NCBI RefSeq assembly: GCF_030286555.1
Contig: NZ_JASVWF010000004.1
Coordinates: 434,001-498,000, forward strand
DNA: 64,000 nucleotides
Reading direction: 5' to 3'
Source of the DNA: Actinomycetospora termitidis
GTDB lineage: Bacteria > Actinomycetota > Actinomycetes > Mycobacteriales > Pseudonocardiaceae
In this document: positions 1 through 64,000 of the stretch, one piece after another
Numbering within the stretch: position 1 is the stretch's first letter
Layout of the letters: each line of letters opens with the position of its first letter
Program-made: the position numbers and the translations under genes
Notes under the pieces: model-generated
What the model was told of the DNA's origin: nothing
Seen by the model: the letters and a program-made list of their open reading frames with translations, nothing else
Database searches by the model: none

Positions 1-257
1 TCGAAGGGCGGGGCGTCGAGCGTGGCGGTGCGCGCGGCCGCGAGGTGCTGCACCGCGGCGATGAGCAGGTCCTCCCGGGACGGGAACTGGTGGAGCAGGC
101 TGCCGCGCGACACCCCGGACCGCGCCTGGATGCGCGAGGTGGTGGCCGCCGCGTACCCGTCCTCGGCCAGGCAGGTGACCGCGGCGCCGAGGATGCGCTC
201 GCGGGTCTCCCAGGCGCGCTGCTGCACCGGGAGCGGGGCGTTCGTGGAAGCCGGCAC
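1..257 (-). CDS. TetR-family transcriptional regulator, C-terminus beyond window
   Basis: The N-terminal 85 codons of a TetR-type repressor are visible, running off the left edge. The helix-turn-helix reads ...RERILGAAVTCLAEDG... followed by ...ARSGVSRGSLLHQFPSREDLL, the canonical TetR DNA-binding pattern. I place the start at the GTG at 257-255 because no ATG lies in frame upstream. It is divergent from the acyl-CoA ligase/enoyl-CoA hydratase pair at 344, with ACTAGT operator-like repeats between them, so it probably represses that operon and itself. The ligand domain is not visible. Confidence 0.85.
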   Translation of the reverse strand, partial: MPASTNAPLPVQQRAWETRERILGAAVTCLAEDGYAAATTSRIQARSGVSRGSLLHQFPSREDLLIAAVQHLAAARTATLDAPPF

Positions 258-274
258 CGGGTCACCGTACCCGC

Positions 275-296
275 TGACTAGTACGCCTTGACTAGT
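275..296. promoter_or_regulatory. Candidate TetR operator
   Basis: The octamer TGACTAGT occurs at 275-282 and again at 289-296, 14 bp apart. Each contains the palindrome ACTAGT. The pair sits between a divergent TetR gene (start 257) and the acyl-CoA ligase (start 344), as expected for a repressor site controlling both. The assignment to this regulator is inference. Confidence 0.55.
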
Positions 297-343
297 TCGA
301 GGCGTGATGTGAGGTTGTAGTCCTCTCGACGAAGAGGTGACCG

Positions 344-1888
344 ATGCGCCTGACCCAGGGGCCGACCCGCGCCGCCCAGCAGACCCCCGACCTCGCCGCC
401 ACCGTGTTCGGCGGCCGGACCCGGACGTGGCGGGAGAGCCAGGACCGCGTCGCCCGGTTCGCCGCGGCGCTCCGCGCGCTCGGGGTCGAGACCGGCGACC
501 GCGTCGCGATCCTCTCGCTCAACCGGGACGACTACCACGAGGTCCAGTTGGCGGTGCCGTGGTCGGGCGGCGTGACCGTCCCGGTCAACACCCGCTGGAG
601 CGTCGAGGAGATCGCCTTCTCCTTGGCCGACTCGGGCACCCGGGTCCTGATCGTCGAGCACACCTTCCGGACGATGGTCCCCGGCATCCTGGAGCGCGCA
701 CCCGGCGTCGGGACCGTCATCCACGTCGGGGACGACGTCGGAGACGGCGAGCACGCCTACGAGGACCTGATCGCGCGGCACGATCCGGTGCCGGACGCGC
801 TGCGCGGCGGGGACGACCTCGCCGCGATCTACTACACCGGCGGCACGACCGGGCGCCCCAAGGGCGTCATGCTGAGCCACGCCAACCTGCTGAGCTCCGC
901 ACTCGGCACCGCAGCGACGGAGCACTTCCTGGTGCCGGGTGGGCGGCTCCTGCACACCGCGCCGATGTTCCACCTCGCCGACGGGGCCGCCTGGGTGGCG
1001 CGCAACCTCGTCGGCGGCACGCACGTGATCGTCCCCGGGTTCGACCCGGTCGGGGTGGGCTCCGCCGTCGCGGAGCACGAGGTCACCGACGCGCTGCTGG
1101 TCCCGACGATGATCCAGATGCTGGTGGACTCGCCGGAGGCGGCGTCGTACGACCTGTCCAGCTTCCAGCGCGTCGTGTACGGCGCGAGCCCGATCAGCGA
1201 GGCCGTCCTGGACCGCGCCGCGAAGCGCCTGCCCACCGCCGAGTTCTCCCAGCTCTACGGGATGACCGAGTTGTCACCGGTGTGCACGATCCTCACGCCG
1301 GACGACCACGGTCGCGACGGGCTGCGTCGCTCCGCCGGACGGGCCGCCCCGCACAGCGAGGTCCGGGTCGTCGACGACGAGGACCGGGACGTGCCGCCCG
1401 GCACCGTCGGCGAGATCGTCTCGCGGGGCCCGCACGTGATGCTGGGCTACTGGAACCGCCCGGAGGAGACCGACACCGCGCTGCGCGGCGGGTGGATGCA
1501 CACCGGGGACGGCGGCTTCCTCGACGAGCACGGCTACCTGTTCGTCGTCGACCGCATCAAGGACATGATCGTGTCGGGCGGGGAGAACGTGTACTCCGCC
1601 GAGGTCGAGAACGCGCTCGCCCGCCACCCCGCCGTCAGCAGCTGCGCCGTCATCGGGGTACCGGACGAGCAGTGGGGCGAGCGGGTGCACGCCGTCGTCG
1701 TCATCGCACCGGGGGCGTCGACCACCGCCGAGGAGCTGCGGGACCACTGCCGCGCGCTGATCGCCGGCTACAAGTGCCCGCGCAGCGTGGAGTTCGTCGA
1801 GGCCCTGCCGATCTCGGGCGCCGGGAAGATCCTCAAGCGCGAGCTCCGAGCGCCGTACTGGGAGACTGCCGGGCGTGGCGTCTCCTGA
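344..1888 (+). CDS. Acyl-CoA synthetase (AMP-forming, class I adenylate-forming enzyme)
   Basis: A 514-aa AMP-dependent acyl-CoA ligase, which activates a fatty or other organic acid to its CoA thioester through an acyl-adenylate. The phosphate-binding loop YYTGGTTGRPKG is at about residues 163-174, the A5 motif QLYGMTE lies near 300, TGDGGFLDEHGY and DRIKDMIVSGGENVY mark the hinge, and the catalytic lysine is in GAGKILK near 495. Length fits the family. The start has a good ribosome site (GAAGAGGTG) 4 nt upstream. The 3' end overlaps the enoyl-CoA hydratase gene, so the two are probably one beta-oxidation-type operon under the divergent TetR. The acid substrate cannot be told from sequence. 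Confidence 0.93.
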   Translation: MRLTQGPTRAAQQTPDLAATVFGGRTRTWRESQDRVARFAAALRALGVETGDRVAILSLNRDDYHEVQLAVPWSGGVTVPVNTRWSVEEIAFSLADSGTRVLIVEHTFRTMVPGILERAPGVGTVIHVGDDVGDGEHAYEDLIARHDPVPDALRGGDDLAAIYYTGGTTGRPKGVMLSHANLLSSALGTAATEHFLVPGGRLLHTAPMFHLADGAAWVARNLVGGTHVIVPGFDPVGVGSAVAEHEVTDALLVPTMIQMLVDSPEAASYDLSSFQRVVYGASPISEAVLDRAAKRLPTAEFSQLYGMTELSPVCTILTPDDHGRDGLRRSAGRAAPHSEVRVVDDEDRDVPPGTVGEIVSRGPHVMLGYWNRPEETDTALRGGWMHTGDGGFLDEHGYLFVVDRIKDMIVSGGENVYSAEVENALARHPAVSSCAVIGVPDEQWGERVHAVVVIAPGASTTAEELRDHCRALIAGYKCPRSVEFVEALPISGAGKILKRELRAPYWETAGRGVS

Positions 1889-2657
1889 GCCCGTCCGGCT
1901 GACCGTCGACGACCGCGGGGTCGCGGTCGTCGAGCTGAACCGTCCCGAGGCCTCGAACAGCATCGACGTCGCGACGGCGACCGCCCTGGGCACCGCCGCA
2001 CAGCAGGCCGCGGACGCCAGGGTGATCGTCCTGCGCAGCACCGGACGGTTCTTCTGCGCCGGGGGCGACCTGTCGTCGTTCACCGGAGATCCCGCTCCGC
2101 GGCTGCAGGAGACCGCGGAGGCGTTCCACGTCGCGGTCCGGGCGCTCGCGGCGGCGGACGCCCCGGTGATCGCCCGGGTCCAGGGGGTGGCGGCCGGCGC
2201 CGGCCTGTCGCTGGTGGCCGCCGCCGACATCGCGGTGGCCGCGGAAGAGGCGAGCTTCGTCTTCGCGTACGGGGCGGCGGGCCTGTCCCCCGACGGCGGC
2301 GCCTCGTACTTCCTCCCCCGCCGCGTCGGCGAGCGGCGGACCTTCGAGCTCGCCCTGACGAACCGCCGCCTCGACGCCGCGACCGCCGTGGAGTGGGGAC
2401 TGGTGAACCAGGTCGTGCCGGCGGGCGGGCTCGACGCGGCCGTCGACGACTACGTCGACGCCGCCCTGCGCGGGTCACCCGGGTCGCTGGGCGCGATCAA
2501 GCACCTCGTCGCGACGAGCCCGGACGCCACCCTGGACGAGCAGCTCGACCGGGAGTCCGCAGCGCTGTACGCCCGGGGTGCCTCGGCGGACGGCCGCGAG
2601 GGCATCGCCGCGTTCCTCGCGAAGCGCCGGCCGGAGTTCGGGGTCGCACGACCGTGA
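1875..2657 (+). CDS. Enoyl-CoA hydratase/isomerase family protein
   Basis: A 260-aa crotonase-fold protein. The CoA-binding/oxyanion segment FFCAGGDLSSF and the second oxyanion region VAAGAGLSLVAAADIAVAAE are visible. The usual catalytic glutamates are not obvious: the segment YGAAGLSPDGGASYFLPRRVG carries Asp-Gly where hydratases often have Glu, so isomerase or thioesterase chemistry is possible. GTG start at 1875, 14 nt inside the ligase gene, implying translational coupling. Likely acts on the CoA ester made by the upstream ligase (inference). Confidence 0.88.
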   Translation: MASPEPVRLTVDDRGVAVVELNRPEASNSIDVATATALGTAAQQAADARVIVLRSTGRFFCAGGDLSSFTGDPAPRLQETAEAFHVAVRALAAADAPVIARVQGVAAGAGLSLVAAADIAVAAEEASFVFAYGAAGLSPDGGASYFLPRRVGERRTFELALTNRRLDAATAVEWGLVNQVVPAGGLDAAVDDYVDAALRGSPGSLGAIKHLVATSPDATLDEQLDRESAALYARGASADGREGIAAFLAKRRPEFGVARP

Positions 2658-2732
2658 TCAACGGGTGCTGAGCGCTCTCCGGACGCACCTGCGACAGCGC
2701 TGCGTACCCGCTCGGCGGTCGAGCGCTCCCGA

Positions 2733-3695
2733 TCAGGCGGCGCCGTCGAGCACAGCGTGCACGTCGTGCGCCACACCCCAGGACACCGTGACGCCGATCC
2801 CGCCGTGGCCGTAGGCGTGGACGACGGTGGTGCCCTCGCGGTCCTCGACGTCGAGGCGGGGTCGGGCCCGCACCGGCCGCCACCCGACCTCGTGCCCACG
2901 GACCCGGGCGTCGGCCAGCTCCGGGAGCCGCTCGACGGCGCGGCGCAGGACGGCCTCGGCGACCTCGTCGTCGGGAGGACCCTCGCCCTCCGGCAGGGCG
3001 ACCCCGCCGACGACGACGCGGCCCGGGTACGGGAAGACGTTGGTCCACGCGGGCGTGGCGACGGCCTCCATACGGAAGGTGTCGAGCCCGGGGTGGTCGA
3101 GGACCACGTGGACTCCGCGGACCGGGCGCACGGCCTCGTCCCCGCACAGGTCGCGGGCACCGGCGCCGCCGGCGTTGACGACGACGTCCGCCGTGCCGAC
3201 CACGTCCCGCAGGTCGTTCACCCGCCGTCGCTCGATCCGGCCGCCCGCCGACTCCAGACGGCGCCGGAGGTGCTCCAGGTAGATGGGCATGTCGGCGAAC
3301 GGGAGCGTCACCTCCATCGCGCTGCGGAAGCCCTCGGTCCCCGCGCCGGTGAGGGCCCGGAAGTCCGGGAGCGCGCGGGCCCACGGCGGGGCCTCGTCGG
3401 CGAAGTCCGTGAAGATGCGGCCGTGCAGGAGGTGGATTCCGCTCCCGGGCTCGGCGGCGAGCTCGGTGAACCGCGGGGTCGCGATCTCCGCCCACCGGGT
3501 GGACGGGTCGTCCGGTGGGGTGCCGGCGATGCCGAGCATCGCACCGGCGGCCCACGACGTCGTCTCCTCCGCGATCCGGTCCGCGACCACGGCGACGTGG
3601 TCGCCCTGCTCGGCGAGCAGCACCGCGATCGAGAGCCCGATGACCCCCGCCCCGATCACGGTGATCTCGCGCCCGCGCGTCCGGTTGTTCGTCAT
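2733..3695 (-). CDS. FAD-dependent oxidoreductase, D-amino-acid oxidase type
   Basis: A 320-aa DAO-family flavoprotein. The N-terminus has the Rossmann motif VIGAGVIGLSIAVLLAEQG; a central VNAGGAGARDLCGD and the C-terminal GWRPVRARPRLD plus AYGHGGIGVTVSWG match the D-amino-acid oxidase/glycine oxidase pattern, where the Arg binds the substrate carboxylate and the GxGGxGxT loop contacts FAD. It oxidatively deaminates an amino acid to a keto acid, ammonia and peroxide. It stands alone, convergent with the enoyl-CoA hydratase gene and codirectional with the downstream-lying SDR. ATG start. True substrate unknown. Confidence 0.88.
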   Translation of the reverse strand: MTNNRTRGREITVIGAGVIGLSIAVLLAEQGDHVAVVADRIAEETTSWAAGAMLGIAGTPPDDPSTRWAEIATPRFTELAAEPGSGIHLLHGRIFTDFADEAPPWARALPDFRALTGAGTEGFRSAMEVTLPFADMPIYLEHLRRRLESAGGRIERRRVNDLRDVVGTADVVVNAGGAGARDLCGDEAVRPVRGVHVVLDHPGLDTFRMEAVATPAWTNVFPYPGRVVVGGVALPEGEGPPDDEVAEAVLRRAVERLPELADARVRGHEVGWRPVRARPRLDVEDREGTTVVHAYGHGGIGVTVSWGVAHDVHAVLDGAA

Positions 3696-3746
3696 GGCAC
3701 CCGATGATCGACGGTGGCGCGCCCGGCGGCTTGGACGAATCCGACC

Positions 3747-4505
3747 TCAGAGCAGGGTGCCGCCCGACGCCTCGATCCGCTGGCCGGTGACCCACCGGGC
3801 GCGCTCGGAGAGGACCGTCGCGATCAGGGGGCCGACGTCGTCGGGCTCGCCGATGCGCCCCAGGGCAGCGCGCGACGCCATGAACGCCCGCGCCCCGTCG
3901 TCGTCGCGCATCGTCCCGCCGCCGAAGTCGGTGGCGATGGGCCCGGGGGCGACGGCGTTGACGCGGATGCCGCGTGGGCCGAGCTCGGTGGCGAGGTAGC
4001 GGGTGAGCTGGTCGACGCCGGCCTTGAGCGAGCCGTAGACCGACCAGCCGTCGCCCGCGAAGCGGGACAGCCCGCTGGAGAGGTTCACGATCGACCCGCC
4101 GTCGGAGATCAGCCCGGCCAGGGCCTGCGTCAGGAAGTACGGGCCCTTGAAGTGCACGGCGTAGAGGCGGTCGACGTCCTCGACCGTGGTGGTGCCCAGT
4201 CGGGTCTGCGCGGCGTGGCCGCCGTTGTTGACCAGGTGGTCGATCCGGTTGCGGCCGAAGGTGCGGCCGAGCAGGGTGCGCAGCTCCTCGGCGAAGGCCG
4301 GGAACCCGTCCACCTCGCCGACGTCGAGGCGCAGGGCCGCCGCCCGCACCCCGGTCTTCTCCAGCTCCGTGACGACATCGTCGGCCTCCGTCGCGTTCGA
4401 GCGGTAGGTCAGCACGACGTCGACGCCGTCCTCGGCGAGGGCCAGCGCGGTGGACCGGCCGAGTCCGCGGTTGCCGCCCGTCACCAGTGCGATGCGATCC
4501 GACAC
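3747..4505 (-). CDS. SDR-family NAD(P)-dependent oxidoreductase
   Basis: A 252-aa classical short-chain dehydrogenase. It shows the TGGNRGLG cofactor loop at residues 9-16, NNGGHA in place of the usual NNAG, the catalytic Ser in NLSSGLS, the YGSLK catalytic Tyr-Lys pair, and the PGPIATDFGG substrate loop. GTG start preceded by GAGGAGA. It is divergent from the XRE/MmyB regulator at 4655, a very common pairing in actinobacteria in which the regulator controls the SDR. A strong palindrome lies between the two genes. Substrate unknown. Confidence 0.93.
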   Translation of the reverse strand: MSDRIALVTGGNRGLGRSTALALAEDGVDVVLTYRSNATEADDVVTELEKTGVRAAALRLDVGEVDGFPAFAEELRTLLGRTFGRNRIDHLVNNGGHAAQTRLGTTTVEDVDRLYAVHFKGPYFLTQALAGLISDGGSIVNLSSGLSRFAGDGWSVYGSLKAGVDQLTRYLATELGPRGIRVNAVAPGPIATDFGGGTMRDDDGARAFMASRAALGRIGEPDDVGPLIATVLSERARWVTGQRIEASGGTLL

Positions 4506-4583
4506 GATCTCTCCTCGGTGTGTTCCGTGGGTGGGACGCCGTCGACGGTCGTCGCGACCGCAGAGATCGACCAGCGGGCGTTC

Positions 4584-4608
4584 ACCCTGGGGATGACGTC
4601 CCCTGGGT
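4584..4608. promoter_or_regulatory. 25-bp imperfect palindrome, candidate operator of the XRE/MmyB regulator
   Basis: An inverted repeat with arms ACCCTGGGGA / TCCCCTGGGT around a 5-nt centre TGACG; the only mispair is the T-T at the fifth position of each arm. It lies in the 149-bp divergent spacer between the SDR (start 4505) and the regulator (start 4655), about 46 bp upstream of the latter. Binding by the adjacent regulator is inference. Confidence 0.55.
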
Positions 4609-4654
4609 CGACGACGCCTGCCTCGCCGCCGGCGGGTGGCGCAGACTGGGCGTC

Positions 4655-5515
4655 GTGGACCTCGTCGACCTGGGTCGCTTCCTGAAGTCGCGCCGTGACC
4701 GCGTCCGGCCCGAGGACGTCGGTCTGCCCGCCACCGCCCGACGCCGGGTCCCCGGTCTGCGGCGCGACGAGGTCGCCCGCCTCGCCGGCGTGTCCGTGGA
4801 GTACTACACCGAGCTGGAGCAGGGCCGCGGCGCCCAGCCCTCCGAGCAGACCGTCGCCGCGCTCAGCCGGGCGCTGCGGTCGACCCACGACGAGCGCGAC
4901 CACCTCCACCACCTCGCCGGGCGCCCGGTGCCCGCCGCGGGCGGCCCGGCCGGGCACGTCCACCCCGGGATGCTCGACCTGCTCACCCGCGTGTCGGGCA
5001 CGCCCGCGGCCGTCGTCACCGACCTGCACGTCACCCTCGTGCAGAACCACCTCGCCGAGGCGCTGCTCGGACCCGCCGTCGGGCAGACGGGGTTCGCGGC
5101 GAGCTTCGTCCACCGGTGGTTCACCGACCCGGCGAGCCGTCGCCTGTACCCCGAGGACGACCACGACCGCCACGCCGCGACCTTCGTCGCCGATCTCCGC
5201 GCCGCCGTCGCCCGCCGGGGCCCGACGGACCCGGAGGCGTCGGCGATGATCACCGATCTCCGGCGCCGAAGCCCGGAGTTCGTCGCCCTGTGGGACCGGC
5301 ACGACGTCGCGGTCCGGCGGGACGACCGCAAGCGGATCGTCCACCCGCAGCTCGGCGTCATCGAGGTCAACTGCCTCAACCTGTTCAGCGAGGACGGGCT
5401 CCAGCGCCTGTTGTGGTTCACCCCGGCGGTGGGCACCGACTCCGTCGAGCTCTTCGAGCTGCTCGGCGTGGTCGGCCGTCAGGACCTCACCCCGGAGACG
5501 AGCGGCGACCGGTAG
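4655..5515 (+). CDS. Helix-turn-helix regulator with MmyB-type ligand-binding domain
   Basis: About 286 aa. The N-terminus is an XRE-type HTH (RRDEVARLAGVSVEYYTELEQGRG), followed by the MmyB-like PAS-fold region from about residue 90 to the end (HPGMLDLLTRVSGTPAAVVTDLHVTLVQN..., then VHPQLGVIEVNCLNLFSEDG). The frame stays open upstream to 4487 but that stretch does not resemble the family, and the GTG at 4655 gives the normal start just before GRFLKSRRDR. Such regulators usually repress the divergent SDR gene. MmyB domains bind fatty-acid-like ligands in known members; the ligand here is unknown. Confidence 0.9.
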   Translation: MDLVDLGRFLKSRRDRVRPEDVGLPATARRRVPGLRRDEVARLAGVSVEYYTELEQGRGAQPSEQTVAALSRALRSTHDERDHLHHLAGRPVPAAGGPAGHVHPGMLDLLTRVSGTPAAVVTDLHVTLVQNHLAEALLGPAVGQTGFAASFVHRWFTDPASRRLYPEDDHDRHAATFVADLRAAVARRGPTDPEASAMITDLRRRSPEFVALWDRHDVAVRRDDRKRIVHPQLGVIEVNCLNLFSEDGLQRLLWFTPAVGTDSVELFELLGVVGRQDLTPETSGDR

Positions 5516-5551
5516 CCCCGGACCTCCGCCGGGCGCGCGCCGAGTGGGGCG

Positions 5552-6034
5552 TCAGGTCGACGGCGGCCCGGTGTAGGCGTCGACCGCGGCGCTCAGTTCG
5601 TGGACGAGCGTCCCGACCACGTCGAGCTCGGTCGCGGAGTACCTGCTCAGGATCTCGTCGAGACGGGCGCGCAGCGGGCCGAAGAAGGCCTCGGAGGACT
5701 CGGTGACCGCGGCGCTCGAGTGCAGCGTCACGGTGCGGCGGTCGGCGTGCCCGCGCACCCGGGTCACGCGACCGGCCTCCTCCAGCCGGTTCAGCAGGAT
5801 CGAGGTCGCGCCGCTGGTCAGACCGACGAGGGGGGCGAGGCGCGCCGGCGTGAGCGGGTGCCCGCGCTGCTCGGCCCGGAGGATCTCCACCAGCGCCGCC
5901 GCGTCGGTGGGGTGCAGCCCGGAGCGCCGGGCGAAGACGCGGCCGAGCTCGCTCTGGCCCGCCGCGTACGCCGACAGCGCCTGGGCGACCTGCTCGCGCT
6001 GCCGCCGCCCGACGTCCTGCTCGCCGCCGCCCAC
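5552..6034 (-). CDS. MarR-family transcriptional regulator
   Basis: A 160-aa winged-helix repressor. The recognition helix region LAPLVGLTSGATSILLNRLEEAGRVTRV and the wing HADRRTVTLHSS are textbook MarR. GTG start at 6034. A TAGGTT -10-like box (complement of 6041-6046) sits 6 nt upstream of the start, suggesting a leaderless transcript. Divergent from the zinc-less quinone oxidoreductase at 6119, with a perfect inverted repeat between them. Likely represses both genes until an aromatic or electrophilic ligand binds (inference from family). Confidence 0.92.
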   Translation of the reverse strand: MGGGEQDVGRRQREQVAQALSAYAAGQSELGRVFARRSGLHPTDAAALVEILRAEQRGHPLTPARLAPLVGLTSGATSILLNRLEEAGRVTRVRGHADRRTVTLHSSAAVTESSEAFFGPLRARLDEILSRYSATELDVVGTLVHELSAAVDAYTGPPST

Positions 6035-6058
6035 ATGCGGAACCTAGCACGTCGCCAA

Positions 6059-6079
6059 GTAGCTTTGTGCTAAAGCTAC
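6059..6079. promoter_or_regulatory. Perfect inverted repeat, candidate MarR operator
   Basis: Arms GTAGCTTT (6059-6066) and AAAGCTAC (6072-6079) around the 5-nt spacer GTGCT, an AT-rich island in a GC-rich region. It lies upstream of the probable MarR -10 box at 6041-6046 and about 40 bp before the start of the divergent oxidoreductase. Size and symmetry fit a MarR dimer site. Confidence 0.7.
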
Positions 6080-6118
6080 ACTGCGACTGTGTCATCCCAG
6101 CCAGCACGAGGAGCCACC

Positions 6119-7075
6119 GTGACCGACGACGAGCACCGCTCGTACGCGTTCTGCTACGCCCGCTACGGCGGACCCGAGGTCCTGGAGGCCGAGACGCGGC
6201 TGGACCCGCAGCCCGGACCCGGGCAGGTCCGGCTGGCCGTGCGGGCGGCCGCAGTCAACCCGTTCGACCACAAGCTGCGCGACGGGCTCCTGGCGTCCTC
6301 CGAGGCACCCGACGCGCCGGTCGTGCCGGGGACCGACGTCGCCGGGGTGGTCGAGGCCCTCGGGGAGGGCGTCACGGCCTTCGCCGTCGGCGACGAGGTG
6401 CTCGGCCGGGCCACGGGCGGTGCGTACGCCGAGAAGACCCTGGCCGCGGTGGACGAGATCGTGGTCAAGCCCTCGGCGATGAGCTGGGAGGTCGCGGGCG
6501 CTCTCGAGGTGGCGGTGCACACCGCGCGCAGTGCGCTCGACGAGCTGGCGCTCCTCGCGGGCGCCGTCCTGCTGGTCCACGGGGCCTCGGGCGGGGTCGG
6601 GACGATGGCCGTGCAGGCCGCCGTCGCGGACGGGCTGCGCGTCGTCGGGACCGCGGGTCCGACCCATCGGGAGTACGTCGCCTCGCTGGGCGCCACGCCC
6701 GTGGTCCGCGGCGACGCCCTCCGCGACCGGGTCCGGGAGGCGGTCGCCCGCCCGGAGTCCGACGGACCCGCCGTCGACGGCGTGCTCGACCTCGCCGGAC
6801 ATGGTGACCTCGCCGACCTGGTCGCCCTGGCGGGCGGGCCGGAGCGGGTGGTCACCGTCGCCGACCCGCAGGCACCGCGGTACGGAGTGCGTTTCGTCGG
6901 GCGCCGGTGGGTGCCCGGCGCTCTCGCCGACGCGGCAGCCCGGGCCGTCGCCGGTCACCTCCGCACGCCGAGGACCGTGCCCTACCCGCTGGAGCAGGCC
7001 CGGCAGGCCATGGAGGACGACCGGGCCGGCGTGGTCGACGGCAGGGCGGTGCTCGTCGCGACGGACGGATCGTGA
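6119..7075 (+). CDS. NADP-dependent quinone oxidoreductase-like (zinc-independent MDR family)
   Basis: About 318 aa of the medium-chain dehydrogenase/reductase superfamily. It has the GroES-like N-domain (RYGGPEVLEAETRLDPQPG, AAAVNPFDHKLRDG), PGTDVAGVVEALGEGV, and the nucleotide-binding signature VHGASGGVGTMAVQAA; cysteine/histidine ligands for catalytic zinc are absent. I prefer the GTG at 6119 because GAGGAG lies 5 nt upstream; a GTG at 6089 in the same frame is only 10 nt from the operator. Likely reduces quinones or enals with NADPH and is regulated by the divergent MarR. An SRPBCC gene follows. Confidence 0.88.
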   Translation: MTDDEHRSYAFCYARYGGPEVLEAETRLDPQPGPGQVRLAVRAAAVNPFDHKLRDGLLASSEAPDAPVVPGTDVAGVVEALGEGVTAFAVGDEVLGRATGGAYAEKTLAAVDEIVVKPSAMSWEVAGALEVAVHTARSALDELALLAGAVLLVHGASGGVGTMAVQAAVADGLRVVGTAGPTHREYVASLGATPVVRGDALRDRVREAVARPESDGPAVDGVLDLAGHGDLADLVALAGGPERVVTVADPQAPRYGVRFVGRRWVPGALADAAARAVAGHLRTPRTVPYPLEQARQAMEDDRAGVVDGRAVLVATDGS

Positions 7076-7130
7076 GGCCACCAGCCCGGCGAGTACGGTG
7101 CTGCTCCATCTCGAGCTGGGGGGCGGCACC

Positions 7131-7592
7131 GTGACTGATGGCGAGCAGTCGATCACCGTCACGAGGACGGTCCGGGCGCCCGCGCACGTCCTCTTCGATT
7201 TCCTGTCCCGGCCCGGGAACCACCATGCCCTCGACACCAGCGGGATGATCCGAGAGGCGCAGGACGAGTCCCCGATCGGAGGCGTCGGGACGACCTTCCT
7301 GATCAACATGCGCAACGACTTCAAGGGCGACCACCGCATCGAGAACCACGTCGTGGTCCACGAACCGGACCGCGCGATCGGCTGGGCGCCGGGCGAGCCC
7401 GGACAGCCCGCGGCCGGCCACACCTTCGTCTGGCGGCTCGTCACCGCAGGGCAGGACACCGAGGTCAGCCAGATCTACGACTGGTCGCGGAACTCCGACC
7501 CCGAGGCCCAGCCCTACCTGCCCCTGATCGGCCGCGAGCAGCTCGAGCACTCCCTGGAGCTGCTGGCCCGAGCGACCGAACCCGCCGACTGA
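7131..7592 (+). CDS. SRPBCC-family (START/cyclase-like) protein
   Basis: A 153-aa protein starting at GTG 7131. It begins ITVTRTVRAPAHVLFDFLSRPGNHHALD, the typical first strand and helix of polyketide_cyc2/SRPBCC proteins, and ends with the long C-terminal helix LIGREQLEHSLELLARAT. The fold forms a hydrophobic pocket; the role of this member is unknown. It lies 55 bp behind the quinone oxidoreductase on the same strand and may be cotranscribed. Confidence 0.85.
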   Translation: MTDGEQSITVTRTVRAPAHVLFDFLSRPGNHHALDTSGMIREAQDESPIGGVGTTFLINMRNDFKGDHRIENHVVVHEPDRAIGWAPGEPGQPAAGHTFVWRLVTAGQDTEVSQIYDWSRNSDPEAQPYLPLIGREQLEHSLELLARATEPAD

Positions 7593-7692
7593 GCGCCCGG
7601 GGACGTGGACCGGCCGGCCGCCGCCGACTCGAGCCGGATGCGGGTCCACCAGCACGGCGCAGGGGCCGCGGCGACTCAGCGGCAACGCGGCA

Positions 7693-7713
7693 ACCGTGTC
7701 CTTCGGACACGGT
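7693..7713. terminator. Strong hairpin between convergent genes
   Basis: A perfect 9-bp stem (ACCGTGTCC / GGACACGGT) with a TTC loop, 100 bp past the end of the SRPBCC gene and 84 bp past the end of the SDR on the other strand. There is no T-tract, which is normal for actinobacterial terminators. Probably a shared, bidirectional terminator. Confidence 0.6.
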
Positions 7714-7800
7714 CCCGGGTGTGTCGATGACGCTGCGCCCAGGCTCCGCACTCACCGCACCGCCGAGCCGACCGGTCGCGCCGGTGACCAGGACGGTCAT
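7714..7800 (-). pseudogene. Remnant of an NmrA/NAD(P)-binding protein gene
   Basis: The ATG at 7800-7798 overlaps the TGA of the SDR gene (ATGA), and the first residues MTVLVTGATGRLGGAV are the Rossmann start of NmrA-like or atypical SDR proteins. After about 16 residues the similarity ends and the frame runs into the terminator hairpin at 7693-7713 and then antisense to the SRPBCC gene. This looks like the stub of a second oxidoreductase once coupled to the SDR, deleted down to its start. Confidence 0.5.
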
Positions 7801-8543
7801 GGGACGAAGGGGCGGTCGTCGGGAGCCGCGTGGCGAGCGGCGAGGAGCTTCTCGGCGGGCTCACCGATCGGGAGACGCAGCGGCGGGTCCGGGGTCTCGG
7901 CGGCGTCGACCACCGCCGTCGCCACCTGCTCGGGGGTGATGAACGTCCGGCGTGCCGAGCCACCCGCACCGAGCTGGGGGTAGGGGTCGTCGGGGAGCCG
8001 GTGCCAGGGGACGTCGTCCAGCGCGCCCGAGCTCACCGCGCCGGGTTCCAGCAGCGTGGCCTGCAGCCCGAAGGGGGCGACCTCGATCGCCAGCGCCTCG
8101 ACGAGCGCCTCGAGAGCCCACTTCGTCGCGGCGTACGCGCCGCCGGGCGGAAGCACGGTGCGCCCTGCAACGCTCGACATGAAGAGCAGCCGACCGGACC
8201 CGCGGGCCCGCATCCCCGGCAGCACGGCCTGGGCGACCCGCAGTGCGCCCACCGTGTTCTGCTCGAAGAGGGATGCCAGTTCCTCCGGCGGGGTCGCCTC
8301 GACCGCGGCGTAGAAGATCACCCCGGCGTTCGAGACGAGCACGTCCACCTCCCCCGCCCGCTCGACCGCGGCGATGCTCCCCGGGTCGGTGACGTCCAGG
8401 GCGAGGCGATCCGCGACGTCGAGGTCGGCCAGGGTCGCTGGATTCCGCGCCGTCGCGACCACCCGGTGGCCGCGGCGGGCGAACTCCGTGGCGATCGCGC
8501 GCCCGATCCCCTTCGACGCCCCGGTGATCAGTACCGAGCTCAT
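7797..8543 (-). CDS. SDR-family oxidoreductase
   Basis: A 248-aa short-chain dehydrogenase: cofactor loop TGASKGIG (residues 7-14), SNAGV, catalytic Ser in FMSSVAG, YAATK catalytic Tyr/Lys, then EPGAVSSG. The C-terminal half resembles the group annotated as oxidoreductases acting on small ketones or aldehydes. ATG start preceded by AGGAGG. Divergent from the HxlR gene at 8605, with twin palindromes between the two genes, so expression is probably HxlR-controlled. Confidence 0.93.
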   Translation of the reverse strand: MSSVLITGASKGIGRAIATEFARRGHRVVATARNPATLADLDVADRLALDVTDPGSIAAVERAGEVDVLVSNAGVIFYAAVEATPPEELASLFEQNTVGALRVAQAVLPGMRARGSGRLLFMSSVAGRTVLPPGGAYAATKWALEALVEALAIEVAPFGLQATLLEPGAVSSGALDDVPWHRLPDDPYPQLGAGGSARRTFITPEQVATAVVDAAETPDPPLRLPIGEPAEKLLAARHAAPDDRPFVP

Positions 8544-8561
8544 GGCAGATGTCCTCCTGTC

Positions 8562-8624
8562 GGTTCAACATCTGAACTCACTGACGAGCGCTACGCTAGA
8601 GGACGTGAGTTCAGATGTCGAACC
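8562..8624. promoter_or_regulatory. Twin HxlR operator candidate overlapping the HxlR start codon
   Basis: Two 20-bp arms, 8562-8581 and 8605-8624, are inverted copies of each other with one mismatch, separated by 23 bp. Each arm itself contains GTTCA-N5-TGAAC (8563-8577, perfect; 8609-8623, one mismatch). The right arm starts exactly at the HxlR GTG codon, and the left lies just upstream of the SDR ribosome site, so bound regulator could block both genes. Confidence 0.7.
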
Positions 8625-8964
8625 GACTCGGCCGCGGGTGTGCTCGGTGGCCGACGCTCTCACCCTGGTCGGCGACCGCTGGGCCCTGCTCGCGCTGCGC
8701 GAACTCGGCTTCGGGGTCACCCGCTTCACCGACATCCAGGGGTTCACCGGAGCCCCGCGGGCGAGCCTCGCGGCGCGCCTGCGGGATCTCGAGGCGTCCG
8801 GCCTGGTCGAGCGGCGGCGCTACTCCGAGCACCCCCCGCGCGACGAGTACCTGCTCACCCGCGCCGGGCAGGACCTGATGCCGGTGATCGGCGCCCTGCG
8901 CGAGTGGGGCGAGCGGTACGCGACGCCGCTCGTCCGGGACCACGGTCCCGACCCGTCCGGTTAG
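8605..8964 (+). CDS. HxlR-family transcriptional regulator
   Basis: A 119-aa winged-helix protein. CSVADALTLVGDRWALLALRELGFGVTRFTDIQ and the wing LEASGLVERRRYSEHPPRDEYLLT are diagnostic for HxlR. The family Cys (here in VCSVADAL) is present near the N-terminus and in several members senses electrophiles such as aldehydes. GTG start at 8605; a shorter start at GTG 8638 is possible. Divergent from the SDR gene, with the operator overlapping its own start, implying tight autoregulation. Confidence 0.92.
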   Translation: MSSDVEPTRPRVCSVADALTLVGDRWALLALRELGFGVTRFTDIQGFTGAPRASLAARLRDLEASGLVERRRYSEHPPRDEYLLTRAGQDLMPVIGALREWGERYATPLVRDHGPDPSG

Positions 8965-9677
8965 CCCCCCGCAGCGACGCCGGCCGCGGACGAGCCGACC
9001 GCCGCGGCCGCGGCCCGGATCACGTCGGCCACCTCCTCGGGGTGGGACAGCATCGGCACGTGGCTGCTCGCGAGCTCGTGGGTCGTCGCCCCCATCCGCT
9101 GGGCGCAGAAGCGCTGGAGCTCGGGGTTCACCGTGCGGTCGTCGCGGGCGACGACGTACCAGCTGGGCTTCGTCCGCCAGGCGGTGCCCGCGACCTGCTG
9201 GTCGAAGACCCCGGCGTCGGGGACGCCCTGCGTGGCCCACACCACCTGCTGCTCCTCCGCGGGCAGATCGCCCGCGAAGCAGTCGATGCCGCTCGCGCGC
9301 AGCCAGATGCGGCCCTCGGCGACCTCGATGTGGGCGAACACGTCGGTCGTCGGGAACCGGTCCTGCAGGGACTGTGAGGTCTCGTCCGCGTCCGGCGCGA
9401 GCGCCGCGAGGTACACCAGCCCGGCGACGCGGTCGTCGGCGCCGGCCGCGGTGATCACGGTGCCGCCGTAGGAGTGGCCGACCAGGACCGCAGGGCTCGT
9501 GACCCGCCCCAGGGCCCGACGCACGGCGGCCACGTCGCCCTCGAGCGAGTCCAGGCTGTTCTGCGCGGACAGGACCTCGTAGCCGTCGGCCCGCAGCAGC
9601 GGGATCACCTTCGCGTAGCAGGAGCCGTCGGCCCACAGACCGTGGGCGAACACGATGCTGGGCAGGGACGTGGACAC
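8961..9677 (-). CDS. Alpha/beta hydrolase
   Basis: A 238-aa alpha/beta-fold hydrolase of the small esterase type. The oxyanion/HG motif VFAHGLWADGS is at the N-terminus, the nucleophile elbow is GHSYGG, the acid is likely in VARDDRTVNPE, and the catalytic His is in SSHVPMLSHPEEV. GTG start at 9677-9675, preceded by GGAGGT 6 nt upstream. Its end overlaps the HxlR gene end by 4 bp (convergent). Divergent from the GlxA-type regulator at 9792, which may control it. Substrate unknown. Confidence 0.9.
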   Translation of the reverse strand: MSTSLPSIVFAHGLWADGSCYAKVIPLLRADGYEVLSAQNSLDSLEGDVAAVRRALGRVTSPAVLVGHSYGGTVITAAGADDRVAGLVYLAALAPDADETSQSLQDRFPTTDVFAHIEVAEGRIWLRASGIDCFAGDLPAEEQQVVWATQGVPDAGVFDQQVAGTAWRTKPSWYVVARDDRTVNPELQRFCAQRMGATTHELASSHVPMLSHPEEVADVIRAAAAAVGSSAAGVAAGG

Positions 9678-9697
9678 GGTCTGACCTCCAGGGGACA

Positions 9698-9716
9698 GGT
9701 GCTCGGGACGAGCACC
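9698..9716. promoter_or_regulatory. Perfect 8-bp-arm palindrome upstream of the hydrolase
   Basis: GGTGCTCG and CGAGCACC flank a 3-nt centre. It lies 8 nt upstream of the hydrolase ribosome-binding site in the 114-bp divergent spacer. It could be an operator for the GlxA/AraC regulator at 9792 or a 5'-UTR hairpin; the sequence alone does not decide. Confidence 0.4.
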
Positions 9717-9791
9717 GACGCTGCTCCCGCCCGCGGTCGTCCGCCATGACACGGCACCCTCGGATCCGGACCTCGTGGGCATACTGACCCG

Positions 9792-10772
9792 GTGGCGAGG
9801 ACCGTGGCCCTGCTCGCGTACGACACGACGCAGTCGCTCGACGTCAGCGGCCCGGCGGAGGTCTTCGCCACTGCGAACCAGGAGGCGGGGACGGAGCTCT
9901 ACCGGGTCGTCGTCCTGTCGCCGGACGGCGCCGACGTGGAGTGCAGCTCGGGGATGACCCTCGGGGTCCGCTCGTCGCCGGACGACCTCCCCGGGGAGAT
10001 CGACACCCTCGTCGTGCCCGGGAGCCCCGACTGGGAGCGGGCGATGCACGACGAGGCCCTGTCCGCGGCCGTGGCGGCAGGGGCCCGACGGAGCCGGCGC
10101 GTGGCCGCGGTCTGCGGCGGCGCCTTCCTCCTCGGCGCCGTCGGGTTGCTCGACGGGAAGCGCACGACGACCCACTGGACGTGTCTGGACGACCTGGAAC
10201 AGTGTTTCCCGGAGGCCAAGGTCGAACGCGGCCCGATCTTCACCCAGGACGGCGACCTGTTCACCTCGGCGGGTGTCACCGCGGGGATCGACCTCGCGCT
10301 GGCCCTGGTGGAGGACGACCACGGGCCGCAGCTCGCCCGGCAGGTCGCCCGGTTCCTCGTGGTCTTCCTGCAGCGCCCCGGCAACCAGGACCAGTTCAGC
10401 GCGAGGATGCGCCACGAGCCGCCGCCGCACTCCGCGCTGCGCGGACTGCTGGACTCGGTCGTCGCCGACCCCGCCGGCGACCACGGGCTCGCGGCCCTCA
10501 GCGTGCGGGCGGGCTACAGCGAACGGCACCTGGCGCGCGTGTTCATGCGGGAGCTCGGCGTCTCGCCCGCGCGCTACGTGGAGGAGATCCGCCTGGAGGC
10601 CGCCCGCACCCTGCTCGAGACCGGGGACGCCCCGCTGGACGTGATCGCACGCCGGTCCGGCCTCGGCTCCGCCGAGACCCTCCGGCGGCGGTTCCGCCAG
10701 GAGGTCGGCCTCTCCCCCGGCGCCTACCGGCGGCGGTTCCGGACGACGGGCGTGTCCCGCCAGGACGCGTGA
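9792..10772 (+). CDS. GlxA-type transcriptional regulator (DJ-1/PfpI domain + AraC HTH)
   Basis: 326 aa. Residues 1 to about 190 form a DJ-1/PfpI-like amidotransferase fold (VALLAYDTTQSLDVSGPAEVF, VCGGAFLLGAVGLLDGKRTTTHW), with Cys in the nucleophile-elbow position AVCGGAF. Residues about 215-320 hold the double AraC HTH (LSVRAGYSERHLARVFMRELGVSPARYVEEIRLEAARTLL and SGLGSAETLRRRFRQEVGLSPGAYRRRF). GTG start. Divergent from the alpha/beta hydrolase. These regulators are activators; the ligand is unknown. Confidence 0.93.
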   Translation: MARTVALLAYDTTQSLDVSGPAEVFATANQEAGTELYRVVVLSPDGADVECSSGMTLGVRSSPDDLPGEIDTLVVPGSPDWERAMHDEALSAAVAAGARRSRRVAAVCGGAFLLGAVGLLDGKRTTTHWTCLDDLEQCFPEAKVERGPIFTQDGDLFTSAGVTAGIDLALALVEDDHGPQLARQVARFLVVFLQRPGNQDQFSARMRHEPPPHSALRGLLDSVVADPAGDHGLAALSVRAGYSERHLARVFMRELGVSPARYVEEIRLEAARTLLETGDAPLDVIARRSGLGSAETLRRRFRQEVGLSPGAYRRRFRTTGVSRQDA

Positions 10773-10791
10773 CGGGAACTCGCGAGCGGCG

Positions 10792-11421
10792 TCAGGAACC
10801 CCCGAGGGCGAGTCGCCGGCGGACCCGTCGGACGACCGCCAGCACGGGCCCGTCCACGAGGAGCAGCAGGAGCGGCCAGTAGCCGGCGGCGGGCACGGCC
10901 ACCACGATCACGAACGCGACGGCGAGACAGCTCGCGTTCCCGGCCACCCGCTCGAGGTCCGCCCGGTCCGGCGCCTCGCCCTCCGGGGCGGTCCGGCGCA
11001 TCGCCACCGCCATCGCGACCAGCGTGACGCTCGAGGCGAGCAGCACGCCGACGTAGAGGGCCGGGACGAGCGGCGCCTCACCGTAGGAGGCGACCATCTC
11101 CGCCGGGAACGGGAGGAAGACCACGCACAGCAACCACAGTGCGTTGAGGCGCACGACGCGGGGGCTGACGGTCACGGTGCGGTCGAACAGGCGGTGGTGG
11201 ACGGTCCAGACCCGCCAGACGACGAAGAAGCTGAGGACGAAGCTGCCGAGCGCGACGAGGTTCCGGGCGAGGACCTCGACGGGGGCCTCGTGCCGCGCGA
11301 CCGCCTCGGGCACGAGGTCGACCAGCGGGAGCACGAGCAGCGTCAGGGCGATCGCGGCGACAGCGTCGCTGAAGAGCAGGAGCCGGTCGGCTCGCAGTCC
11401 CGGGGAGCCGAGCGCGGTCAT
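10792..11421 (-). CDS. TMEM175-family (DUF1211) membrane protein, putative K+ channel
   Basis: 209 aa with about six hydrophobic segments. The first carries RLLLFSDAVAAIALTLLVLPL, containing the FSD signature of prokaryotic TMEM175 channels. Prokaryotic members have six helices per subunit and form potassium channels; ion selectivity here is untested. ATG start. Divergent from the TetR gene at 11494 across a spacer with two palindromes, so expression may be TetR-controlled. Confidence 0.85.
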   Translation of the reverse strand: MTALGSPGLRADRLLLFSDAVAAIALTLLVLPLVDLVPEAVARHEAPVEVLARNLVALGSFVLSFFVVWRVWTVHHRLFDRTVTVSPRVVRLNALWLLCVVFLPFPAEMVASYGEAPLVPALYVGVLLASSVTLVAMAVAMRRTAPEGEAPDRADLERVAGNASCLAVAFVIVVAVPAAGYWPLLLLLVDGPVLAVVRRVRRRLALGGS

Positions 11422-11447
11422 GACGGGTCCTCCTGCGACGTCCGTGT

Positions 11448-11486
11448 TGAACTTTGTTCAGAAGCGTCGTCGAACTAAGTTAAGCT
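11448..11486. promoter_or_regulatory. Two TetR-type palindromes and a leaderless promoter
   Basis: TGAAC-TTT-GTTCA at 11448-11460 and AACT-A-AGTT at 11473-11481 are short palindromes in the 72-bp spacer between the divergent TMEM175-like and TetR genes. The second overlaps a TAAGCT -10 box (11481-11486) that ends 7 nt before the TetR ATG, so the TetR mRNA is probably leaderless and self-repressed. Confidence 0.6.
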
Positions 11487-11493
11487 GTCAAGC

Positions 11494-12132
11494 ATGGCGA
11501 GGGGGATCAGCCGCGAGGGCATCGTCGGCGCCGCGCTCGAGGTCCTCGACGACCGGGGGATCGACGGCGTCACCGTGCGGGCGGTGGCGGGCCGGCTCGG
11601 GGTCCGGGCGCCCGCGCTCTACTACCACGTCCGCGACAAGCAGGAGCTCCTCGACGAGATGGGCACCGAGATTCAGCGGCGCGTGGTCGCGGAGCTCGCC
11701 GGCCGCCCGCCCGGGGAGCACTGGACGGACGACCTCGTCGCCTACGCGCGGGCACTGCGGACCGTCCACCTCGCGCACCGCGACGGGGCCCGGACCTTCA
11801 GCGGCACCCTGGTGACCGATCCCGCGGTCCTCCGGGCCCAGGAACCGTGGCTCCGGCGCTGGCGCGCCGCCGGCGTGTCGGCGATCGACGCCCTCGACGG
11901 CTTCGACCTGGTCACCGCGTTCGTCGTCGGCTTCGTGATCGAGGAGCAGGAGCGCCTCCGCTCCGCCACGGACGACCCCACGCGCTACGCGGACGAGGAC
12001 CGCGACCGACGGCTCGGCGACGGCGTCCCGCTCGTCGCCGAGCTCGGCCGTGCCCGGCACGACACGACCGCCCGCTTCGACCGCCAGCTCGACGCCCTCG
12101 TCGCCGGGATCGACGCCCGGTTCGGCCGCTGA
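11494..12132 (+). CDS. TetR-family regulator with TetR_C-type C-terminal domain
   Basis: 212 aa. The HTH reads GVTVRAVAGRLGVRAPALYYHVRDKQELLDEM, closest in style to class TetR(B)-like and actinobacterial repressors with the tetracycline-repressor C-terminal domain (LVTAFVVGFVIEEQERL, then the C-terminal helix RFDRQLDALVAGIDARF). Leaderless start at ATG 11494. Likely represses itself and the divergent membrane protein; ligand unknown. Confidence 0.92.
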   Translation: MARGISREGIVGAALEVLDDRGIDGVTVRAVAGRLGVRAPALYYHVRDKQELLDEMGTEIQRRVVAELAGRPPGEHWTDDLVAYARALRTVHLAHRDGARTFSGTLVTDPAVLRAQEPWLRRWRAAGVSAIDALDGFDLVTAFVVGFVIEEQERLRSATDDPTRYADEDRDRRLGDGVPLVAELGRARHDTTARFDRQLDALVAGIDARFGR

Positions 12133-12144
12133 CCCCGGGCGGCC

Positions 12145-13071
12145 TCAGGCGAACAGCCGCCCGGCGTTCGCGGTGGTCAGCTCCCGCCACGTGCCGCCTC
12201 CGGGCGGCGGGTCGGCCGCGTCGATCGACGCGACCTGCGCCGTCACGACGGCGGGTGGGGTCCAGCAGGAGTCGCTGCCGTAGACGAGGTGGTCGAGCCC
12301 GACGACGCGGTCGAGCAGCGGGACCTGGTGCGGGAACGGCGTGCCCGCGGTGTCGAACCACAGCGCGCGCAGCTGGTCGGGCACCGGCTCGCCGTCTCCA
12401 CCCAGGAAGCCGGAGCGGAAGAGCTCGAGCCGCTCGGCGACCAGCGGCAACGCTCCCCCGCCGTGCGTCGCGATCCACCGCATGCCGGGGAAGCGGGCGA
12501 GGGTGCCGCTCAGCACAAGGTCGGCGAAGGTGCGGGCCGTCTCGAAGACGAACTCCAGCATCGGTCGGGGACGCCCGGCGGTCAGCGCGGCGGCCCCCAC
12601 CGGCGAGGTGGGGTGCACGAACACCACCGTCTCCCGGCGCGAGAGCTCAGACCACAACGGCGCCAACGACGCGTCGCCGAGGTAGCGGCCGTGGGCGTTC
12701 GTCTCCACGGTGACGCCGTCGCTGCCGAGCTCGTCGAGGGCGTACGCCGCTTCGGCGAGGGCACCGTCGACGTCGGGCAGCGGGAGCGAGGCGAGGTGGC
12801 CGAACCGGTCGGGGTGGTCCCGCCGGAACCCGGCGCCCACCTCGTTGACCTCGCGCGACAGCGCCCGCGCGGCGCCGTCGTCCCCGAAGTGCGTGCCCGG
12901 CGAGGAGATCGACAGCACCGACCGTTCGATCCCGCACTCCTCCATCAGCTCCAGCTGCCCGGCGAGCGTCCACGACGGCCAGCCCGGCATCCCGTCCGGC
13001 TGCTCGTGCCCGGCCGCGCGGGCCGCGGCGACGTAGGCGTCGGTGACGAAGTGGGCGTGGACGTCGATCAT
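12145..13071 (-). CDS. Amidohydrolase family protein (ACMSD-like)
   Basis: 308 aa, amidohydrolase_2 type. The metal-binding HAH is at residues 5-7 (IDVHAHFV); a His in FVHPTSP, another in ATHGGGALP and an Asp in VYGSDSCW complete the TIM-barrel metal site. The layout is that of ACMSD and gamma-resorcylate decarboxylase relatives, so a decarboxylase or hydrolase of an aromatic or dicarboxylic intermediate is possible. ATG overlaps the TGA of the acetoacetyl-CoA ligase gene (ATGA), indicating coupled translation. Confidence 0.9.
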   Translation of the reverse strand: MIDVHAHFVTDAYVAAARAAGHEQPDGMPGWPSWTLAGQLELMEECGIERSVLSISSPGTHFGDDGAARALSREVNEVGAGFRRDHPDRFGHLASLPLPDVDGALAEAAYALDELGSDGVTVETNAHGRYLGDASLAPLWSELSRRETVVFVHPTSPVGAAALTAGRPRPMLEFVFETARTFADLVLSGTLARFPGMRWIATHGGGALPLVAERLELFRSGFLGGDGEPVPDQLRALWFDTAGTPFPHQVPLLDRVVGLDHLVYGSDSCWTPPAVVTAQVASIDAADPPPGGGTWRELTTANAGRLFA

Positions 13072-14978
13072 CGCGCCGCCCGCTCCGCGAACACCGTCAG
13101 CGCGGTCGGGTCGTCGACCGCCCCGGGGCTCGCGACCTCCTCGACCGGCCGTCCCCGGAGGATCTGCTTCACGGGCTTCTCCAGCTTCTTGCCGGTCATC
13201 GTGCGCGGGACGGCCGGGACCGCCTCGATGACGTCGGGCAGGTGCCGCGGCGAGAGCTCGGATCGCAGCGCGCCCCGGATGCGGGCGAGCAACGCGTCGT
13301 CGAGGTCCCCGCCGCCGGCGACCACGACGAACAGCAGCAGCTCCCCCGGTCCGCCGTCGGACGCCTCGAGGTGGACGACCAGGGAGTCCGCGACCTCCGG
13401 GAGGTCCTCGACGACGCTGTAGAACTCGGCCGTGCCCAGCCGCACGCCACCGCGGTTGAGCGTCGCGTCGGACCGGCCCGTGATCACGAAGCTGCCCCGC
13501 TTGGTGCGGATCGCCCAGTCCCCGTGGCGCCACACGCCCGGGAAGACGTCGAAGTAGGAGTCGCGGTAGCGCTCGTCGCCGGGGTCGTTCCAGAACCGCA
13601 CCGGCATCGACGGCATCGGTCGGCGGATGACCAGCTCGCCGACCTCGTCGACGACCTCCCGCCCGGACTCGTCGAACACCGTCACGTCGACGCCGAGGCA
13701 CGGCCCGGGCAGCTCGCCGCGGTACACCGGCAGCCACGGGCTCCCGCCGACGAAGCCGGAGCAGACGTCCGTGCCGCCGCTCATCGAGCTGACGAGCACG
13801 TCCGGGCCGAGCTGCTCGGCGGCCCAGTCGTACCCGTCGTCGGGAAGGGGGGAGCCGGTGATGCCGAGGACCCGCAGCGACGTCAGGTCCCCCACCGACC
13901 GCGGCTCGACCCCGGCCTTGCGACAGGCCATGAGATAGGCGGGGCTGGTGCCGAGGTGGGTGAGGCGGGCGTCGGCCGCGATGCGCCACTGCTGCCCGAG
14001 GTCGGGGTGCAGGAAGTTGCCGTCGACGAGCACGACCGCGGCCCGGCACAGCAGGCCCGACACGAGGATCGGCCACATCGTCCAGGCGGTCGTCGTGAAC
14101 CAGCAGAACCGGTCGCCCGGGCGCAGGTCCAGCGCGAGGGCGTGGCTCTTGAGGTGCTCGAGCAGGATGCCGCCGTGCCCGTGGACGATGGCCTTGGGCA
14201 GCCCGGTGGTGCCCGAGGAGAACAGCACGGTGAGGGGGTGGTCGAACGGCACCGGCTCGAACGCGAGCTCTCCCGGCTCGGCGAGCAGGTCGTCCCAGCT
14301 CAGCGCGTCCGGCACCTCCTGGGCGCCGTAGGGCACGGCCACCACGTGCCGCACGGTCGGGAGCCCGGCGCGGATCGTCGCGACGTCGGCCGACTTGTCG
14401 ATCGGCTTGTCGCCGTAGACGTAGCCGCCGATGGTCAGCAGCACCGTCGGCTCCACCTGCGCGAAGCGGTCGATGACGCTGCGCGCGCCGAACTCCGGGG
14501 CGCACGAGGCCCAGACCGCGCCGAGCGAGGCGCAGGCGACGTAGGCGACGAGTGCCTCCGGGATGTTGGGCAGGAAGCCCACCACGCGGTCGTCGCGCCC
14601 GACGCCGAGCCGCTGCAGTCCCGCGCGACACCGCGCGACCCGGTCGGTGAGCTCGCCGAAGGTCAGCTCGCGCGTCTCGCGGGTCTGGGAGTAGGCGACG
14701 ACCGCGGTGTCATCGGGCCCGCCGCGCAGCAGGTGCTCGGCGTAGTTGATCGCGCTGCCCGGGAACCAGGTCGCGCCGGGCATCTCCCGGCTCGCGAGCA
14801 CCTCGTCGGACAGGCCCTCCACCCCGAAGTGGTCGCGGACCGCCCGCCAGAACCCGTCGAGGTCCTCCACCGACCAGCGGTGGAGCTCGGCGTAGGACTC
14901 GAACCGGCGGTCCAGCCCGGCGAGGAACTCCCCCAGGGCGGTCCCGTCGAGGGGCCCGGCGTCCCGGATCACGGTCAT
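13068..14978 (-). CDS. aacS: Acetoacetate-CoA ligase
   Basis: 636 aa from the ATG at 14978 (preceded by GGAGCG); the frame is open further upstream but the extra residues do not fit the family. Family-specific features are the N-terminal W...NYAEHLL segment, ASLGAVWASCAPEFG, the AMP-loop LFSSGTTGLPKAIVHGHGG, SMSGGTDVCSGFVGGSPWLPVY, and the hinge VITGRSDATLNRGGVRLGTAEFY. It makes acetoacetyl-CoA from acetoacetate, ATP and CoA in ketone-body, leucine or aromatic catabolism. First gene of a two-gene operon with the amidohydrolase; divergent from the permease at 15121. Confidence 0.9.
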   Translation of the reverse strand: MTVIRDAGPLDGTALGEFLAGLDRRFESYAELHRWSVEDLDGFWRAVRDHFGVEGLSDEVLASREMPGATWFPGSAINYAEHLLRGGPDDTAVVAYSQTRETRELTFGELTDRVARCRAGLQRLGVGRDDRVVGFLPNIPEALVAYVACASLGAVWASCAPEFGARSVIDRFAQVEPTVLLTIGGYVYGDKPIDKSADVATIRAGLPTVRHVVAVPYGAQEVPDALSWDDLLAEPGELAFEPVPFDHPLTVLFSSGTTGLPKAIVHGHGGILLEHLKSHALALDLRPGDRFCWFTTTAWTMWPILVSGLLCRAAVVLVDGNFLHPDLGQQWRIAADARLTHLGTSPAYLMACRKAGVEPRSVGDLTSLRVLGITGSPLPDDGYDWAAEQLGPDVLVSSMSGGTDVCSGFVGGSPWLPVYRGELPGPCLGVDVTVFDESGREVVDEVGELVIRRPMPSMPVRFWNDPGDERYRDSYFDVFPGVWRHGDWAIRTKRGSFVITGRSDATLNRGGVRLGTAEFYSVVEDLPEVADSLVVHLEASDGGPGELLLFVVVAGGGDLDDALLARIRGALRSELSPRHLPDVIEAVPAVPRTMTGKKLEKPVKQILRGRPVEEVASPGAVDDPTALTVFAERAAR

Positions 14979-15120
14979 CGGTTCACGCTCCGTTGCGGCT
15001 GAGGTCGGCTCGGCACGATCATCGCCCGCGGAGAGGGTCCACGGGGACCCACGTCGGCGAGTCACGACGTCGTAACTCCGCGAAACAGACATACGGCGCG
15101 GATCGTGTGACCATTCCCCG

Positions 15121-16479
15121 ATGGGTGAACCGGCAGCACCGACCGAGACGGCGCCGCAGGCGACGAAGCTGAAGCGGACCGTGGGGACCGTCCTGCTGTT
15201 CTTCTTCATCGTCGGGGACACCCTCGGCGCGGGCATCTACACGCTCGTCGGGACGATGGCCGAGGACGTCGGCGGCATGCTGTGGCTGCCCCTGGTCCTC
15301 GCCCTCGTCCTCGCGCTGCTGACCGCGGGCACCTACGCGGAGATGATCACGAAGTACCCGCACGCCGGCGGCGCGGCCCGGTACGCGGAGCGGGCCTTCA
15401 AGATCCCGTTCGTCACGTTCGTCGTCGGGTTCTTCATGCTGTCCTCGGGGATCACGACGTCGGCCCTGCTCGCGAGCGCGTTCTCCGGCGACTACCTCTC
15501 TGAGCTGATCGACGTGCCCGCGGCGCCGGTGACCGTGATCTTCCTGCTGCTCCTGATCGCGATCAACCTGCGTGGGGTCAAGGAGTCGCTGTCGGCCAAC
15601 GTCGTGGCCAGCGTGATCGAGGTCAGCGGTCTCGTGCTGGTGATCGTCGTGGCCGCGATCGTCTTCGGCAGCGGCGGCGGGGACGTCGCCCGGCTGCTGA
15701 CCCCGTCGCCCGACCAGCCCATCCTCTACGGCGCCTTCGCGGCGTCGGTGACGGCGTTCTTCTCCTTCCTCGGGTTCGAGGCCGCCGCGAACATGGCCGA
15801 GGAGGTCAAGGAGCCCAGCCGGGCCTACCCGCGGGCACTGTTCGGGGCGATCGGGACGGCGGGCGTGATCTACCTGCTCATCGCCCTCGGCTCCGCGATC
15901 GTCGTCGACCCGCTGCGGATGGCCGAGTCGACCGGCCCGCTGCTCGAGGTGATCACGGCATCCGGCCTCGCGATCCCCGGCTGGCTGTTCTCCCTGATCG
16001 CGCTGGTCGCGATCGCCAACGGCGCGCTGCTGTTCATGGTGATGGCCAGCCGCGCGACCTACGGGCTCGCCGAGGCCGGCCTGCTGCCCTCGATCTTCGG
16101 CAACGTCGCGCCGACCCTGCGCACGCCGTGGGTCGCGATCCTCGTGGTCGGCGCGGCGACGATCGGCATGAGCTTCGTCGGCGGGATCGGGACACTCGCC
16201 GACATGACCGTGCTGCTGCTGGTGTTCGTGTTCATCTCGACGAACATCTCGTGCCTGGTCCTCAAGAACGACCGCGTCGACCACCGCCACTTCACGATCC
16301 CGCGCATCGTCCCGATCCTCGCCGTGATCGCCAGCGTCGCCCTGCTCTTCCAGCAGTCGGCGGAGATCTGGCTGCTGGCGGCGGTCTACCTGGCGGTCGG
16401 CACGGTGCTGTTCCTGATCGCCCGCTACACCCGGCGGCACTTCGACCAGGGGCCGCACGAGACGTCGCTGACCTTCTGA
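15121..16479 (+). CDS. APC-family amino acid permease
   Basis: 452 aa with about twelve hydrophobic segments. The first helix contains FFFIVGDTLGAGIYTLVG, the unwound G-[SA]-G-type substrate site of APC transporters; AEMITKYPHAGGAARYAERAF and FFSFLGFEAAANMAEEVKEPSRAYPRA are typical signatures. It imports or exchanges an amino acid or amine across the membrane. Start ATG at 15121. Divergent from the acetoacetyl-CoA ligase operon. Confidence 0.92.
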   Translation: MGEPAAPTETAPQATKLKRTVGTVLLFFFIVGDTLGAGIYTLVGTMAEDVGGMLWLPLVLALVLALLTAGTYAEMITKYPHAGGAARYAERAFKIPFVTFVVGFFMLSSGITTSALLASAFSGDYLSELIDVPAAPVTVIFLLLLIAINLRGVKESLSANVVASVIEVSGLVLVIVVAAIVFGSGGGDVARLLTPSPDQPILYGAFAASVTAFFSFLGFEAAANMAEEVKEPSRAYPRALFGAIGTAGVIYLLIALGSAIVVDPLRMAESTGPLLEVITASGLAIPGWLFSLIALVAIANGALLFMVMASRATYGLAEAGLLPSIFGNVAPTLRTPWVAILVVGAATIGMSFVGGIGTLADMTVLLLVFVFISTNISCLVLKNDRVDHRHFTIPRIVPILAVIASVALLFQQSAEIWLLAAVYLAVGTVLFLIARYTRRHFDQGPHETSLTF

Positions 16480-16538
16480 CCGACCCGTCGTCGGACAGGA
16501 CTTGAGTGTGCCGTGACGTCCGGGTTTCTCATGGCGCC

Positions 16539-18770
16539 ATGACCACGGACACCCACCTCTCGACGACCGACTACGCCCGCGCCGAGCAGATGCTCGCCCC
16601 GTACCGGAGCCGACGGGTGCCCCGGGTGACCCCGCACTGGATCGCCGACGGCCGGCGGTTCTGGTACGAGGCCGGCAGGCGATGGGTGCTCGTCGACCCC
16701 GCCGCGGGCACCCGGCACGACGCCTTCGACCACGACCGCCTCGCCGCCGAGCTCTCCCGGGCGACGGGGACGGCCGTCGTGGCGTCGGACCTGCCGGTCG
16801 CCTCCCTGGAGTTCGACGACGACGTCCCGCGGTTCTCCGCACTCGGGGGACGGTGGAGCTTCGCCGACGGCACCCTCACCCGGCTCGACGACGGCCCCAC
16901 CGACCCGTTCGAGCTCCCCTCCCCCGACGAGCGCTGGGTCGCCTTCCGCCGCGACGGGAACGTGTGGGTGCGCTCGGCGGAGACCGGCGACGAGACCGCC
17001 CTCACCGACGACGCCGAACCCGGCGTGCAGTACGGCGCCCTCACCGACGCGATGAGCAGCCGCATGAACCTGCGCCGCCTCGGGCTGAGGACGATCTTCC
17101 TCGCGTTCTGGTCACCGGACTCCACCCGGCTGCTGGTGCACCGCCTCGACGAGCGCGGGGTCGCCGAGCAGGTCCTCGTCGAGTCGTCCCCCGCCGACGG
17201 CGGCCGGCCCGTGGAGCACCGCTTCCGCTACCCGATCCCCGGCGACGAGGCCCAGGCGACGATGTCGTGGGCGGTGATCGACGTCGCGGAGGGCACGGTC
17301 GTGCGCCAGGACGAGGAGCCGCGACCGATCGTCCACCCGGTGACCCTGACGCACGTGTGGTGGTCGGGCGAGAAAGGCGAGGCGGTCCACCACCTGCGGC
17401 AGTCCCGCGATGCCCGGACCCTCGAGCTCGTCCGCCTCGACCCCTCCACCGGCGGGACCACGACGCTCGTGCAGGAGACCGGGGAGACCCGCGTCGACCC
17501 GACGCCGCAGCTCGGCGAGCCGCCCATGGTCCGCGTGCTCGACTCCGGGGAGATCCTGTGGTGGTCCCAGCGCGACGGGTGGGGCCACCTGTACCTGTAC
17601 CCCGGCGGGTCCGACGAGCCGGTCCAACTCACCCGCGGCTCCTGGCTCGTCCGGACGGTGCTGTGGGTCGACGAGGACACCCGGCAGGTGTGGTTCCTCG
17701 CGACCGGCCTGGTCGCCGACGACCCGTACGCGCGCCAGATCTGCCGCGTCGGTCTGGACGGGACCGGGTTCACCCGGCTCACCGACGACGACCTCGACCA
17801 CGACGCGGAGAGCCCGGCCGAGGGCGGCCACCTGCTCGACCGGGCCTCCACCCCCGCGCACGCCCCCCGGTCCCGGGTGCTCGGCGGCGACGGTCAGGTG
17901 CTGGTGGAGCTGGAGGCGCCGACCACCGACGCGCTCGTCGAGCTCGGCTGGAGCCCGCCGGAGCGCTTCCGGACGACGGCCGCCGACGGCCGGACCCCGG
18001 TGTACGGCCTGCTCTGGCGCCCGCACGGGTTCGACCCCGCGCGGCGCTACCCGGTGATCGACAGCATCTACCCGGGCCCGCAGATCCACCGGGCGGGTCC
18101 GGCCTTCGACAGCGCCATGCCGGGCACCGGTGAGGCGCTCGCCGCCCTCGGCTTCGCCGTCGTCGCGATCGACGGCCGCGGCACCGCGGGGCGCAGCAAG
18201 GCCTTCCACGACCATTCCTACCGGCACCTCGGGGACGCCGGGGCGCTCGACGACCACGTGGCCGCGATCCGCGAGCTCGGGCTGCGGTACCCGTGGCTGG
18301 ACACCGAGCGGGTCGGGATCACCGGCCACTCCGGCGGCGGGTTCGCGACGGCCCGGGCGCTGGTCTCGCACCCGGAGTTCTACTCCGTCGGGGTGGCGAC
18401 GTCGGGCAGCCACGACGCCCGGGTCTACGTGACGATGTGGGCCGAGCAGTACCACGGTGACGGCGACCCGCTCGACCTCGCGACGTCCGAGCTGGCCGGG
18501 AACCTGCGCGGGAAGCTGCTGCTGATCCACGGCGAGCTCGACGACAACGTGCACCCGTACCAGACGTTGCGTCTGGTCGATTCGTTCGTCGAGGCGGACG
18601 TCGACGTCGACATGTTCATCGTCCCCGGCGTCGACCACTCGCTGGTCGGGCGGTCACACCACGTCGTGCGTCGGACGTGGGACTACTTCGTGCGCCACCT
18701 GCACGGCACGGAGCCGCCACGCTTCCGGCTGGCGGCGCTGCCGGCGCCGCAGGGGTTGGCCGGCCTCTGA
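16539..18770 (+). CDS. S9 family prolyl oligopeptidase / DPP IV-like peptidase
   Basis: 743 aa. The N-terminal two-thirds is a DPP4-type beta-propeller (DERWVAFRRDGNVWV, MSWAVIDVAEG), the C-terminal third an alpha/beta hydrolase. The nucleophile Ser is near residue 598 in GHSGGG, the acid near 668 in GELDDNVHP and the His at 700 in VDHSLVG. Classical DPP IV has GWSYGG at the elbow, so this is a variant. No signal peptide is visible, so it is likely cytoplasmic. ATG 16539 is chosen as the start; no strong ribosome site is visible. Cleaves short, probably proline-containing peptides. Confidence 0.9.
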   Translation: MTTDTHLSTTDYARAEQMLAPYRSRRVPRVTPHWIADGRRFWYEAGRRWVLVDPAAGTRHDAFDHDRLAAELSRATGTAVVASDLPVASLEFDDDVPRFSALGGRWSFADGTLTRLDDGPTDPFELPSPDERWVAFRRDGNVWVRSAETGDETALTDDAEPGVQYGALTDAMSSRMNLRRLGLRTIFLAFWSPDSTRLLVHRLDERGVAEQVLVESSPADGGRPVEHRFRYPIPGDEAQATMSWAVIDVAEGTVVRQDEEPRPIVHPVTLTHVWWSGEKGEAVHHLRQSRDARTLELVRLDPSTGGTTTLVQETGETRVDPTPQLGEPPMVRVLDSGEILWWSQRDGWGHLYLYPGGSDEPVQLTRGSWLVRTVLWVDEDTRQVWFLATGLVADDPYARQICRVGLDGTGFTRLTDDDLDHDAESPAEGGHLLDRASTPAHAPRSRVLGGDGQVLVELEAPTTDALVELGWSPPERFRTTAADGRTPVYGLLWRPHGFDPARRYPVIDSIYPGPQIHRAGPAFDSAMPGTGEALAALGFAVVAIDGRGTAGRSKAFHDHSYRHLGDAGALDDHVAAIRELGLRYPWLDTERVGITGHSGGGFATARALVSHPEFYSVGVATSGSHDARVYVTMWAEQYHGDGDPLDLATSELAGNLRGKLLLIHGELDDNVHPYQTLRLVDSFVEADVDVDMFIVPGVDHSLVGRSHHVVRRTWDYFVRHLHGTEPPRFRLAALPAPQGLAGL

Positions 18771-18783
18771 CCGGCCCACCAGG

Positions 18784-19254
18784 ATGGGCGGCATGGGGAG
18801 AACCGACCGTGCCGCCCGGGCGATCGCCGCCTCGCCCGCCGCCGTGTACGCGGCACTCGTCGACCGGGCCGCGGTCGAGTCCTGGCTGCCGCCCGAAGGG
18901 ATGCGCGGGCGGATCGAGCACTGGGACCCGCGCCCGGGGGGCGGGTTCCGGATGGTCCTGACCTACCTCGACCCGACGGGGTCGCCGGGCAAGTCGGGCG
19001 ACGCCACCGACGTCGTCGAGGTCGGGTTCGCCGAGCTCGTCCCCGACCAGCGGGTGGTGCAGCGGGCGGACTTCGTCGCGGACGACCCCTCGTTCGCGGG
19101 GACCATGACCATGACGTGGCAGCTCACCCCCACCGGGGCGGGCACGCAGGTCACGGTCACCGCGGACGACGTGCCGCCCGGCATCGACCAGCAGGACCAC
19201 GAGGGCGGGATCGCCTCGTCACTGGAGCACCTCGCGGCCGTCGTCGAGGGCTGA
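18784..19254 (+). CDS. SRPBCC / AHSA1-type protein
   Basis: 156 aa starting MGGMGRTDRAARAIAASPAAVYAALVDRAAVESWLPPEGMRG, the classical AHSA1/SRPBCC N-terminus, and ending in the long helix EGGIASSLEHLAAVVEG. Binds an unknown hydrophobic ligand. A second start at 18793 is equally plausible. It follows the S9 peptidase by 13 bp, and its last 36 bp overlap the end of the convergent psuG gene. Confidence 0.86.
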   Translation: MGGMGRTDRAARAIAASPAAVYAALVDRAAVESWLPPEGMRGRIEHWDPRPGGGFRMVLTYLDPTGSPGKSGDATDVVEVGFAELVPDQRVVQRADFVADDPSFAGTMTMTWQLTPTGAGTQVTVTADDVPPGIDQQDHEGGIASSLEHLAAVVEG

Positions 19255-20151
19255 CAGCGCGGCGGCGACCTCCCCGCCGAGTGCGACGTTGGCCCGGTAC
19301 AGCGCGAGGTTCACCTCCAGGCTGCGGCCCTCGCTCGCGCGGTGGAGGTGGTCGAGCAGGTGCGGCGTCGTGTCCTTGCCGCGGACCCCGTGGGCCTCGG
19401 CGTCGGCGAGCGCCCCCTCGAGCACCGCGTGGTGCAGGGCGTCGTCGAGTTCCTCGGCCTCGGCCACCGGGTTCGCGAGCAGCACCGCAGACCGGAGCCC
19501 GAGGTCGTCGCGGGCGCGCACCACCGCGGCGACCTCGGACGCCGTCTCGACCCGGTCGGTCAGCGTGAAGCCGGAGTCCCGGACGTAGAAGCCGGGGAAG
19601 GCGGTCGTCCGGTAGCCGAGCACGGTGACCTGCAGGGTCTCCAGCCGCTCGAGGGTCGCCCCGACGTCGAGGATCGACTTCACCCCGGCCGAGACGACGA
19701 GGATCGGGACGCCGGCCAGGGCGACGAGGTCGGCCGACTCGTCGAAGGTGGCCGAGGCCCCGCGGTGCACCCCGCCGAGCCCGCCCGTGGCGAAGACGCG
19801 GACCCCGGCCCGGTGCGCGAGCCAGGCGGTCGCCGAGACGGTCGTCCCGCCCGACCACCCCTGCGCGACCGCGACGGGCAGATCCCGGCTCCCGATCTTG
19901 GACACGTCGTCGGTGGTGCCGAGGCGGTCGATCTCCACGCCGCTCAGGCCGACGGTCGGACGGCCGTCGACGACGCCCACCGTGGCCGGGGTGATCCCGG
20001 CGCCCCGCAGCTGCCGCTCGGCCTCGTGCGCGGCCTCGGAGTTGCGCGGCCGCGGCAGGCCATGGGTGATGATCGTCGTCTCCAGCGCGACGACCGGCCG
20101 CCCGGCGGCGACCGCCTCGTGGACCTCGTCGGACACGTGCACGGCGGGCAT
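19219..20151 (-). CDS. psuG: Pseudouridine-5'-phosphate glycosidase
   Basis: 310 aa, full length for PsuG. Family blocks visible are ALETTIITHGLPRPRNSEAA, GGTTVSATAWLAHRAGVRVFATGGLGGVHRG, VSAGVKSILDVGATLERLET (with the catalytic lysine region), and LLANPV. It reversibly splits pseudouridine 5'-phosphate into uracil and ribose 5-phosphate in pseudouridine salvage. The usual partner kinase PsuK is not next to it. ATG start at 20151; divergent from the leader peptide/flavoprotein unit. Confidence 0.95.
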   Translation of the reverse strand: MPAVHVSDEVHEAVAAGRPVVALETTIITHGLPRPRNSEAAHEAERQLRGAGITPATVGVVDGRPTVGLSGVEIDRLGTTDDVSKIGSRDLPVAVAQGWSGGTTVSATAWLAHRAGVRVFATGGLGGVHRGASATFDESADLVALAGVPILVVSAGVKSILDVGATLERLETLQVTVLGYRTTAFPGFYVRDSGFTLTDRVETASEVAAVVRARDDLGLRSAVLLANPVAEAEELDDALHHAVLEGALADAEAHGVRGKDTTPHLLDHLHRASEGRSLEVNLALYRANVALGGEVAAALSALDDGREVLQ

Positions 20152-20206
20152 GGCCCCATCCTGCCCGGCCTCGTCACAGCTCCTCGGATCCTTCCCGACG
20201 ACGGGT

Positions 20207-20212
20207 TAGGGT
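20207..20212 (+). promoter_or_regulatory. -10 box of a leaderless promoter (TAGGGT)
   Basis: TAGGGT matches the actinobacterial TANNNT -10 consensus and ends 6 nt before the ATG of the leader peptide at 20219. That spacing puts the transcription start at or next to the A of ATG, so the leader peptide is probably translated from a leaderless mRNA. Confidence 0.6.
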
Positions 20213-20218
20213 CGCTCC

Positions 20219-20296
20219 ATGATCGCGGCGGTGCTGCTGACCACGCGGGGGCACATCGACCTCGCGCGTGTCGCCTCCGCGCTGTGTCGCGGCTGA
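20219..20296 (+). CDS. Short leader peptide (25 aa), cysteine-responsive type
   Basis: A 25-codon ORF containing LLTTRGHIDLARVASALCRG, the conserved ending of the small putative leader peptides found upstream of sulfur-assimilation and flavin-monooxygenase genes in actinobacteria (the R-x-H-[IV]-D-L-x-R-V-A-S-x-L-C block). A cysteine codon sits third from the end. In studied actinobacterial relatives, translation of such peptides through Cys codons controls the downstream operon. Here the flavoprotein gene starts 110 bp later; the spacer could fold into alternative hairpins. Cysteine control is inference. Confidence 0.75.
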   Translation: MIAAVLLTTRGHIDLARVASALCRG

Positions 20297-20406
20297 CCTC
20301 TCGTCGCCGCTCCTCTCCTTCCCTCACCGGGTCCCGTCGTGCCCGGCGGCCGGACGTGCCGCCGTGGCCCGGACCCGCGTGTCCCCACGCCTCCCGGAGG
20401 TTTTTC

Positions 20407-21624
20407 ATGACCGCGACCGTCTCCACCGCCACGACCACCGACGCCGAGCTCGACGCGATCTTCACCCCGATCCACGCCCGCATCGCCGAGGCGTCCCTGC
20501 AGCACGAGCACGACCGCACGCTGGCCCACGATGAGGTCCGGGCCCTGCAGGAGGCGCGGTTCGGCGCGCTGCGGGTCCCCGTCGAGCTCGGCGGCTACGG
20601 CGCCTCGGTGCGTCAGCTGTTCCGGCAGCTGATCCTCCTGGGCGCCGCCGAGTCGAACCTGCCCCAGGCACTGCGCGTGCACTGGTGGTTCGTCGAGGAG
20701 CAGCTGCTCGCCGCGCCCGGGCCCGAACGGGACCGCTGGCTCCGCGCGGCGGCCGACGGGACGCTCGTCGGGAACGCGATCTCCGAGCCCGGCGTCGGGG
20801 CGATCGACCGCTACCAGACCCGCCTGATGCCCGACGGCTCGACGCCCGGCGGCCTGCGGTTGAACGGGACGAAGTACTACAGCACCGGCAGCCTCTACGC
20901 CGACCACATCATCGTCGCGGCCGACCGGGAAGGCGAGCGCGTGGCGGTGCTGGTGGACGCCGACGCGGCGGGCGTCACCCAGCACGACGACTGGGACGGC
21001 TTCGGCCAGCGCCTCACGGCGAGCGGCACCACCGAGTTCCACGACGTGTTCGTGCCCGCCGACCGGATCCTCGGGCCGGGCTACGGGGTGCCCGGTCGTA
21101 CCTACGGCACCTCCTACCTGCAGCTCGTCCAGCTCGCCGTGCTGGCGGGCATCGCCCAGCGGGCCACGGACGACGTGTCCGGCTGGGTGCGCGACCGCAC
21201 CCGCAGCTACACCCACGCCGCCGCCGACCTCCCGCGCCACGACCCGCTGGTGCAGCAGGTCATCGGCCGGCTGTCCTCCGCCGCGTACGCCGCCCGGACC
21301 ATCGTGCTCGACGTCGCCGACCAGCTCGACCGCATCCTGGCCGGCGACAGCGAGGACGCCGACCTGCTCGACGGCGTCGAGTTCGACGTCGCCCGGGCCC
21401 AGGCCACCGTCATCCCGTCGGTCCTGGACGCGACGACGCAGCTGTTCGAGGTCGGCGGGGCGTCGATCACCTCGGAGTCGCTGCGCCTCGACCGGCACTG
21501 GCGCAACGCCCGCACGATCTCGGTGCACAACCCGTTGATCTACAAGCTGCAGACGGTCGGCGACCACGTGCTCAACGGATCCGAGCTGCCCTACGCCTGG
21601 AGTGCGGGGCGGCGCTCGTCGTAG
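20407..21624 (+). CDS. Acyl-CoA dehydrogenase-fold flavin monooxygenase (DszC/SfnB-like)
   Basis: 405 aa of the acyl-CoA dehydrogenase fold, in the subgroup of flavin-dependent monooxygenases related to DszC (dibenzothiophene) and SfnB (sulfone) enzymes. Typical blocks are LRVPVELGGYGASVRQLFRQLILLGAAESNLPQALRVHWWFVEEQLL, GTKYYSTGSLYADHI, and the C-terminal LFEVGGASITSESLRLDRHWRNARTISVHNP. The acyl-CoA dehydrogenase catalytic Glu is not apparent. Ribosome site GGAGG 7 nt before ATG. The cysteine-type leader upstream supports a role in organosulfur use, probably with FMNH2 from a partner reductase encoded elsewhere. Confidence 0.85.
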   Translation: MTATVSTATTTDAELDAIFTPIHARIAEASLQHEHDRTLAHDEVRALQEARFGALRVPVELGGYGASVRQLFRQLILLGAAESNLPQALRVHWWFVEEQLLAAPGPERDRWLRAAADGTLVGNAISEPGVGAIDRYQTRLMPDGSTPGGLRLNGTKYYSTGSLYADHIIVAADREGERVAVLVDADAAGVTQHDDWDGFGQRLTASGTTEFHDVFVPADRILGPGYGVPGRTYGTSYLQLVQLAVLAGIAQRATDDVSGWVRDRTRSYTHAAADLPRHDPLVQQVIGRLSSAAYAARTIVLDVADQLDRILAGDSEDADLLDGVEFDVARAQATVIPSVLDATTQLFEVGGASITSESLRLDRHWRNARTISVHNPLIYKLQTVGDHVLNGSELPYAWSAGRRSS

Positions 21625-21646
21625 GCCGGCGGCGCCGACCCGATCG

Positions 21647-21702
21647 CGAGAAGCACGTGAGGCACCTCGTCGGGCGCCCGACGGTGCGTGGTGTGCTTCT
21701 CG
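21647..21702. terminator. Long compound hairpin after the flavoprotein gene
   Basis: Outer arms CGAGAAGCAC (21647-21656) and GTGCTTCTCG (21693-21702) enclose a smaller pairing GCACC/GGTGC and a perfect 16-bp palindrome at 21668-21683. It begins 23 bp past the stop of the flavoprotein gene, so it may act as a terminator. A related but imperfect hairpin opens the repeat tract at 46.8 kb, so it is also part of the repeat family described below. Confidence 0.55.
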
Positions 21703-21754
21703 ACGAGCGACCGGATCGGCCGTGCACGCCGGGTCACCGGGTCGTGCACGGCCG

Positions 21755-21952
21755 GTGACGTCGGGCCCCGCCCCGTGCCCGGGAACCGCTGCCCGCGGAA
21801 GCGGTTCTGCGGCACGGTCCGGACCCGGACGTCGCGCTCCGTCACCGAGCGCCTGCAGGCGGTGATGTCCGAGCCCGCACCGTGCCCGGGAACCGCTGCC
21901 CGCGGAAGCGGTTCTACGACGTGGTCCGGACCCGGGCGTCGCGCTCCGTCAC
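21755..21952. repeat. Two tandem copies of a 91-bp palindromic intergenic repeat
   Basis: Copies at 21755-21845 and 21862-21952 (107 bp apart) are nearly identical. Each begins GTGA[C/T]GTC, contains the inverted repeat GAACCGC...GCGGTTC around CCCGCGGAA, continues with GGTCCGGACCCG and ends CGTCGCGCTCCGTCAC. With the hairpins at 21647-21702 and 21720-21751 (CCGTGCAC/GTGCACGG), this fills the 376-bp gene-free spacer between the flavoprotein and rnhA genes. Related copies lie at 46.8 and 55.15 kb. Confidence 0.8.
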
Positions 21953-22000
21953 GGGCGCGCCCGGGCGTGATCACCGGCCGGCGCGACCTACCCTGGCCCG

Positions 22001-22627
22001 GTGCCGATGACCGCCAAGTACGCGACCACCTGCGGGGTCTGCGCCTCCCCCGTCTCGCCGGGCGAGGAGATCGCGAAGGCCGGACAACGCTGGGCGCACG
22101 TGGCGTGCGCCGACGCGGGCACCACGGCGTCGGCGAAGCCGACGAAGGCCGCGACGAAGGCCGCGAAGCCGAAGCGTCCGGACATGCCCGCCGCCGAGGG
22201 TGCGCTCGAGGTGTGGACCGACGGCGCGTGCTCCGGCAACCCCGGCCCGGGGGGCTGGGCGTGGGCGACGAAGGACGGTCGGCAGGGCAGCGGCGGCGAG
22301 GCCGCGACCACGAACCAGCGCATGGAGATCCGGGCCGCGCTCGAGGCGGTCCGAGCGCTCGACGGCCCGCTGGTGGTCGTCAGCGACTCCACCTACGTCG
22401 TGAACTGCTTCCGCGACGGCTGGTGGAAGGGCTGGATCGCGCGCGGGTGGGTCACCAGCGCGAAGAAGCCCGTCGTCAGCCGGGACCTGTGGGAGCCGTT
22501 GATCACGACCGTCAACGAGCGCGGCGACATCTCCTTCCGCTGGACCAAGGGGCACTCCGGTGACGAGATGAACGACCTCGTCGACCGCCTCGCCGTCGAG
22601 CAGTCGAAGGCCGTCGCCGCGTCCTGA
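22001..22627 (+). CDS. rnhA: Ribonuclease HI with N-terminal zinc-finger-like domain
   Basis: 208 aa. The RNase HI domain covers residues about 68-205: VWTDGACSGNPGPGGWA (first catalytic Asp), TTNQRMEIRAALEAVRAL (Glu), VVSDSTYVV (Asp), and KGHSGDEMNDLVDRLA (His and last Asp). It degrades the RNA strand of RNA-DNA hybrids. Ahead of it residues about 9-36 hold CGVC...HVAC (Cys2-His-Cys pattern), followed by a Lys/Ala/Thr linker. Classical bacterial RNase HI lacks this finger. GTG 22001 or ATG 22007 could be the start. Confidence 0.9.
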   Translation: MPMTAKYATTCGVCASPVSPGEEIAKAGQRWAHVACADAGTTASAKPTKAATKAAKPKRPDMPAAEGALEVWTDGACSGNPGPGGWAWATKDGRQGSGGEAATTNQRMEIRAALEAVRALDGPLVVVSDSTYVVNCFRDGWWKGWIARGWVTSAKKPVVSRDLWEPLITTVNERGDISFRWTKGHSGDEMNDLVDRLAVEQSKAVAAS

Positions 22628-22894
22628 GCCGCTCACGCGGCGTGTCCCCTTCCGCCGACGGCGGGTCGTCGGCGTATGGTGAGGGAAGCAGGAGCGCGAC
22701 ACGAGCGTTGCTGCGACGGCTCTCGCGTGATGCGCCGGTTCTTCGCAGGACGGTCCTGTCCTGCGGCGGTGGTCCTCGGGGGCAGCGGTGGATCGGGGTC
22801 CCTCCCGACGTCGGTACGGATGACGCTCCACCGGCCGCACTGTCGCGCGACAGGCCAGCACGGCGCACCCTGGCCGTGCACGGAGGAGGAGTAC

Positions 22895-25030
22895 GTGGCT
22901 CGAGGAGGCCAGCCCACACGGGCTCGCCGTGGCGCCGCCAACGACCGGCGACGTGGTCGTCGGGGCGGCGACGACGTGATGTCGGTGCTGCAGCGCGCCG
23001 TCCGGGAGGTCAAGACCGCGCTGGGCAACGGCCGGGTGACCCCGTCGGTGCGCACCAAGTTCCAGGCGGTCGCGCTGATGCTGCGCGACGAACGCACCCG
23101 GGTCCGGGCCGACGAGTCGATCGGCGAGACCAAGCGGTCCGAGCAGCTCAAACGCCTCGACGACGTGGCGACCTCGCTCGCGATGAGCGCCGTGCGCGAC
23201 TCCCGCCTCATGGCCCTCCTGTCCGACGACGCCGTGGTCTCCGACGAGGCCCGCTCGCTCGAGCGCGACATGCTGCGCAAGGCCGGCGTCGAGGTCGCCG
23301 AGGAGCCGGAACCCGAGCCCGAGGAGGAGCCGGTCGCGCCGGTGCGCAGCGGCGTCGTCCCGCAGTCGGTGATCTCGCGCCAGCTCGCGAACCCGTTCAT
23401 GGAGCCGGACTACTCGATCCAGCGCCCGACCGCGCCCCGGCCCTCCCGCCTCGCGAGCTGGGAGCTCCTGGAGCCGCTGCTGCGCTCCTTCGAGCGCGCG
23501 GGCGCCGGGGCGCCGGCCTGCATGGACCTCCCCGAGCCCGGCTCCCTGCACACCCGGGGCGGGCAGGACCTCATGCCGCACCAGGGCGAGGTGGTCGAGG
23601 CGGTCGCCGAGGGCCACCGGACCTTCCTGCTCGCCGACGAGCCGGGTCTGGGCAAGACCGCGCAGGCGCTGCTCGCCGCGGAGGCCGCGCAGGCCTATCC
23701 GCTGCTCGTCGTCGTCCCGAACGTCGTGAAGACGAACTGGGTCCGCGAGGCCGGGCTGTGGTGCCCGCGTCGCCGCGTCACCGCGGTGCACGGCAACGGG
23801 GACTCCGTGGACGGGTTCGCCGACATCGTCGTCGTCAACTACGACGTCCTCGACCGGCACGTCGGCTGGCTGGGCGACTTCGGGTTCCGCGGGATGGTCG
23901 TCGACGAGGCGCACTTCATCAAGAACAAGGGCTCGCAGCGCTCCCAGCACGTGCTGGCGCTCTCGGAGAAGGTCCGGTCGTTCGCCGGGCGGCCACTGCT
24001 CATGGCGCTGACCGGAACGCCGCTGATCAACGACATCGAGGACTTCCTCGCCATCTGGGAGTTCCTCGGCTGGATCGACGACAAGAAGCCGCTCGGCGAC
24101 CTCATGGACCTCCTGACCGAGACCGGCCTGACGCCCGCCGACCCCGGCTTCTACCGGGACGCGCGGCAGGCCGTGGTCGACATGGGGATCGTGCGGCGCC
24201 GCAAGGTCGACGTCGCCGCCGACATCCCGGAGCGGCGCATCGCCGACCTCCCGGTGGAGCTCGACGGCCCCACCGGCCGCTCGATCCGCGCCGCGGAGCG
24301 CGACCTCGCTGCGCGGATGGTCGCGCGCTACGACGAGGCGCTCGCGACCCGCCGTCAGGAACGGGAGGTCGAGGGCATCGACCACGACCTGGTGCGCCTG
24401 GTCGCGACGTGGGAGCAGAAGGACGCCGAGAACTCCCCCAACGGCGACAACGTGTTCACCATGATGCGCCGGATCGGGCAGGCGAAGGCCGAACTGGCCG
24501 CGGACTACGCCGCGCAGCTCGCACGCAGCGCCGGCAAGGTCGTCTTCTTCGCCAAGCACGTCGACGTCATGGACGCCGCGCAGGCGACGTTCGACAAGCA
24601 GGGCGTGCGGTGGTCCGCGATCCGGGGCGACCAGTCGCGCACCGCCCGGCAGAAGAACATCGACGCCTTCGTCGAGGACCCGGAGGTCCAGGTCATCGTC
24701 TGCTCGCTCACCGCAGCGGGCGTCGGGATCAACCTGCAGGTCGCGTCGAACATCGTGCTCGCCGAGCTGCCGTGGACCGCCGCCGAGCAGACCCAGGCGA
24801 TCGACCGGTGCCACCGCATCGGCCAGTCGATGCCGGTCACCGCGTGGCGCATCCTCGCCGCGCAGACGATCGACGCCCGGATCGCCGAGCTGATCGACGA
24901 CAAGGCCGGGCTGGCCGCGGTCGCGCTGGACGGGTCCGAGGAGGAGATCGCCTCCGCCGACGCCCAGCACGCCACCCTGGTCGCGCTGCTCACCAGTGCG
25001 CTGGAGTCGCGCACACCGACCCTGTCCTGA
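22895..25030 (+). CDS. SNF2-family DEAD/DEAH-box helicase
   Basis: 711 aa from GTG 22895, chosen because GGAGGAGGA lies 4 nt upstream; the frame is open to 22676 but that part is not protein-like. The N-terminal 200 residues are family-unassigned and charged. Then come motif I DEPGLGKTAQALL, motif II DEAH, motif III LTGTP, and the C-terminal SNF2 block QAIDRCHRIGQ. It is an ATP-driven dsDNA translocase, probably for repair or R-loop/replication conflict handling. RNase HI lies 267 bp upstream on the same strand, a suggestive functional pairing. That spacer holds no gene. Confidence 0.9.
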   Translation: MARGGQPTRARRGAANDRRRGRRGGDDVMSVLQRAVREVKTALGNGRVTPSVRTKFQAVALMLRDERTRVRADESIGETKRSEQLKRLDDVATSLAMSAVRDSRLMALLSDDAVVSDEARSLERDMLRKAGVEVAEEPEPEPEEEPVAPVRSGVVPQSVISRQLANPFMEPDYSIQRPTAPRPSRLASWELLEPLLRSFERAGAGAPACMDLPEPGSLHTRGGQDLMPHQGEVVEAVAEGHRTFLLADEPGLGKTAQALLAAEAAQAYPLLVVVPNVVKTNWVREAGLWCPRRRVTAVHGNGDSVDGFADIVVVNYDVLDRHVGWLGDFGFRGMVVDEAHFIKNKGSQRSQHVLALSEKVRSFAGRPLLMALTGTPLINDIEDFLAIWEFLGWIDDKKPLGDLMDLLTETGLTPADPGFYRDARQAVVDMGIVRRRKVDVAADIPERRIADLPVELDGPTGRSIRAAERDLAARMVARYDEALATRRQEREVEGIDHDLVRLVATWEQKDAENSPNGDNVFTMMRRIGQAKAELAADYAAQLARSAGKVVFFAKHVDVMDAAQATFDKQGVRWSAIRGDQSRTARQKNIDAFVEDPEVQVIVCSLTAAGVGINLQVASNIVLAELPWTAAEQTQAIDRCHRIGQSMPVTAWRILAAQTIDARIAELIDDKAGLAAVALDGSEEEIASADAQHATLVALLTSALESRTPTLS

Positions 25031-25051
25031 CGCCGGGTCGGTGCGGGCCGA

Positions 25052-25432
25052 TCAGGCCGGTCCGAGCGCACCGTCCACGTAGACCCACCGTCCGGCCTCG
25101 CGGGCGAACCGGCTGCGCTCGTGCTGCACCCCGTCGCGGTGGTGGGCGCGGAACTCCACGACGCCCTCGGTGTCGAGCAGCCCGCCACCGACCCGGTCGA
25201 CGACCTCCAGTCCGCGCCACCGCGTCGTCGGGTCGAGGTCCAGCGTCGACGGTCGCGTGCGCGGGTGCCATGTCCGCAGCAGGTGCTCGACGTCGTGGTG
25301 CACGAACGCGGTGTAGCGCGACCGCATGAGTGCCTCCGCGGTCGGCGGTGCAGCGCCGTCCGGACCGAGGTAGCGGCCGCAGCAGGCGTCGAACGTCTCG
25401 GGCAGTCCGCACGGACAACGGCGCGTGGTCAC
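25052..25432 (-). CDS. YchJ-family (UPF0225) SEC-C motif protein
   Basis: 126 aa. N-terminal CPCGLPETFDACCGRYL is the SEC-C zinc motif, followed by ALMRSRYTAFV and WHPRTRP, the YchJ signature, and C-terminal VEFRAHHRDG...ERSRFAREAGRWVYVDG, an NTF2-like fold. Function unknown; the SEC-C motif binds zinc. ATG start at 25432. Convergent with the SNF2 gene, 21 bp from its end. Confidence 0.92.
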   Translation of the reverse strand: MTTRRCPCGLPETFDACCGRYLGPDGAAPPTAEALMRSRYTAFVHHDVEHLLRTWHPRTRPSTLDLDPTTRWRGLEVVDRVGGGLLDTEGVVEFRAHHRDGVQHERSRFAREAGRWVYVDGALGPA

Positions 25433-25579
25433 GGTCGCCCAGGATAGGCAGTGATCCCACTAGCACGGTGCGTGCTCGCACCACTGCTCCGTCCGGGTGT
25501 TACCCCGCCGTACGCCGACGACCCGCGCCACCATGGCACGCAACGGACAAACACGTCGTGACCACCGCGGGGGGCGCGG

Positions 25580-27451
25580 ATGACCCGCACGATCTCCGAC
25601 CGGATCAGCGAGAACGCTGCCCGGACGTTCGTCGGCCGCGAGGCGGAGCTCGCGGTGCTGCGCTCGGCCGTCCTCGACCCGGACCGGGTGGTCGCCCTGG
25701 TGCACGGCCCGGGCGGGATCGGCAAGACGCGGCTGCTCCGGGCGGTCCTCGGTGAGCTGCCGGTCGACACCGCCGTCACGGTCCTGGACGGCCGGGACGT
25801 CGAGCCGACCCCCGAGGGCGTGCTGCGGGCCCTGGAACGGGCGCTCGGCACCCCGGACGTCGTGACCGCCCTCGGTACCGCGCCCCGGCACGTGCTCGCC
25901 ATCGACACCTACGAGGTGCTCGGGCTCGCCGACACCTGGACGCGGACGACGTTCCTCCCGATGCTGCCGACGTCGGTCTTCACCGTGCTGGTCGGCCGCG
26001 ACCGACCCGCGAGCGCCTGGCACACCGCTCCCGGGTGGGCGGGCTCGGTGGTCGAACTGTGCGTCGGCCCGCTCCCGCCCGGCCCCGCCCGGGAGCTGCT
26101 GCGGGCCCGGGGTCTCGACGAGGCCGAGGCCCGGCGGGCGGACGACTTCGCCCACGGGCACCCCCTCGCGCTGGAGCTGGCCGCAGCCACGAGCCGCGGG
26201 CGCCCGGGCGCGGCGACGTCGCCGGCCACCGCGGGCGGCCCCGTTCCCGGGGGACTCCTGGACTGCTTCGTCGACGGCCTCTCCCCCGAGGCCACGACCG
26301 CGCTCGAGGCGGCGTCGACGACGCGGTGGGTCACCGAGCCGCTGCTGGCCGCGGTGCTCGACCGGGGGGACCACGAGGCCCGGGCCGCGTACGACGGGCT
26401 CCGTCGCCTGCCGTTCGTCGACGCGACGACCGACGGGCTGGTGCTCCACGACGTCGTGCGGGACACGGTCGGGCACGACCTCGCCGTCCGCGACCCCGAG
26501 CGCCGGCGCCGGTACCGGCGACGCGCCGCGAGCTTCCTCGCCGGCCGGCCGCCGTCGCGCGACGACCTGTGGCAGCGCACCGCGGACCTCATGTTCCTCA
26601 TCGAGAACCCGGTCGTCCGCGACGCCTGCTTCCCCAGCGCCCGACCCACCCACGTCGTCGAGCCGGCCCGGCGCGAGGACGCGACCGCGATCGCGGAGAT
26701 CGCGCTCGCCCACGAACCGGCCCCGGTCGCCGAGGCGCTCGCCCGCTGGTGGGCGAGCCACCCGGAGACCTTCGCCGTCGCCCGGGACCCGGACGGGGCG
26801 GTGGCCGCGTTCGTGCAGATCGCCGAGCTGGGCACGGTCGACCCGGACCTCCTGGGGTCCGACCCCGTCGCGCGGCCCTGGCTCGAGCACCTGCGCGAGA
26901 ACCCGCCGGCCCCCGAGGAGCGGGTGCTGCTGATGCGACGCTGGCTCGGGCGCGAGAGCGGCGAGCTGCGCTCCCCCGCGGTGTCCGCGTGCTGGCTCGA
27001 CGTCAAGCGCACCTACATGCAGTGGCGGCCCCGGCTGCGGCGGCTGTACTCGACCGTCGTCGACCTCCCGCGGCTCGGGCCGATCTTCCTGCCGCTCGGA
27101 TTCGCGCCGGCCGGACCCGGCGTCGGGATCGAGGGGACGACCTACCAGCCGGTCTGGCTGGACTTCGGACCGCAGAGCGTCGACGGGTGGCTCGCACGGC
27201 TCGTCGACACCGACCTCGACGTCGCCCCTCCCGACGACGGGTGCGACGCGACCGACGACTGCTCGCTCAGCCCCCGGGAGCGCGAGGTGCTCGCGCTGCT
27301 CGCCGACGGGCTGTCCAACCGCGACATCGGTGCCCGCCTGTACGTCAGCGAGAAGACCGCCGGCCGCCACGTGTCGAACATCTTCACCAAGCTCGAGGTG
27401 CACACCCGGGCCCAGGCGGCGCGCCTCGCCGCGGAGCGGGGCTGGCTGTAG
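25580..27451 (+). CDS. LuxR-type regulator with N-terminal ATPase and GNAT-like middle domain
   Basis: 623 aa. Residues 1 to about 340: STAND/AAA-type ATPase with Walker A GPGGIGKTRLL and Walker B-like HVLAIDTYEVL. About 355-545 reads like a GNAT acetyltransferase-type segment (ARREDATAIAEIALAHE, then TFAVARDPDGAVAAFVQIAELG). Residues about 570-623 are a LuxR HTH (LSPREREVLALLADGLSNRDIGARLYVSEKTAGRHVSNIF). The central assignment is tentative. It probably activates the methyltransferase gene 113 bp downstream; a palindrome and -10 box lie in between. Confidence 0.85.
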   Translation: MTRTISDRISENAARTFVGREAELAVLRSAVLDPDRVVALVHGPGGIGKTRLLRAVLGELPVDTAVTVLDGRDVEPTPEGVLRALERALGTPDVVTALGTAPRHVLAIDTYEVLGLADTWTRTTFLPMLPTSVFTVLVGRDRPASAWHTAPGWAGSVVELCVGPLPPGPARELLRARGLDEAEARRADDFAHGHPLALELAAATSRGRPGAATSPATAGGPVPGGLLDCFVDGLSPEATTALEAASTTRWVTEPLLAAVLDRGDHEARAAYDGLRRLPFVDATTDGLVLHDVVRDTVGHDLAVRDPERRRRYRRRAASFLAGRPPSRDDLWQRTADLMFLIENPVVRDACFPSARPTHVVEPARREDATAIAEIALAHEPAPVAEALARWWASHPETFAVARDPDGAVAAFVQIAELGTVDPDLLGSDPVARPWLEHLRENPPAPEERVLLMRRWLGRESGELRSPAVSACWLDVKRTYMQWRPRLRRLYSTVVDLPRLGPIFLPLGFAPAGPGVGIEGTTYQPVWLDFGPQSVDGWLARLVDTDLDVAPPDDGCDATDDCSLSPREREVLALLADGLSNRDIGARLYVSEKTAGRHVSNIFTKLEVHTRAQAARLAAERGWL

Positions 27452-27464
27452 GTCGGAGAGCATG

Positions 27465-27529
27465 GGGTGTTCGGGACACCCGGTCGGCGCGATCGCCCGA
27501 TGCCCGGAGGGGGGCGCGGTTCCTAGCGT
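27465..27529 (+). promoter_or_regulatory. Palindrome and -10 box upstream of the methyltransferase
   Basis: GGGTGT-TCGGG-ACACCC at 27465-27481 is an inverted repeat of the kind bound by dimeric regulators, and TAGCGT at 27524-27529 fits the TANNNT -10 consensus, 35 bp before the ATG at 27565. The upstream LuxR-type regulator is the obvious candidate to bind; this is inference. Confidence 0.4.
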
Positions 27530-27564
27530 CGGAGGCCCTCGTCCACCGACCTCCGGGAGGCCCG

Positions 27565-28656
27565 ATGTCCACCACCGTCGACCCGCCGACGACACCGCCA
27601 CCGATGCCGGACCAGGAGGCGCTCGACGCGTTCCTGGGGCAGTTCGTCTCCGACCTCGGCGCGACGGCCGCGGCCGCCGGCGTCGTGATCGGCCATCGTC
27701 TCGGCCTGTACCGCGCCCTCGGCGAGGGCCCGGCCACCGCGGACGAGCTGGCCGCCCGCACGAACACGCACGCCCGCCCCGTCGCCGAGTGGCTCAACAC
27801 CCAGGCGGCGGGCGGGTACGCGACCTACGACCCGGCGACCGGGCGCCACCACCTGGAGCCGGCGCAGGCCATGTGCCTCACGGACCCCGACGGGCCGGTC
27901 TACCTCCCGGCCGCCTTCCAGCTCGCCCTGGGAGCCCTGCGCGCCGAGCAGCGCATCGCGGACGCCTTCCGTACCGGGACCGGCATGGGGTGGCACGAGC
28001 ACGACGAGAACGTGTTCCTCGGCTGCGAGGCCTTCTTCCGACCCGGATACGCCGCCAACCTGACCACCAGCTGGATCCCGGCCCTGGACGGCGTGGCCGA
28101 CCGCCTGGCCGCGGGAGGGCGGGTGGCCGACGTCGGCTGCGGGCTCGGCGCCTCCAGCACGATCATGGCGCAGGCCTACCCGGCGATCACGGTGCAGGGC
28201 TCGGACTACCACGACGGGTCGATCGCCCTCGCCCGCGAGCGCGCGACCGTGGCGGGGGTCGCGGACCGCGTGAGCTTCGAGGTCGCCTCCGCGCAGACCT
28301 TCTCCGGGACCGACTACGACCTCGTGACCACGTTCGACTGCCTGCACGACATGGGCGACCCGGTCAGCGCCGCCCGGCGGGTCCGCGAGGCCCTCGTTCC
28401 GGACGGGACGTGGCTGCTCGTCGAACCGGCCGCCGGCAACACCCCCGCGGACAACCACAACCCGGTCGGCCGGCTCTACTACGGGTTCTCGACGCTGCTG
28501 TGCGTCCCGAACGCCCTGGCCCAGAGCGGTGAGTGGAGCCTGGGTGCCCAGGCCGGCGAGACGGCCCTCGGGGAGGTCGTCCGGCTGGCCGGCTTCACCC
28601 GCTTCCGCCGCGCCACGTCCACCCCCTTCAACGACGTCTACGAGGTGCGGCCGTGA
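27565..28656 (+). CDS. Class I SAM-dependent methyltransferase with winged-helix N-terminus
   Basis: 363 aa, Rv2258c-like layout. The N-terminal part (GVVIGHRLGLYRALGEGPATADELAARTNTHARPVAEWL) is the winged-helix dimerisation domain typical of small-molecule O-methyltransferases. The SAM motif VADVGCGLGASS is near residue 190, motif II-like VQGSDYHDGSIALARERA follows, and YDLVTTFDCLHDMGDP is motif IV. Ribosome site GGGAGG before ATG. Probably controlled by the LuxR-type regulator upstream and translationally coupled to the small protein behind. Substrate unknown. Confidence 0.88.
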   Translation: MSTTVDPPTTPPPMPDQEALDAFLGQFVSDLGATAAAAGVVIGHRLGLYRALGEGPATADELAARTNTHARPVAEWLNTQAAGGYATYDPATGRHHLEPAQAMCLTDPDGPVYLPAAFQLALGALRAEQRIADAFRTGTGMGWHEHDENVFLGCEAFFRPGYAANLTTSWIPALDGVADRLAAGGRVADVGCGLGASSTIMAQAYPAITVQGSDYHDGSIALARERATVAGVADRVSFEVASAQTFSGTDYDLVTTFDCLHDMGDPVSAARRVREALVPDGTWLLVEPAAGNTPADNHNPVGRLYYGFSTLLCVPNALAQSGEWSLGAQAGETALGEVVRLAGFTRFRRATSTPFNDVYEVRP

Positions 28657-28955
28657 TCGACATCCCGGCCCGCCTCGACGAGGTCAAGCGCGGGACCACC
28701 TCGGCGCTCGCCGCCGTGACGGACGACGCCGGCGCCTCCACCGTGCTCGTCGCGGTGGTGCGCGAGTTCGACGACAAGGCCACCAAGGCGACGACGGCGT
28801 CCGGGGACGCCGCGCGGGACGCCGTCATCGAGCTCGAGCAGGCCGCGGACAGCGCCCGGGCGGCCGCCCTCGCGGACACCGGCCTGACGGGCGCCGCCCG
28901 CCAGGCCGTCGAGGACGCACACCTCGCGATCTGCATCCTCAAGACGGAGGTGTGA
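28653..28955 (+). CDS. Small alpha-helical protein of unknown function
   Basis: 100 aa from GTG 28653, which overlaps the TGA of the methyltransferase gene (GTGA), so the two are translated together. The sequence is mostly predicted helix, rich in Ala, Asp, Thr and Lys, with no membrane segment and one Cys near the C-terminus (LAICILKTEV). I do not recognise the family. The coupling suggests a partner or regulatory subunit of the methyltransferase. Confidence 0.6.
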   Translation: MIDIPARLDEVKRGTTSALAAVTDDAGASTVLVAVVREFDDKATKATTASGDAARDAVIELEQAADSARAAALADTGLTGAARQAVEDAHLAICILKTEV

Positions 28956-29048
28956 CCCTGTCGCGGGCTCCCGCGCCCCTGCGCTCAGCTTGTCGCTGGG
29001 ATTCACAGCGACAAGCTGACCGACGGCGGGATGTTCCCCGCGACAGGG
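28956..29048. terminator. Nested double inverted repeat between convergent genes
   Basis: Outer arms CCCTGTCGCGGG (28956-28967) and CCCGCGACAGGG (29037-29048) are perfect complements and enclose a second, perfect 14-bp stem (28985-28998 with 29006-29019, 7-nt loop). It fills almost the whole 104-bp gap between the small protein gene and the convergent kinase gene, and very likely terminates both directions. Confidence 0.75.
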
Positions 29049-29059
29049 CGAGCGCGGCC

Positions 29060-31321
29060 CTACGCCGTGCTCGCGATGTTCATGATCGTGACCGTGCCGT
29101 CCAGCAGGTTGGTGACGTAGGCCTGGCGTCCCTCGGGACCCACGGCCACGCTCGTCGGGCCGCGGCCGGTCGGGACGGTCGCGGTGATCTGCATGGTCGA
29201 CGTGTCGAGCACCTGGATCGAGTTGGCGTCGACGGGCGCGATGTAGGCGTGCTTGTTGTCCGCGCTGAGCGTGATGTCCTGCGGGTGGTCCTGGGTCGGG
29301 ATCGTGGCGACGACGCGCCCGGTGTCGGTGTCGGTCACCGAGAGGGTGTCGTCGTCGTAGTTCGCGTTGAGCAGCAGCGGCTTGTTCGGCATGCGGACGA
29401 TCGAGTGCGGGCTCTTGCCGACCGGGGTCGTCCCCAGGACGGCGTCCGTGGCCGTGTCGATCGTGGTCAGCAGGTTCGACTCGTGGTTGGCCGCGTAGAG
29501 CCGGGTGCCGTCGGGCGAGATGTCGACCCAGTGCGGGTTCGGCGCGACGATGATCGTGTTGATGACGGCGTCGGTCGCGGTGTCGATCACCGTGATCGAG
29601 CTGGAGTCGTGGTTCGGCACGTAGACCCGGGAGCCGTCGGGCGACACGCGCAGCGCGAACGGCCGCTTGCCGGTGGGGATGCGGGCGGTGACGGCCGCGG
29701 TGCGGGTGTCGATCGCGACGACCTCGCTGACGGAGTAGTCCGCGTTGGTCACGCTGACCCAGGCCCGCGTCCCGTCCGGGGAGAAGCTGACGAACTGCGG
29801 TCCGCCCTCGGGGATCGGGATCGTGCCGGTCGCGACGTTCTTCGTGGTGTCGAAGACCGTGACCATCCCGGCCTGCCGGTTCGCGATGTAGCCGAACTTG
29901 CCGCTGGGGGCGATCTCCATGTAGCCCGGTGTCGGGCCGACGGGCACGGTCTGCGCCACGGTCGGCTTCGCCACGCTGTTCGCGACGACGGGTTTGCTCG
30001 GCGAGGCCGGTCCGCCCGCGGCCGCGCCGCCGGCGAAGGACCCGTCACCGGAGCCGCTGCTCTCCCGGCCGACCACGACGCCCACGGTCACGGCCGCGAC
30101 CACCGCGACCACCATGACGAGGGCGGCGATCAGCACGGTCCGGCGCCGTCCGCGCGACGGCGGCGTCGCACCGACGGCTGCGGCGGGAGCGGACGGGGGC
30201 GGCGTCGACGGCGGACCGGCGGCCGGAGGACCGGTGGGCGGGGTCGGTGGAGTGGGTGGAGTGGACGGGGTGGGTGACGACGGCGGCGGGACGAAGCGGT
30301 GCGGCGTCGACGGCCCGGTCTGGGTCGGCACACCGCCCGCCAGCACGGTCGTGGTCGGGGCCTGCGCGGCCGCGACGGTCGTCGTCGGGGCCTCGACGGG
30401 CGACACCGTGGTGGTCGGCGCGCTCGTCTCCAGCAGCGCGGCCGGGGAGTCGGGCACCTCGACGGGGCCGGAGCCCACCGGGAGTGCCCCGGTCGAGACC
30501 GGCGGCTGCGCGGCGAGCGCCGCCCGGGCGGCCGCGGCGAGGTCGCCGGCGGTCGCGAAGCGCTGGTCGGGGTCCTTCGCCATGCCGCGGACCACGACGT
30601 CGTCGAGCCGGGCACCGATGCCGGGCACGATCTCGCTCGGGCGGCGCGGGCTCAGGTAGACGTGCGCGTACATCTGGGACGGGAGGTCCGACCCGGGGAA
30701 CGGCTTGGCCGCCGTCAGGCACTCGAAGAGCACGCAGGCGAGGGCGTAGACGTCGGTCCGGGCGTCGACCTCCTTGTTCTCGAAGCGCTCCGGCGCCATG
30801 TAGTCGAGGGTGCCGAGGGTCGCACCGGAGACGGTCGCCCACGAGCGCGTGTTCCCGGCCGCGTGCGCGAGCCCGAAGTCGACGACGTACGCGAAGTCGG
30901 TCGGCGTGACCAGGATGTTGGACGGCTTGATGTCCCGGTGCACCAGGCCCTCGCCGTGCGCCGCGTCGAGGGCGTCGGCGACCTGGTTGACGAGCGCGAC
31001 CGACCGCTCCGCCCCGAGCGGGCCGGTGTCGGCGATGAGCTGGGCGAGGGGCTGGCCGTCGACGAGGCGCATGTCGATGAAGAGGCGCCCGTCGATCTCG
31101 CCGTAGTCGTGGATCGGGACGACGTGCGGCTCCCGCAGCTTCGCGACCGCGTACGACTCCTGCCGGAACCGCCGCTGGTAGGCCGGGTCCTTGCTCGTCG
31201 ACTCGGGCAGCAGCTTCAGGGCCACGTCCCGGTTGCGGCGGGTGTCGTAGGCCCGGTGGACCTCGCCCATCCCGCCCTGACCGATCAGCTCGCCGATCTC
31301 GTACTGCCCGAAGAGCTTCAT
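29060..31321 (-). CDS. Membrane Ser/Thr protein kinase with YVTN beta-propeller sensor (copy 1)
   Basis: 753 aa. Kinase domain residues 1-270: glycine loop GQGGMGEV, Lys36 in VALKLL, HRDIKPSN (Asp130), DFG (Asp148). A Pro/Thr-rich linker with repeated APTTTV leads to a single membrane helix at about 395-418. Outside, residues about 455-750 form seven YVTN/NHL-type blades (SPDGTRLYAANHESNLLTTIDTAT is typical). Last gene of the minus-strand block beginning at 44649. A close paralogue opens that block (42616-44649). Both presumably sense an extracellular or envelope signal and phosphorylate Thr targets. Confidence 0.93.
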   Translation of the reverse strand: MKLFGQYEIGELIGQGGMGEVHRAYDTRRNRDVALKLLPESTSKDPAYQRRFRQESYAVAKLREPHVVPIHDYGEIDGRLFIDMRLVDGQPLAQLIADTGPLGAERSVALVNQVADALDAAHGEGLVHRDIKPSNILVTPTDFAYVVDFGLAHAAGNTRSWATVSGATLGTLDYMAPERFENKEVDARTDVYALACVLFECLTAAKPFPGSDLPSQMYAHVYLSPRRPSEIVPGIGARLDDVVVRGMAKDPDQRFATAGDLAAAARAALAAQPPVSTGALPVGSGPVEVPDSPAALLETSAPTTTVSPVEAPTTTVAAAQAPTTTVLAGGVPTQTGPSTPHRFVPPPSSPTPSTPPTPPTPPTGPPAAGPPSTPPPSAPAAAVGATPPSRGRRRTVLIAALVMVVAVVAAVTVGVVVGRESSGSGDGSFAGGAAAGGPASPSKPVVANSVAKPTVAQTVPVGPTPGYMEIAPSGKFGYIANRQAGMVTVFDTTKNVATGTIPIPEGGPQFVSFSPDGTRAWVSVTNADYSVSEVVAIDTRTAAVTARIPTGKRPFALRVSPDGSRVYVPNHDSSSITVIDTATDAVINTIIVAPNPHWVDISPDGTRLYAANHESNLLTTIDTATDAVLGTTPVGKSPHSIVRMPNKPLLLNANYDDDTLSVTDTDTGRVVATIPTQDHPQDITLSADNKHAYIAPVDANSIQVLDTSTMQITATVPTGRGPTSVAVGPEGRQAYVTNLLDGTVTIMNIASTA

Positions 31322-31393
31322 CTCTCCCCCAAGGCGCCCTTCGGCGCAACGTGTGACGCCTTCCTAGTCGATACTCACGGTCACGTCGTTACG

Positions 31394-31852
31394 CTATTCG
31401 AGTACAACCTGGCCACGGTCGACGCGGACGGGTCGTACGGACAGTGGATCTTCGGCCGGACCACGGGTGACGGCGCCGTCGAGGGCGAACCGGCTCCCGT
31501 GGCAGGGGCAGACGATCGAGCCGTCGGCGACCTCGTTCACCAGGCAGCCGTCGTGCGGGCAGACCGCCGAGAAGCCGCGGTAGTCCTCCGCCGTCGCCCG
31601 GACGACGACGACCGCGAAGGCCGGGTAGACCACGCCGCCGCCCACCGGGACGACCGCGGCGGGGCCGAGCACGGTGCCCGGTCCCCCGGCCACCCCGGCG
31701 CCGGCGGGCGGCGCGCCCGGGGCGAACCCGCCGTCACCGTCCGCGGAGGAGGGCGGGGCGGGCGCCGGGGCGCAGCCCGCGACGCCGCACGCGAACACGG
31801 CCCCGGCCAGCAGGACCGACCGGCGGTCCTGCCCGGTCGCCTCGTCCGCCAT
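31394..31852 (-). CDS. Rieske [2Fe-2S] lipoprotein
   Basis: 152 aa. N-terminal RRSVLLAGAVFACGVAGCAP is a lipoprotein signal with lipobox VAGC and an upstream Arg pair (possible Tat). The mature part carries the Rieske ligands CPHDGC and CPCHGS, the latter followed by RFALDGAVTRGPAEDPL. Such small Rieske proteins are electron-transfer or oxygenase-associated proteins at the outer face of the membrane. It lies 10 bp behind the dioxygenase gene and 72 bp before the kinase. A link to the diaminopropionate block is possible but unproven. Confidence 0.88.
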   Translation of the reverse strand: MADEATGQDRRSVLLAGAVFACGVAGCAPAPAPPSSADGDGGFAPGAPPAGAGVAGGPGTVLGPAAVVPVGGGVVYPAFAVVVVRATAEDYRGFSAVCPHDGCLVNEVADGSIVCPCHGSRFALDGAVTRGPAEDPLSVRPVRVDRGQVVLE

Positions 31853-31862
31853 GCCCGGGTGC

Positions 31863-32831
31863 CTACAGGCGGATCGGGTCGCCCATGCCGACGACGACCG
31901 TGCGGTCTCCCTCGTAGGCGTCGCGGCCGTGGGCGGTGCGGACGTTGTCGACGACGAGGAGGTCGCCCGCCTGCCACGGCTCGCGGAGCGTGTGCGCGTC
32001 GTAGGCCTGGTTGATGACGGCCACCACGTCCTCGGGAATGGGTTCCCCGTTGCCGAAGCGCGTGGTGAAGGGCAGCCCGTCGGGCCCGTTCATCTCGACG
32101 AGGTACTCGCGCACGTCGGGGTCGAGGGCCCACTCGCTGAGGAACGCCACCTGGTTGAACCAGCACGGGCGCCCGTCGACGGGGTGCCGGACGACCGCGC
32201 GCCGCCGCTGCCGCGTGCGCAGCCCGCCGTCGGCGTCCCAGGTGAACTCGATGCCCGCGCCGCGGCAGTAGTGCTCGACGGCGCCCCGGTCACCGGTGCC
32301 GAACGCCTCCGCCCAGGAGGCTCCGATGTCGTCGTTGTAGTGCCGGACGAGCAGCCAGCCCTCCTGCTCGAACCGGGACACCAGCGCCGGGGGCAGGGCC
32401 TGCAGGACCGCCGATCCGTCGCCGACCGGGGTCACGCCGCCGCCCGCGGGCGGGGTCAGGCACGCGAACATGATGAACGCGGGCGGGTCGGGTACGTAGC
32501 TGAGCTCGTTGTGCAGGCACATCTGCTGGCTCGCGGGCCACGGCGTGGCCGACTGGAGCCCCTGGCCGAGTTGGGTGCGCGGGGCGAACGGCTCCCGCTC
32601 GGGCAGCAGGCCGCTCGACGTCAGCCGGCTCATCACCGCCGCGGTCTGCGCGTGGTCGCGCAGGCCCAGGCCCCGCACGAGCACCGAGCCGTAGCGCGCC
32701 AGGATCTGGCGCACCTCGTTGCGGTGGTGGGCGGTCCAGCCGACGGGGTCGGCGCCGCCGTCGGAGTGGAGGATCGGGGGGTGGCCGGCCCGCAGGTCCA
32801 GGTTGGCGGCCGGCCCGACGGGCGCGGACAT
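31863..32831 (-). CDS. TauD/SyrP-like Fe(II)/2-oxoglutarate dioxygenase
   Basis: 322 aa, clavaminate-synthase-like fold. The iron ligands read HNE (His107, Glu109) rather than the usual HxD, as in clavaminate synthase and SyrP, with the distal His301 in VRTAHGR and Arg310 for 2-oxoglutarate. SyrP beta-hydroxylates a carrier-bound amino acid, so hydroxylation of a carrier-tethered diaminopropionate is the natural hypothesis here. AAGGAGTG lies 4 nt before the ATG at 32831. Gene ends 10 bp before the Rieske gene and begins 2 bp after sbnA. Confidence 0.85.
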   Translation of the reverse strand: MSAPVGPAANLDLRAGHPPILHSDGGADPVGWTAHHRNEVRQILARYGSVLVRGLGLRDHAQTAAVMSRLTSSGLLPEREPFAPRTQLGQGLQSATPWPASQQMCLHNELSYVPDPPAFIMFACLTPPAGGGVTPVGDGSAVLQALPPALVSRFEQEGWLLVRHYNDDIGASWAEAFGTGDRGAVEHYCRGAGIEFTWDADGGLRTRQRRRAVVRHPVDGRPCWFNQVAFLSEWALDPDVREYLVEMNGPDGLPFTTRFGNGEPIPEDVVAVINQAYDAHTLREPWQAGDLLVVDNVRTAHGRDAYEGDRTVVVGMGDPIRL

Positions 32832-32833
32832 GG

Positions 32834-34117
32834 TCACTCCTTCGTGGTCGAGGGGTCGACCGCGGGGGCCGGGTCGGACAACGGGTGCGGCCGGGTCAGG
32901 TTCCCGGCGGTGCCGAAGTGCTCCTCGCGCCACCCCGGCGAGTACACGGTGTCGAGGTAGCGCTCCCCCTGGTCGGGGGCGAGCGTCACGGCGGTGGTGG
33001 TCGGGTGGGCGTGCCGGGCGAGCCACCGCGCCGCCCCGGCCACGACGGTGCCCGTGGACCCGCCGAACAGGAAGCCGCGCATCGCCAGGCGCTGGCACAT
33101 CCGCACGGTCTCGGTCTCCGGGACGATCACCACGTCGTCGACCAGCGTCCGGTCGAGGGCCGGGGGGACCATGCCCATGCCGAGCCCCGGGATGTGCCGC
33201 GGCGCCGCCGGGCCGCCGAAGCTCACCGAGCCCTCGACGTCGATCGCGACGACCTTGACGTCCGGGCGGTGCTGCTTGAACCAGCGGGCGTTGCCCATGA
33301 GCGTGCCGGTCGTCCCGGCGCCGACGAAGAGCACCTCGATGCCGGGGATCGCCCGCGCGATCGACGGAGCGGTCTGCGCGTAGTGGGCGCCGGCGTTCGC
33401 GGGGTTCTCGTACTGGTTGAGCCAGACGGTGTCCGGGTCGCGGTCGCAGAGGGCCTTGAGGTGGTCGAGCCGGGCGCCGAGCAGGCCGGTCTTCGGGTTC
33501 GGCACCGAGATCACGTGCACCTCGGCGCCGTAGGTCTCCATGAGCCGGCGGGTCTGCGGGTTGCAGCGGTCGTCCGTGACGCAGATGAACCGGTACCCGC
33601 GGTTGGCGCTGACCATCGCGAGGGCCACGCCGAGGTTCCCCGAGGAGGACTCGACGATGATCGACCACGGGTTCAGCTGCCCCGCGGTCTCGGCGGCCTC
33701 CACCATCGCGGCGGCGGCCTTGAGCTTCACCGACCCGGCGAAGTTCATGCCCTCGACCTTGCAGAACAGCTTCTGGTCGACGATCGAGCGCATGTCGACG
33801 AACAGGTCGTGCGTGTTGAACTGCTGCGGCGACGAGACGATGGTCGGCGCCGGCGCGGGCGGCGCGGACGGCGGCCCCGGGCGCCGACCGTCGCGCACCG
33901 GGGGCGCCGCGTGCCGACCCGCGCGGCCGTCGGGGGCGACGAGCGTCGCGCGCCCGTCCCCGACGTAGGACACGCGCACCGTCGTCCCCGGCGCCACGGC
34001 CACGGTCTGCGCGTCCAGGCCGTGCAGCTGGATGCGCGTCGTCACCCCGCTGTCGTCCCGATCGACCTCGCTCACGATCCCGCCCCCCTCACACGGACCC
34101 TCTGTGAGCGACATCAT
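32834..34117 (-). CDS. sbnA: SbnA-like 2,3-diaminopropionate synthase component (PLP enzyme)
   Basis: 427 aa. A cysteine-synthase-fold PLP enzyme: Lys131 in FAGSVKLK, SSSGNLGVALA substrate loop, GAGTTGTLMG phosphate loop, GFLFGGSTGTVVAG. In staphyloferrin B synthesis SbnA joins O-phosphoserine and glutamate to N-(1-amino-1-carboxyl-2-ethyl)glutamate. The adjacent sbnB gene supports this. Unusual: about 95 residues precede the enzyme, a short beta-rich stretch (RIQLHGLDAQTVAVAPG...) plus a Pro-rich linker. A GTG at 34075 with a G-rich ribosome site may be the true start, still leaving about 80 extra residues. Confidence 0.88.
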   Translation of the reverse strand: MMSLTEGPCEGGGIVSEVDRDDSGVTTRIQLHGLDAQTVAVAPGTTVRVSYVGDGRATLVAPDGRAGRHAAPPVRDGRRPGPPSAPPAPAPTIVSSPQQFNTHDLFVDMRSIVDQKLFCKVEGMNFAGSVKLKAAAAMVEAAETAGQLNPWSIIVESSSGNLGVALAMVSANRGYRFICVTDDRCNPQTRRLMETYGAEVHVISVPNPKTGLLGARLDHLKALCDRDPDTVWLNQYENPANAGAHYAQTAPSIARAIPGIEVLFVGAGTTGTLMGNARWFKQHRPDVKVVAIDVEGSVSFGGPAAPRHIPGLGMGMVPPALDRTLVDDVVIVPETETVRMCQRLAMRGFLFGGSTGTVVAGAARWLARHAHPTTTAVTLAPDQGERYLDTVYSPGWREEHFGTAGNLTRPHPLSDPAPAVDPSTTKE

Positions 34118-34203
34118 GACCTACCCGGGGCCCGAGCGGTAACTGGTTGGCGCCTTTCGCCACGAACAATCACGCTCCGTGACCGACAATTCGGATCTCG
34201 GTC

Positions 34204-35286
34204 TCAGTTGCCCCCACCGGCACCACGTCCGTAACGGCTCATCTCGTGGAAGAACCCGTCGACGACCTGCAGGCCCCCCGTGCGGCCGACCTGGTCGTAG
34301 ACCTCCTTGCCCACGGCGATGTCCAGGATTCCGAGCCCGAACGGCGAGAACACCGTCGTCCGGTCCGGCGTCGCGGTCACGCGCCCGGCCATGACGTCGT
34401 CGAGCGTGCCGTGGACGAAGTCGCGGTTCCCGACCTGCTGCTCGGCCAGGTGCAGCGAGGTGTTCGCGCGCAGGCAGTGGTCGACGTCGTCGACGACGTT
34501 GGTCGCCCCGAGCACGATCTCCGGCGCGAGGTCGCGCAGCGAGACGTGCAGGACCAGCGGGTGGTGGTCGAACCACGCCGGGTCGTGGACGTGCGGCACG
34601 CCCGCGACCGTCGCGAACACGATCAGGTCGCAGGAGCGGATGAGCGACTCCGCGTCGTCGTGGATCACCACGGAGGCGTCGGGGTCGGCCCGCTGCAGGT
34701 AGCCGCGGAACCCCTCGGCGCTCTCCGGGTTCAGGTCGTGCACGCCGATCTCGTCGAACTCCCACCCGGTGGCCGCGAGGTAGGTGTGCAGGTAGCGCGC
34801 GATCAGGCCGACCCCGAAGAAGCCGACGCGGCGGGGCCGCGTCCGCCCGGCGGTGAGCTGGTCCGCGGCCAGCGCGGCCGACGCCGAGGTGCGCACCGCG
34901 TTGATGATCGAGGCCTCGAGGCAGGCGAAGGGATAGCCCGTCTGGTGGTCGTTGAGGATCAGCACCGCCGAGGCCCGCGGCATCCCCGCGGCCACGTTGT
35001 CCGGGAAGCTGGACACCCACTTGATCCCGTCGACCCCGACGCCCCCGCCGACCGAGGCCGGCAGCGCGATGATCCGGGAGTTCGGCTTGTCGGGGAAGCG
35101 CAGGAAGTACGACGGCGGGTTGCCGGTCTCGCCCGCCCCGTGCATCCGGTAGGTCCGCGCGATCACGTCGACGATCTCGCGCTCGCGGCCCTCCAGGGCC
35201 GCGGCGACCTGGGCGCCGGGGATGACGGCGAACGTCGGCGCGCCGGTCGAGGAGGGGACCGCGTCGAGGTCGGCGGCTGTGGACAT
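34204..35286 (-). CDS. sbnB: SbnB-like N-[(2S)-2-amino-2-carboxyethyl]-L-glutamate dehydrogenase
   Basis: 360 aa of the ornithine cyclodeaminase/mu-crystallin fold. Markers are KWVSSFPDN, ASAVLILNDHQTGYPFACLEASIINAVRTSASAALAADQL, Rossmann VGFFGVGLIARYL, and DVDHCLRANTSLHLA. SbnB oxidatively releases L-2,3-diaminopropionate and 2-oxoglutarate from the SbnA product with NAD+. ATG at 35286; 20 bp behind the NRPS gene and 86 bp ahead of sbnA. Together the pair provides the amino acid for the NRPS upstream. Confidence 0.9.
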   Translation of the reverse strand: MSTAADLDAVPSSTGAPTFAVIPGAQVAAALEGREREIVDVIARTYRMHGAGETGNPPSYFLRFPDKPNSRIIALPASVGGGVGVDGIKWVSSFPDNVAAGMPRASAVLILNDHQTGYPFACLEASIINAVRTSASAALAADQLTAGRTRPRRVGFFGVGLIARYLHTYLAATGWEFDEIGVHDLNPESAEGFRGYLQRADPDASVVIHDDAESLIRSCDLIVFATVAGVPHVHDPAWFDHHPLVLHVSLRDLAPEIVLGATNVVDDVDHCLRANTSLHLAEQQVGNRDFVHGTLDDVMAGRVTATPDRTTVFSPFGLGILDIAVGKEVYDQVGRTGGLQVVDGFFHEMSRYGRGAGGGN

Positions 35287-35306
35287 GGTGGGCGTCTCCT
35301 GGGCGG

Positions 35307-37853
35307 TCACGGGGCGGCGGTGGGGTCGGGGTCGGACGCGGCGGCCCGCTCGTCGAGCAGGGCCGCGAGGTCGGCGAGGACGGGGTGCGCGGCGATCTCC
35401 TGGAGCGTGACCGCCTTCTTCAGCCGCACCGCCATCTTGACCGCGAGCAGCGACGAGCCGCCGCGCTCGAAGAAGTGGGTGTCCGGGGTGAGGGCGTCCT
35501 CGTCGACCCCGAGCAGCGGCGCCCACACCCCGGCCAGCCGGCGCTCGGTCGACGTCAGCGGGGCGCCGCCGCCGGACCCGGCGGGGCCGGTCGGCTCGTC
35601 GAGCTCGAGCGCCAGGGCGGTCAGCGTCTTCCGGTCGATCTTGCCGTTCGCCGTGACCGGCAGGACGTCGCGGTGGTGGAGGACGGGCGGGACCATGTAG
35701 TGCGGGAGGGACGCGGCCAGCAGCCCGCGGAGCTCGTCGTCGGCGATCGGCGCGGGCGCGCCGTAGAAGCCGACCAGCTGCTTGCCCCGTCCCGGCCGCT
35801 CGCTGACCACGACGGCGGCGTCGCGCACGCCGGGGCCGCGGAGCATGGTGTTCTCGATCTCGCCGATCTCGATGCGGAAGCCGGAGATCTTCACCTGGTG
35901 GTCGCGGCGGCCGAGGAAGTCCAGCTTCCCGTCGGGCAGCCAGCGCCCGTGGTCGCCGCTGCGGTAGAGCCGCTCCCCCGGGCGCAGCGGGTCGGGGACG
36001 AACGCGGCGCGGGTGCGCTCGGGGTCGTTGACGTAGCCGCGCCCCACGCAGACCCCGGAGAACACGATCTCGCCCGGCGCGCCGAGCGGTACCGGCGCCA
36101 GTTCCGGGTCGACGACGTAGACCCGGACGTTGCGCACGGCCGGTCCGAGCGGGATCCGCTCGTGGTCCGGGACCGCGAACAGGATCTCGTGGTTGGTGTC
36201 GTCGCTGGTCTCGGTGAGCCCGTAGGCGTTGACCAGCGGGACGTCGGGCCGCACCGCGAACCAGCGCACGACCAGTTCCTTCTTCACCGCCTCGCCGGTC
36301 ACGGCCACGCGGCGCAGGTCGGGCAGGGCCACCGGCGTCTGCTCGAGGTAGGACACGACGACGTCGAGGTAGGACGGCACGAGCTGCGCGACGCTCACCC
36401 GGCGGCGCGCGAGCAGGTCGACGAAGCGCGGGACGTCGAGCACCACCTCCTGCTCGACCAGCACCGTCGTCGCCCCGACCAGCCAGCCCGCGACGAGCTG
36501 CCACAGCGAGATGTCGAAGCACTGCGGCGCGGTCTGGGCGACGACGGAGTGCTCGTCGATCCCCATGTCCTCGATCTTCGCGAGCAGGTGGTTGAGCATC
36601 CCGGCCTGCTCGCACATGGCGCCCTTCGGCTCGCCGGTGGAGCCCGAGGTGAAGTACAGGTAGGCCAGGCGCTCCGGGCCGACCTCGACCCGCGGGTCGA
36701 CCCCCGCGTGGTCCTCGGCCCAGGCGTCGGCGACCAGCAGCCGGGTCGGCGCCGCCGTGCCGAGCCCGGCGAGGGCCTCGTCGAGGGTCGTCGCCGCGCC
36801 GGGCTCGGTGAGCACGAAGCGGGCACCCGCCCGGGTGAGCACGGTGGCGATGCGGTCGGCCGGGAAGTGCGGCTCGAGCGGCAGGTAGGCCCCGCCGGAC
36901 TTGAGGATGCCCAGGACGCAGGAGGCCCAGCCGAGGGTGCGCTCGGCGACGACGGCGACGACGTCCTCGGCCCCGAGCCCCCGGGCGAGCAGGGCACGGG
37001 CGATCGCGTCGGAGCGCTCGTCGAGGTCGCGGTAGGTCCAGGCCTCCTCCCCGCGGACGACGGCGACGTCGTCCGGGTGGGTGGCGGCGCGGTCGCGGAC
37101 GAGGTCGTGCGGTCGGCGGTCCGGCAGCTCGCGGGCGGGGCCGGCGAGGCCGTCGACCTGGAACGCGAGCTCCTCGGGCCCGAGCAGGCACCCCCGTGAC
37201 GGGGCCGCGGCCGGGTCCGCGGTCAGCTGCCGCAGCGCGGTCAGGTGGTACCCGGCGATCCGGGCGGCGGCGCCCTCGTCGAGCACGTCGGTGCGGTGGT
37301 CGACCCGCAGGACGGTGCCGGTCCAGACCACCCGCAGGACGGTCGCCGCGTCGTCGACCGGGTCCGGGCCGGGGTCCTCGGTGCCGGTCGTGTTCAGCAC
37401 CGTCGGCGGCCACAGGCCGGCGGCCGGATCGGACCGCAGGTCGGCGAGGGCGCGGTCGGTCGCCTCGGGGTCGGGCGCGGCGGCCGCCCGGACCAGCGCG
37501 GCGTGGGCGGCCGCGACGAGCGCAGAGCCGGTGTCCACCCCGGTGTCGACGCGGCACGGGCGCGGCTCGTGGCCCGGGCCGGCGGCGAGGGCCGTGAGGG
37601 TCTCCGCCTCGCCGGTGAGCGCCGCGAGGACGCGGGCGTGGGCGGCGAGGACGACGGCGCCGACCCCGACGCCGTGGTCGTGGGCGACCCGCCGCACCAC
37701 GGCGGCGAGGTCGGCGGGCACCGGCTCGACGTGGCTGCCGCTGCCCGCCGCGGCGGACCCTCCGGCCCACCGCGCCAGGGCGGTCGCGCCGCTCGCGAGC
37801 ACGGCGCGCCAGTCGACCTGCGGGGTGGGGTCGGTCTCCTGAACGGTGGTCAT
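35307..37853 (-). CDS. Stand-alone adenylation-carrier NRPS, probably diaminopropionate-activating
   Basis: 848 aa. Residues 1 to about 215 look like the C-terminal half of a condensation domain without an HHxxxDG motif. About 225-750 is a full adenylation domain: A3 YFTSGSTGEPKG, A4 FDISLW, A5 NAYGLTE, A7 YRSGDHGRW, A8 GRRDHQVKISGFRIEIGEIE, A10 NGKIDRK with Lys738. A carrier domain ends the protein, pantetheine Ser801 in GGSSLL. Manual reading of the specificity pocket gives D-I-W-Q-A-T-A-D-D-K, close to remembered codes for 2,4-diaminobutyrate. ATGA overlap with the 1588-aa protein gene and sbnB next suggest it loads Dap for that protein. Confidence 0.88.
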   Translation of the reverse strand: MTTVQETDPTPQVDWRAVLASGATALARWAGGSAAAGSGSHVEPVPADLAAVVRRVAHDHGVGVGAVVLAAHARVLAALTGEAETLTALAAGPGHEPRPCRVDTGVDTGSALVAAAHAALVRAAAAPDPEATDRALADLRSDPAAGLWPPTVLNTTGTEDPGPDPVDDAATVLRVVWTGTVLRVDHRTDVLDEGAAARIAGYHLTALRQLTADPAAAPSRGCLLGPEELAFQVDGLAGPARELPDRRPHDLVRDRAATHPDDVAVVRGEEAWTYRDLDERSDAIARALLARGLGAEDVVAVVAERTLGWASCVLGILKSGGAYLPLEPHFPADRIATVLTRAGARFVLTEPGAATTLDEALAGLGTAAPTRLLVADAWAEDHAGVDPRVEVGPERLAYLYFTSGSTGEPKGAMCEQAGMLNHLLAKIEDMGIDEHSVVAQTAPQCFDISLWQLVAGWLVGATTVLVEQEVVLDVPRFVDLLARRRVSVAQLVPSYLDVVVSYLEQTPVALPDLRRVAVTGEAVKKELVVRWFAVRPDVPLVNAYGLTETSDDTNHEILFAVPDHERIPLGPAVRNVRVYVVDPELAPVPLGAPGEIVFSGVCVGRGYVNDPERTRAAFVPDPLRPGERLYRSGDHGRWLPDGKLDFLGRRDHQVKISGFRIEIGEIENTMLRGPGVRDAAVVVSERPGRGKQLVGFYGAPAPIADDELRGLLAASLPHYMVPPVLHHRDVLPVTANGKIDRKTLTALALELDEPTGPAGSGGGAPLTSTERRLAGVWAPLLGVDEDALTPDTHFFERGGSSLLAVKMAVRLKKAVTLQEIAAHPVLADLAALLDERAAASDPDPTAAP

Positions 37854-40800
37854 CGCTGCCGTCGGTCCTCTCGGGGTCGTGCTCCGGCGGCGTCGACGAG
37901 TCCGCGACCCGCGCCGGAGGGGATGGGCCCGCGGGGACCGTCGAGAGCCGGGCGGCTCGGCGCGACGGGGCCGGGGACGGGGTGTTGCGGGGCCGGGCCG
38001 GGGTGCTGGGGGGCGGGTGCGGCCTCCGCGCGGCGGGCGGGGGTCCGGCGGGTGGCCCGGGCGGGGTTCCCGCTCCAGTGCTCCCCCGCCGGCACCTCCT
38101 CGCCCTTCATGAGGAAGGTGTCCGGGCCGAGGATCGCGTCGTCGCCGATGACCGTGCCGTAGTGCACGAACGAGCCGACCCCGAGCGTCACGCGGGCACC
38201 GACGACCACGTGGTCGGACTTGAACCCGCCGTCCTCCTGCGAGTGGCACTGGATCACCGTGCCCTCGCCGAGGGTGGCGTCGTCCCCGATGGTCGTGAAC
38301 GACTTCTCGGTGAGGTTGGCGCCGTCGTCGAACACCCGGGCACCCACGTGGACGCCGAGGAGGCGCCAGATCCACGGCTTGAACGGGGTGCCGTTGGCGA
38401 TCTGCACCCAGTCCGGGGCGGGGACCTTCCAGTAGCGCTCGTGCCGCGAGAACGTCCGGTCGTAGATCGAGCACCCCTGGGGGGCGCGGGCCATCAGCGG
38501 CCGCACGCACCGCTCGACGAGTGCCCACCACAGGGCCAGGAGGACGAGGCCGACCACCTCGACGACGACGACCTCCGCCGCGCCCGCCGCGATCGGCAGC
38601 GACCCGACCGCCGCGACGGAGACCAGGAGCAGGAACGTGTAGAGCCACCGCACGAGCACGTGCAGCGCCATCGAGACGGCGTTGTGCCGGTTCTTGCGCC
38701 GCAGCAGGACGGCGAGCTCGGCGGGGTCGGTCACGTCCAGCTCGCTGTCGCGCGCGACCGTCCGCGGGATCTCGAAGCTGGGCGACCCGAGGAGCCCGAC
38801 CCCCTGGCGGATCGGCCCGTGCTGCGGGACCTGGACCTTCGTCGCGAGCAGGCAGTCGTCCCCGGTGCGGCCCTGCGGCGGGTACGCGATGCGGTTGCCC
38901 AGGAAGTTGTTCGCCCCGATCCGGGTCGCGGAGACGCGGAAGGACGTGGCGGAGTACTCCGCGTTCATCACCGACAGTCCGTCCGCCACGACGGTGCCCG
39001 GGCCGACCACCGTCAGGAACGGGTTCTCGTGCTTGACGGCCATCCCGAAGTTCGACCCGGTCTGGCTGATGGGTCGCAGCTGGTACCCGATCGCGGCGAG
39101 GTAGTGGGCGATCGCGGAGGCGTCGCCGAAGAGCTCCACGAACGGCTTGACGTTGGTCAGGGTGCCGATGGCGCGGTGCAGCCAGTAGCGCACGCCGTAG
39201 AGCGGGTGGACCGTGTCCGGGCGCAGCCCGAGGGCGAGCAGGCGCGGCACCGTCGCGACGAACGCGAGGCCCAGCACGATCGCGCCGACGTACAGCACCC
39301 CGGAGAGCACGAACGTCCGGAGGTAGAACGACGGGTCGGCGAGGGCGCCGGCGGGCGGCTCGAACAGGGCCGCGAAGTGCGGCACCCACGCGCGCAGGAC
39401 GGCGAACGCCAGGAGGCCCGCCGGGAGCACCAGCCCGAGCGCGATCACCAGGGAGACGAGCGAGTACAGCGTCCGTCGGGGCGCGGCCGTGGCCGCCGGC
39501 GGCACCGGCGGCATCGCGGCGTCGGCCCGGCGCGCGGGCGAGCCGTGCCAGTTCTCCCCCGCCGGGACGGACTGGCCGGCGTGCAGCGACGAGCTGTGCG
39601 CGAGCGACGCCCCGTCGCCCATCGCGGTGCGGACGTCGAGGACGGTCGACTCCCCGACGACGACGTTCGCGCCGAGGCTGACGCCGCCGATCTCGACCCG
39701 CCCGTCGTGGGCCCGGTAGCAGGCGACGACGGCGTCCTTGCGGATCAGCGCTCCGTCGCCGGCGCTGAACAGGTCGGTGCAGGCGGGGATCTGCGGGGTC
39801 AGGAACACGACCCCCCTGCCGATCCGCGCCCCGAGCGCCCGCAGGTACAGGGTCTGCAGCGGGGTGCCGGCGAACAGCTGCACCGGGCTCGTCCGCACCA
39901 GGGTCTTGACCACCCAGAAGCGCAGGTAGGCCGGGCTCCACACCGCCACCGAGCCCGGCTTCCAGCGTCCGACGAGCACCCACTTGGCCACGATCGGCAG
40001 GGCGACGAGGCCGGCCAGGCCGACCGCGGAGGCGAGGACGGCCCGCCCGTAGGTCGCGAGGACCCCGACGCCGGGGGTGGTCACCCAGGTCGCGGCCCAC
40101 GTCAGGAAGACCGCGGCGAGGTAGCTGTAGGCGAGGAAGCAGAGCAGCTGGGCCGCGCCGCACAGGACGAAGGCGGGGGTGCTCGCGCGGGGCCGGGACG
40201 GGTCGGCGCCCCCGGTGTCGGTGCCCGTGTCCGCCTCGCCCGGGTCGGCCTCCTCGGCCGCGGAGGCACCCGTCGCGCCGAGGGAGGCGGCGAGGGCCAC
40301 GAGGGTCGGGTTCCGGTAGATGTCGGGCATGCCCACCGAGGGCAGGTCCGGGTGCTTGCGGAGCCGGGCACAGAAGCGCGCCATCAGCAGCGAGTCCGCC
40401 CCGAGGTCGCGGAAGAAGTCCGCGTCGGCGGGGACGTCGGAGCGTCCCAGGACCTCGGCCAGGACCGCGGCGAGCCCGTCGCGCACGCGGGCCGCCCCGG
40501 CGACGTCGGGGGCCTTCGGGGCCGGGGCGAGCGCGTCCGCGAGCCCGGCGAGGGTGGTGTGCTGGTAGATGTCCTGCATCGCCGCCGACGGCAGGTCCGG
40601 GTCCTTCCGGACCCGGGCGCAGAAGCGCGCCATCAGCAGGCTGTCCGCGCCGAGGTCGGCGAAGAAGTCGGCGTCGGGCGGCACGTCGTCCCGCCCGAGG
40701 ACCTCCGCCAGCACGGCGGCGAGCCCCGCGCGGACGTCGGCGGTGCCGGCCGCGACCGGTGCCGGCACGGCCGGGACCGGCGCGGACGGACGCCCGACCG

Positions 40801-42616
40801 GGGCGGGGGTCCGGGACGGCACCGGGGTCGGCGTGGGGGCCGGGGTCGGCGGCCCGACGGGGCGGGGCGGACCGGGAGGCTGCGCCGGCAGCGGCTGGGA
40901 GGGACGACGGCCGCCGTCGGGCCGGGGGCGGACCGGCGGGACCGGCGGGACCGGCGGGACGGGCGGCGGGAAGGTCCGGGGCGCGCGGCGGTCGCGGGTC
41001 GGTGGTGTGGTCGGTGGTGCGGCGGGGCGCCCGCGGGCCGGGGTCGGCGGCATCGCCACGGTGGACGCGTCGGTCGCCTGCGTGGTGTCCGGGTCCGCCG
41101 TGGCCGGTCCGCGCTGCGCCACGGTCGGGGCGTCGAGGCGGTCCTCCGCGCGGTGCGCCGCCGGTTTCGCGGCGGGCGGCCGCTCCGGTTCCGGGGGCAG
41201 CGGGAGGACCGCCGTGCGCCCCGGGATCCCCGTCCGCCGCGCCAGCTGGGGCGCGCTCGCGTGCACCGGGCGCACCCGCAGCCCGCGGCCGCCGGCCCCG
41301 TCGACCCGGCCGACCCACTCCACCTCGCGGTCGGCGGTGAGCCGCCCGAGGTCCCCGGTGCGGAACGTCCGCCGCGCGGGCTGGCCCGGGATCGGGACGA
41401 ACGCCTCGTCGGTGAGGTCGGTGCGCCCGACGTAGCCGCCGGCGACCCCGGGGCCGGTGATCCCGATCTCGCCGACCTTCCCGGGCGGCAGCGCGCGGCG
41501 CGGGTCGGCGGGGTCGAGCAGGACGACGTCGTGCCCGGGCAGCGGCCGCCCGAGGGTGGGGCCGCGTCCGGGCGAGAGCTCGGTCCACAGCGACACGACG
41601 CCCGCCTCCGGGGCACCGTGCAGCCCGAGCAGCCGCCGGTTCGGCGCCTGCCACCGGGCGACGGTCTCCGCCGGCCGGTCGGGGCCGAGGAGCACCAGCA
41701 GCCGCAGGTCGGGAAGGTCGCCGTCGATCCCGGCCAGGGTCGCGGGCTCGGCGAGCAGGACCGTGGTCCGCGTGGTCCGCAGGAAGGTGCCGAGGGCGGC
41801 GCCGGCGAGGTTCTCGCCCGGGGCGGGCGTGACCACGGTGGCACCCCGCGACCAGGGGACCCAGGTCTCGAGGAGCGCGCGGTCCGACCCGGCGAGCGGG
41901 TCGTGGAACACGCGGTCGGTGGTGGTCACGCCGAGCAGGTCGGAGAGCACACCGACCAGGTGGGTCGCGGCGGCGTGGTCGACGGCCGGCGCCCGCAACG
42001 CCGGCGCCCGGTCCGCGGACCGGCCGCCGTCCGTCCCCTCGGCGTGCACGGTGACGTACGCCGGTGTGTCGCCGACCTCCCCGCGCTCCGTCGCGGTCAG
42101 GCGGTGGGTGGCCTCGGCGTCCACGTGGGTGGTGACGCGGTCGAGGTAGACCGCGTCGACGTCGGTGGCGCGGAGCCGCGCGGACTGGTCGGCGGTGGTG
42201 AGGACGATGCCGGCGCCCGAGGCGTGCACGACCGCCGCCAGGGCCGCGTCGGGCAGGCCGTGGTCGAGCGGCACCCAGGCCGCCCCGATCTTCGCGACCG
42301 CGAGCTGCGCCGCGAGGGCGTCCGCGGGGCGCTCGAGCAGCACCGCGACCCGGTCCCCGGCGCCGAAGCGGCGGCGGAGGAGGTAGCGGGCCAGGCGCGT
42401 GGCCGCCGTGTCGAGGTCGACGTAGGACAGCGACCCGACCGTCGACCCCCCGATCTCCACCGCGACGTGGTGGGCTCGTCCGACCCGGCGGAACGCGTCG
42501 CACCGGCGCTCCACGAGCCGGTCGAGGCGACCGTCGTGGGTGTCGGTCGGCAGCGTGTCCTGGGTCGGGCCCAGCAGGATCGTCCGGGTGCGGTCGACGG
42601 CCTCCGAGACCCCCAT
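37850..42616 (-). CDS. Pls/PosA-like membrane synthetase: degenerate A domain, tandem carriers, six TM and beta-helix domains
   Basis: 1588 aa. Residues 1 to about 450 keep the adenylation fold (YVDLDTAATRLARYLL, FRTGDLGRL) but lack the A3 P-loop (YVTVHAEGTDGGRS instead) and the A10 lysine, so probably do not activate substrate. A 170-residue Pro-rich linker leads to two near-identical carriers (Ser659 and Ser742 in LGADSLLMARF). Six membrane helices (about 815-880, 1050-1130, 1317-1368) alternate with three hexapeptide beta-helix units, the arrangement of poly-lysine synthetase Pls. I infer a split peptide-bond-forming, membrane-embedded polymerase fed by the adjacent adenylation-carrier protein. 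TGATG overlap with the kinase gene, ATGA with the NRPS. Confidence 0.85.
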   Translation of the reverse strand: MGVSEAVDRTRTILLGPTQDTLPTDTHDGRLDRLVERRCDAFRRVGRAHHVAVEIGGSTVGSLSYVDLDTAATRLARYLLRRRFGAGDRVAVLLERPADALAAQLAVAKIGAAWVPLDHGLPDAALAAVVHASGAGIVLTTADQSARLRATDVDAVYLDRVTTHVDAEATHRLTATERGEVGDTPAYVTVHAEGTDGGRSADRAPALRAPAVDHAAATHLVGVLSDLLGVTTTDRVFHDPLAGSDRALLETWVPWSRGATVVTPAPGENLAGAALGTFLRTTRTTVLLAEPATLAGIDGDLPDLRLLVLLGPDRPAETVARWQAPNRRLLGLHGAPEAGVVSLWTELSPGRGPTLGRPLPGHDVVLLDPADPRRALPPGKVGEIGITGPGVAGGYVGRTDLTDEAFVPIPGQPARRTFRTGDLGRLTADREVEWVGRVDGAGGRGLRVRPVHASAPQLARRTGIPGRTAVLPLPPEPERPPAAKPAAHRAEDRLDAPTVAQRGPATADPDTTQATDASTVAMPPTPARGRPAAPPTTPPTRDRRAPRTFPPPVPPVPPVPPVRPRPDGGRRPSQPLPAQPPGPPRPVGPPTPAPTPTPVPSRTPAPVGRPSAPVPAVPAPVAAGTADVRAGLAAVLAEVLGRDDVPPDADFFADLGADSLLMARFCARVRKDPDLPSAAMQDIYQHTTLAGLADALAPAPKAPDVAGAARVRDGLAAVLAEVLGRSDVPADADFFRDLGADSLLMARFCARLRKHPDLPSVGMPDIYRNPTLVALAASLGATGASAAEEADPGEADTGTDTGGADPSRPRASTPAFVLCGAAQLLCFLAYSYLAAVFLTWAATWVTTPGVGVLATYGRAVLASAVGLAGLVALPIVAKWVLVGRWKPGSVAVWSPAYLRFWVVKTLVRTSPVQLFAGTPLQTLYLRALGARIGRGVVFLTPQIPACTDLFSAGDGALIRKDAVVACYRAHDGRVEIGGVSLGANVVVGESTVLDVRTAMGDGASLAHSSSLHAGQSVPAGENWHGSPARRADAAMPPVPPAATAAPRRTLYSLVSLVIALGLVLPAGLLAFAVLRAWVPHFAALFEPPAGALADPSFYLRTFVLSGVLYVGAIVLGLAFVATVPRLLALGLRPDTVHPLYGVRYWLHRAIGTLTNVKPFVELFGDASAIAHYLAAIGYQLRPISQTGSNFGMAVKHENPFLTVVGPGTVVADGLSVMNAEYSATSFRVSATRIGANNFLGNRIAYPPQGRTGDDCLLATKVQVPQHGPIRQGVGLLGSPSFEIPRTVARDSELDVTDPAELAVLLRRKNRHNAVSMALHVLVRWLYTFLLLVSVAAVGSLPIAAGAAEVVVVEVVGLVLLALWWALVERCVRPLMARAPQGCSIYDRTFSRHERYWKVPAPDWVQIANGTPFKPWIWRLLGVHVGARVFDDGANLTEKSFTTIGDDATLGEGTVIQCHSQEDGGFKSDHVVVGARVTLGVGSFVHYGTVIGDDAILGPDTFLMKGEEVPAGEHWSGNPARATRRTPARRAEAAPAPQHPGPAPQHPVPGPVAPSRPALDGPRGPIPSGAGRGLVDAAGARPREDRRQR
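40277..40741 (-). repeat. In-gene tandem duplication of the carrier-domain coding segment
   Basis: Carrier 1 is coded at about 40526-40741 and carrier 2 at about 40277-40492, a shift of 249 bp (83 codons). Both read VRxGLAAVLAEVLGR then DFFxDLGADSLLMARFCA and share near-identical DNA, indicating a recent duplication or ongoing gene conversion. Both keep the pantetheine serine, so both should be loadable. Confidence 0.75.
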
Positions 42617-44649
42617 CAGGCTCCCATCGCCAGCACGGTCAGCGTCCCGTCGAGCAGGTCGGTGACGTAGGCGGTCCGGCCGTCGGGGGTGACGGCGACG
42701 CTGCTGGGTCCGCGGCCCGTCGGGATCGTCGCGGTGACCGCGAACGTCGTCGTGTCCACGACCTGCACGACGTTGGCGTCGATGGCGGCGACGTAGACGT
42801 GTCGGCCGTCGGCGCTCGACGTGACCGCCTGCGGGTGGACCGCGGTGGGCACCGTCGCGACCACCCGGCCGGTGCGGACGTCGGTGACCGAGACGCTGTT
42901 GCCCGCGAAGTCGGTGTCGAACACCCACGGCTGGGTCGGGTGCCAGGCGACCGCGTGCGGGTTGCGACCCACCGGCGTCGTCGCGACCGGGCCGCTGCCG
43001 TCCGTCCCGACGAGGCTGATCGTGTTCGCGTCGTAGTTCGCGACGGCGAGGCGGGCGCCGTCGGGCGAGACAGCGAGCCCGTGCGGGGTGGGCAGGGCGA
43101 CCCGGTCCACGACGGTGTCCGAGCCGGTGTCGATCACGGTCACCGACCCGGCGTCCGGGTCGGACACGAACACCCGCCCGCCGTCGGCGCTCACCGCGAG
43201 CGCCAGCGGACGCGGGCCGGTGGGGATGCGGCCGACCAGGGAGCCGTCCGCGGTGTCGACGACCGCGACCTCCCCGGCGGTGTCGCCGAGCAGCCCGACG
43301 TAGGCACGGGCACCGTCCGGGGCGAACGCGAGCGCCTGGGGTGCGCCGGGCAGCGGGATCGTCCCGACCGCGGCTCCGCGGGCGGTGTCGAGGACGGTGA
43401 TCGTGGCCGCGTCGCGGTTCGCGACGTAGGCGGTGCGGCCGTCCGGTGCGACCTGGACGTCGACCGGTGCCGCCCCGACCGGGACGGTGCCGACGACCGT
43501 CGGCCGGGGGCTGCTGGCCACGGGTGCGGGCCGCGTGGGCGCCCCGCCGCCGAGACCCGTCGTCAGGAACACCGCGAGGGCCGCGACGAGGACGACGACC
43601 ACGGCCACCGCGCCCCAGAGGAGTCCACGGCGTCGGCGCGGCGGGGTCGGCGGGGGCTCCGGTGCGCCGGGCATCGGACCGGACGGGTGCGGGTCGCGGG
43701 GAGGTCCGGACGGCGGCCGCGAGATCACCGTCGTGACCCCGCCCGGCCCGGCGGACCCGGCCGGGGGCGCGCTCCGGGCGCCCGCGGCGACCGGGGTCGG
43801 GGCGGCCGTCGGCTTCGGGGCGGCGGGGCTCGTCGGCGCGGCGCGCAGGGCGGCGCGGGCGGCCGTGACGAGCGCACCCGCCGTCGGGAAGCGGTCGTCC
43901 GGGTCCTTGGCCATGCCGCGCGCGATGACGGCGTCGAGGGCGGCCGGGGCACCGGGGTACCGCTCACTGGCGCGCGGGGGGTCGACGTTGATGTGGCCGA
44001 ACATCTGCGTCGGGAGGTCGCCGGGGAAGGGCTTCTCCTTCGTCAGGCACTCGAAGAGCACGCAGGCCAGCGAGTAGACGTCGGTCCGACCGTCGACGGG
44101 GCTCCGCGAGAAGCGCTCCGGTGCCATGTACTCGAGCGTCCCGAGCGCCACGCCGGTGCCGGTCAGCTGCGTCTGCGGCGTGCCGAGGCTGAAGGCGAGG
44201 CCGAAGTCGACGACGTAGACGAAGTCGCTGCGGGTGACCAGGACGTTCGACGGCTTGACGTCCCGGTGGACGAGGTCGTCGGCGTGGGCGGCGTCCAGGG
44301 CGTCGGCGATCTGTCCGAGGAGGGCGACCGTGCGTCCGGCGGGGAGCGGTCCCTCGTCACGCAGGACGTCCTGGAGGCTCCGGCCCTCGACCAGCCGCAT
44401 GTCGATGAAGAGGCGGCCGTCGATCTCGCCGTAGTCGTGGATCGGGATCAGGTGGGGCTCGCGGAGCCGCGCGTGCAGGTGCGACTCGCGGCGGAACCGG
44501 CGCTGGTACTCGGTGCTCTCGCTCAGCGAGGTCGGCAGCAGCTTGAGGGCGACGTCGCGGTCGTGCCGGAGATCGCGGGCACGCCAGACCTCGCCCATGC
44601 CGCCCTCCCCGATGAGCGACAGGAGCTCGTACTGGCCGATCCGCTCCAT
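42616..44649 (-). CDS. Membrane Ser/Thr protein kinase with YVTN beta-propeller sensor (copy 2)
   Basis: 677 aa. Same plan as the kinase at 29060-31321: glycine loop GEGGMGEV, Lys36, HRDVKPSN (Asp130), DFG (Asp148), Pro/Ala linker, one membrane helix about 343-366, then seven YVTN blades ending SVAVTPDGRTAYVTDLLDGT. The two share long identical blocks in the kinase domain such as PIHDYGEIDGRLFIDMRLV. AGGAGG lies almost touching the ATG at 44649, so an in-frame start further upstream is possible. The stop shares one base with the next gene's ATG (TGATG), tying kinase and synthetase expression together. Confidence 0.92.
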   Translation of the reverse strand: MERIGQYELLSLIGEGGMGEVWRARDLRHDRDVALKLLPTSLSESTEYQRRFRRESHLHARLREPHLIPIHDYGEIDGRLFIDMRLVEGRSLQDVLRDEGPLPAGRTVALLGQIADALDAAHADDLVHRDVKPSNVLVTRSDFVYVVDFGLAFSLGTPQTQLTGTGVALGTLEYMAPERFSRSPVDGRTDVYSLACVLFECLTKEKPFPGDLPTQMFGHINVDPPRASERYPGAPAALDAVIARGMAKDPDDRFPTAGALVTAARAALRAAPTSPAAPKPTAAPTPVAAGARSAPPAGSAGPGGVTTVISRPPSGPPRDPHPSGPMPGAPEPPPTPPRRRRGLLWGAVAVVVVLVAALAVFLTTGLGGGAPTRPAPVASSPRPTVVGTVPVGAAPVDVQVAPDGRTAYVANRDAATITVLDTARGAAVGTIPLPGAPQALAFAPDGARAYVGLLGDTAGEVAVVDTADGSLVGRIPTGPRPLALAVSADGGRVFVSDPDAGSVTVIDTGSDTVVDRVALPTPHGLAVSPDGARLAVANYDANTISLVGTDGSGPVATTPVGRNPHAVAWHPTQPWVFDTDFAGNSVSVTDVRTGRVVATVPTAVHPQAVTSSADGRHVYVAAIDANVVQVVDTTTFAVTATIPTGRGPSSVAVTPDGRTAYVTDLLDGTLTVLAMGA

Positions 44650-44762
44650 ACCTCCTGGCCCCCCGAATGTCCTGAGACGCCTGTGGCTCGGGTCATAATC
44701 GTTGCGCAGCGTACCTCCGGAGACCGCCATTCGGGTGAAGACCTCATGAAGATCGGTTGCGG

Positions 44763-46556
44763 TCAGCGCCGACGAGCGAGATCGGCGACCATCGCGTCCC
44801 ACGGCGACGGCCCGGCGTGCCCGGGACGGCGGTCCTCCCGGCCCCACCGCACGAGGACGATCGCCAGCACGCCCAGCAGCGACGCCTCGGCCGCGCCCCA
44901 GGCGATCATCGCGCCGAGCCGCTGGTCGGCCAGGAGGTCGCCGACCCAGCTCACCTCGAGCCGCTCGTAGTACGTCGCGCCGATGACCTCGGTCGCGCCG
45001 AGCAGCGCGACGCCGAAGAACGCGTGGAACGGCATCGAGGCCAGCAGGAGGGCGAGCCGGGCCACGTGCGGCAGGGGGCGCGGGGCGGGGTCGACGCCGA
45101 CGATCGGCCAGAGGAACGCGTACCCGGACACCAGGACGACGGCCGCGAGCACCTGGTGCGCCCAGTGTGACGGCAGGATCGCCGCGAACAGTGGAGTGTT
45201 GTAGAGGACCAACATCGACCCGACGAACACCGTCAGGGACACCGCGGGATGGGTGAGGACCCGGACCGCCGGGGTGTCGAGCGGCGCGCGGTCGACCAGC
45301 GTGAGCGGTCCGCCCAGGACCAGGAACAGCGGCACCAGGACCGCCAGCACCATGTGCACGGCCATGTGGGCGCTGAAGACGGCCATCGACAGCGCGCCGA
45401 GGGTCGAGCTGGTCGTGACGACGAGCAGGGCGCAGCCGGCGAGCCAGCAGACCAGCCGGGACCGGCGCCGGTCGCCCGCCCGACGCCACCGGAGCACGTA
45501 GCCCACCGCGAGCGTCACGCCGACGACCGCCCAGAGCAGGTCGAGCCGCCCCGGGGCCGCCAGGCCGAGGGCCGACGGGCGCTCCGGGACGTCGAAACCG
45601 ACCATCATCTGCTGCATCGTCGCGGGCAGGAGCAGCGCGGGCGGGGGCTCGATCACGGCAGCGGCACCGGCAGCGGCCGCCGCGAGCAGGGTCGCGACGA
45701 CGGGTGCGGGCCCGGCGCGGCGCAGGGTGAGGACCAGGGCGCACCCGAGCAGGACGACCTGCAGCCCGGCCCATCTCCCGTGCAGGCTCGCGAGCCACTC
45801 TCCCTGCACGAGGACGGCGGCGCCCAGCAGCGTGGCCGCGAGGGTCACGGCTCCCGCCGTGACGGCTCGCTGCGTGCACCCGGCGCCAGGGAATCCGGCG
45901 CCGTCGATCAGCCCGTGCACCGTGACGCCGAGCCAGACCGCCCCCGCCAGCGTGGCGAACACGGCGGCGTCGGTGACGAGGTCGTGCCCGGTGCCGGTGC
46001 GGGTGGTCGGGCCCGTGACCGCCGGGGCGAGCACGCCCACCGCCGCGAGGGCCGCGACGCCCACCGGTGGCGCCGACTCGCGCAACCCGACCACGACCGT
46101 CACGACCGCGCCGATCGCCGCCGCCAGCAGCATCGCCGCGGGCTCGCCGAAGGTGACCATCGCGTGCAGCAGGACCGTCGGCCGGCCCAGGACCTCGAGC
46201 CCGCCCCGACCGAGCTGGAGCACGACCAGCAGGACCGACCCCAGGAACGCCGCCCCCGCCCACGCCGCGGCGAGCACGCCGGTCCAGCTCAGGGCGCGGT
46301 CGGTCGCGTGCCTTCCGCTGACCAGCAGACCGAGACACGTTCCTCCGACCTCCGTCACGACGAGGCGCAGGACCGGGGCGGCCACGACCATCCACGACGA
46401 CGGCGGGTCGGGCATCCCGAACCCGACGCCCGGTTCGGCTCCCCGCAGGGCCGCCCAGCCCGCCACGACCACGAGGGCGGCGACGGCCGCCGGTGCGAGC
46501 ATCACGGCAGGGCGGAGCGACCGGCCGACGCCGGACACCTCCGTGGCGCCGCTCAC
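44763..46556 (-). CDS. CopD-CtaG fusion membrane protein (copper/cytochrome oxidase assembly)
   Basis: 597 aa, almost entirely hydrophobic with about 15 membrane segments. The N-terminal half resembles CopD copper-import proteins (VLLHAMVTFGEPAAMLL, VTVHGLIDGAG). The C-terminal half is a caa3-type CtaG domain (MAVFSAHMAVHMVLAVLVPLFLVLGGP, LYNTPLFAAILPSHWAHQVLAAVVLVSG, LASMPFHAFFGVALLG) with the conserved histidines. Probably delivers copper for cytochrome c oxidase. GTG start at 46556. Faces tRNA-Pro; ends 113 bp upstream of the kinase gene on the same strand. Confidence 0.88.
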   Translation of the reverse strand: MSGATEVSGVGRSLRPAVMLAPAAVAALVVVAGWAALRGAEPGVGFGMPDPPSSWMVVAAPVLRLVVTEVGGTCLGLLVSGRHATDRALSWTGVLAAAWAGAAFLGSVLLVVLQLGRGGLEVLGRPTVLLHAMVTFGEPAAMLLAAAIGAVVTVVVGLRESAPPVGVAALAAVGVLAPAVTGPTTRTGTGHDLVTDAAVFATLAGAVWLGVTVHGLIDGAGFPGAGCTQRAVTAGAVTLAATLLGAAVLVQGEWLASLHGRWAGLQVVLLGCALVLTLRRAGPAPVVATLLAAAAAGAAAVIEPPPALLLPATMQQMMVGFDVPERPSALGLAAPGRLDLLWAVVGVTLAVGYVLRWRRAGDRRRSRLVCWLAGCALLVVTTSSTLGALSMAVFSAHMAVHMVLAVLVPLFLVLGGPLTLVDRAPLDTPAVRVLTHPAVSLTVFVGSMLVLYNTPLFAAILPSHWAHQVLAAVVLVSGYAFLWPIVGVDPAPRPLPHVARLALLLASMPFHAFFGVALLGATEVIGATYYERLEVSWVGDLLADQRLGAMIAWGAAEASLLGVLAIVLVRWGREDRRPGHAGPSPWDAMVADLARRR

Positions 46557-46651
46557 GGTGCGTCATCGTCGGCCTCGGACCCGCGCGGGGCAAGGGCCCC
46601 GGACGGACGAGAGCCCCGTCGACCGGTGGTCAACGGGGCTCCGTGGTTCTG

Positions 46652-46725
<74 letters not shown>

Positions 46726-46814
46726 AACCGCTGCCCGACCGCTGCAGCGTCGTGAACACTACCCCACCGCCCTCATGCACCCCGTCGACGGGGCGGGTGA
46801 CGACCGCGCTCCGC

Positions 46815-46975
46815 GAGAAGCACATGGGGCACGCAGCAGGACCCGACGACGTGCCTCATGTACTCGTGATCATGAACGGGCGCACGGGGCCCGGCACCCC
46901 TGCCGCAGAACCGAGTCCGGCGGAAGCGGATCCGCGGAACAGTGCGCGCCCGCGCGTCACGCTCCGTGAAACGAA
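46815..46975. repeat. Diverged copy of the palindromic intergenic repeat
   Basis: Starts with a hairpin related to that at 21647 (AGAAGCACATGGGGCAC pairing imperfectly with GTGCCTCATGT), then, in the same order as at 21.7 kb, GGGCCCGGCAC, CAGAACCG..GCGGAAGCGG and GCGCGTCACGCTCCGTGAA. It occupies the gene-free 278 bp between tRNA-Pro and the DinB-like gene. Its minus-strand translation also shares TERDxRxRTVP and VPHVLLA with that of the 21.7-kb tract, purely because the DNA is related. Confidence 0.6.
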
Positions 46976-47003
46976 CCACCACGAGGCGTCACGAGTCGAG
47001 CTC

Positions 47004-47564
47004 TCACAACGACGGCGGGCCCGCCGCCGGGTCGCGCCCGGACAGTCGCAGCAGACGCTCCAACCCCGCCGACTCCCCCGCGCCCGGCAGCGGGTGGCCG
47101 AAGGGCCCGCCCTCCATCCCCGCGACCTGCTCGACGAACGGCAGGCACACCTCGACGTCGGACTCGGCGACCGCGTACGGCACCTCCAGCGCGGCGGCGA
47201 GGTCCCATCCGTGCAGGACCACCTCGTCGAGCGCGACGACTCCCAGGGCCGCGCGCGGCATCGTCACGCCCCCGGCCTCGTCGGAGCCCTCCCAGGCCTC
47301 GTCCGCACGCCAGGCGGCGGCGAGCTCGGCCAGCTCCTCGGCCAGCAGCTCCCGCCACCCCTCCGGCAGATCCGACGCGGGCGGCGGCGACGTGGGCGGC
47401 GTCGCCCGCGCGACCCCCGCGAAGTGCCAGGCGAGGCCGGCGAGGTGCTCGACGAGATCGCGCACCGGCCACGCCGAGCAGGGCGTCGGGCGGTCGAGAT
47501 CCTCGTCGGTCACCAGGGCGACCACGCGGGCCGTGGCGGCGGTGGCCGGTCCGAGATCGTGCAC
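47004..47564 (-). CDS. Mycothiol-type maleylpyruvate isomerase / DinB-family protein (TIGR03086-like)
   Basis: 186 aa. Starts DLGPATAATARVVALVTDEDLDRPTPCSAWPVRDLVEHL, the signature of the TIGR03086/MDMPI N-terminal DinB fold; metal-binding His residues are in VEHLAGLAWHF and VLHGWDLA. Homologues are mycothiol-dependent isomerases or S-transferases, though many have unknown substrates. ATG start. Convergent with nothing; the repeat tract lies at its 3' side. Confidence 0.88.
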   Translation of the reverse strand: MHDLGPATAATARVVALVTDEDLDRPTPCSAWPVRDLVEHLAGLAWHFAGVARATPPTSPPPASDLPEGWRELLAEELAELAAAWRADEAWEGSDEAGGVTMPRAALGVVALDEVVLHGWDLAAALEVPYAVAESDVEVCLPFVEQVAGMEGGPFGHPLPGAGESAGLERLLRLSGRDPAAGPPSL

Positions 47565-47726
47565 GCAGAACCCCCAGTCACGGCTGTTCGGGCCCGCGAA
47601 CCGTACCGCCGCGACCGGTCGCGGAACAGTTCACAGGCCCTTCACCACGCTCCCCACGAATGGTGAACACTCTGGCCCGAACGGAAGGCAGCGAGGGGAA
47701 AGGCTCCGAGGGGAAGCACGGCAACC

Positions 47727-50318
47727 ATGGACACGTGGCCGTTCACCGAGCGCGACGACGTCCTCGCCGTCGCGGCCGCCGCGCTGCGCGCGCACGGCGC
47801 CGTCATCCTGGGCGGACCTGCCGGGGTCGGGAAGAGCCGGGTCGCCCGGGAGCTGGCCGCCCGGGTCCCCGGACCCGTCGTCGGGACGGTGCGGGCGACG
47901 GCGTCCGCCCACGAGATCCCCCTGGGCGCGCTCCTCGACGTGCTCCCCCGGGCCGCGGTCGAGTCCGCGTCCCCCGACGTCGACCACGTGCGCGCCGCCC
48001 TCGACGCGCTCGGCTCCGACCCGGACGGCGTGCTCGTCGTCGACGATGCCCACCTGCTCGACGACGTGTCGGCGACGGTGATCCACCAGCTGGCGCGGTC
48101 GCGGCGCGTCCGCCTGGTGGTGACCCTCCGGTCGGGCGAACCGACCTCGGACGCCGTCACCGCGCTGTGGAAGGACGAGGACGCCCCGCGGATCGACCTC
48201 GAGCCGTTCACCCCCGACCAGACGACGGCCGTCCTGGCGGCGGTCCTCGGCGGACCGGCGGAGGCCCGCGCCGCCCGCTCGCTGCACCGGACCGCGGGCG
48301 GGAACGTCCTGTGGCTGCGCCACCTCGTCGAGGGCGAGCGCGACGCGGGACGGCTCGCCCGCCACGGCACCACCTGGAAGTGGACCGGCGAGGTCGCCCT
48401 CTCCCCCGCCCTGCGTGACCTGCTCGACGCGCGCATCGGCACGCTGACCGAGCCGCAGCGCCGGGTGCTCGAGCTCCTCGCCGTCGCCGAACCGCTGGGC
48501 CTCGGGATGCTCGGGACGCTGGTCGGCGAGGCCGCCGTCGAGGACGTCGCCGAGCGGGGCCTGGTGACGGTCCTGCCGGACGGTGCGCGCTGGGAGGTCC
48601 GGCTCGCGCACCCGCTGTACGGCGAGTCGGTGCGCGCCACCCTGAGCGTGCCCCGGGCCCGCCGGATGCGCGGCGAGATCTCCCAGGCGCTGTCGCGCAC
48701 CGGCGGACGACGGGCCGGCGACGGGCTGCGGCGCGCGGTCCTCGACCTGGGCAGCGACCGCCCGCTCGACCCGGACGAGCTCGTCCGCGCCTCGATCCAG
48801 GCCTCGGGCCTGCGCGACTTCGCGCTCGCGGAGCGCCTGCTGCGCGCCGCGATCGGCGCCGGTGGCGGCTTCTCCGCGAAGCTCGGCCTGGCGCACCTGC
48901 TCGACTACGGGATGCGGGTGGAGGAGGCCGACGCGCTGCTCGCGGAGGCGACCGACGAGGCGACCGACGAGGAGCGGCACCAGGCCGTCGTCCTGCGCGC
49001 GCTGTCGCACCACTTCCAGCTCGACCCGCCGCGGTCCGGCGAGGACGTGCTCGCCGAGGACGAGGCCCGGCACGCCGACGGCCACCGCGATCCCGCCTAC
49101 GACGGGATCCGGGCGATGATCGCCGGGTCGGCCGGGTACGTGGACGACGCGATCGCGACGGCGGAGCGGCTCCTCGCCGACGATGCGCAGACCGCGGAGA
49201 CCGTGGCGCTCGCGGTGTTCGTCCTCGGTCTGACGAGCGCCGTGTCCGGTCACCACGACGCGCTCGGCCCCGTGATCGACCGCGGCATCGACGCCGCGAG
49301 CGCGGCGATCAGCGCCGCCGTGGCCACCAACATCGGCTACATGGAGCTGCTCGACGCCGACCTGCGCGGCGAGCCGCCGCGCGCCCGGGCCCGGCTCGAC
49401 TGGGTGCGTGGCCTCACGGGCCCGCAGGCTCCGATGTTCGCGGCTCAGTACGAGGCCCGGTACGCGCGCGGCACCGGTCGCCCCCGGGCCACGATCCGCA
49501 CCCTGGAATCCGCCCTGCCGTCGTTCCCCGGGCACGGGGGCGGCTGGGGTGGCTGGGGCATGGCCCTGATCGCCCAGTCCCACGGGGTGCTCGGCGACGG
49601 CCGGGCGGCGCGCCTCGCGCTGGAGGAGGCCGAGCGCCGTCGTCACCCGCACATCGGGGTGGTGGGGTTCGAGTACGACCTCGCCCGCGCCTGGACCGCC
49701 GCGGCCGCCGGCACTCCGCGGGAGGCGATCGAGACCTGCCGTCGCGGGGCCCGGACCTGCCGGGGGCAGGGCGCGCTCGCGGCCGAGGCCCTGCTCCGGC
49801 AGACGGCCGTCCGGCTCGGCGACCGGGACCAGGCCGAACGGCTCGACGAGCTGCACCGCACCCTCGGGTCCGCCCGGTCCCGGCTCGCCCACGCCCACGC
49901 CGCCGCCCTCACCGCCGCGGACCCCGATCGGCTCCTCGGGGTCGCCGCGGAGCTCGAGGAGGCCGGGATGGTCCTCGAGGCCGCGGACGCCGCCGCGCAG
50001 GCCGCCGCGGTGGCCCGGGCGGACCGCCGGCTCGTGCTGGCCGCCGAGGCCGAGGGGCGGGCCCACGCGCTGGCGGCGGTCGGTGAGGGTGCCCGGACGC
50101 CCGCCCTGATCGAGGCCGAGGCACCCGTGCCGCTGTCCGCACGGGAGCGCGAGATCGCCCTGCTCGCCGGGGAGGGCCTCACCAACCGCCAGATCGCCGA
50201 GCGCCTGCACGTCTCGGTGCGCACCGTGGAATCGCACGTCTACCGGGCCTGCACCCGGCTCGGCCTCCCCGACCGGGCGGCCCTCGTCGCCGTCGCGACG
50301 TCCCGACGCGCGCCGTAG
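47727..50318 (+). CDS. Large LuxR-type ATPase regulator (LAL-like)
   Basis: 863 aa. Walker A GGPAGVGKSRVA at about residues 29-40, Walker B VLVVDDAHLL near 105-114, a long helical (TPR-like) middle, and a C-terminal LuxR HTH (LSAREREIALLAGEGLTNRQIAERLHVSVRTVESHVYRACTRLGL). STAND-type activators of this kind integrate metabolite signals. ATG at 47727 preceded by GAGGGGAAG. No adjacent target gene on its strand; the next gene (der) is convergent. Targets unknown. Confidence 0.92.
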   Translation: MDTWPFTERDDVLAVAAAALRAHGAVILGGPAGVGKSRVARELAARVPGPVVGTVRATASAHEIPLGALLDVLPRAAVESASPDVDHVRAALDALGSDPDGVLVVDDAHLLDDVSATVIHQLARSRRVRLVVTLRSGEPTSDAVTALWKDEDAPRIDLEPFTPDQTTAVLAAVLGGPAEARAARSLHRTAGGNVLWLRHLVEGERDAGRLARHGTTWKWTGEVALSPALRDLLDARIGTLTEPQRRVLELLAVAEPLGLGMLGTLVGEAAVEDVAERGLVTVLPDGARWEVRLAHPLYGESVRATLSVPRARRMRGEISQALSRTGGRRAGDGLRRAVLDLGSDRPLDPDELVRASIQASGLRDFALAERLLRAAIGAGGGFSAKLGLAHLLDYGMRVEEADALLAEATDEATDEERHQAVVLRALSHHFQLDPPRSGEDVLAEDEARHADGHRDPAYDGIRAMIAGSAGYVDDAIATAERLLADDAQTAETVALAVFVLGLTSAVSGHHDALGPVIDRGIDAASAAISAAVATNIGYMELLDADLRGEPPRARARLDWVRGLTGPQAPMFAAQYEARYARGTGRPRATIRTLESALPSFPGHGGGWGGWGMALIAQSHGVLGDGRAARLALEEAERRRHPHIGVVGFEYDLARAWTAAAAGTPREAIETCRRGARTCRGQGALAAEALLRQTAVRLGDRDQAERLDELHRTLGSARSRLAHAHAAALTAADPDRLLGVAAELEEAGMVLEAADAAAQAAAVARADRRLVLAAEAEGRAHALAAVGEGARTPALIEAEAPVPLSAREREIALLAGEGLTNRQIAERLHVSVRTVESHVYRACTRLGLPDRAALVAVATSRRAP

Positions 50319-50337
50319 TGCAGTAGTCCACTACGGC
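50312..50337. terminator. Hairpin at the end of the LuxR gene
   Basis: GCCGTAGTG (50312-50320) pairs perfectly with CACTACGGC (50329-50337) across an 8-nt loop. The stem includes the TAG stop codon of the LuxR gene (50316-50318). No T-tract follows. Likely intrinsic terminator. Confidence 0.6.
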
Positions 50338-50372
50338 AGACAGGAGATCCGCTCTCGACGAGGGTCGGTGTC

Positions 50373-50585
50373 GTGGCCGACGCACTCGGACGACTCCGCG
50401 CCCTCGTAGACCAGGCCCTGTCCCGACGGCGGGTCGTCGCGGCCCCGGAGCCCGTCCCGGCTCCCCGGCCGGCGCCCGAGGACGAGCCGACCCCGACGTA
50501 CCGCGCGCCCGTCGCGGTCCCGAGGCTGCTCGTCGACCACGGGTCGATCGGCCGTCGCCGACGCCCGAGCACCGCGAGCGGGTAG
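50373..50585 (+). CDS. Hypothetical small protein
   Basis: 70 codons from GTG 50373: ADALGRLRALVDQALSRRRV, then a Pro/Glu-rich stretch and a basic tail. No recognised domain, and the ribosome site is weak. It fills the only gap between the LuxR terminator and the convergent der gene. It could be a real small protein or a chance frame in GC-rich DNA. Confidence 0.3.
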   Translation: MADALGRLRALVDQALSRRRVVAAPEPVPAPRPAPEDEPTPTYRAPVAVPRLLVDHGSIGRRRRPSTASG

Positions 50586-50588
50586 GAC

Positions 50589-51962
50589 TCAGGACTTCTT
50601 GCGCTTCTCCCGCACCCGCACGTTGATCTGGATCGGCGTCCCGCGCAGGTCGAAGGTCTCGCGGAGCCTGCGCTCCAGGAACCGCCGGTAGCCGGCCTCG
50701 AGGAACCCCGAGGTGAACAGCACGAACGTCGGTGGGCGGTTCTGCGCCTGGGTGGCGTAGAGGATCTTCGGCTGCTTGCCGCCACGCACCGGCGGCGGGG
50801 TGGCGGCGACGATGTCGGCGAGCCACTGGTTGAGCTGGCCGGTCGGGATGCGGCGGTCCCAGTTCTCCAGGGCCGTCCGCATCGCCGGGGCGAGCTTCTG
50901 CACCGCTCGGCCGGTCCGCGCCGAGATGTTGACCCGGTCGACCCACGGGAACCGGACGAGCGCCCGCTCGAGCTCGCGCTTCATGGCGTCGCGGCGGTCG
51001 TCGTCGACGAGGTCCCACTTGTTCATCGCGAGCACCAGCGCCCGGCCCGCCTCGGCGACCTGCGTGGCGACGCGGAGGTCCTGCTCGCTGATCGGCTCGC
51101 TCGCGTCGAGGAGCAGCACCGTCACCTCGGCGGCCTCGATCGCGGCCTTGGTCCGCAGCGACGCGTAGTACTCCATGCCGGAGGCCTGGTGGACCTTACG
51201 CCGCAGACCGGCGGTGTCGACGAGCTGCCACGTCTCGCCGTCGATCTCGACGAGCGAGTCGACCGGGTCCGTCGTCGTCCCGGCCGTCGCGTCGACCACC
51301 GACCGGGTCTCCCCGGTCAACTGGTTGAGCAGCGAGGACTTGCCGACGTTCGGCTTCCCGACGAGGGCCACCCGGCGCGGCCCGCCCTCGAGGTCGACGT
51401 CGTCGCGCGGGGACTCCGGCAGCGCCTCCAGCACGGCATCGAGCAGGTCGCCCGACCCGCGCCCGTGCAGCCCCGACACCGGGTGCGGCTCCCCGAGCCC
51501 GAGCCGCCACAGCGCGGCGATCTCGCCGAGCGCGCGCTCGTCGTCGACCTTCGTCGCGCACAGCAGCACCGGCCGGTCCGAGCGGCGCAGCGTCCGGGCG
51601 ACGGCCTCGTCCACCGAGGTGGCGCCGACCTGCCCGTCGACCACGAGCAGGATCGCGTCGGCCGTGGCCATCGCCGTCTCGGCCTGCGCGGAGATCGCGG
51701 CCTGCATGCCCTTCGCGTCAGGGGTCCAGCCGCCGGTGTCGACCAGGGTGAAGCGGCGCCCGTTCCACAGGGCGTCGTAGGCGACCCGGTCGCGCGTCAC
51801 GCCCGGGATGTCCTGCACGACCGCCTCCCGGCGGCCGATGATGCGGTTGACCAGCGTCGACTTCCCGACGTTCGGACGCCCGACGACCGCGAGCACCGGC
51901 TGGGCCGGGCGCTCGGAGTCGTGCTCGGGCAGGTCAAAATCCGCAGGTAGTTCCTGCGTCAC
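50589..51962 (-). CDS. der: Ribosome biogenesis GTPase Der (EngA)
   Basis: 457 aa with the two tandem GTPase domains unique to Der: G1 loops GRPNVGKST and [10 protein letters not shown]3 DTGGW and DTAGL, G4 NKWD in the second domain, and a C-terminal KH-like domain ending in a basic tail (REKRKKS). The first G4 is TKVD. Essential for 50S subunit assembly. Three bp after cmk on the same strand. Confidence 0.97.
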
Positions 51963-51965
51963 GTC

Positions 51966-52721
51966 TTACCTTCCGTTGGCGCTGGACTCGGCCAGCGCGG
52001 GGACCAGCATGCCGCGGTCCGCGGCGAGTTCCTCGAGTCGGTCCAGGACGCCGTCGATGTCCAGCGTCGAGGTGTCCACCTCGACCGCGTCGTCCGCGGC
52101 ACGCAGCGGGGAGGCCGCGCGGGACGAGTCGAGACGGTCACGGCGGACCAGGTCGGCCCCGGTCGCGGTGGCGTCGGTGGCGCGCCCGGCGGACGTGTCC
52201 TCGGCACTGCGACGGCCGGCCCGGACGGTGTCCGAGGCCACGAGGTAGATCTTCAGGTCGGCGTCGGGGGCGACGACGGTGCCGATGTCCCGGCCCTCCA
52301 CGACGATGCCCGACCCGTCGTCGTGCGCGGCCGCGATGATCCGCCGCTGCTCGTCGACCAGGTGTCGGCGGACCTCGGTCAGCGCCGAGATCGCCGAGAC
52401 GTTGCGGGTGACGTCGGCCCCGCGGATCTCCGCGCCGACGTCCTCGCCGCCGAGGCGCACCCGCGGCTCGGCCGGGTCGGTGGACATCCCGAGGTCGGCG
52501 CCGAGTGCCACCGCGACGGCGTCGTCGTGCCCGTCGGCGTCGGTGACGGTCGCGTCCAGCGGCACCCCGGAGCGCATCACCGCGAGCGTCGCCGCCCGGT
52601 ACATCGCGCCGGTGTCGAGGTAGCGCGCCCCGAGGCGCATCGCGAGGCCGCGGGCGGTCGTCGACTTGCCGGTGCCCGACGGTCCGTCGACCGCCACGAC
52701 CCCCTGCAGGACCTTCTCCAC
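51966..52721 (-). CDS. cmk: (d)CMP kinase
   Basis: About 251 aa from GTG 52721, preceded by GGGAGG; a GTG at 52748 in frame would add nine residues. P-loop VDGPSGTGKST, then YLDTGAMYRA, VTRNVSAISALTEVRRHLVDEQRRI, and VVEGRDIGTVVAPDADLKIYL are typical of bacterial cytidylate kinase. Phosphorylates CMP and dCMP with ATP. In the conserved rluB-cmk-der order. Confidence 0.95.
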   Translation of the reverse strand: MEKVLQGVVAVDGPSGTGKSTTARGLAMRLGARYLDTGAMYRAATLAVMRSGVPLDATVTDADGHDDAVAVALGADLGMSTDPAEPRVRLGGEDVGAEIRGADVTRNVSAISALTEVRRHLVDEQRRIIAAAHDDGSGIVVEGRDIGTVVAPDADLKIYLVASDTVRAGRRSAEDTSAGRATDATATGADLVRRDRLDSSRAASPLRAADDAVEVDTSTLDIDGVLDRLEELAADRGMLVPALAESSANGR

Positions 52722-52786
52722 GACCAGCGCCTCCCGAACGTCGACCACACGTGCGTCCGGGAGTCCATTGTGCCTGATGACGGCAG

Positions 52787-53533
52787 TTACAGGCCCACCG
52801 CGTGGTACAACGCTCCGACCTCGTCCCGGCCGAGCTTGCGCAGCGTGCCCGGCCGCTGGTCACCGAGGCGCACGTCGCCGACCGCGGTGCGCACCAGCCG
52901 CTCGACGGGCTTGTCGATCGCCTCGAAGATGCGGCGCACGATCCGGTTGCGCCCCTCGTGCAGCACGACCTCGACCATCACCCGCGAGCCCGACCGGTCG
53001 ACCACCTTGAAGCTGTCCACCGCCGCCGGCCCGTCGTCGAGCTCGACGCCCGCGCGCAGGACCTTCCCGAGGTCCTTCGCGACCGGCGTGCGGATCTCCG
53101 CCAGGTAGGTCTTGGGCACCTCGTAGGACGGGTGCATCAGTCGGTTGGCCAGCTCGCCGTCGTTCGTCAGCAGCAGCAGGCCCTCGGTGGCGGCGTCGAG
53201 GCGCCCGACATGGAACAGGCCCTTCGTCGACCCGGCCTTCTCCAGCACGACGTCGCCGACGCAGCGGCGGCCGTGCTCGTCCCACATCGTCGACAGCATC
53301 CCCTCGGGCTTGTTCAGCGCGAGGTGCACGGTCTCGACGTCGGTGACGATCCGGCTGCCGTCGACGTGGATCACGTTGGTCTCCGGGTCGACCCGGCGGC
53401 CCATCTCCTTGACGACCTGGCCGTCGACCTCCACCCGACCCTGGCGCATCAGGATCTCGGCCTGCCGCCGCGAGGCCACTCCGGCCTCCGCGAGCACCTT
53501 CTGCAGGCGGACTCCCTGCTCACCCTCGGTCAC
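52787..53533 (-). CDS. rluB: 23S rRNA pseudouridine synthase of the RluB/RsuA family
   Basis: 248 aa. N-terminal S4 domain (VRLQKVLAEAGVASRRQAEILMRQGRVEVDG), catalytic Asp in GRLDAATEGLLLLTNDG, and HEGRNRIVRRIFEAIDKPVERLVRTAVG. Isomerises a uridine in 23S rRNA (E. coli RluB acts at U2605; the site here is inferred). GTG start at 53533; a TACCCT box ends 8 nt upstream, so the mRNA may be nearly leaderless. First gene of rluB-cmk-der. Confidence 0.92.
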   Translation of the reverse strand: MTEGEQGVRLQKVLAEAGVASRRQAEILMRQGRVEVDGQVVKEMGRRVDPETNVIHVDGSRIVTDVETVHLALNKPEGMLSTMWDEHGRRCVGDVVLEKAGSTKGLFHVGRLDAATEGLLLLTNDGELANRLMHPSYEVPKTYLAEIRTPVAKDLGKVLRAGVELDDGPAAVDSFKVVDRSGSRVMVEVVLHEGRNRIVRRIFEAIDKPVERLVRTAVGDVRLGDQRPGTLRKLGRDEVGALYHAVGL

Positions 53534-53541
53534 GGGGCTCC

Positions 53542-53567
53542 AGGGTAGTCGGTGGCCGCACTAGTCT
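53542..53567. promoter_or_regulatory. Two back-to-back -10 boxes
   Basis: TACCCT (minus strand, 53547-53542) lies 8 nt before the rluB GTG, and TAGTCT (plus strand, 53562-53567) lies 8 nt before the MFS GTG at 53576. Both fit TANNNT and imply short or absent leaders on the two divergent genes in a 42-bp spacer. Confidence 0.45.
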
Positions 53568-53575
53568 CGGCGGTC

Positions 53576-54754
53576 GTGTCGACGACGACGGTCGCCTCCC
53601 GTCCGCGCCTCCGGGTCGCGGTCGCCGCGGGGGCGGCCGCCCTCGCCGCGGCGATGGGCGTGGGCCGGTTCGTGTTCACCCCGATCATCCCGGTGATGGG
53701 CGACGGCGCCGGTCTCTCGACCACCGACGCCGGGCTGCTGGCCTCGGTGAACTACGTCGGCTACCTGGTCGGGTGCCTCCTCGCCGTGGCGCCCGTCGTC
53801 CGCCGGCACCGCGGCGGGTTCCTGACGGCGGGTCTGGTGCTGACGGTCCTCACGCTCGCCGCGATGCCGCTGTCGGCATCGTTCGCGCTCTGGTCCGCCG
53901 CCCGCGGCGTCTCCGGGGTCGCGAGCGCCTTCGCCTTCGTGACGGCGGCCGACCTCGTCCTGACGCTGCTGCGTCGCCACGCGCGCGACGACCTCTCTGG
54001 CTGGGTGTTCGGCGGCGTGGGCGCCGGGATCGCGCTCTCCGGGCTCGTGACGCCGGCGGCCGCGGCGATCGGCGGCTGGACCGCGACCTGGTGGGTCGCC
54101 GCGGGGCTCGCGCTGGTCCTGACGATCCCCGCGCTGCGGCTCGCGCGCGTGCCGGAGGCCCCGGACGACGACGGCGGCCCGGACGGTCCCCCGCCCCGGA
54201 CGCAGCTGCTCGTGGCGCTGGGCGTGGCGTACTTCCTGGAGGGCGCCGGGTACATCATCACCGGCACGTTCCTGGTCGACGTCGCGACCGACATCGGGCC
54301 GGGGTGGGTCGCGGCGAGCAGCTGGACGGTCGCCGGCCTGGCCGCGGTGCCGTCGTGCGTGCTGTGGGCCCGGGTCGCCGCTCGGCGCGGGCGCGGCCCG
54401 GCGCTGCTCGCGGCCCTCGGCGTGCAGGCCGTGGGCCTGGCTCTCCCCGCGTTCGTCGTGTCCCCAGTCGCCGTGGTCGTCTCCGCGGTCGTCTTCGGCG
54501 GCACGTTCGTCGCGATCGTCATGCTGACCCTGCCGCTGGCCCGGACCCTCGCGGGCCGGAGCGCCGGCCCCGTCGTCGCCGTGTTCTCCGCGCTGTACGG
54601 GCTCGGCCAGGTCGTCGGGCCGTTCGCCGTGCTGCTGGTCGGCGGTGACGACGCGCGGCCCGCCCTCGCGCTGGGCGGCGCGCTCGTGGTGGCGGCGACG
54701 CTCGTCGCGGTGCCGGCCGCACTGCTCCGCAGCCGTGCCGGATCTCCTGGGTGA
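53576..54754 (+). CDS. YbfB/YjiJ-type MFS transporter
   Basis: 392 aa, twelve hydrophobic segments. The first is AAAMGVGRFVFTPIIPVM, the G-[MI]-G-[FV]-x-R-F-x-[FY]-T-P-x-[IL]-P signature of the YbfB family. Function in the family is unknown. GTG 53576 chosen because of the -10 box just upstream; the open frame extends to 53552. Divergent from rluB. Confidence 0.87.
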   Translation: MSTTTVASRPRLRVAVAAGAAALAAAMGVGRFVFTPIIPVMGDGAGLSTTDAGLLASVNYVGYLVGCLLAVAPVVRRHRGGFLTAGLVLTVLTLAAMPLSASFALWSAARGVSGVASAFAFVTAADLVLTLLRRHARDDLSGWVFGGVGAGIALSGLVTPAAAAIGGWTATWWVAAGLALVLTIPALRLARVPEAPDDDGGPDGPPPRTQLLVALGVAYFLEGAGYIITGTFLVDVATDIGPGWVAASSWTVAGLAAVPSCVLWARVAARRGRGPALLAALGVQAVGLALPAFVVSPVAVVVSAVVFGGTFVAIVMLTLPLARTLAGRSAGPVVAVFSALYGLGQVVGPFAVLLVGGDDARPALALGGALVVAATLVAVPAALLRSRAGSPG

Positions 54755-54792
54755 GCACACGAGGACGCCAGGGAGTACTACCGTGCGGGACC

Positions 54793-55119
54793 ATGACGCC
54801 CGGGGCCCCTGATGATCGGGCCCACCCGCACCCTCTGCTGCCCGGCGCGACCCCGGCGACCATCCACACCTGGCTGGCCACCGCCGAGGACCGCGCGGGC
54901 TTCGTCGCCGAGTACGACGACGCCCTCGAGCGTGCCCGCCGGGAACTCGACATCTCCGGCGTCCACGAGGTCATCGAGCGATGGCGGCGGGTGGCCCTCC
55001 TGCAGAGCGACCCCGCCGGCTTCCGCCACGTGGTCCGCTACGCCGCCGAGCTGGCGACCGGCGCTGCGTCCCCTGACGACGAACCACTCGAGGTGACCCG
55101 CCGCAAGGCCGGCATCTGA
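54793..55119 (+). CDS. Small DUF6247-like protein
   Basis: 108 aa from ATG 54793. The core AEYDDALERARRELDISGVHEVIERWRRVALLQ resembles the DUF6247 family of actinobacterial small proteins, several of which sit next to toxin-like genes. No toxin partner is visible here. Function unknown. It lies between the MFS gene and the palindromic repeat at 55149. Confidence 0.65.
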   Translation: MTPGAPDDRAHPHPLLPGATPATIHTWLATAEDRAGFVAEYDDALERARRELDISGVHEVIERWRRVALLQSDPAGFRHVVRYAAELATGAASPDDEPLEVTRRKAGI

Positions 55120-55148
55120 CCACGCTCGTCCCTGGCGGATGTGCACCA

Positions 55149-55210
55149 CAGAACCGCTTCCACCGGCACCGGTTCTGCGACATGGTCCGGGACGCGCGTC
55201 ACCCTGCGTC
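55149..55210. repeat. Short copy of the palindromic intergenic repeat
   Basis: CAGAACCG (55149-55156) pairs with CGGTTCTG (55170-55177), followed by CGACATGGTCCGGGACG and GCGTCACCCTGCGTCAT, matching the 3' half of the copies at 21.8 kb (GGTTCT, CGxC, GGTCCGG, GCGTC). It sits between the DUF6247-like gene and the convergent scpB gene. Confidence 0.65.
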
Positions 55211-55230
55211 ATCGATGGCCCCGGGTCGGG

Positions 55231-55797
55231 TCACAGTTCGTCGATGTCGTCGACCTCGGGCAGCAGCGGCGCGATCGGCGGCAGCTCTTCGAGCGAGCCC
55301 AGGCCGAGGCGTTCCAGGAACAGCTCCGTCGTCCGGTACAGCGTCCCGCCCGTCGCGCCGTCCATGCCCGCCTCGACGATCAGCCCGCGGGCGCTGAGCG
55401 TGCGCATCACGCCGTCGACGTTGACCCCGCGGACCGCGGACACCCGCGCCCGGGTCACCGGCTGGCGGTAGGCGACGACGGCGAGCGTCTCCAGGGCGGC
55501 GCGGGTCAGCCGGGCACGCTGGCCGTCGAGCACGAAGCGCTCCACGTACGGCGCGAACCGGGCGCGGGAGGCGAACCGCCAGCCCTCGTCGGTGCGGCGC
55601 AGCTCGAACCCGTGCTGCTGATAGGACTCCGCCAACCGCTCCAGCGCCGCCGTCACCCGTGCGACCGGCTCCTCGAGCACCTCGGCGAGCTGCGTGGCCG
55701 GCACCGGCGCGTCGACGACCATGAGCACGGCCTCGAGCGCGGCACCCAGGTCAGCATCCGTCCCGAGCCCGGGGAGCTCGTCGTCGGGAAGACTCAT
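55231..55797 (-). CDS. scpB: Segregation and condensation protein B
   Basis: 188 aa. Two winged-helix domains: LGAALEAVLMVVDAPVPATQLAEVL and RAALETLAVVAYRQPVTRARVSAVRGVNVDGVMRTL, the latter the ScpB hallmark, then ELFLERLGLGSLEELPPI. Part of the SMC-ScpA-ScpB condensin. ATG overlaps the scpA stop (ATGA). Confidence 0.96.
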   Translation of the reverse strand: MSLPDDELPGLGTDADLGAALEAVLMVVDAPVPATQLAEVLEEPVARVTAALERLAESYQQHGFELRRTDEGWRFASRARFAPYVERFVLDGQRARLTRAALETLAVVAYRQPVTRARVSAVRGVNVDGVMRTLSARGLIVEAGMDGATGGTLYRTTELFLERLGLGSLEELPPIAPLLPEVDDIDEL

Positions 55798-56597
55798 GCC
55801 TCGGGGTCCAGGGCCGCCGTCCCGCGGTCGTCGGAGTCCGGCGCCCAGCGGACGGCCAGTTCGGCGAACGCCTCGGACTGGTCGAGCGCGACCTGCCGTG
55901 AGCGGTACAGCTCCAGGACGCCCAGGAACCGCCCGACGACCTCCGCCCCGTGCTCGCAGTCCGCGCACAGCTGCGCGAACGTCAGCTCTCCCGCCTCCTC
56001 GAGCCGCCCGCTCATGATCGTGACCTGCTCGGGCACCGACACGCTCGGCGCGTGCAGGTGGTCCAGGCCGACCGTCGGCGGCGGGGAGGGCCGGAACACC
56101 GCCGCGGCGACCTCGGCGAACCCGGCCGCGTCCACCCCGAGCTCGACCGGGGGCAGCAGCGCCGCGAGTTCCGGGGACAAGGACACCGCCCGCGGGTAGC
56201 GCAGCCGCGCCGACGCCTCCAGCTCCCGGAACAGCGCCGCCACCTGCTGGTAGGCGCGGTACTGCAGCAGCCGGGCGAAGAGCACGTCCCGCGCCTCGAG
56301 CAGCGCAAGGTCGTCCTCGTCCTCCACCTCGGCGGCCGGCAGCAGGCGGGCCGCCTTGAGGTCGAGCAGGGTCGCCGCGACGACGAGGAACCCCGTCGTC
56401 TCCTCCAGGTCCGCCGACCCGCCGAGCGCCGCGGTGTAGGCGATGAAGTCGTCGGTCACGCGGGAGAGCGCGACCTCGGTGACGTCGAGCTCGTGGCGGC
56501 CGATGAGCTGCAGGAGCAGGTCGAACGGGCCGGTGAAGTTGTCGAGGGTGACCTGGAAGCCGGTCCGCTCCTCGGTCCGTTCCGGGGTGAGGGTCAC
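55794..56597 (-). CDS. scpA: Segregation and condensation protein A
   Basis: 267 aa. Kleisin N-terminus FQVTLDNFTGPFDLLLQLIGRHELDVTEVALSRVTDDFI, LVVAATLLDLKAARLLP, and the C-terminal winged helix FLGVLELYRSRQVALDQSEAF. Bridges SMC heads in the bacterial condensin. GTG start overlaps the parA stop (GTGA). Confidence 0.96.
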   Translation of the reverse strand: MTLTPERTEERTGFQVTLDNFTGPFDLLLQLIGRHELDVTEVALSRVTDDFIAYTAALGGSADLEETTGFLVVAATLLDLKAARLLPAAEVEDEDDLALLEARDVLFARLLQYRAYQQVAALFRELEASARLRYPRAVSLSPELAALLPPVELGVDAAGFAEVAAAVFRPSPPPTVGLDHLHAPSVSVPEQVTIMSGRLEEAGELTFAQLCADCEHGAEVVGRFLGVLELYRSRQVALDQSEAFAELAVRWAPDSDDRGTAALDPEA

Positions 56598-57520
56598 CGG
56601 GCGATGACCTCGCGCGCCAGGGCCCGGTAGGCCTCCGCCCCCTGCGACCGGGAGGCCCACCGCGTGATCGGCTCGCCGGCCACGGTGGTCTCCGGGAAGC
56701 GGACCGTCCGGTTGATGACGGTGTCGAACACGAGGTCGCCGAACGCCTCCACCACGCGGGCCATCACCTCCCGGGTGTGCAGGGTGCGCGGGTCGTACAT
56801 GGTGGCCAGGATGCCGGTGATCTCGAGATCCGGGTTCAGGCGGTCCTGCACCTTCTCGATCGTGTCCATCAGCAGCGCCACCCCGCGCAGCGAGAAGTAC
56901 TCGCACTCCAGCGGGATCAGCACCCCGTGCGCGCAGGCCAGCGCGTTGACCGTCAGCAGGCCGAGCGAGGGCTGGCAGTCGACGAGCACGTAGTCGTAGT
57001 GGGGCAGCGCGGGGGCCAGCACCCGGCCCAGGGTCTGCTCCCGACCGACCTCGCTGACCAGCTGCACCTCGGCCGCGGAGAGGTCGATGTTCGACGGCAA
57101 CAGGTCCAGGCCGTCCACAGCGGTCTTCAGGACGACGTCGTCCAGCGTCACCCGCCGCTCCATGATCAGGTTGTAGATCGTGGTGTCGAGCTCGTGGGGC
57201 TGCACCCCGAGCCCCACCGACAGCGCCCCCTGCGGGTCGAAGTCGACCAGCAGCACCCGGCGTCCGTACTCGGCCAGCGCGGCACCGAGGTTGATCGTCG
57301 AGGTGGTCTTGCCGACCCCGCCCTTCTGGTTGCACATCGCGAGGACGGTCGCGGGACCGTGTCCGGACAGCGCCGTGGGCTCGGGGATCTCCCGGCGGGG
57401 TCGCGACGTCGGGTCGGGCGGCTCGGCGGCGGGCGTGACGGCGGGGACGTCGGGACGGGGCGGCTCCCCCATCCGGAGCGACTCGGCATCGAAGAGAGGT
57501 GCCGACATGGTCGCGATCAT
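56594..57520 (-). CDS. parA: ParA-family chromosome-partitioning ATPase
   Basis: About 308 aa from ATG 57520 (GGAGGGAGG directly upstream; ATG 57508 is an alternative). Deviant Walker A NQKGGVGKTT, LLVDFDPQGALSVGLG, and LVDCQPSLGLLTVNAL. This ParA copy, fused by overlap to scpA-scpB, is the actinobacterial accessory ParA of the xerD-scp cluster rather than the origin-linked parAB pair; no parB follows. Confidence 0.92.
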   Translation of the reverse strand: MIATMSAPLFDAESLRMGEPPRPDVPAVTPAAEPPDPTSRPRREIPEPTALSGHGPATVLAMCNQKGGVGKTTSTINLGAALAEYGRRVLLVDFDPQGALSVGLGVQPHELDTTIYNLIMERRVTLDDVVLKTAVDGLDLLPSNIDLSAAEVQLVSEVGREQTLGRVLAPALPHYDYVLVDCQPSLGLLTVNALACAHGVLIPLECEYFSLRGVALLMDTIEKVQDRLNPDLEITGILATMYDPRTLHTREVMARVVEAFGDLVFDTVINRTVRFPETTVAGEPITRWASRSQGAEAYRALAREVIAR

Positions 57521-57648
57521 CCTCCCTCCGGGTGACGCGGGGAAGGACACGGCCCCCGTCCGCCACCCAGGCTAGGAGGGGGGCCCGAGCGGGGCCATCA
57601 TGACGCGCCGGGGTGTGGCGGACGCGTGCGAGGGGGATGCTCGGCGTC

Positions 57649-58437
57649 ATGACGTCGGCGGAGGTGGACGACGGCGGAGCGGACGAAGCGCCACGCTCCG
57701 TGCTCGGTCGTGCCCTGGCCGTGCTCGCCGCCTTCACCGACGCCTCCCCGGAGCTCGCGCTCGCCGACATCGTCACGCTCACCGGTCTGCCGCCGGCCAC
57801 GGCGCACCGGATCGTGGCCGAGCTCGTGGCGTGGGGCGCCCTGGAGCGCGTCGGCCGCGGCCGCTACCGGATCGGCCTGCGCCTGTGGCGGATCGGGGCC
57901 CTCGCCCCGACGGCCCGCACCCTGCGCGAGGCGGCCCTCGCCCCGATGCAGGACCTCGCGGCGGTCACCGGGCACGTCGTGCACCTCGTGGTCCTCGACG
58001 GGTACCGGGCGCTGTTCGTCGAGCGGCTCGCCGGGCGGGAGGACCACACGGTGCGCTCGCGGGTCGGACGCGACATGCCGCTGCACGCGAGCGGGCCCGG
58101 GAAGGTGCTGCTGGCGCACTCGCCCGCCGCGTTCGTCGAGGAGATCCTCGGCCGCGGGCTGCCACGCCTCGCGCCGGGCACCATCACCGACCCGGCCACC
58201 CTGCGGGCCGCGCTGGCCGACATCCGGCGGACCGGCCACTGCCTCTCGCACGAGGAGATGACGGCCGGGGTGTCGTCCGTGGCGGCACCGGTCACCGCCG
58301 CCGACGGGCGCGTGGTCGCCGCCCTTGCCGTCGTGGTGCCCGCGACCGACCCGCTGCCCCCGTACGTCCCCGCCGTCCAGGTGGCCGCGGCGACCGCCTC
58401 GCGGCGCCTCGGGGTGCGCCCGCAGGACCGCGCCTGA
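57649..58437 (+). CDS. IclR-family transcriptional regulator
   Basis: 262 aa. Winged helix RALAVLAAFTDASPELALADIVTLTGLPPATAHRIVAELVAWGALERV, then the IclR effector domain with LHASGPGKVLLAHSP and GHCLSHEEMTAGVSSVAAPV. ATG at 57649; GTG/ATG starts at 57613 and 57637 are possible. It may control the transport/decarboxylase operon at 59194, a typical aromatic-acid role for IclR proteins (inference). Confidence 0.9.
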   Translation: MTSAEVDDGGADEAPRSVLGRALAVLAAFTDASPELALADIVTLTGLPPATAHRIVAELVAWGALERVGRGRYRIGLRLWRIGALAPTARTLREAALAPMQDLAAVTGHVVHLVVLDGYRALFVERLAGREDHTVRSRVGRDMPLHASGPGKVLLAHSPAAFVEEILGRGLPRLAPGTITDPATLRAALADIRRTGHCLSHEEMTAGVSSVAAPVTAADGRVVAALAVVVPATDPLPPYVPAVQVAAATASRRLGVRPQDRA

Positions 58438-58444
58438 CGCGCGC

Positions 58445-59041
58445 TCACACCACCGCGAAGCGCACCCGCAGGGTCCCGGCGTCGACGAGGTCGACCTCCG
58501 CGGACCGGACCGGGTCGCGTCCGGTGCAGGTCACGGTGCCCCCGACCACCGGTTGCGGGCAGGAGAACGGCACCACCCCCGCGCGCCCGAGCGACCGCAG
58601 CGCCAGGCCGACCTCCAGGGTGAGCGTCCGGCCCACGGCGAGGGCGTCGGTCCCGAACGGGGCGGGGAAGGTGCGGTCGTATCCACCCGTGGCGTCGAGC
58701 ACGAGCGCGCCCCGGTAGCGCAGGACGTGTCCCGGGGAGTCGGGCAGGGACAGCGGGTCGGCGCGTTCGCGGGCGGTCAGCGGGTCCCGGGACGCCTCCG
58801 ACACGGTCACGCCCGCCCAGCCGCGGCGCCCGTCGGCCGTGACCAGCCGGCAGGAGACCTGCTCGTCGACGACCGGGTCGTCGCACGTCGCCGTCACCGC
58901 CGTCACCGCCGGCCCGCCCTCGGCGTCGGCCACGGCCGTCGCCACCCGGTGTTCGACCTCGCCGCGGGACGGCGGCGCGCTCCCGCACGCCGACACCGCG
59001 AGGAGCAGGACGGCACCGAGCACGACCGGCAGCCACCGCAC
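58445..59041 (-). CDS. Lipoprotein with two DUF4333-like repeats
   Basis: 198 aa. Signal peptide RWLPVVLGAVLLLAVSACGS with lipobox VSAC. The mature part has two similar units, each with a Cys-Pro/Asp-x-P-V-V-x-x-x-V-[ST]-C core (CDDPVVDEQVSC and CPQPVVGGTVTC), as in actinobacterial DUF4333 proteins. Function unknown; surface-anchored. Convergent with the IclR gene. Confidence 0.8.
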   Translation of the reverse strand: MRWLPVVLGAVLLLAVSACGSAPPSRGEVEHRVATAVADAEGGPAVTAVTATCDDPVVDEQVSCRLVTADGRRGWAGVTVSEASRDPLTARERADPLSLPDSPGHVLRYRGALVLDATGGYDRTFPAPFGTDALAVGRTLTLEVGLALRSLGRAGVVPFSCPQPVVGGTVTCTGRDPVRSAEVDLVDAGTLRVRFAVV

Positions 59042-59193
59042 GACCAGGACGATATGTCCGTTTCCGTCGGACGCCCGTGAGCACGACCCGGTGCGTTTCC
59101 GCTCAGTGAGAGCGACCGGTGACCACGCCGCGTGACCCCACCCATACTCCGCCGACGGCGCGACAGGGGTGTCGGGCCAGGAAGGTGACCGTG

Positions 59194-60438
59194 ATGACGA
59201 ATCCGTCCTCGACCTGGGTGCGCTGGCTCGCCTGGTCGGCCGTCGCGCTCGAGGGCTACGACCTGGTCGTCCTCGGCGTCGTCATCCCGGTCCTGCGCCG
59301 CGACCCGTCGTTCGGGGCGAGCGCGGCCGCCCTCACCACCGTGACCACGGTCGGGCTCCTCGGCGTGATGGTGGGCGCGCTCGCCGTCGGGCCGGTGTCC
59401 GACGTGTGGGGCCGGCGCCGCACCGTCGTCGTCTGCGTCCTCGCCTTCTCGATCCTCGGGGCCGCGTGCGCCCTGGCCACCGGCCCGGTCAGCCTGGGCG
59501 TGCTGCGCTTCCTCGCCGGGGTCCCGCTCGGCGGGGTGCTCCCGGTCGCGCTCGCCATGACCGCCGAGCACGCCCCGCCACGGCGCGGGAACAGCGCGAC
59601 CACGGTCCTCATGACCGGCTATCACGTCGGCGCGGTCGCCGCGTCGCTGCTCGGCGCCCTGCTGGTGACCTCGCTGGGCTGGCAGTTCATGTTCGTGGTC
59701 GGCGCCGTCCCCGCCCTCGTGCTCGTGCCGCTGATGCTGCGCCGACTGCCCGCGGACACCGCCCCGGTCGCCCGCGAGTCCGGGCCCACCGCCCGCCGGA
59801 ACCCGGTCGGCGACCTGTTCCGCGGCGGCTTCGGGGTGGCCACGGTCGCCTTCTGGGTCGCGTCCTTCATGGGCCTGCTGCTGGTCTACGGGCTCAACAC
59901 CTGGCTGCCGGAGATCATGCGGCTGGCCGGCTACGAGCTGACGCAGGCACTGTTCCAGCTGCTCGCCCTCAACGTCGGCGCCGTCATCGGCCTGCTGATC
60001 GGCGGCCGTGTCGCCGACCGGGTCGGGGTCCGGCCCGCGACGATCGCCTGGTTCGCGGTGGCCGCGGTGTTCCTCGCGCTGCTCTCGATCCCGCTGCCCG
60101 GCGCCACGGTCTACGTCGCGATCCTGCTCGCGGGCGTCTTCGTGTTCTCCTCGCAGGTGCTGGTCTACGCCTGGGTCGGGCGCATCTACCCCGCCGCCGT
60201 CCGCGGGACCGCGCTCGGCTCCGCCAGTGGCGTCGGCCGCCTCGGCGCGATCTCCGGGCCGGCGTTCACCGGGGCGCTCGTCGCCGGTGGCGTCGCCTAC
60301 CCGTGGGGCTTCTACTTCTTCGCGCTGGTCGCCGCCCTGGGCGCCGTCGCGGTGGTGTTCGTCCGCCGCACCGAGCCGGCCGGTGACCTCGAGGGCCCGT
60401 CCGCCGCCGCCACAGCGCCCGACCGGGCGGCGTCCTGA
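59194..60438 (+). CDS. MFS transporter of the aromatic acid:H+ symporter type
   Basis: 414 aa, twelve membrane segments. First helix ALEGYDLVVLGVVIPVL with the acidic pair region of AAHS, the loop motif GPVSDVWGRRRTVVV, and the second-half GGRVADRVGVRP. AAHS members import benzoate-like acids. Overlap of its TGA with the CTG start of the decarboxylase gene ties the two, suggesting uptake of benzoylformate or a related 2-oxo acid. Confidence 0.88.
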   Translation: MTNPSSTWVRWLAWSAVALEGYDLVVLGVVIPVLRRDPSFGASAAALTTVTTVGLLGVMVGALAVGPVSDVWGRRRTVVVCVLAFSILGAACALATGPVSLGVLRFLAGVPLGGVLPVALAMTAEHAPPRRGNSATTVLMTGYHVGAVAASLLGALLVTSLGWQFMFVVGAVPALVLVPLMLRRLPADTAPVARESGPTARRNPVGDLFRGGFGVATVAFWVASFMGLLLVYGLNTWLPEIMRLAGYELTQALFQLLALNVGAVIGLLIGGRVADRVGVRPATIAWFAVAAVFLALLSIPLPGATVYVAILLAGVFVFSSQVLVYAWVGRIYPAAVRGTALGSASGVGRLGAISGPAFTGALVAGGVAYPWGFYFFALVAALGAVAVVFVRRTEPAGDLEGPSAAATAPDRAAS

Positions 60439-62024
60439 GCACGGTCCGCGAGGCCGCGTTCGACGTCCTGCGCCGCCGCGGCCTCGACCGGATCTTCGCC
60501 AACCCGGGCTCCACGGAGATCACGCTCCTCACCGACCTCCCGGACGACCTCGACTTCGTGCTCGCCCTGCACGAGGGCTCGGTGGTCGGGCTGGCCACGG
60601 GCTACGCGACGGCCACCGACCGGCCCGCGCTCGTCGTCCTGCACACCACTGCCGGGCTGGGCAACGCGGTCGGCGCGCTCGCGACCGCCCGCGTCAACCG
60701 GACCCCGCTCGTCGTCGTGGTCGGGCAGCAGGACCGCCGCCACCTCGCGTCGCGGCCGTTCCTCACCGGCGACCTCGAGGGGCTCGCCGGCTCCTACCCG
60801 GTCTGGACGTCGGCCCCGGTGCGCCCGCAGGACGTCCCCGGCGCGATCGACCGCGCCGTCCACGAGGCGCTGACCGCCCGCGGACCCGCCGTCGTGATGG
60901 TCCCGAGCGACGACTGGGGCGCCGAGGCCGACCCCCGCGCGCTGCCCTCCCCCGCCCTCGTCCGCCGCGGATCCCTTCCCGACGAGGGGTCGGTGCGGGA
61001 GCTGGCGGCCCTGGTCGCCGGCGCCCGGTCACCGGCGCTCGTCGTCGGCGCCGACGCCGACACCCCCGCCGCCTGGGCCGCGCTCGTGGAGCTGGCCGAG
61101 CGGCTCGGGGTTCCGGTCCGGCAGGAGGCGTTCGCCGCCCGCGCCGGCTTCCCGCAGGACCACCCGCTCTTCGCCGGGCACCTGCCGCCGGAACGCGCCG
61201 CGCTGCGGTCGGCCCTCGCCGGCCACGACCTGCTGCTCGTCGTCGGCGCCCCGGTCTTCCGGCAGTACCAGTTCTCCCCCGGCGAGCTCGTGGAACCGGG
61301 CACGACGATCGCGCTGGTCTCCGACGACGCCGAGGACGTCCACCACAGCCGCGCCGACCTGGCCGTGCTCGCCGACCCGGCCGCGACGGTCTCCGCGCTG
61401 ACGGCCGCGCTGCCGTCCCTCCCCACCCCGCGTGAGGGGAACCCTCGGGCCACTGGAGCGACCGAGGGTTCCCCTCACGCGGCGGGATCCGGCCCGCTCG
61501 ACGCCCCGACCGTGTTCGTCGAGCTCGCCCGGCGCCTGCCGGCGGACGCGGTCGTCGTCGAGGAGACGCCGTCCTCGCGCCCGGACCTGCACCGGCTCGT
61601 CCCGGCCCGCGCCCCGCTCGGGTTCCTCTCCGCGGCGCAGGGTGGGCTCGGCTTCGGGGTGCCGGCCTCGATCGGGGTGAAGCTCGGGGCGCCCGACCGG
61701 CCGGTGGTGGCCGTCGTCGGGGACGGCTCGACCCTCTACGGCGTCCAGGCGCTCTGGACCGCGGCCCACTATCGGATCGGCGTGCTCGTCCTCGTCATGG
61801 ACAACGGCCGCTACGCGATCATGGACCGCCTGGCCACGGAGGCCGGGGGCAAGGCGCCGTGGCCGGGCTTCGGCGAGGTGGACGTGGCGACGCTCGCGAC
61901 CGGGCTCGGCTGCGAGGCCCGGCGGGTGGGCACCGTCGCCGAGCTCGGCGCGCTCCTCGACGACGTGGTGCCCGGGCTGCCGGGGCGCCGGGAGCCGCTC
62001 GTGGTGGTCTGCTCGCTGCGCTAG
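60435..62024 (+). CDS. mdlC: Benzoylformate decarboxylase-like ThDP enzyme with CTG start
   Basis: 529 aa. Starting from CTG 60435 (overlapping the MFS stop, CTGA) gives STVREAAFDVLRRRG, and then Ser26 in NPGSTE, Glu47 in LHEGS and His70 in LHTTAG fall exactly on the benzoylformate-decarboxylase numbering. The ThDP-Mg site is GDGSTLYG..DNGRYA. The region of the second active-site His reads VFRQYQF, with Tyr where benzoylformate decarboxylase has His. No ATG or GTG lies in frame before residue 42. A long palindrome is inside the gene at 61428-61482. Decarboxylates a 2-oxo acid to an aldehyde. Confidence 0.88.
   Translation: MSTVREAAFDVLRRRGLDRIFANPGSTEITLLTDLPDDLDFVLALHEGSVVGLATGYATATDRPALVVLHTTAGLGNAVGALATARVNRTPLVVVVGQQDRRHLASRPFLTGDLEGLAGSYPVWTSAPVRPQDVPGAIDRAVHEALTARGPAVVMVPSDDWGAEADPRALPSPALVRRGSLPDEGSVRELAALVAGARSPALVVGADADTPAAWAALVELAERLGVPVRQEAFAARAGFPQDHPLFAGHLPPERAALRSALAGHDLLLVVGAPVFRQYQFSPGELVEPGTTIALVSDDAEDVHHSRADLAVLADPAATVSALTAALPSLPTPREGNPRATGATEGSPHAAGSGPLDAPTVFVELARRLPADAVVVEETPSSRPDLHRLVPARAPLGFLSAAQGGLGFGVPASIGVKLGAPDRPVVAVVGDGSTLYGVQALWTAAHYRIGVLVLVMDNGRYAIMDRLATEAGGKAPWPGFGEVDVATLATGLGCEARRVGTVAELGALLDDVVPGLPGRREPLVVVCSLR
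61428..61482. repeat. Perfect 21-bp-arm palindrome inside the decarboxylase gene
   Basis: Arms at 61428-61448 and 61462-61482 are exact reverse complements, around a 13-nt centre. They encode an Arg/Gly/Thr-rich linker (PREGNPRATGATEGSPHA) between the central and C-terminal domains. This looks like a mobile palindromic element inserted in frame. Confidence 0.8.
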
Positions 62025-63187
62025 TACGACCGCTCCAGCCCGAGCACGCTCTGGGCCAGGTAGTTCAGCACCATGGCCTGCGGCAGCGGGGCCAGGCGCT
62101 GCAGCCGCGCCTCCCGGAAGTAGCGCTCGACGTGGTACTCCTCGGCGTAGCCGAACCCGCCGTGGGTCTGCACCGCCGTGTCCGCGGCGAAGAAGCCGGC
62201 ATCCGCGGCCACGAACTTCGCGGTGTTCGCCGCCTCCCCCGCAGGCTCGCCCCGGTCGACCGTCCACGCCGCCTCCCGCACCACCAGGGACGCGGCGTGC
62301 AGCCGGGCGTGGGCCTCCGCCAGGGGGTGCGCGACGGCCTGGTTGGCCCCGATCGAGCGTCCGAACACCCGGCGCTCCTGCGCGTAGGCCACGGCCCGGC
62401 GCAGCGCCGCCCGCCCGGTCCCGAGGGCCTCGGCGGCGATCAGCACCCGCTCGGCGTTGAGCCCGTCGAGCAGGTATCGGAAGCCCTGGCCCTCCTCGCC
62501 GACGAGGTCCTCGGCCGCCACCTCGAGGCCGTCGTAGGCCACCTCGCACGAGGCGACGGCGTTGCGGCCCATCTTGGGGATCGGGGTGATCGTGACGGCG
62601 GGATCGCGCAGGTCGGCGAGCAGCAGCGACATCCCGTCCGTCCGGCGGGCGCACTTCCCGTCGGGCGTGGTGCGCACCAGCAGCAGCACCTTCTCCGACT
62701 CCAGCGCCTTCGACGTCCACACCTTGCGCCCGTGGACGCGGTAGACGTCGCCGTCGCGCTGCGCCCGTGTCGTGATCGCGGTGGTGTCCAGGCCCGCGTC
62801 GGGTTCGGTGACCCCGAATGCGACGTGCAGGTCCCCGGTGGCGACCCGCGGCAGGTAGCGGGCCCGCATGGCCTCGGACCCGTACAGCACCACCGGGTGC
62901 ATGCCGAACACCGACATGTGGATCGCGCTCGCGCCGTTCATGCACGCCCCGGAGGCCGCGACCTCCTCCAGGACCACCGCGGCGGCCGCGATCCCCTGGC
63001 CACCGCCGCCGTACTCCTCCGGGATCGCGATCCCGACCCACCCTCCGGCGGCCATGGCCTCGTAGAACGCCCAGGGGAAGGCGTGGTCACGCTCGCAGGT
63101 CGCCCAGTAGTCGTCGTCGAACCGGGCGCAGAGGTCCCGCACGGCCTCCCGGATCAGCCGGTGGTCCTCGGATTCGGTGAAGTCCAC
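62021..63187 (-). CDS. Acyl-CoA dehydrogenase
   Basis: 388 aa. VDFTESEDHRLIREAVRDLCARF start, FGVTEPDAGLDTTAITT flavin loop, RKVWTSKALESEKVLLLVRT, YAQERRVFGRSIGANQAVAHPLAEAHARL, and QTHGGFGYAEEYHVERYFREARL at the C-terminus. The catalytic base position (GGFGYAEEYHVE) is acid-rich, as expected for the family. GTG start at 63187, 8 bp behind xerD. Convergent with the decarboxylase (4-bp overlap). Substrate acyl group unknown. Confidence 0.92.
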   Translation of the reverse strand: MDFTESEDHRLIREAVRDLCARFDDDYWATCERDHAFPWAFYEAMAAGGWVGIAIPEEYGGGGQGIAAAAVVLEEVAASGACMNGASAIHMSVFGMHPVVLYGSEAMRARYLPRVATGDLHVAFGVTEPDAGLDTTAITTRAQRDGDVYRVHGRKVWTSKALESEKVLLLVRTTPDGKCARRTDGMSLLLADLRDPAVTITPIPKMGRNAVASCEVAYDGLEVAAEDLVGEEGQGFRYLLDGLNAERVLIAAEALGTGRAALRRAVAYAQERRVFGRSIGANQAVAHPLAEAHARLHAASLVVREAAWTVDRGEPAGEAANTAKFVAADAGFFAADTAVQTHGGFGYAEEYHVERYFREARLQRLAPLPQAMVLNYLAQSVLGLERSY

Positions 63188-63195
63188 GGTGGACG

Positions 63196-64000
63196 CTAAC
63201 CCGCTCGCGCCCGCGGGTGCGAGGTCGCGTAGACCTCCCGGAGCCGGTCGACCGTGACCATCGTGTAGATCTGCGTCGTGGTCACCGACGCGTGCCCCAG
63301 CAGCTCCTGCACCACGCGCAGGTCGGCCCCGCCGTCGAGCAGGTGGGTCGCGAACGAGTGCCGCAGGGTGTGCGGCGAGATCTCCGCGGTGATCCCGGCG
63401 AACTCGGCGGTCTCGCGCAGCACGTTCCACGCGCTCTGCCGCGACAGCCGTGCCCCCCGGGCGTTGAGGAACAGCGCCGGCGTGCCCCGCCCCCGCATCG
63501 CGAACCCCGGCCGCGAGCGCACCCGGTAGGCCTCCAGCGCCGCCAGCGCCGGGCGACCGATCGGCACCAGCCGCTGCTTGCCGCCCTTGCCCGAGAGCAC
63601 GACGGTGCGCTGCTCGGCGTCCACGTCGTCGACGTCGAGGCCCACGACCTCGCTGATCCGCGCGCCCGTGGAGTAGAGCAGTTCGAGCAGCGCCCGGTCC
63701 CGCACGCCGCGCGGGTCGTCCTCCGGGGGCGCCTCGAGCAGCCGCGTCACCGTGTCCACGTCGAGTGCCTTCGGCAGCTTGCGCGGCGGCGCGGGCGGGT
63801 GGACCTCGGCGGCGACGTCGACCGCCACCTCACCCTCGGCGAGCGCGAACCGGTGCAGCCCGCGCACCGCGACCACCGCCCGCGAGGCACTGGCGGTCGC
63901 CAGCGGACGGTGCCCGTCCTCCCCGGTCCGCAGCGCCGTCAGGAAGGCCCCGACGTCGGTCGCGGTCACCTCGGCGAGGTCGCCGCGGTCGCGGGCCGTG
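63196..64000 (-). CDS. xerD: Tyrosine recombinase XerD, N-terminus beyond window
   Basis: The visible 268 residues include the core-binding end ([12 protein letters not shown]...[19 protein letters not shown]), and the catalytic domain with [15 protein letters not shown] (first Arg), [42 protein letters not shown] (His-x-x-Arg and His) and QIYTMV with the nucleophile Tyr. XerC/XerD resolve chromosome dimers at dif. Proximity to parA-scpAB is the usual actinobacterial arrangement. Confidence 0.93.

Follow-up and report, generated by a model that had tools for sequence, protein, structure and literature searches.

How can a polymerase of the Pls/PosA family, whose known members carry a working adenylation (A) domain in the same chain, be supplied with monomers once that domain has degenerated? 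The question is raised by a minus-strand locus (29060-44649) in the window, by which we mean the whole stretch of 64,000 nucleotides analysed from an Actinomycetospora genome (label G000, C25:434001-498000). The initial annotation described eight codirectional genes, several joined by stop/start overlaps, and read them as a split Pls-like system for diaminopropionate (Dap). The eight genes are indeed present: the stop of kinase 1 overlaps the start of the polymerase gene at 42616, the stop of the latter overlaps the start of the adenylation-carrier (AT) gene by four bases (37850-37853), and a second gene calling with a codon-position caller returned the same set, sbnB and the dioxygenase gene starting slightly further upstream. 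The features are as follows:

42616..44649, minus strand: Ser/Thr kinase 1 with a YncE/lactonase-type beta-propeller
37850..42616, minus strand: polymerase of the Pls/PosA family, 1588 aa (from profile matches, motif reading and a structural model)
35307..37853, minus strand: AT protein, 848 aa, with half a condensation domain, an intact A domain and one carrier
34204..35286, minus strand: SbnB (TIGR03944, 415.7 bits, cut-off 326.9)
32834..34117, minus strand: SbnA (TIGR03945, 371.4 bits, cut-off 349.95), with an extra N-terminal segment of about 90 aa
31863..32831, minus strand: TauD-family Fe(II)/2-oxoglutarate dioxygenase, H-x-E, H and R intact (PF02668, 155 bits)
31394..31852, minus strand: Rieske [2Fe-2S] protein (PF00355)
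29060..31321, minus strand: Ser/Thr kinase 2 with a YncE/lactonase-type beta-propeller

The SbnA and SbnB assignments were borne out, both proteins scoring above the curated cut-offs, and the genes at the two ends are kinases as had been proposed, each with additional matches to YncE/lactonase-type propellers. The polymerase also answers to its first description as a Pls-like membrane protein with a degenerate A domain and two carriers. It scores 637.4 bits against TIGR02353 (curated cut-off 423.1) and consists of a relic A domain (about residues 30-470), a Pro-rich linker, two PP-binding stretches that both carry GADSL with the phosphopantetheine serine, and the TIGR02353 domain (819-1519). 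Five A motifs (A3, A4, A5, A8 and A10) are lost from the chain, A6 and A7 being still recognisable, and the same five are likewise gone in nine other aligned homologues from the genus. An AlphaFold model of the carriers and membrane domain (mean pLDDT 78) predicts six long helices arranged as three pairs and three beta-helix blocks. The comparison of the beta-helix regions with the Pls family that the initial annotation had recommended thus yields agreement at the level of prediction, PosA having been modelled with the same layout of six transmembrane helices and three beta-helix domains (PMC10522769). Foldseek searches with the model returned mainly hexapeptide acyltransferases, with partial beta-helix matches over part of the chain, plus a carrier, and hexapeptide matches were also given by profile search for the polymerase domain. 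A solved structure of this domain was likewise sought by profile search; among the 60 of 155 matches listed were carrier-domain and left-handed beta-helix proteins.

The second component, annotated at first as a separate adenylation-carrier protein, has the expected intact A domain and single carrier, together with a condensation half-domain that had been missed. Its N-terminal stretch of about 240 residues corresponds to the C-terminal lobe of a condensation domain, the catalytic half being absent (profile match to McyA at 2.5e-20); PF00668 was matched in 13 of 14 AT members, the sole miss being the AT of the window itself.

We scored 159 loci for the state of the A domain, drawn from four locus sets between which organisms may repeat: 122 have AT beside a polymerase, 35 have AT without an adjacent polymerase, and two lack AT by motif. 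Among the 122 AT-adjacent polymerases the A domain is absent in 102, degenerate in 20 and intact in none. The division of activation and polymerisation between two proteins, proposed from the single locus, is therefore a conserved trait of a widespread cassette. As a control, 21 polymerases lying away from AT cassettes (in 20 family regions) were inspected, and in 19 of them the A motifs, A3 and A5 at the least, were intact within the polymerase chain. The two exceptions are G102:C44, which is cut by a contig end, and G108:C28, a protein of 689 aa without A domain or carrier that is not beside AT, though the G108 genome has AT elsewhere. The G021 polymerase (611 bits, no AT), a possible counter-example, has an intact fused A domain. 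A TIGR02353 search of 120 family genomes (five of them from the genus) placed most matches in frames of at least 1,250 aa; 13 lay in frames below 1,060 aa, which leave no room for a fused A domain, and 10 of these adjoin AT, the other three being two partial or contig-end matches in G102 and, again, G108:C28. Taken together, the sequence comparisons are strongly suggestive of activation of the polymerase in trans by the separate AT protein.

Phylogenies, built as quick searches in which long branches were flagged, point the same way. In a membrane-domain tree of 87 rows, the 78 split-type polymerases cluster together (SH-aLRT 99), separate from nine intact fused polymerases that belong to the genus, and in an enlarged tree of 108 rows (19 more intact and two odd sequences) the same 78 fall on one side of a branch with SH-aLRT 98, opposed to 28 intact fused polymerases. 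When A domains were compared in a tree of 27 rows, the relics grouped with those of fused Pls and the AT domains with those of NRPS, with one branch at 99, from which we conclude that a fused synthetase lost its activating function and that an NRPS-derived A-T protein took it over. Nearest to the relics is an intact fused A domain whose code residues are D-F-E, and by these residues (cf. PMC10522769) the ancestral fused synthetase probably belonged to the Dap/Dab class.

Substitution rates bear on whether the relic domain and its polymerase are still maintained. By simple Nei-Gojobori estimates, in a genome of 74% GC, dN/dS against three near relatives is 0.24-0.31 for the relic A domain, the corresponding ranges being 0.21-0.23 (membrane domain) and 0.22-0.27 (AT); against two farther relatives the relic reaches 0.52, versus 0.37-0.38 for the membrane domain. 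The relic has the appearance of a pseudo-domain under conservation and not of junk; since it is constrained in near relatives, it may still have a non-catalytic role. Some relic A domains are strongly variable.

The genus supplies a second kind of evidence. AT occurs once each in 14 of 18 Actinomycetospora genomes. These 18 genomes hold 36 TIGR02353 loci above cut-off and one in two pieces, of which 17 are intact fused polymerases and 20 lack a working A domain. All 20 (G007:C28 and G016:C9 being cut at contig ends with their N-termini unseen, and G012:C172 being the one in two pieces and below the family cut-off that the other 19 exceed) are found in 13 genomes, each with exactly one AT, and two of these, G001 and G007, pair three such polymerases with their one AT. 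In the AT-less genomes G006, G009, G010 and G011 (the last only 59% complete) the number is zero, and G015, whose AT lies at the end of a contig, yielded no A-less polymerase. A second cassette is present in six genomes, in five of which (G000, G001, G007, G012 and G016) it has no A domain and a window-type AT is encoded elsewhere; in the sixth, G004, the second cassette encodes a full C-lobe-A-T-TE protein, which is the only AT of that genome. At the syntenic second locus of G007, G012 and G016 only the T-TE end is left (326-360 aa), G001 retains there neither a piece of AT nor the dioxygenase, and the differently placed second cassette of G000 encodes a C-lobe-T-TE protein from which the A domain is missing. 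From this pattern of complementation we infer that one AT would serve every A-less polymerase of its genome. The A-less second loci could instead be decaying rather than complemented, decay being visible in G012 (polymerase in pieces) and in G001 (loss of AT and dioxygenase).

A rival reading is that the A-less polymerases are dying paralogues, that AT feeds only some other NRPS and that the association reflects inheritance of a neighbourhood. The broken polymerase of G012 and the variability of some relic A domains are what this reading would predict, but we regard it as very improbable: near relatives show the polymerase domain to be constrained (dN/dS 0.21-0.23, as above), and the polymerase-AT pair is kept across families with many invariant residues.

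How far the cassette extends was assessed by searching for AT in overlapping genome samples of the family (249 genomes), the order (348 genomes, 23 matches) and the phylum (396 genomes, 8 matches), the last two at E ≤1e-140. At E ≤1e-100 the family sample gave matches in 104 genomes, many of these matches being ordinary NRPS to judge from identity and frame length. The loci examined comprised 60 family regions picked by hand from the matches listed, 17 order/phylum regions and 80 named loci. By best BLAST label, polymerase, dioxygenase, SbnA and SbnB are all present at 66 of the 80 named AT loci, which are the best 80 of at least 585 matches and thus biased to close kin (12 of the 80 are Actinomycetospora). 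Conserved neighbourhoods without SbnAB or A-T genes, named at the outset as an observation that would count against a Dap polymer system, were therefore not what emerged. Judged by these comparisons, the core is a five-gene cassette encoding the polymerase, AT, SbnB, SbnA and the TauD-type dioxygenase. Its hosts include Streptomyces (many genomes), Geodermatophilus, Pseudonocardia, Amycolatopsis and a few metagenome bins labelled Rokubacteria and Gammaproteobacteria. Outside the genus the usual gene order is polymerase, AT, dioxygenase, sbnB, sbnA with variable flanks, sbnA coming first in Geodermatophilus and some Pseudonocardia.

The remaining genes of the window locus do not belong to this core, and the view of all eight as one unit had to be abandoned. 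No kinase is consistently linked to the cassette outside Actinomycetospora, and we rejected the kinases as core components; linkage is regular only within the genus, where the kinase mostly lies directly upstream of sbnA, the arrangement with kinases at the cluster ends being that of the window and its three nearest relatives. Seven relatives (L022 and L024-L029) have a kinase just upstream of sbnA and, divergent to it, a gene whose tested member gives sub-cut-off matches to FHA-domain models; in L023 and L031 the kinase is present and no partner gene was called. The system is likely to be kinase-controlled in Actinomycetospora, as an addition at the level of the genus. The Rieske gene was rejected as a core part as well, having been seen at four loci only (the window and its three nearest relatives). 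It probably lies outside the core and is a younger addition than the kinases; its product may be a lipoprotein, going by the N-terminal sequence.

AT is not exclusive to polymerases, because in 26 of the 60 family loci no polymerase adjoins it, several of these loci resembling NRPS clusters. This raises the alternative that AT, dioxygenase, SbnA and SbnB constitute a portable supply of oxidised Dap, and that the TIGR02353 protein, instead of building a long polymer, makes one or a few amide bonds to another acceptor, for example a lipid, a polysaccharide or a small molecule. Besides the occurrence of the four-gene unit away from polymerases, partly inside NRPS clusters, the second cassette of the G000 genome speaks for it, being embedded in a polysaccharide cluster with Wzx-like, Wzy-like, GMD and glycosyltransferase genes. 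That context was, however, seen at only one of the second loci: as a general rule it was rejected, homologues of these genes not being found in 74 regions apart from one weak match. Moreover, the characterised members of the family make homopolymers, one of them comb-like (PMC10522769, PMC4668381, as far as their accessible text goes), and we consider the portable-supply reading unlikely.

What, then, is the monomer? In Staphylococcus aureus, SbnA and SbnB convert phosphoserine and glutamate into L-2,3-diaminopropionate with release of 2-oxoglutarate. In the genome under study only one SbnB lies above cut-off, inside the window, despite the presence of two cassettes, and the cassette of G017 is without sbnB. 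A staphyloferrin B-type siderophore was set aside as the product, the constant partners of SbnA and SbnB being AT, the dioxygenase and the TIGR02353 polymerase. As to the dioxygenase, the protein is a TauD member (PF02668); the initial label "SyrP/clavaminate-like" is no family assignment, and no NCBIfam dioxygenase model passed its cut-off. Among 120 homologues the H, E and R residues are kept in all and the distal (second) H in 119. SyrP- and DdaC-type enzymes oxidise carrier-tethered substrates, and genetic linkage to AT is what suggests that this dioxygenase may similarly act on an aminoacyl carrier.

Read by motif position with GrsA numbering rather than by structural alignment, the code of the window AT is DIWQATADDK; six genus loci have DIWLATADDK and most others readable by script have DIWQSTADDK. 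Neither DIWQATADDK nor DIWQSTADDK found a match in the literature searched. Known cationic polymer synthetases have D and E at code positions 1 and 3, and PDAP/PDAB synthetases F at position 2 (PMC10522769); where the A domains for Dap, Dab, Lys and Orn polymers have Glu at position 3, AT has Trp. The code DVWQMIGDDK has been reported for beta-hydroxylated Dab in a paper that describes Dap codes as similar to those for Dab (PMC12283262), and the AT code is identical to it at 6 of 10 positions. With W instead of E at position 3, the assignment of Dap rests on genomic context and this 6/10 match. Dap is the most likely monomer, in view of the SbnA and SbnB scores above cut-off and an A-domain code resembling that of a diamino acid. 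A variant of the code with Thr at the 322 position occurs at 16 loci, 14 of which have an extra threonine-synthase-like gene, versus 0 of 116 others; this is a hint that the substrate of AT is able to shift.

The missing Glu (cf. PMC10522769) and the joint occurrence of the code variant with the threonine-synthase-like gene would both fit a different assignment, in which the substrate of the dioxygenase is not Dap but another amino acid that AT activates and that becomes hydroxylated, Dap being the acceptor in a mixed polymer. Against this, the cassette shows no working A domain other than that of AT, which is usually accompanied by SbnA and SbnB whether or not a polymerase is present; a mixed polymer seems to us rather doubtful.

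The best explanation, which we hold to be probable, is that the locus encodes a two-component version of the poly-amino-acid synthetase Pls. SbnA and SbnB, members of their families by profile, would make Dap, which AT, with its intact A domain, would adenylate and hold on its own carrier. The dioxygenase, which keeps its H, E and R residues, would use 2-oxoglutarate to oxidise the tethered Dap in the manner of SyrP- and DdaC-type enzymes. The aminoacyl group would then be passed in trans from AT to the carriers of a polymerase with a degenerate or absent A domain, and the six-helix/three-beta-helix domain, by extension from Pls, would join the units by isopeptide bonds and export the chain. 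A single AT may charge all A-less polymerases of the genome, as the complementation pattern suggests, and the kinases would form a control layer specific to the genus. The fullest version of this scheme, one trans-acting A-T(-TE) protein charging several A-less polymerases, each of which builds a Dap polymer oxidised on the carrier before linkage, is offered tentatively, and we would not bet on it at even odds.

Fused activation makes the Pls membrane domain, the site of polymer building and export, hard to study. With a natural split, the components for activation, tailoring and polymerisation could each be purified on their own and then recombined, and different activating proteins could be tried on one polymerase. 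The lost A domains of the second loci amount to a natural complementation experiment, which we judge unusual in NRPS biology. If the scheme is true, the products would be cationic polymers that are hydroxylated or oxidised in some other way, a class not described in the accessible parts of the literature searched, and the presence of the cassette in many Streptomyces genomes perhaps brings a testable new class within reach.

Several described systems share parts of this arrangement. The dapdiamide cluster holds SbnAB-like Dap genes and is not known to include a membrane polymerase. Its DdaC/DdaD pair resembles the cassette in that a dioxygenase acts on a carrier-bound Dap derivative (PMC12451424); it differs in that DdaC epoxidises a fumaramoyl group, and no acylating ligase recurs in the cassette loci examined here. 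Streptothricin ORF19 offers another likeness, growth of a beta-lysine oligomer with a separate A-domain protein (PMC9606270). There, however, a stand-alone A domain mediates chain growth, a step for which the cassette has a TIGR02353 membrane domain. PDAPs of Streptomyces albulus PD-1 belongs to the same polymerase family and is accompanied by SbnA/SbnB-like Dap enzymes (PMC4668381). In PDAPs the A, T and membrane domains form one chain; Ser and Orn served as substrates of the Dap enzymes in vitro, and the accessible text of the report does not mention a dioxygenase. According to the same text, the Dap genes of S. albulus PD-1 are not close to the PDAP synthetase gene, contrary, in this one described case, to the initial statement that streptomycete poly-Dap clusters combine the two (PMC4668381).

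A Pls activated by another protein did not appear in the literature searched (subscription papers and preprints lying outside it), nor in the accessible parts of PMC4668381, PMC10522769, PMC8117764, PMC9606270, PMC12451424 and PMC12283262. The sequence network of PMC10522769 applied a length cut-off of 1100-1800 residues, as given in its accessible text, which would exclude a typical split polymerase of 800-900 aa. The closest known systems are Pls and PosA themselves, with which the protein studied here shares the carrier and the six-helix/three-beta-helix membrane domain, above the TIGR02353 cut-off (PMC10522769). In those enzymes a working A domain is part of the same chain; the cassette polymerases have either no A domain or a degenerate one, its place being taken by an NRPS-type A-T(-TE) protein encoded separately.

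Nine loci that carry genes for the separate adenylation-carrier (AT) protein, a dioxygenase, SbnB and SbnA (L063, L073, L074, L080, L085, L086, L107, L108 and L185) have no Pls/PosA-type membrane polymerase and, judging from their sequences, are apparently NRPS clusters. ABC transporter and MbtH genes, so labelled from sequence reading, are found in these loci, and eight of them (all except L063) additionally possess a clavaminate-synthase/VioC-like dioxygenase gene, although the one member tested scored below the cut-off. The adenylation domains of the orphan polymerases in L143, L144 and L145 are degenerate, with no AT or SbnB gene called alongside; L145 does have an sbnA-like gene, at a distance of some kilobases. 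The TIGR02353 protein of L316 (G108:C28; 689 aa), which has neither adenylation domain nor carrier and no adjoining AT gene, is far from the clade of split-type polymerases.

The genome under study encodes a second cassette (L109/L001), in which the protein with a half condensation domain (C-lobe), a carrier and a thioesterase-like domain is missing an adenylation domain. It is enclosed by a polysaccharide gene cluster with Wzx, Wzy-like, GMD and glycosyltransferase genes.

G000:C28:297389-303604, second cassette: sbnA, polymerase, C-lobe-carrier-thioesterase-like protein, dioxygenase

Just upstream of the cassette region in the window lies a tRNA gene, a possible insertion site.

Window 46651-46725, tRNA-Pro gene

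In L022 and L024-L029, a divergent gene for a probable FHA-domain protein adjoins the in-cassette kinase; kinase and phospho-binding partner may act as a switch.

An extra threonine-synthase-like gene accompanies 14 of the 16 loci with Thr at position 322 of the AT substrate code, and none of the 116 without this variant.

Thr-322 variant with threonine-synthase-like gene: L059, L060, L062, L064-L068, L071, L075, L076, L104, L174, L175

The canonical fused Pls proteins of L146 (G006), L147 (G002), L309, L312, L314, L315, L319 and L321 display the code residues D-A-E, with the alanine that lysine polymer synthetases are reported to have; most of the others read with an intact adenylation domain possess D-F-E (Dap/Dab type).
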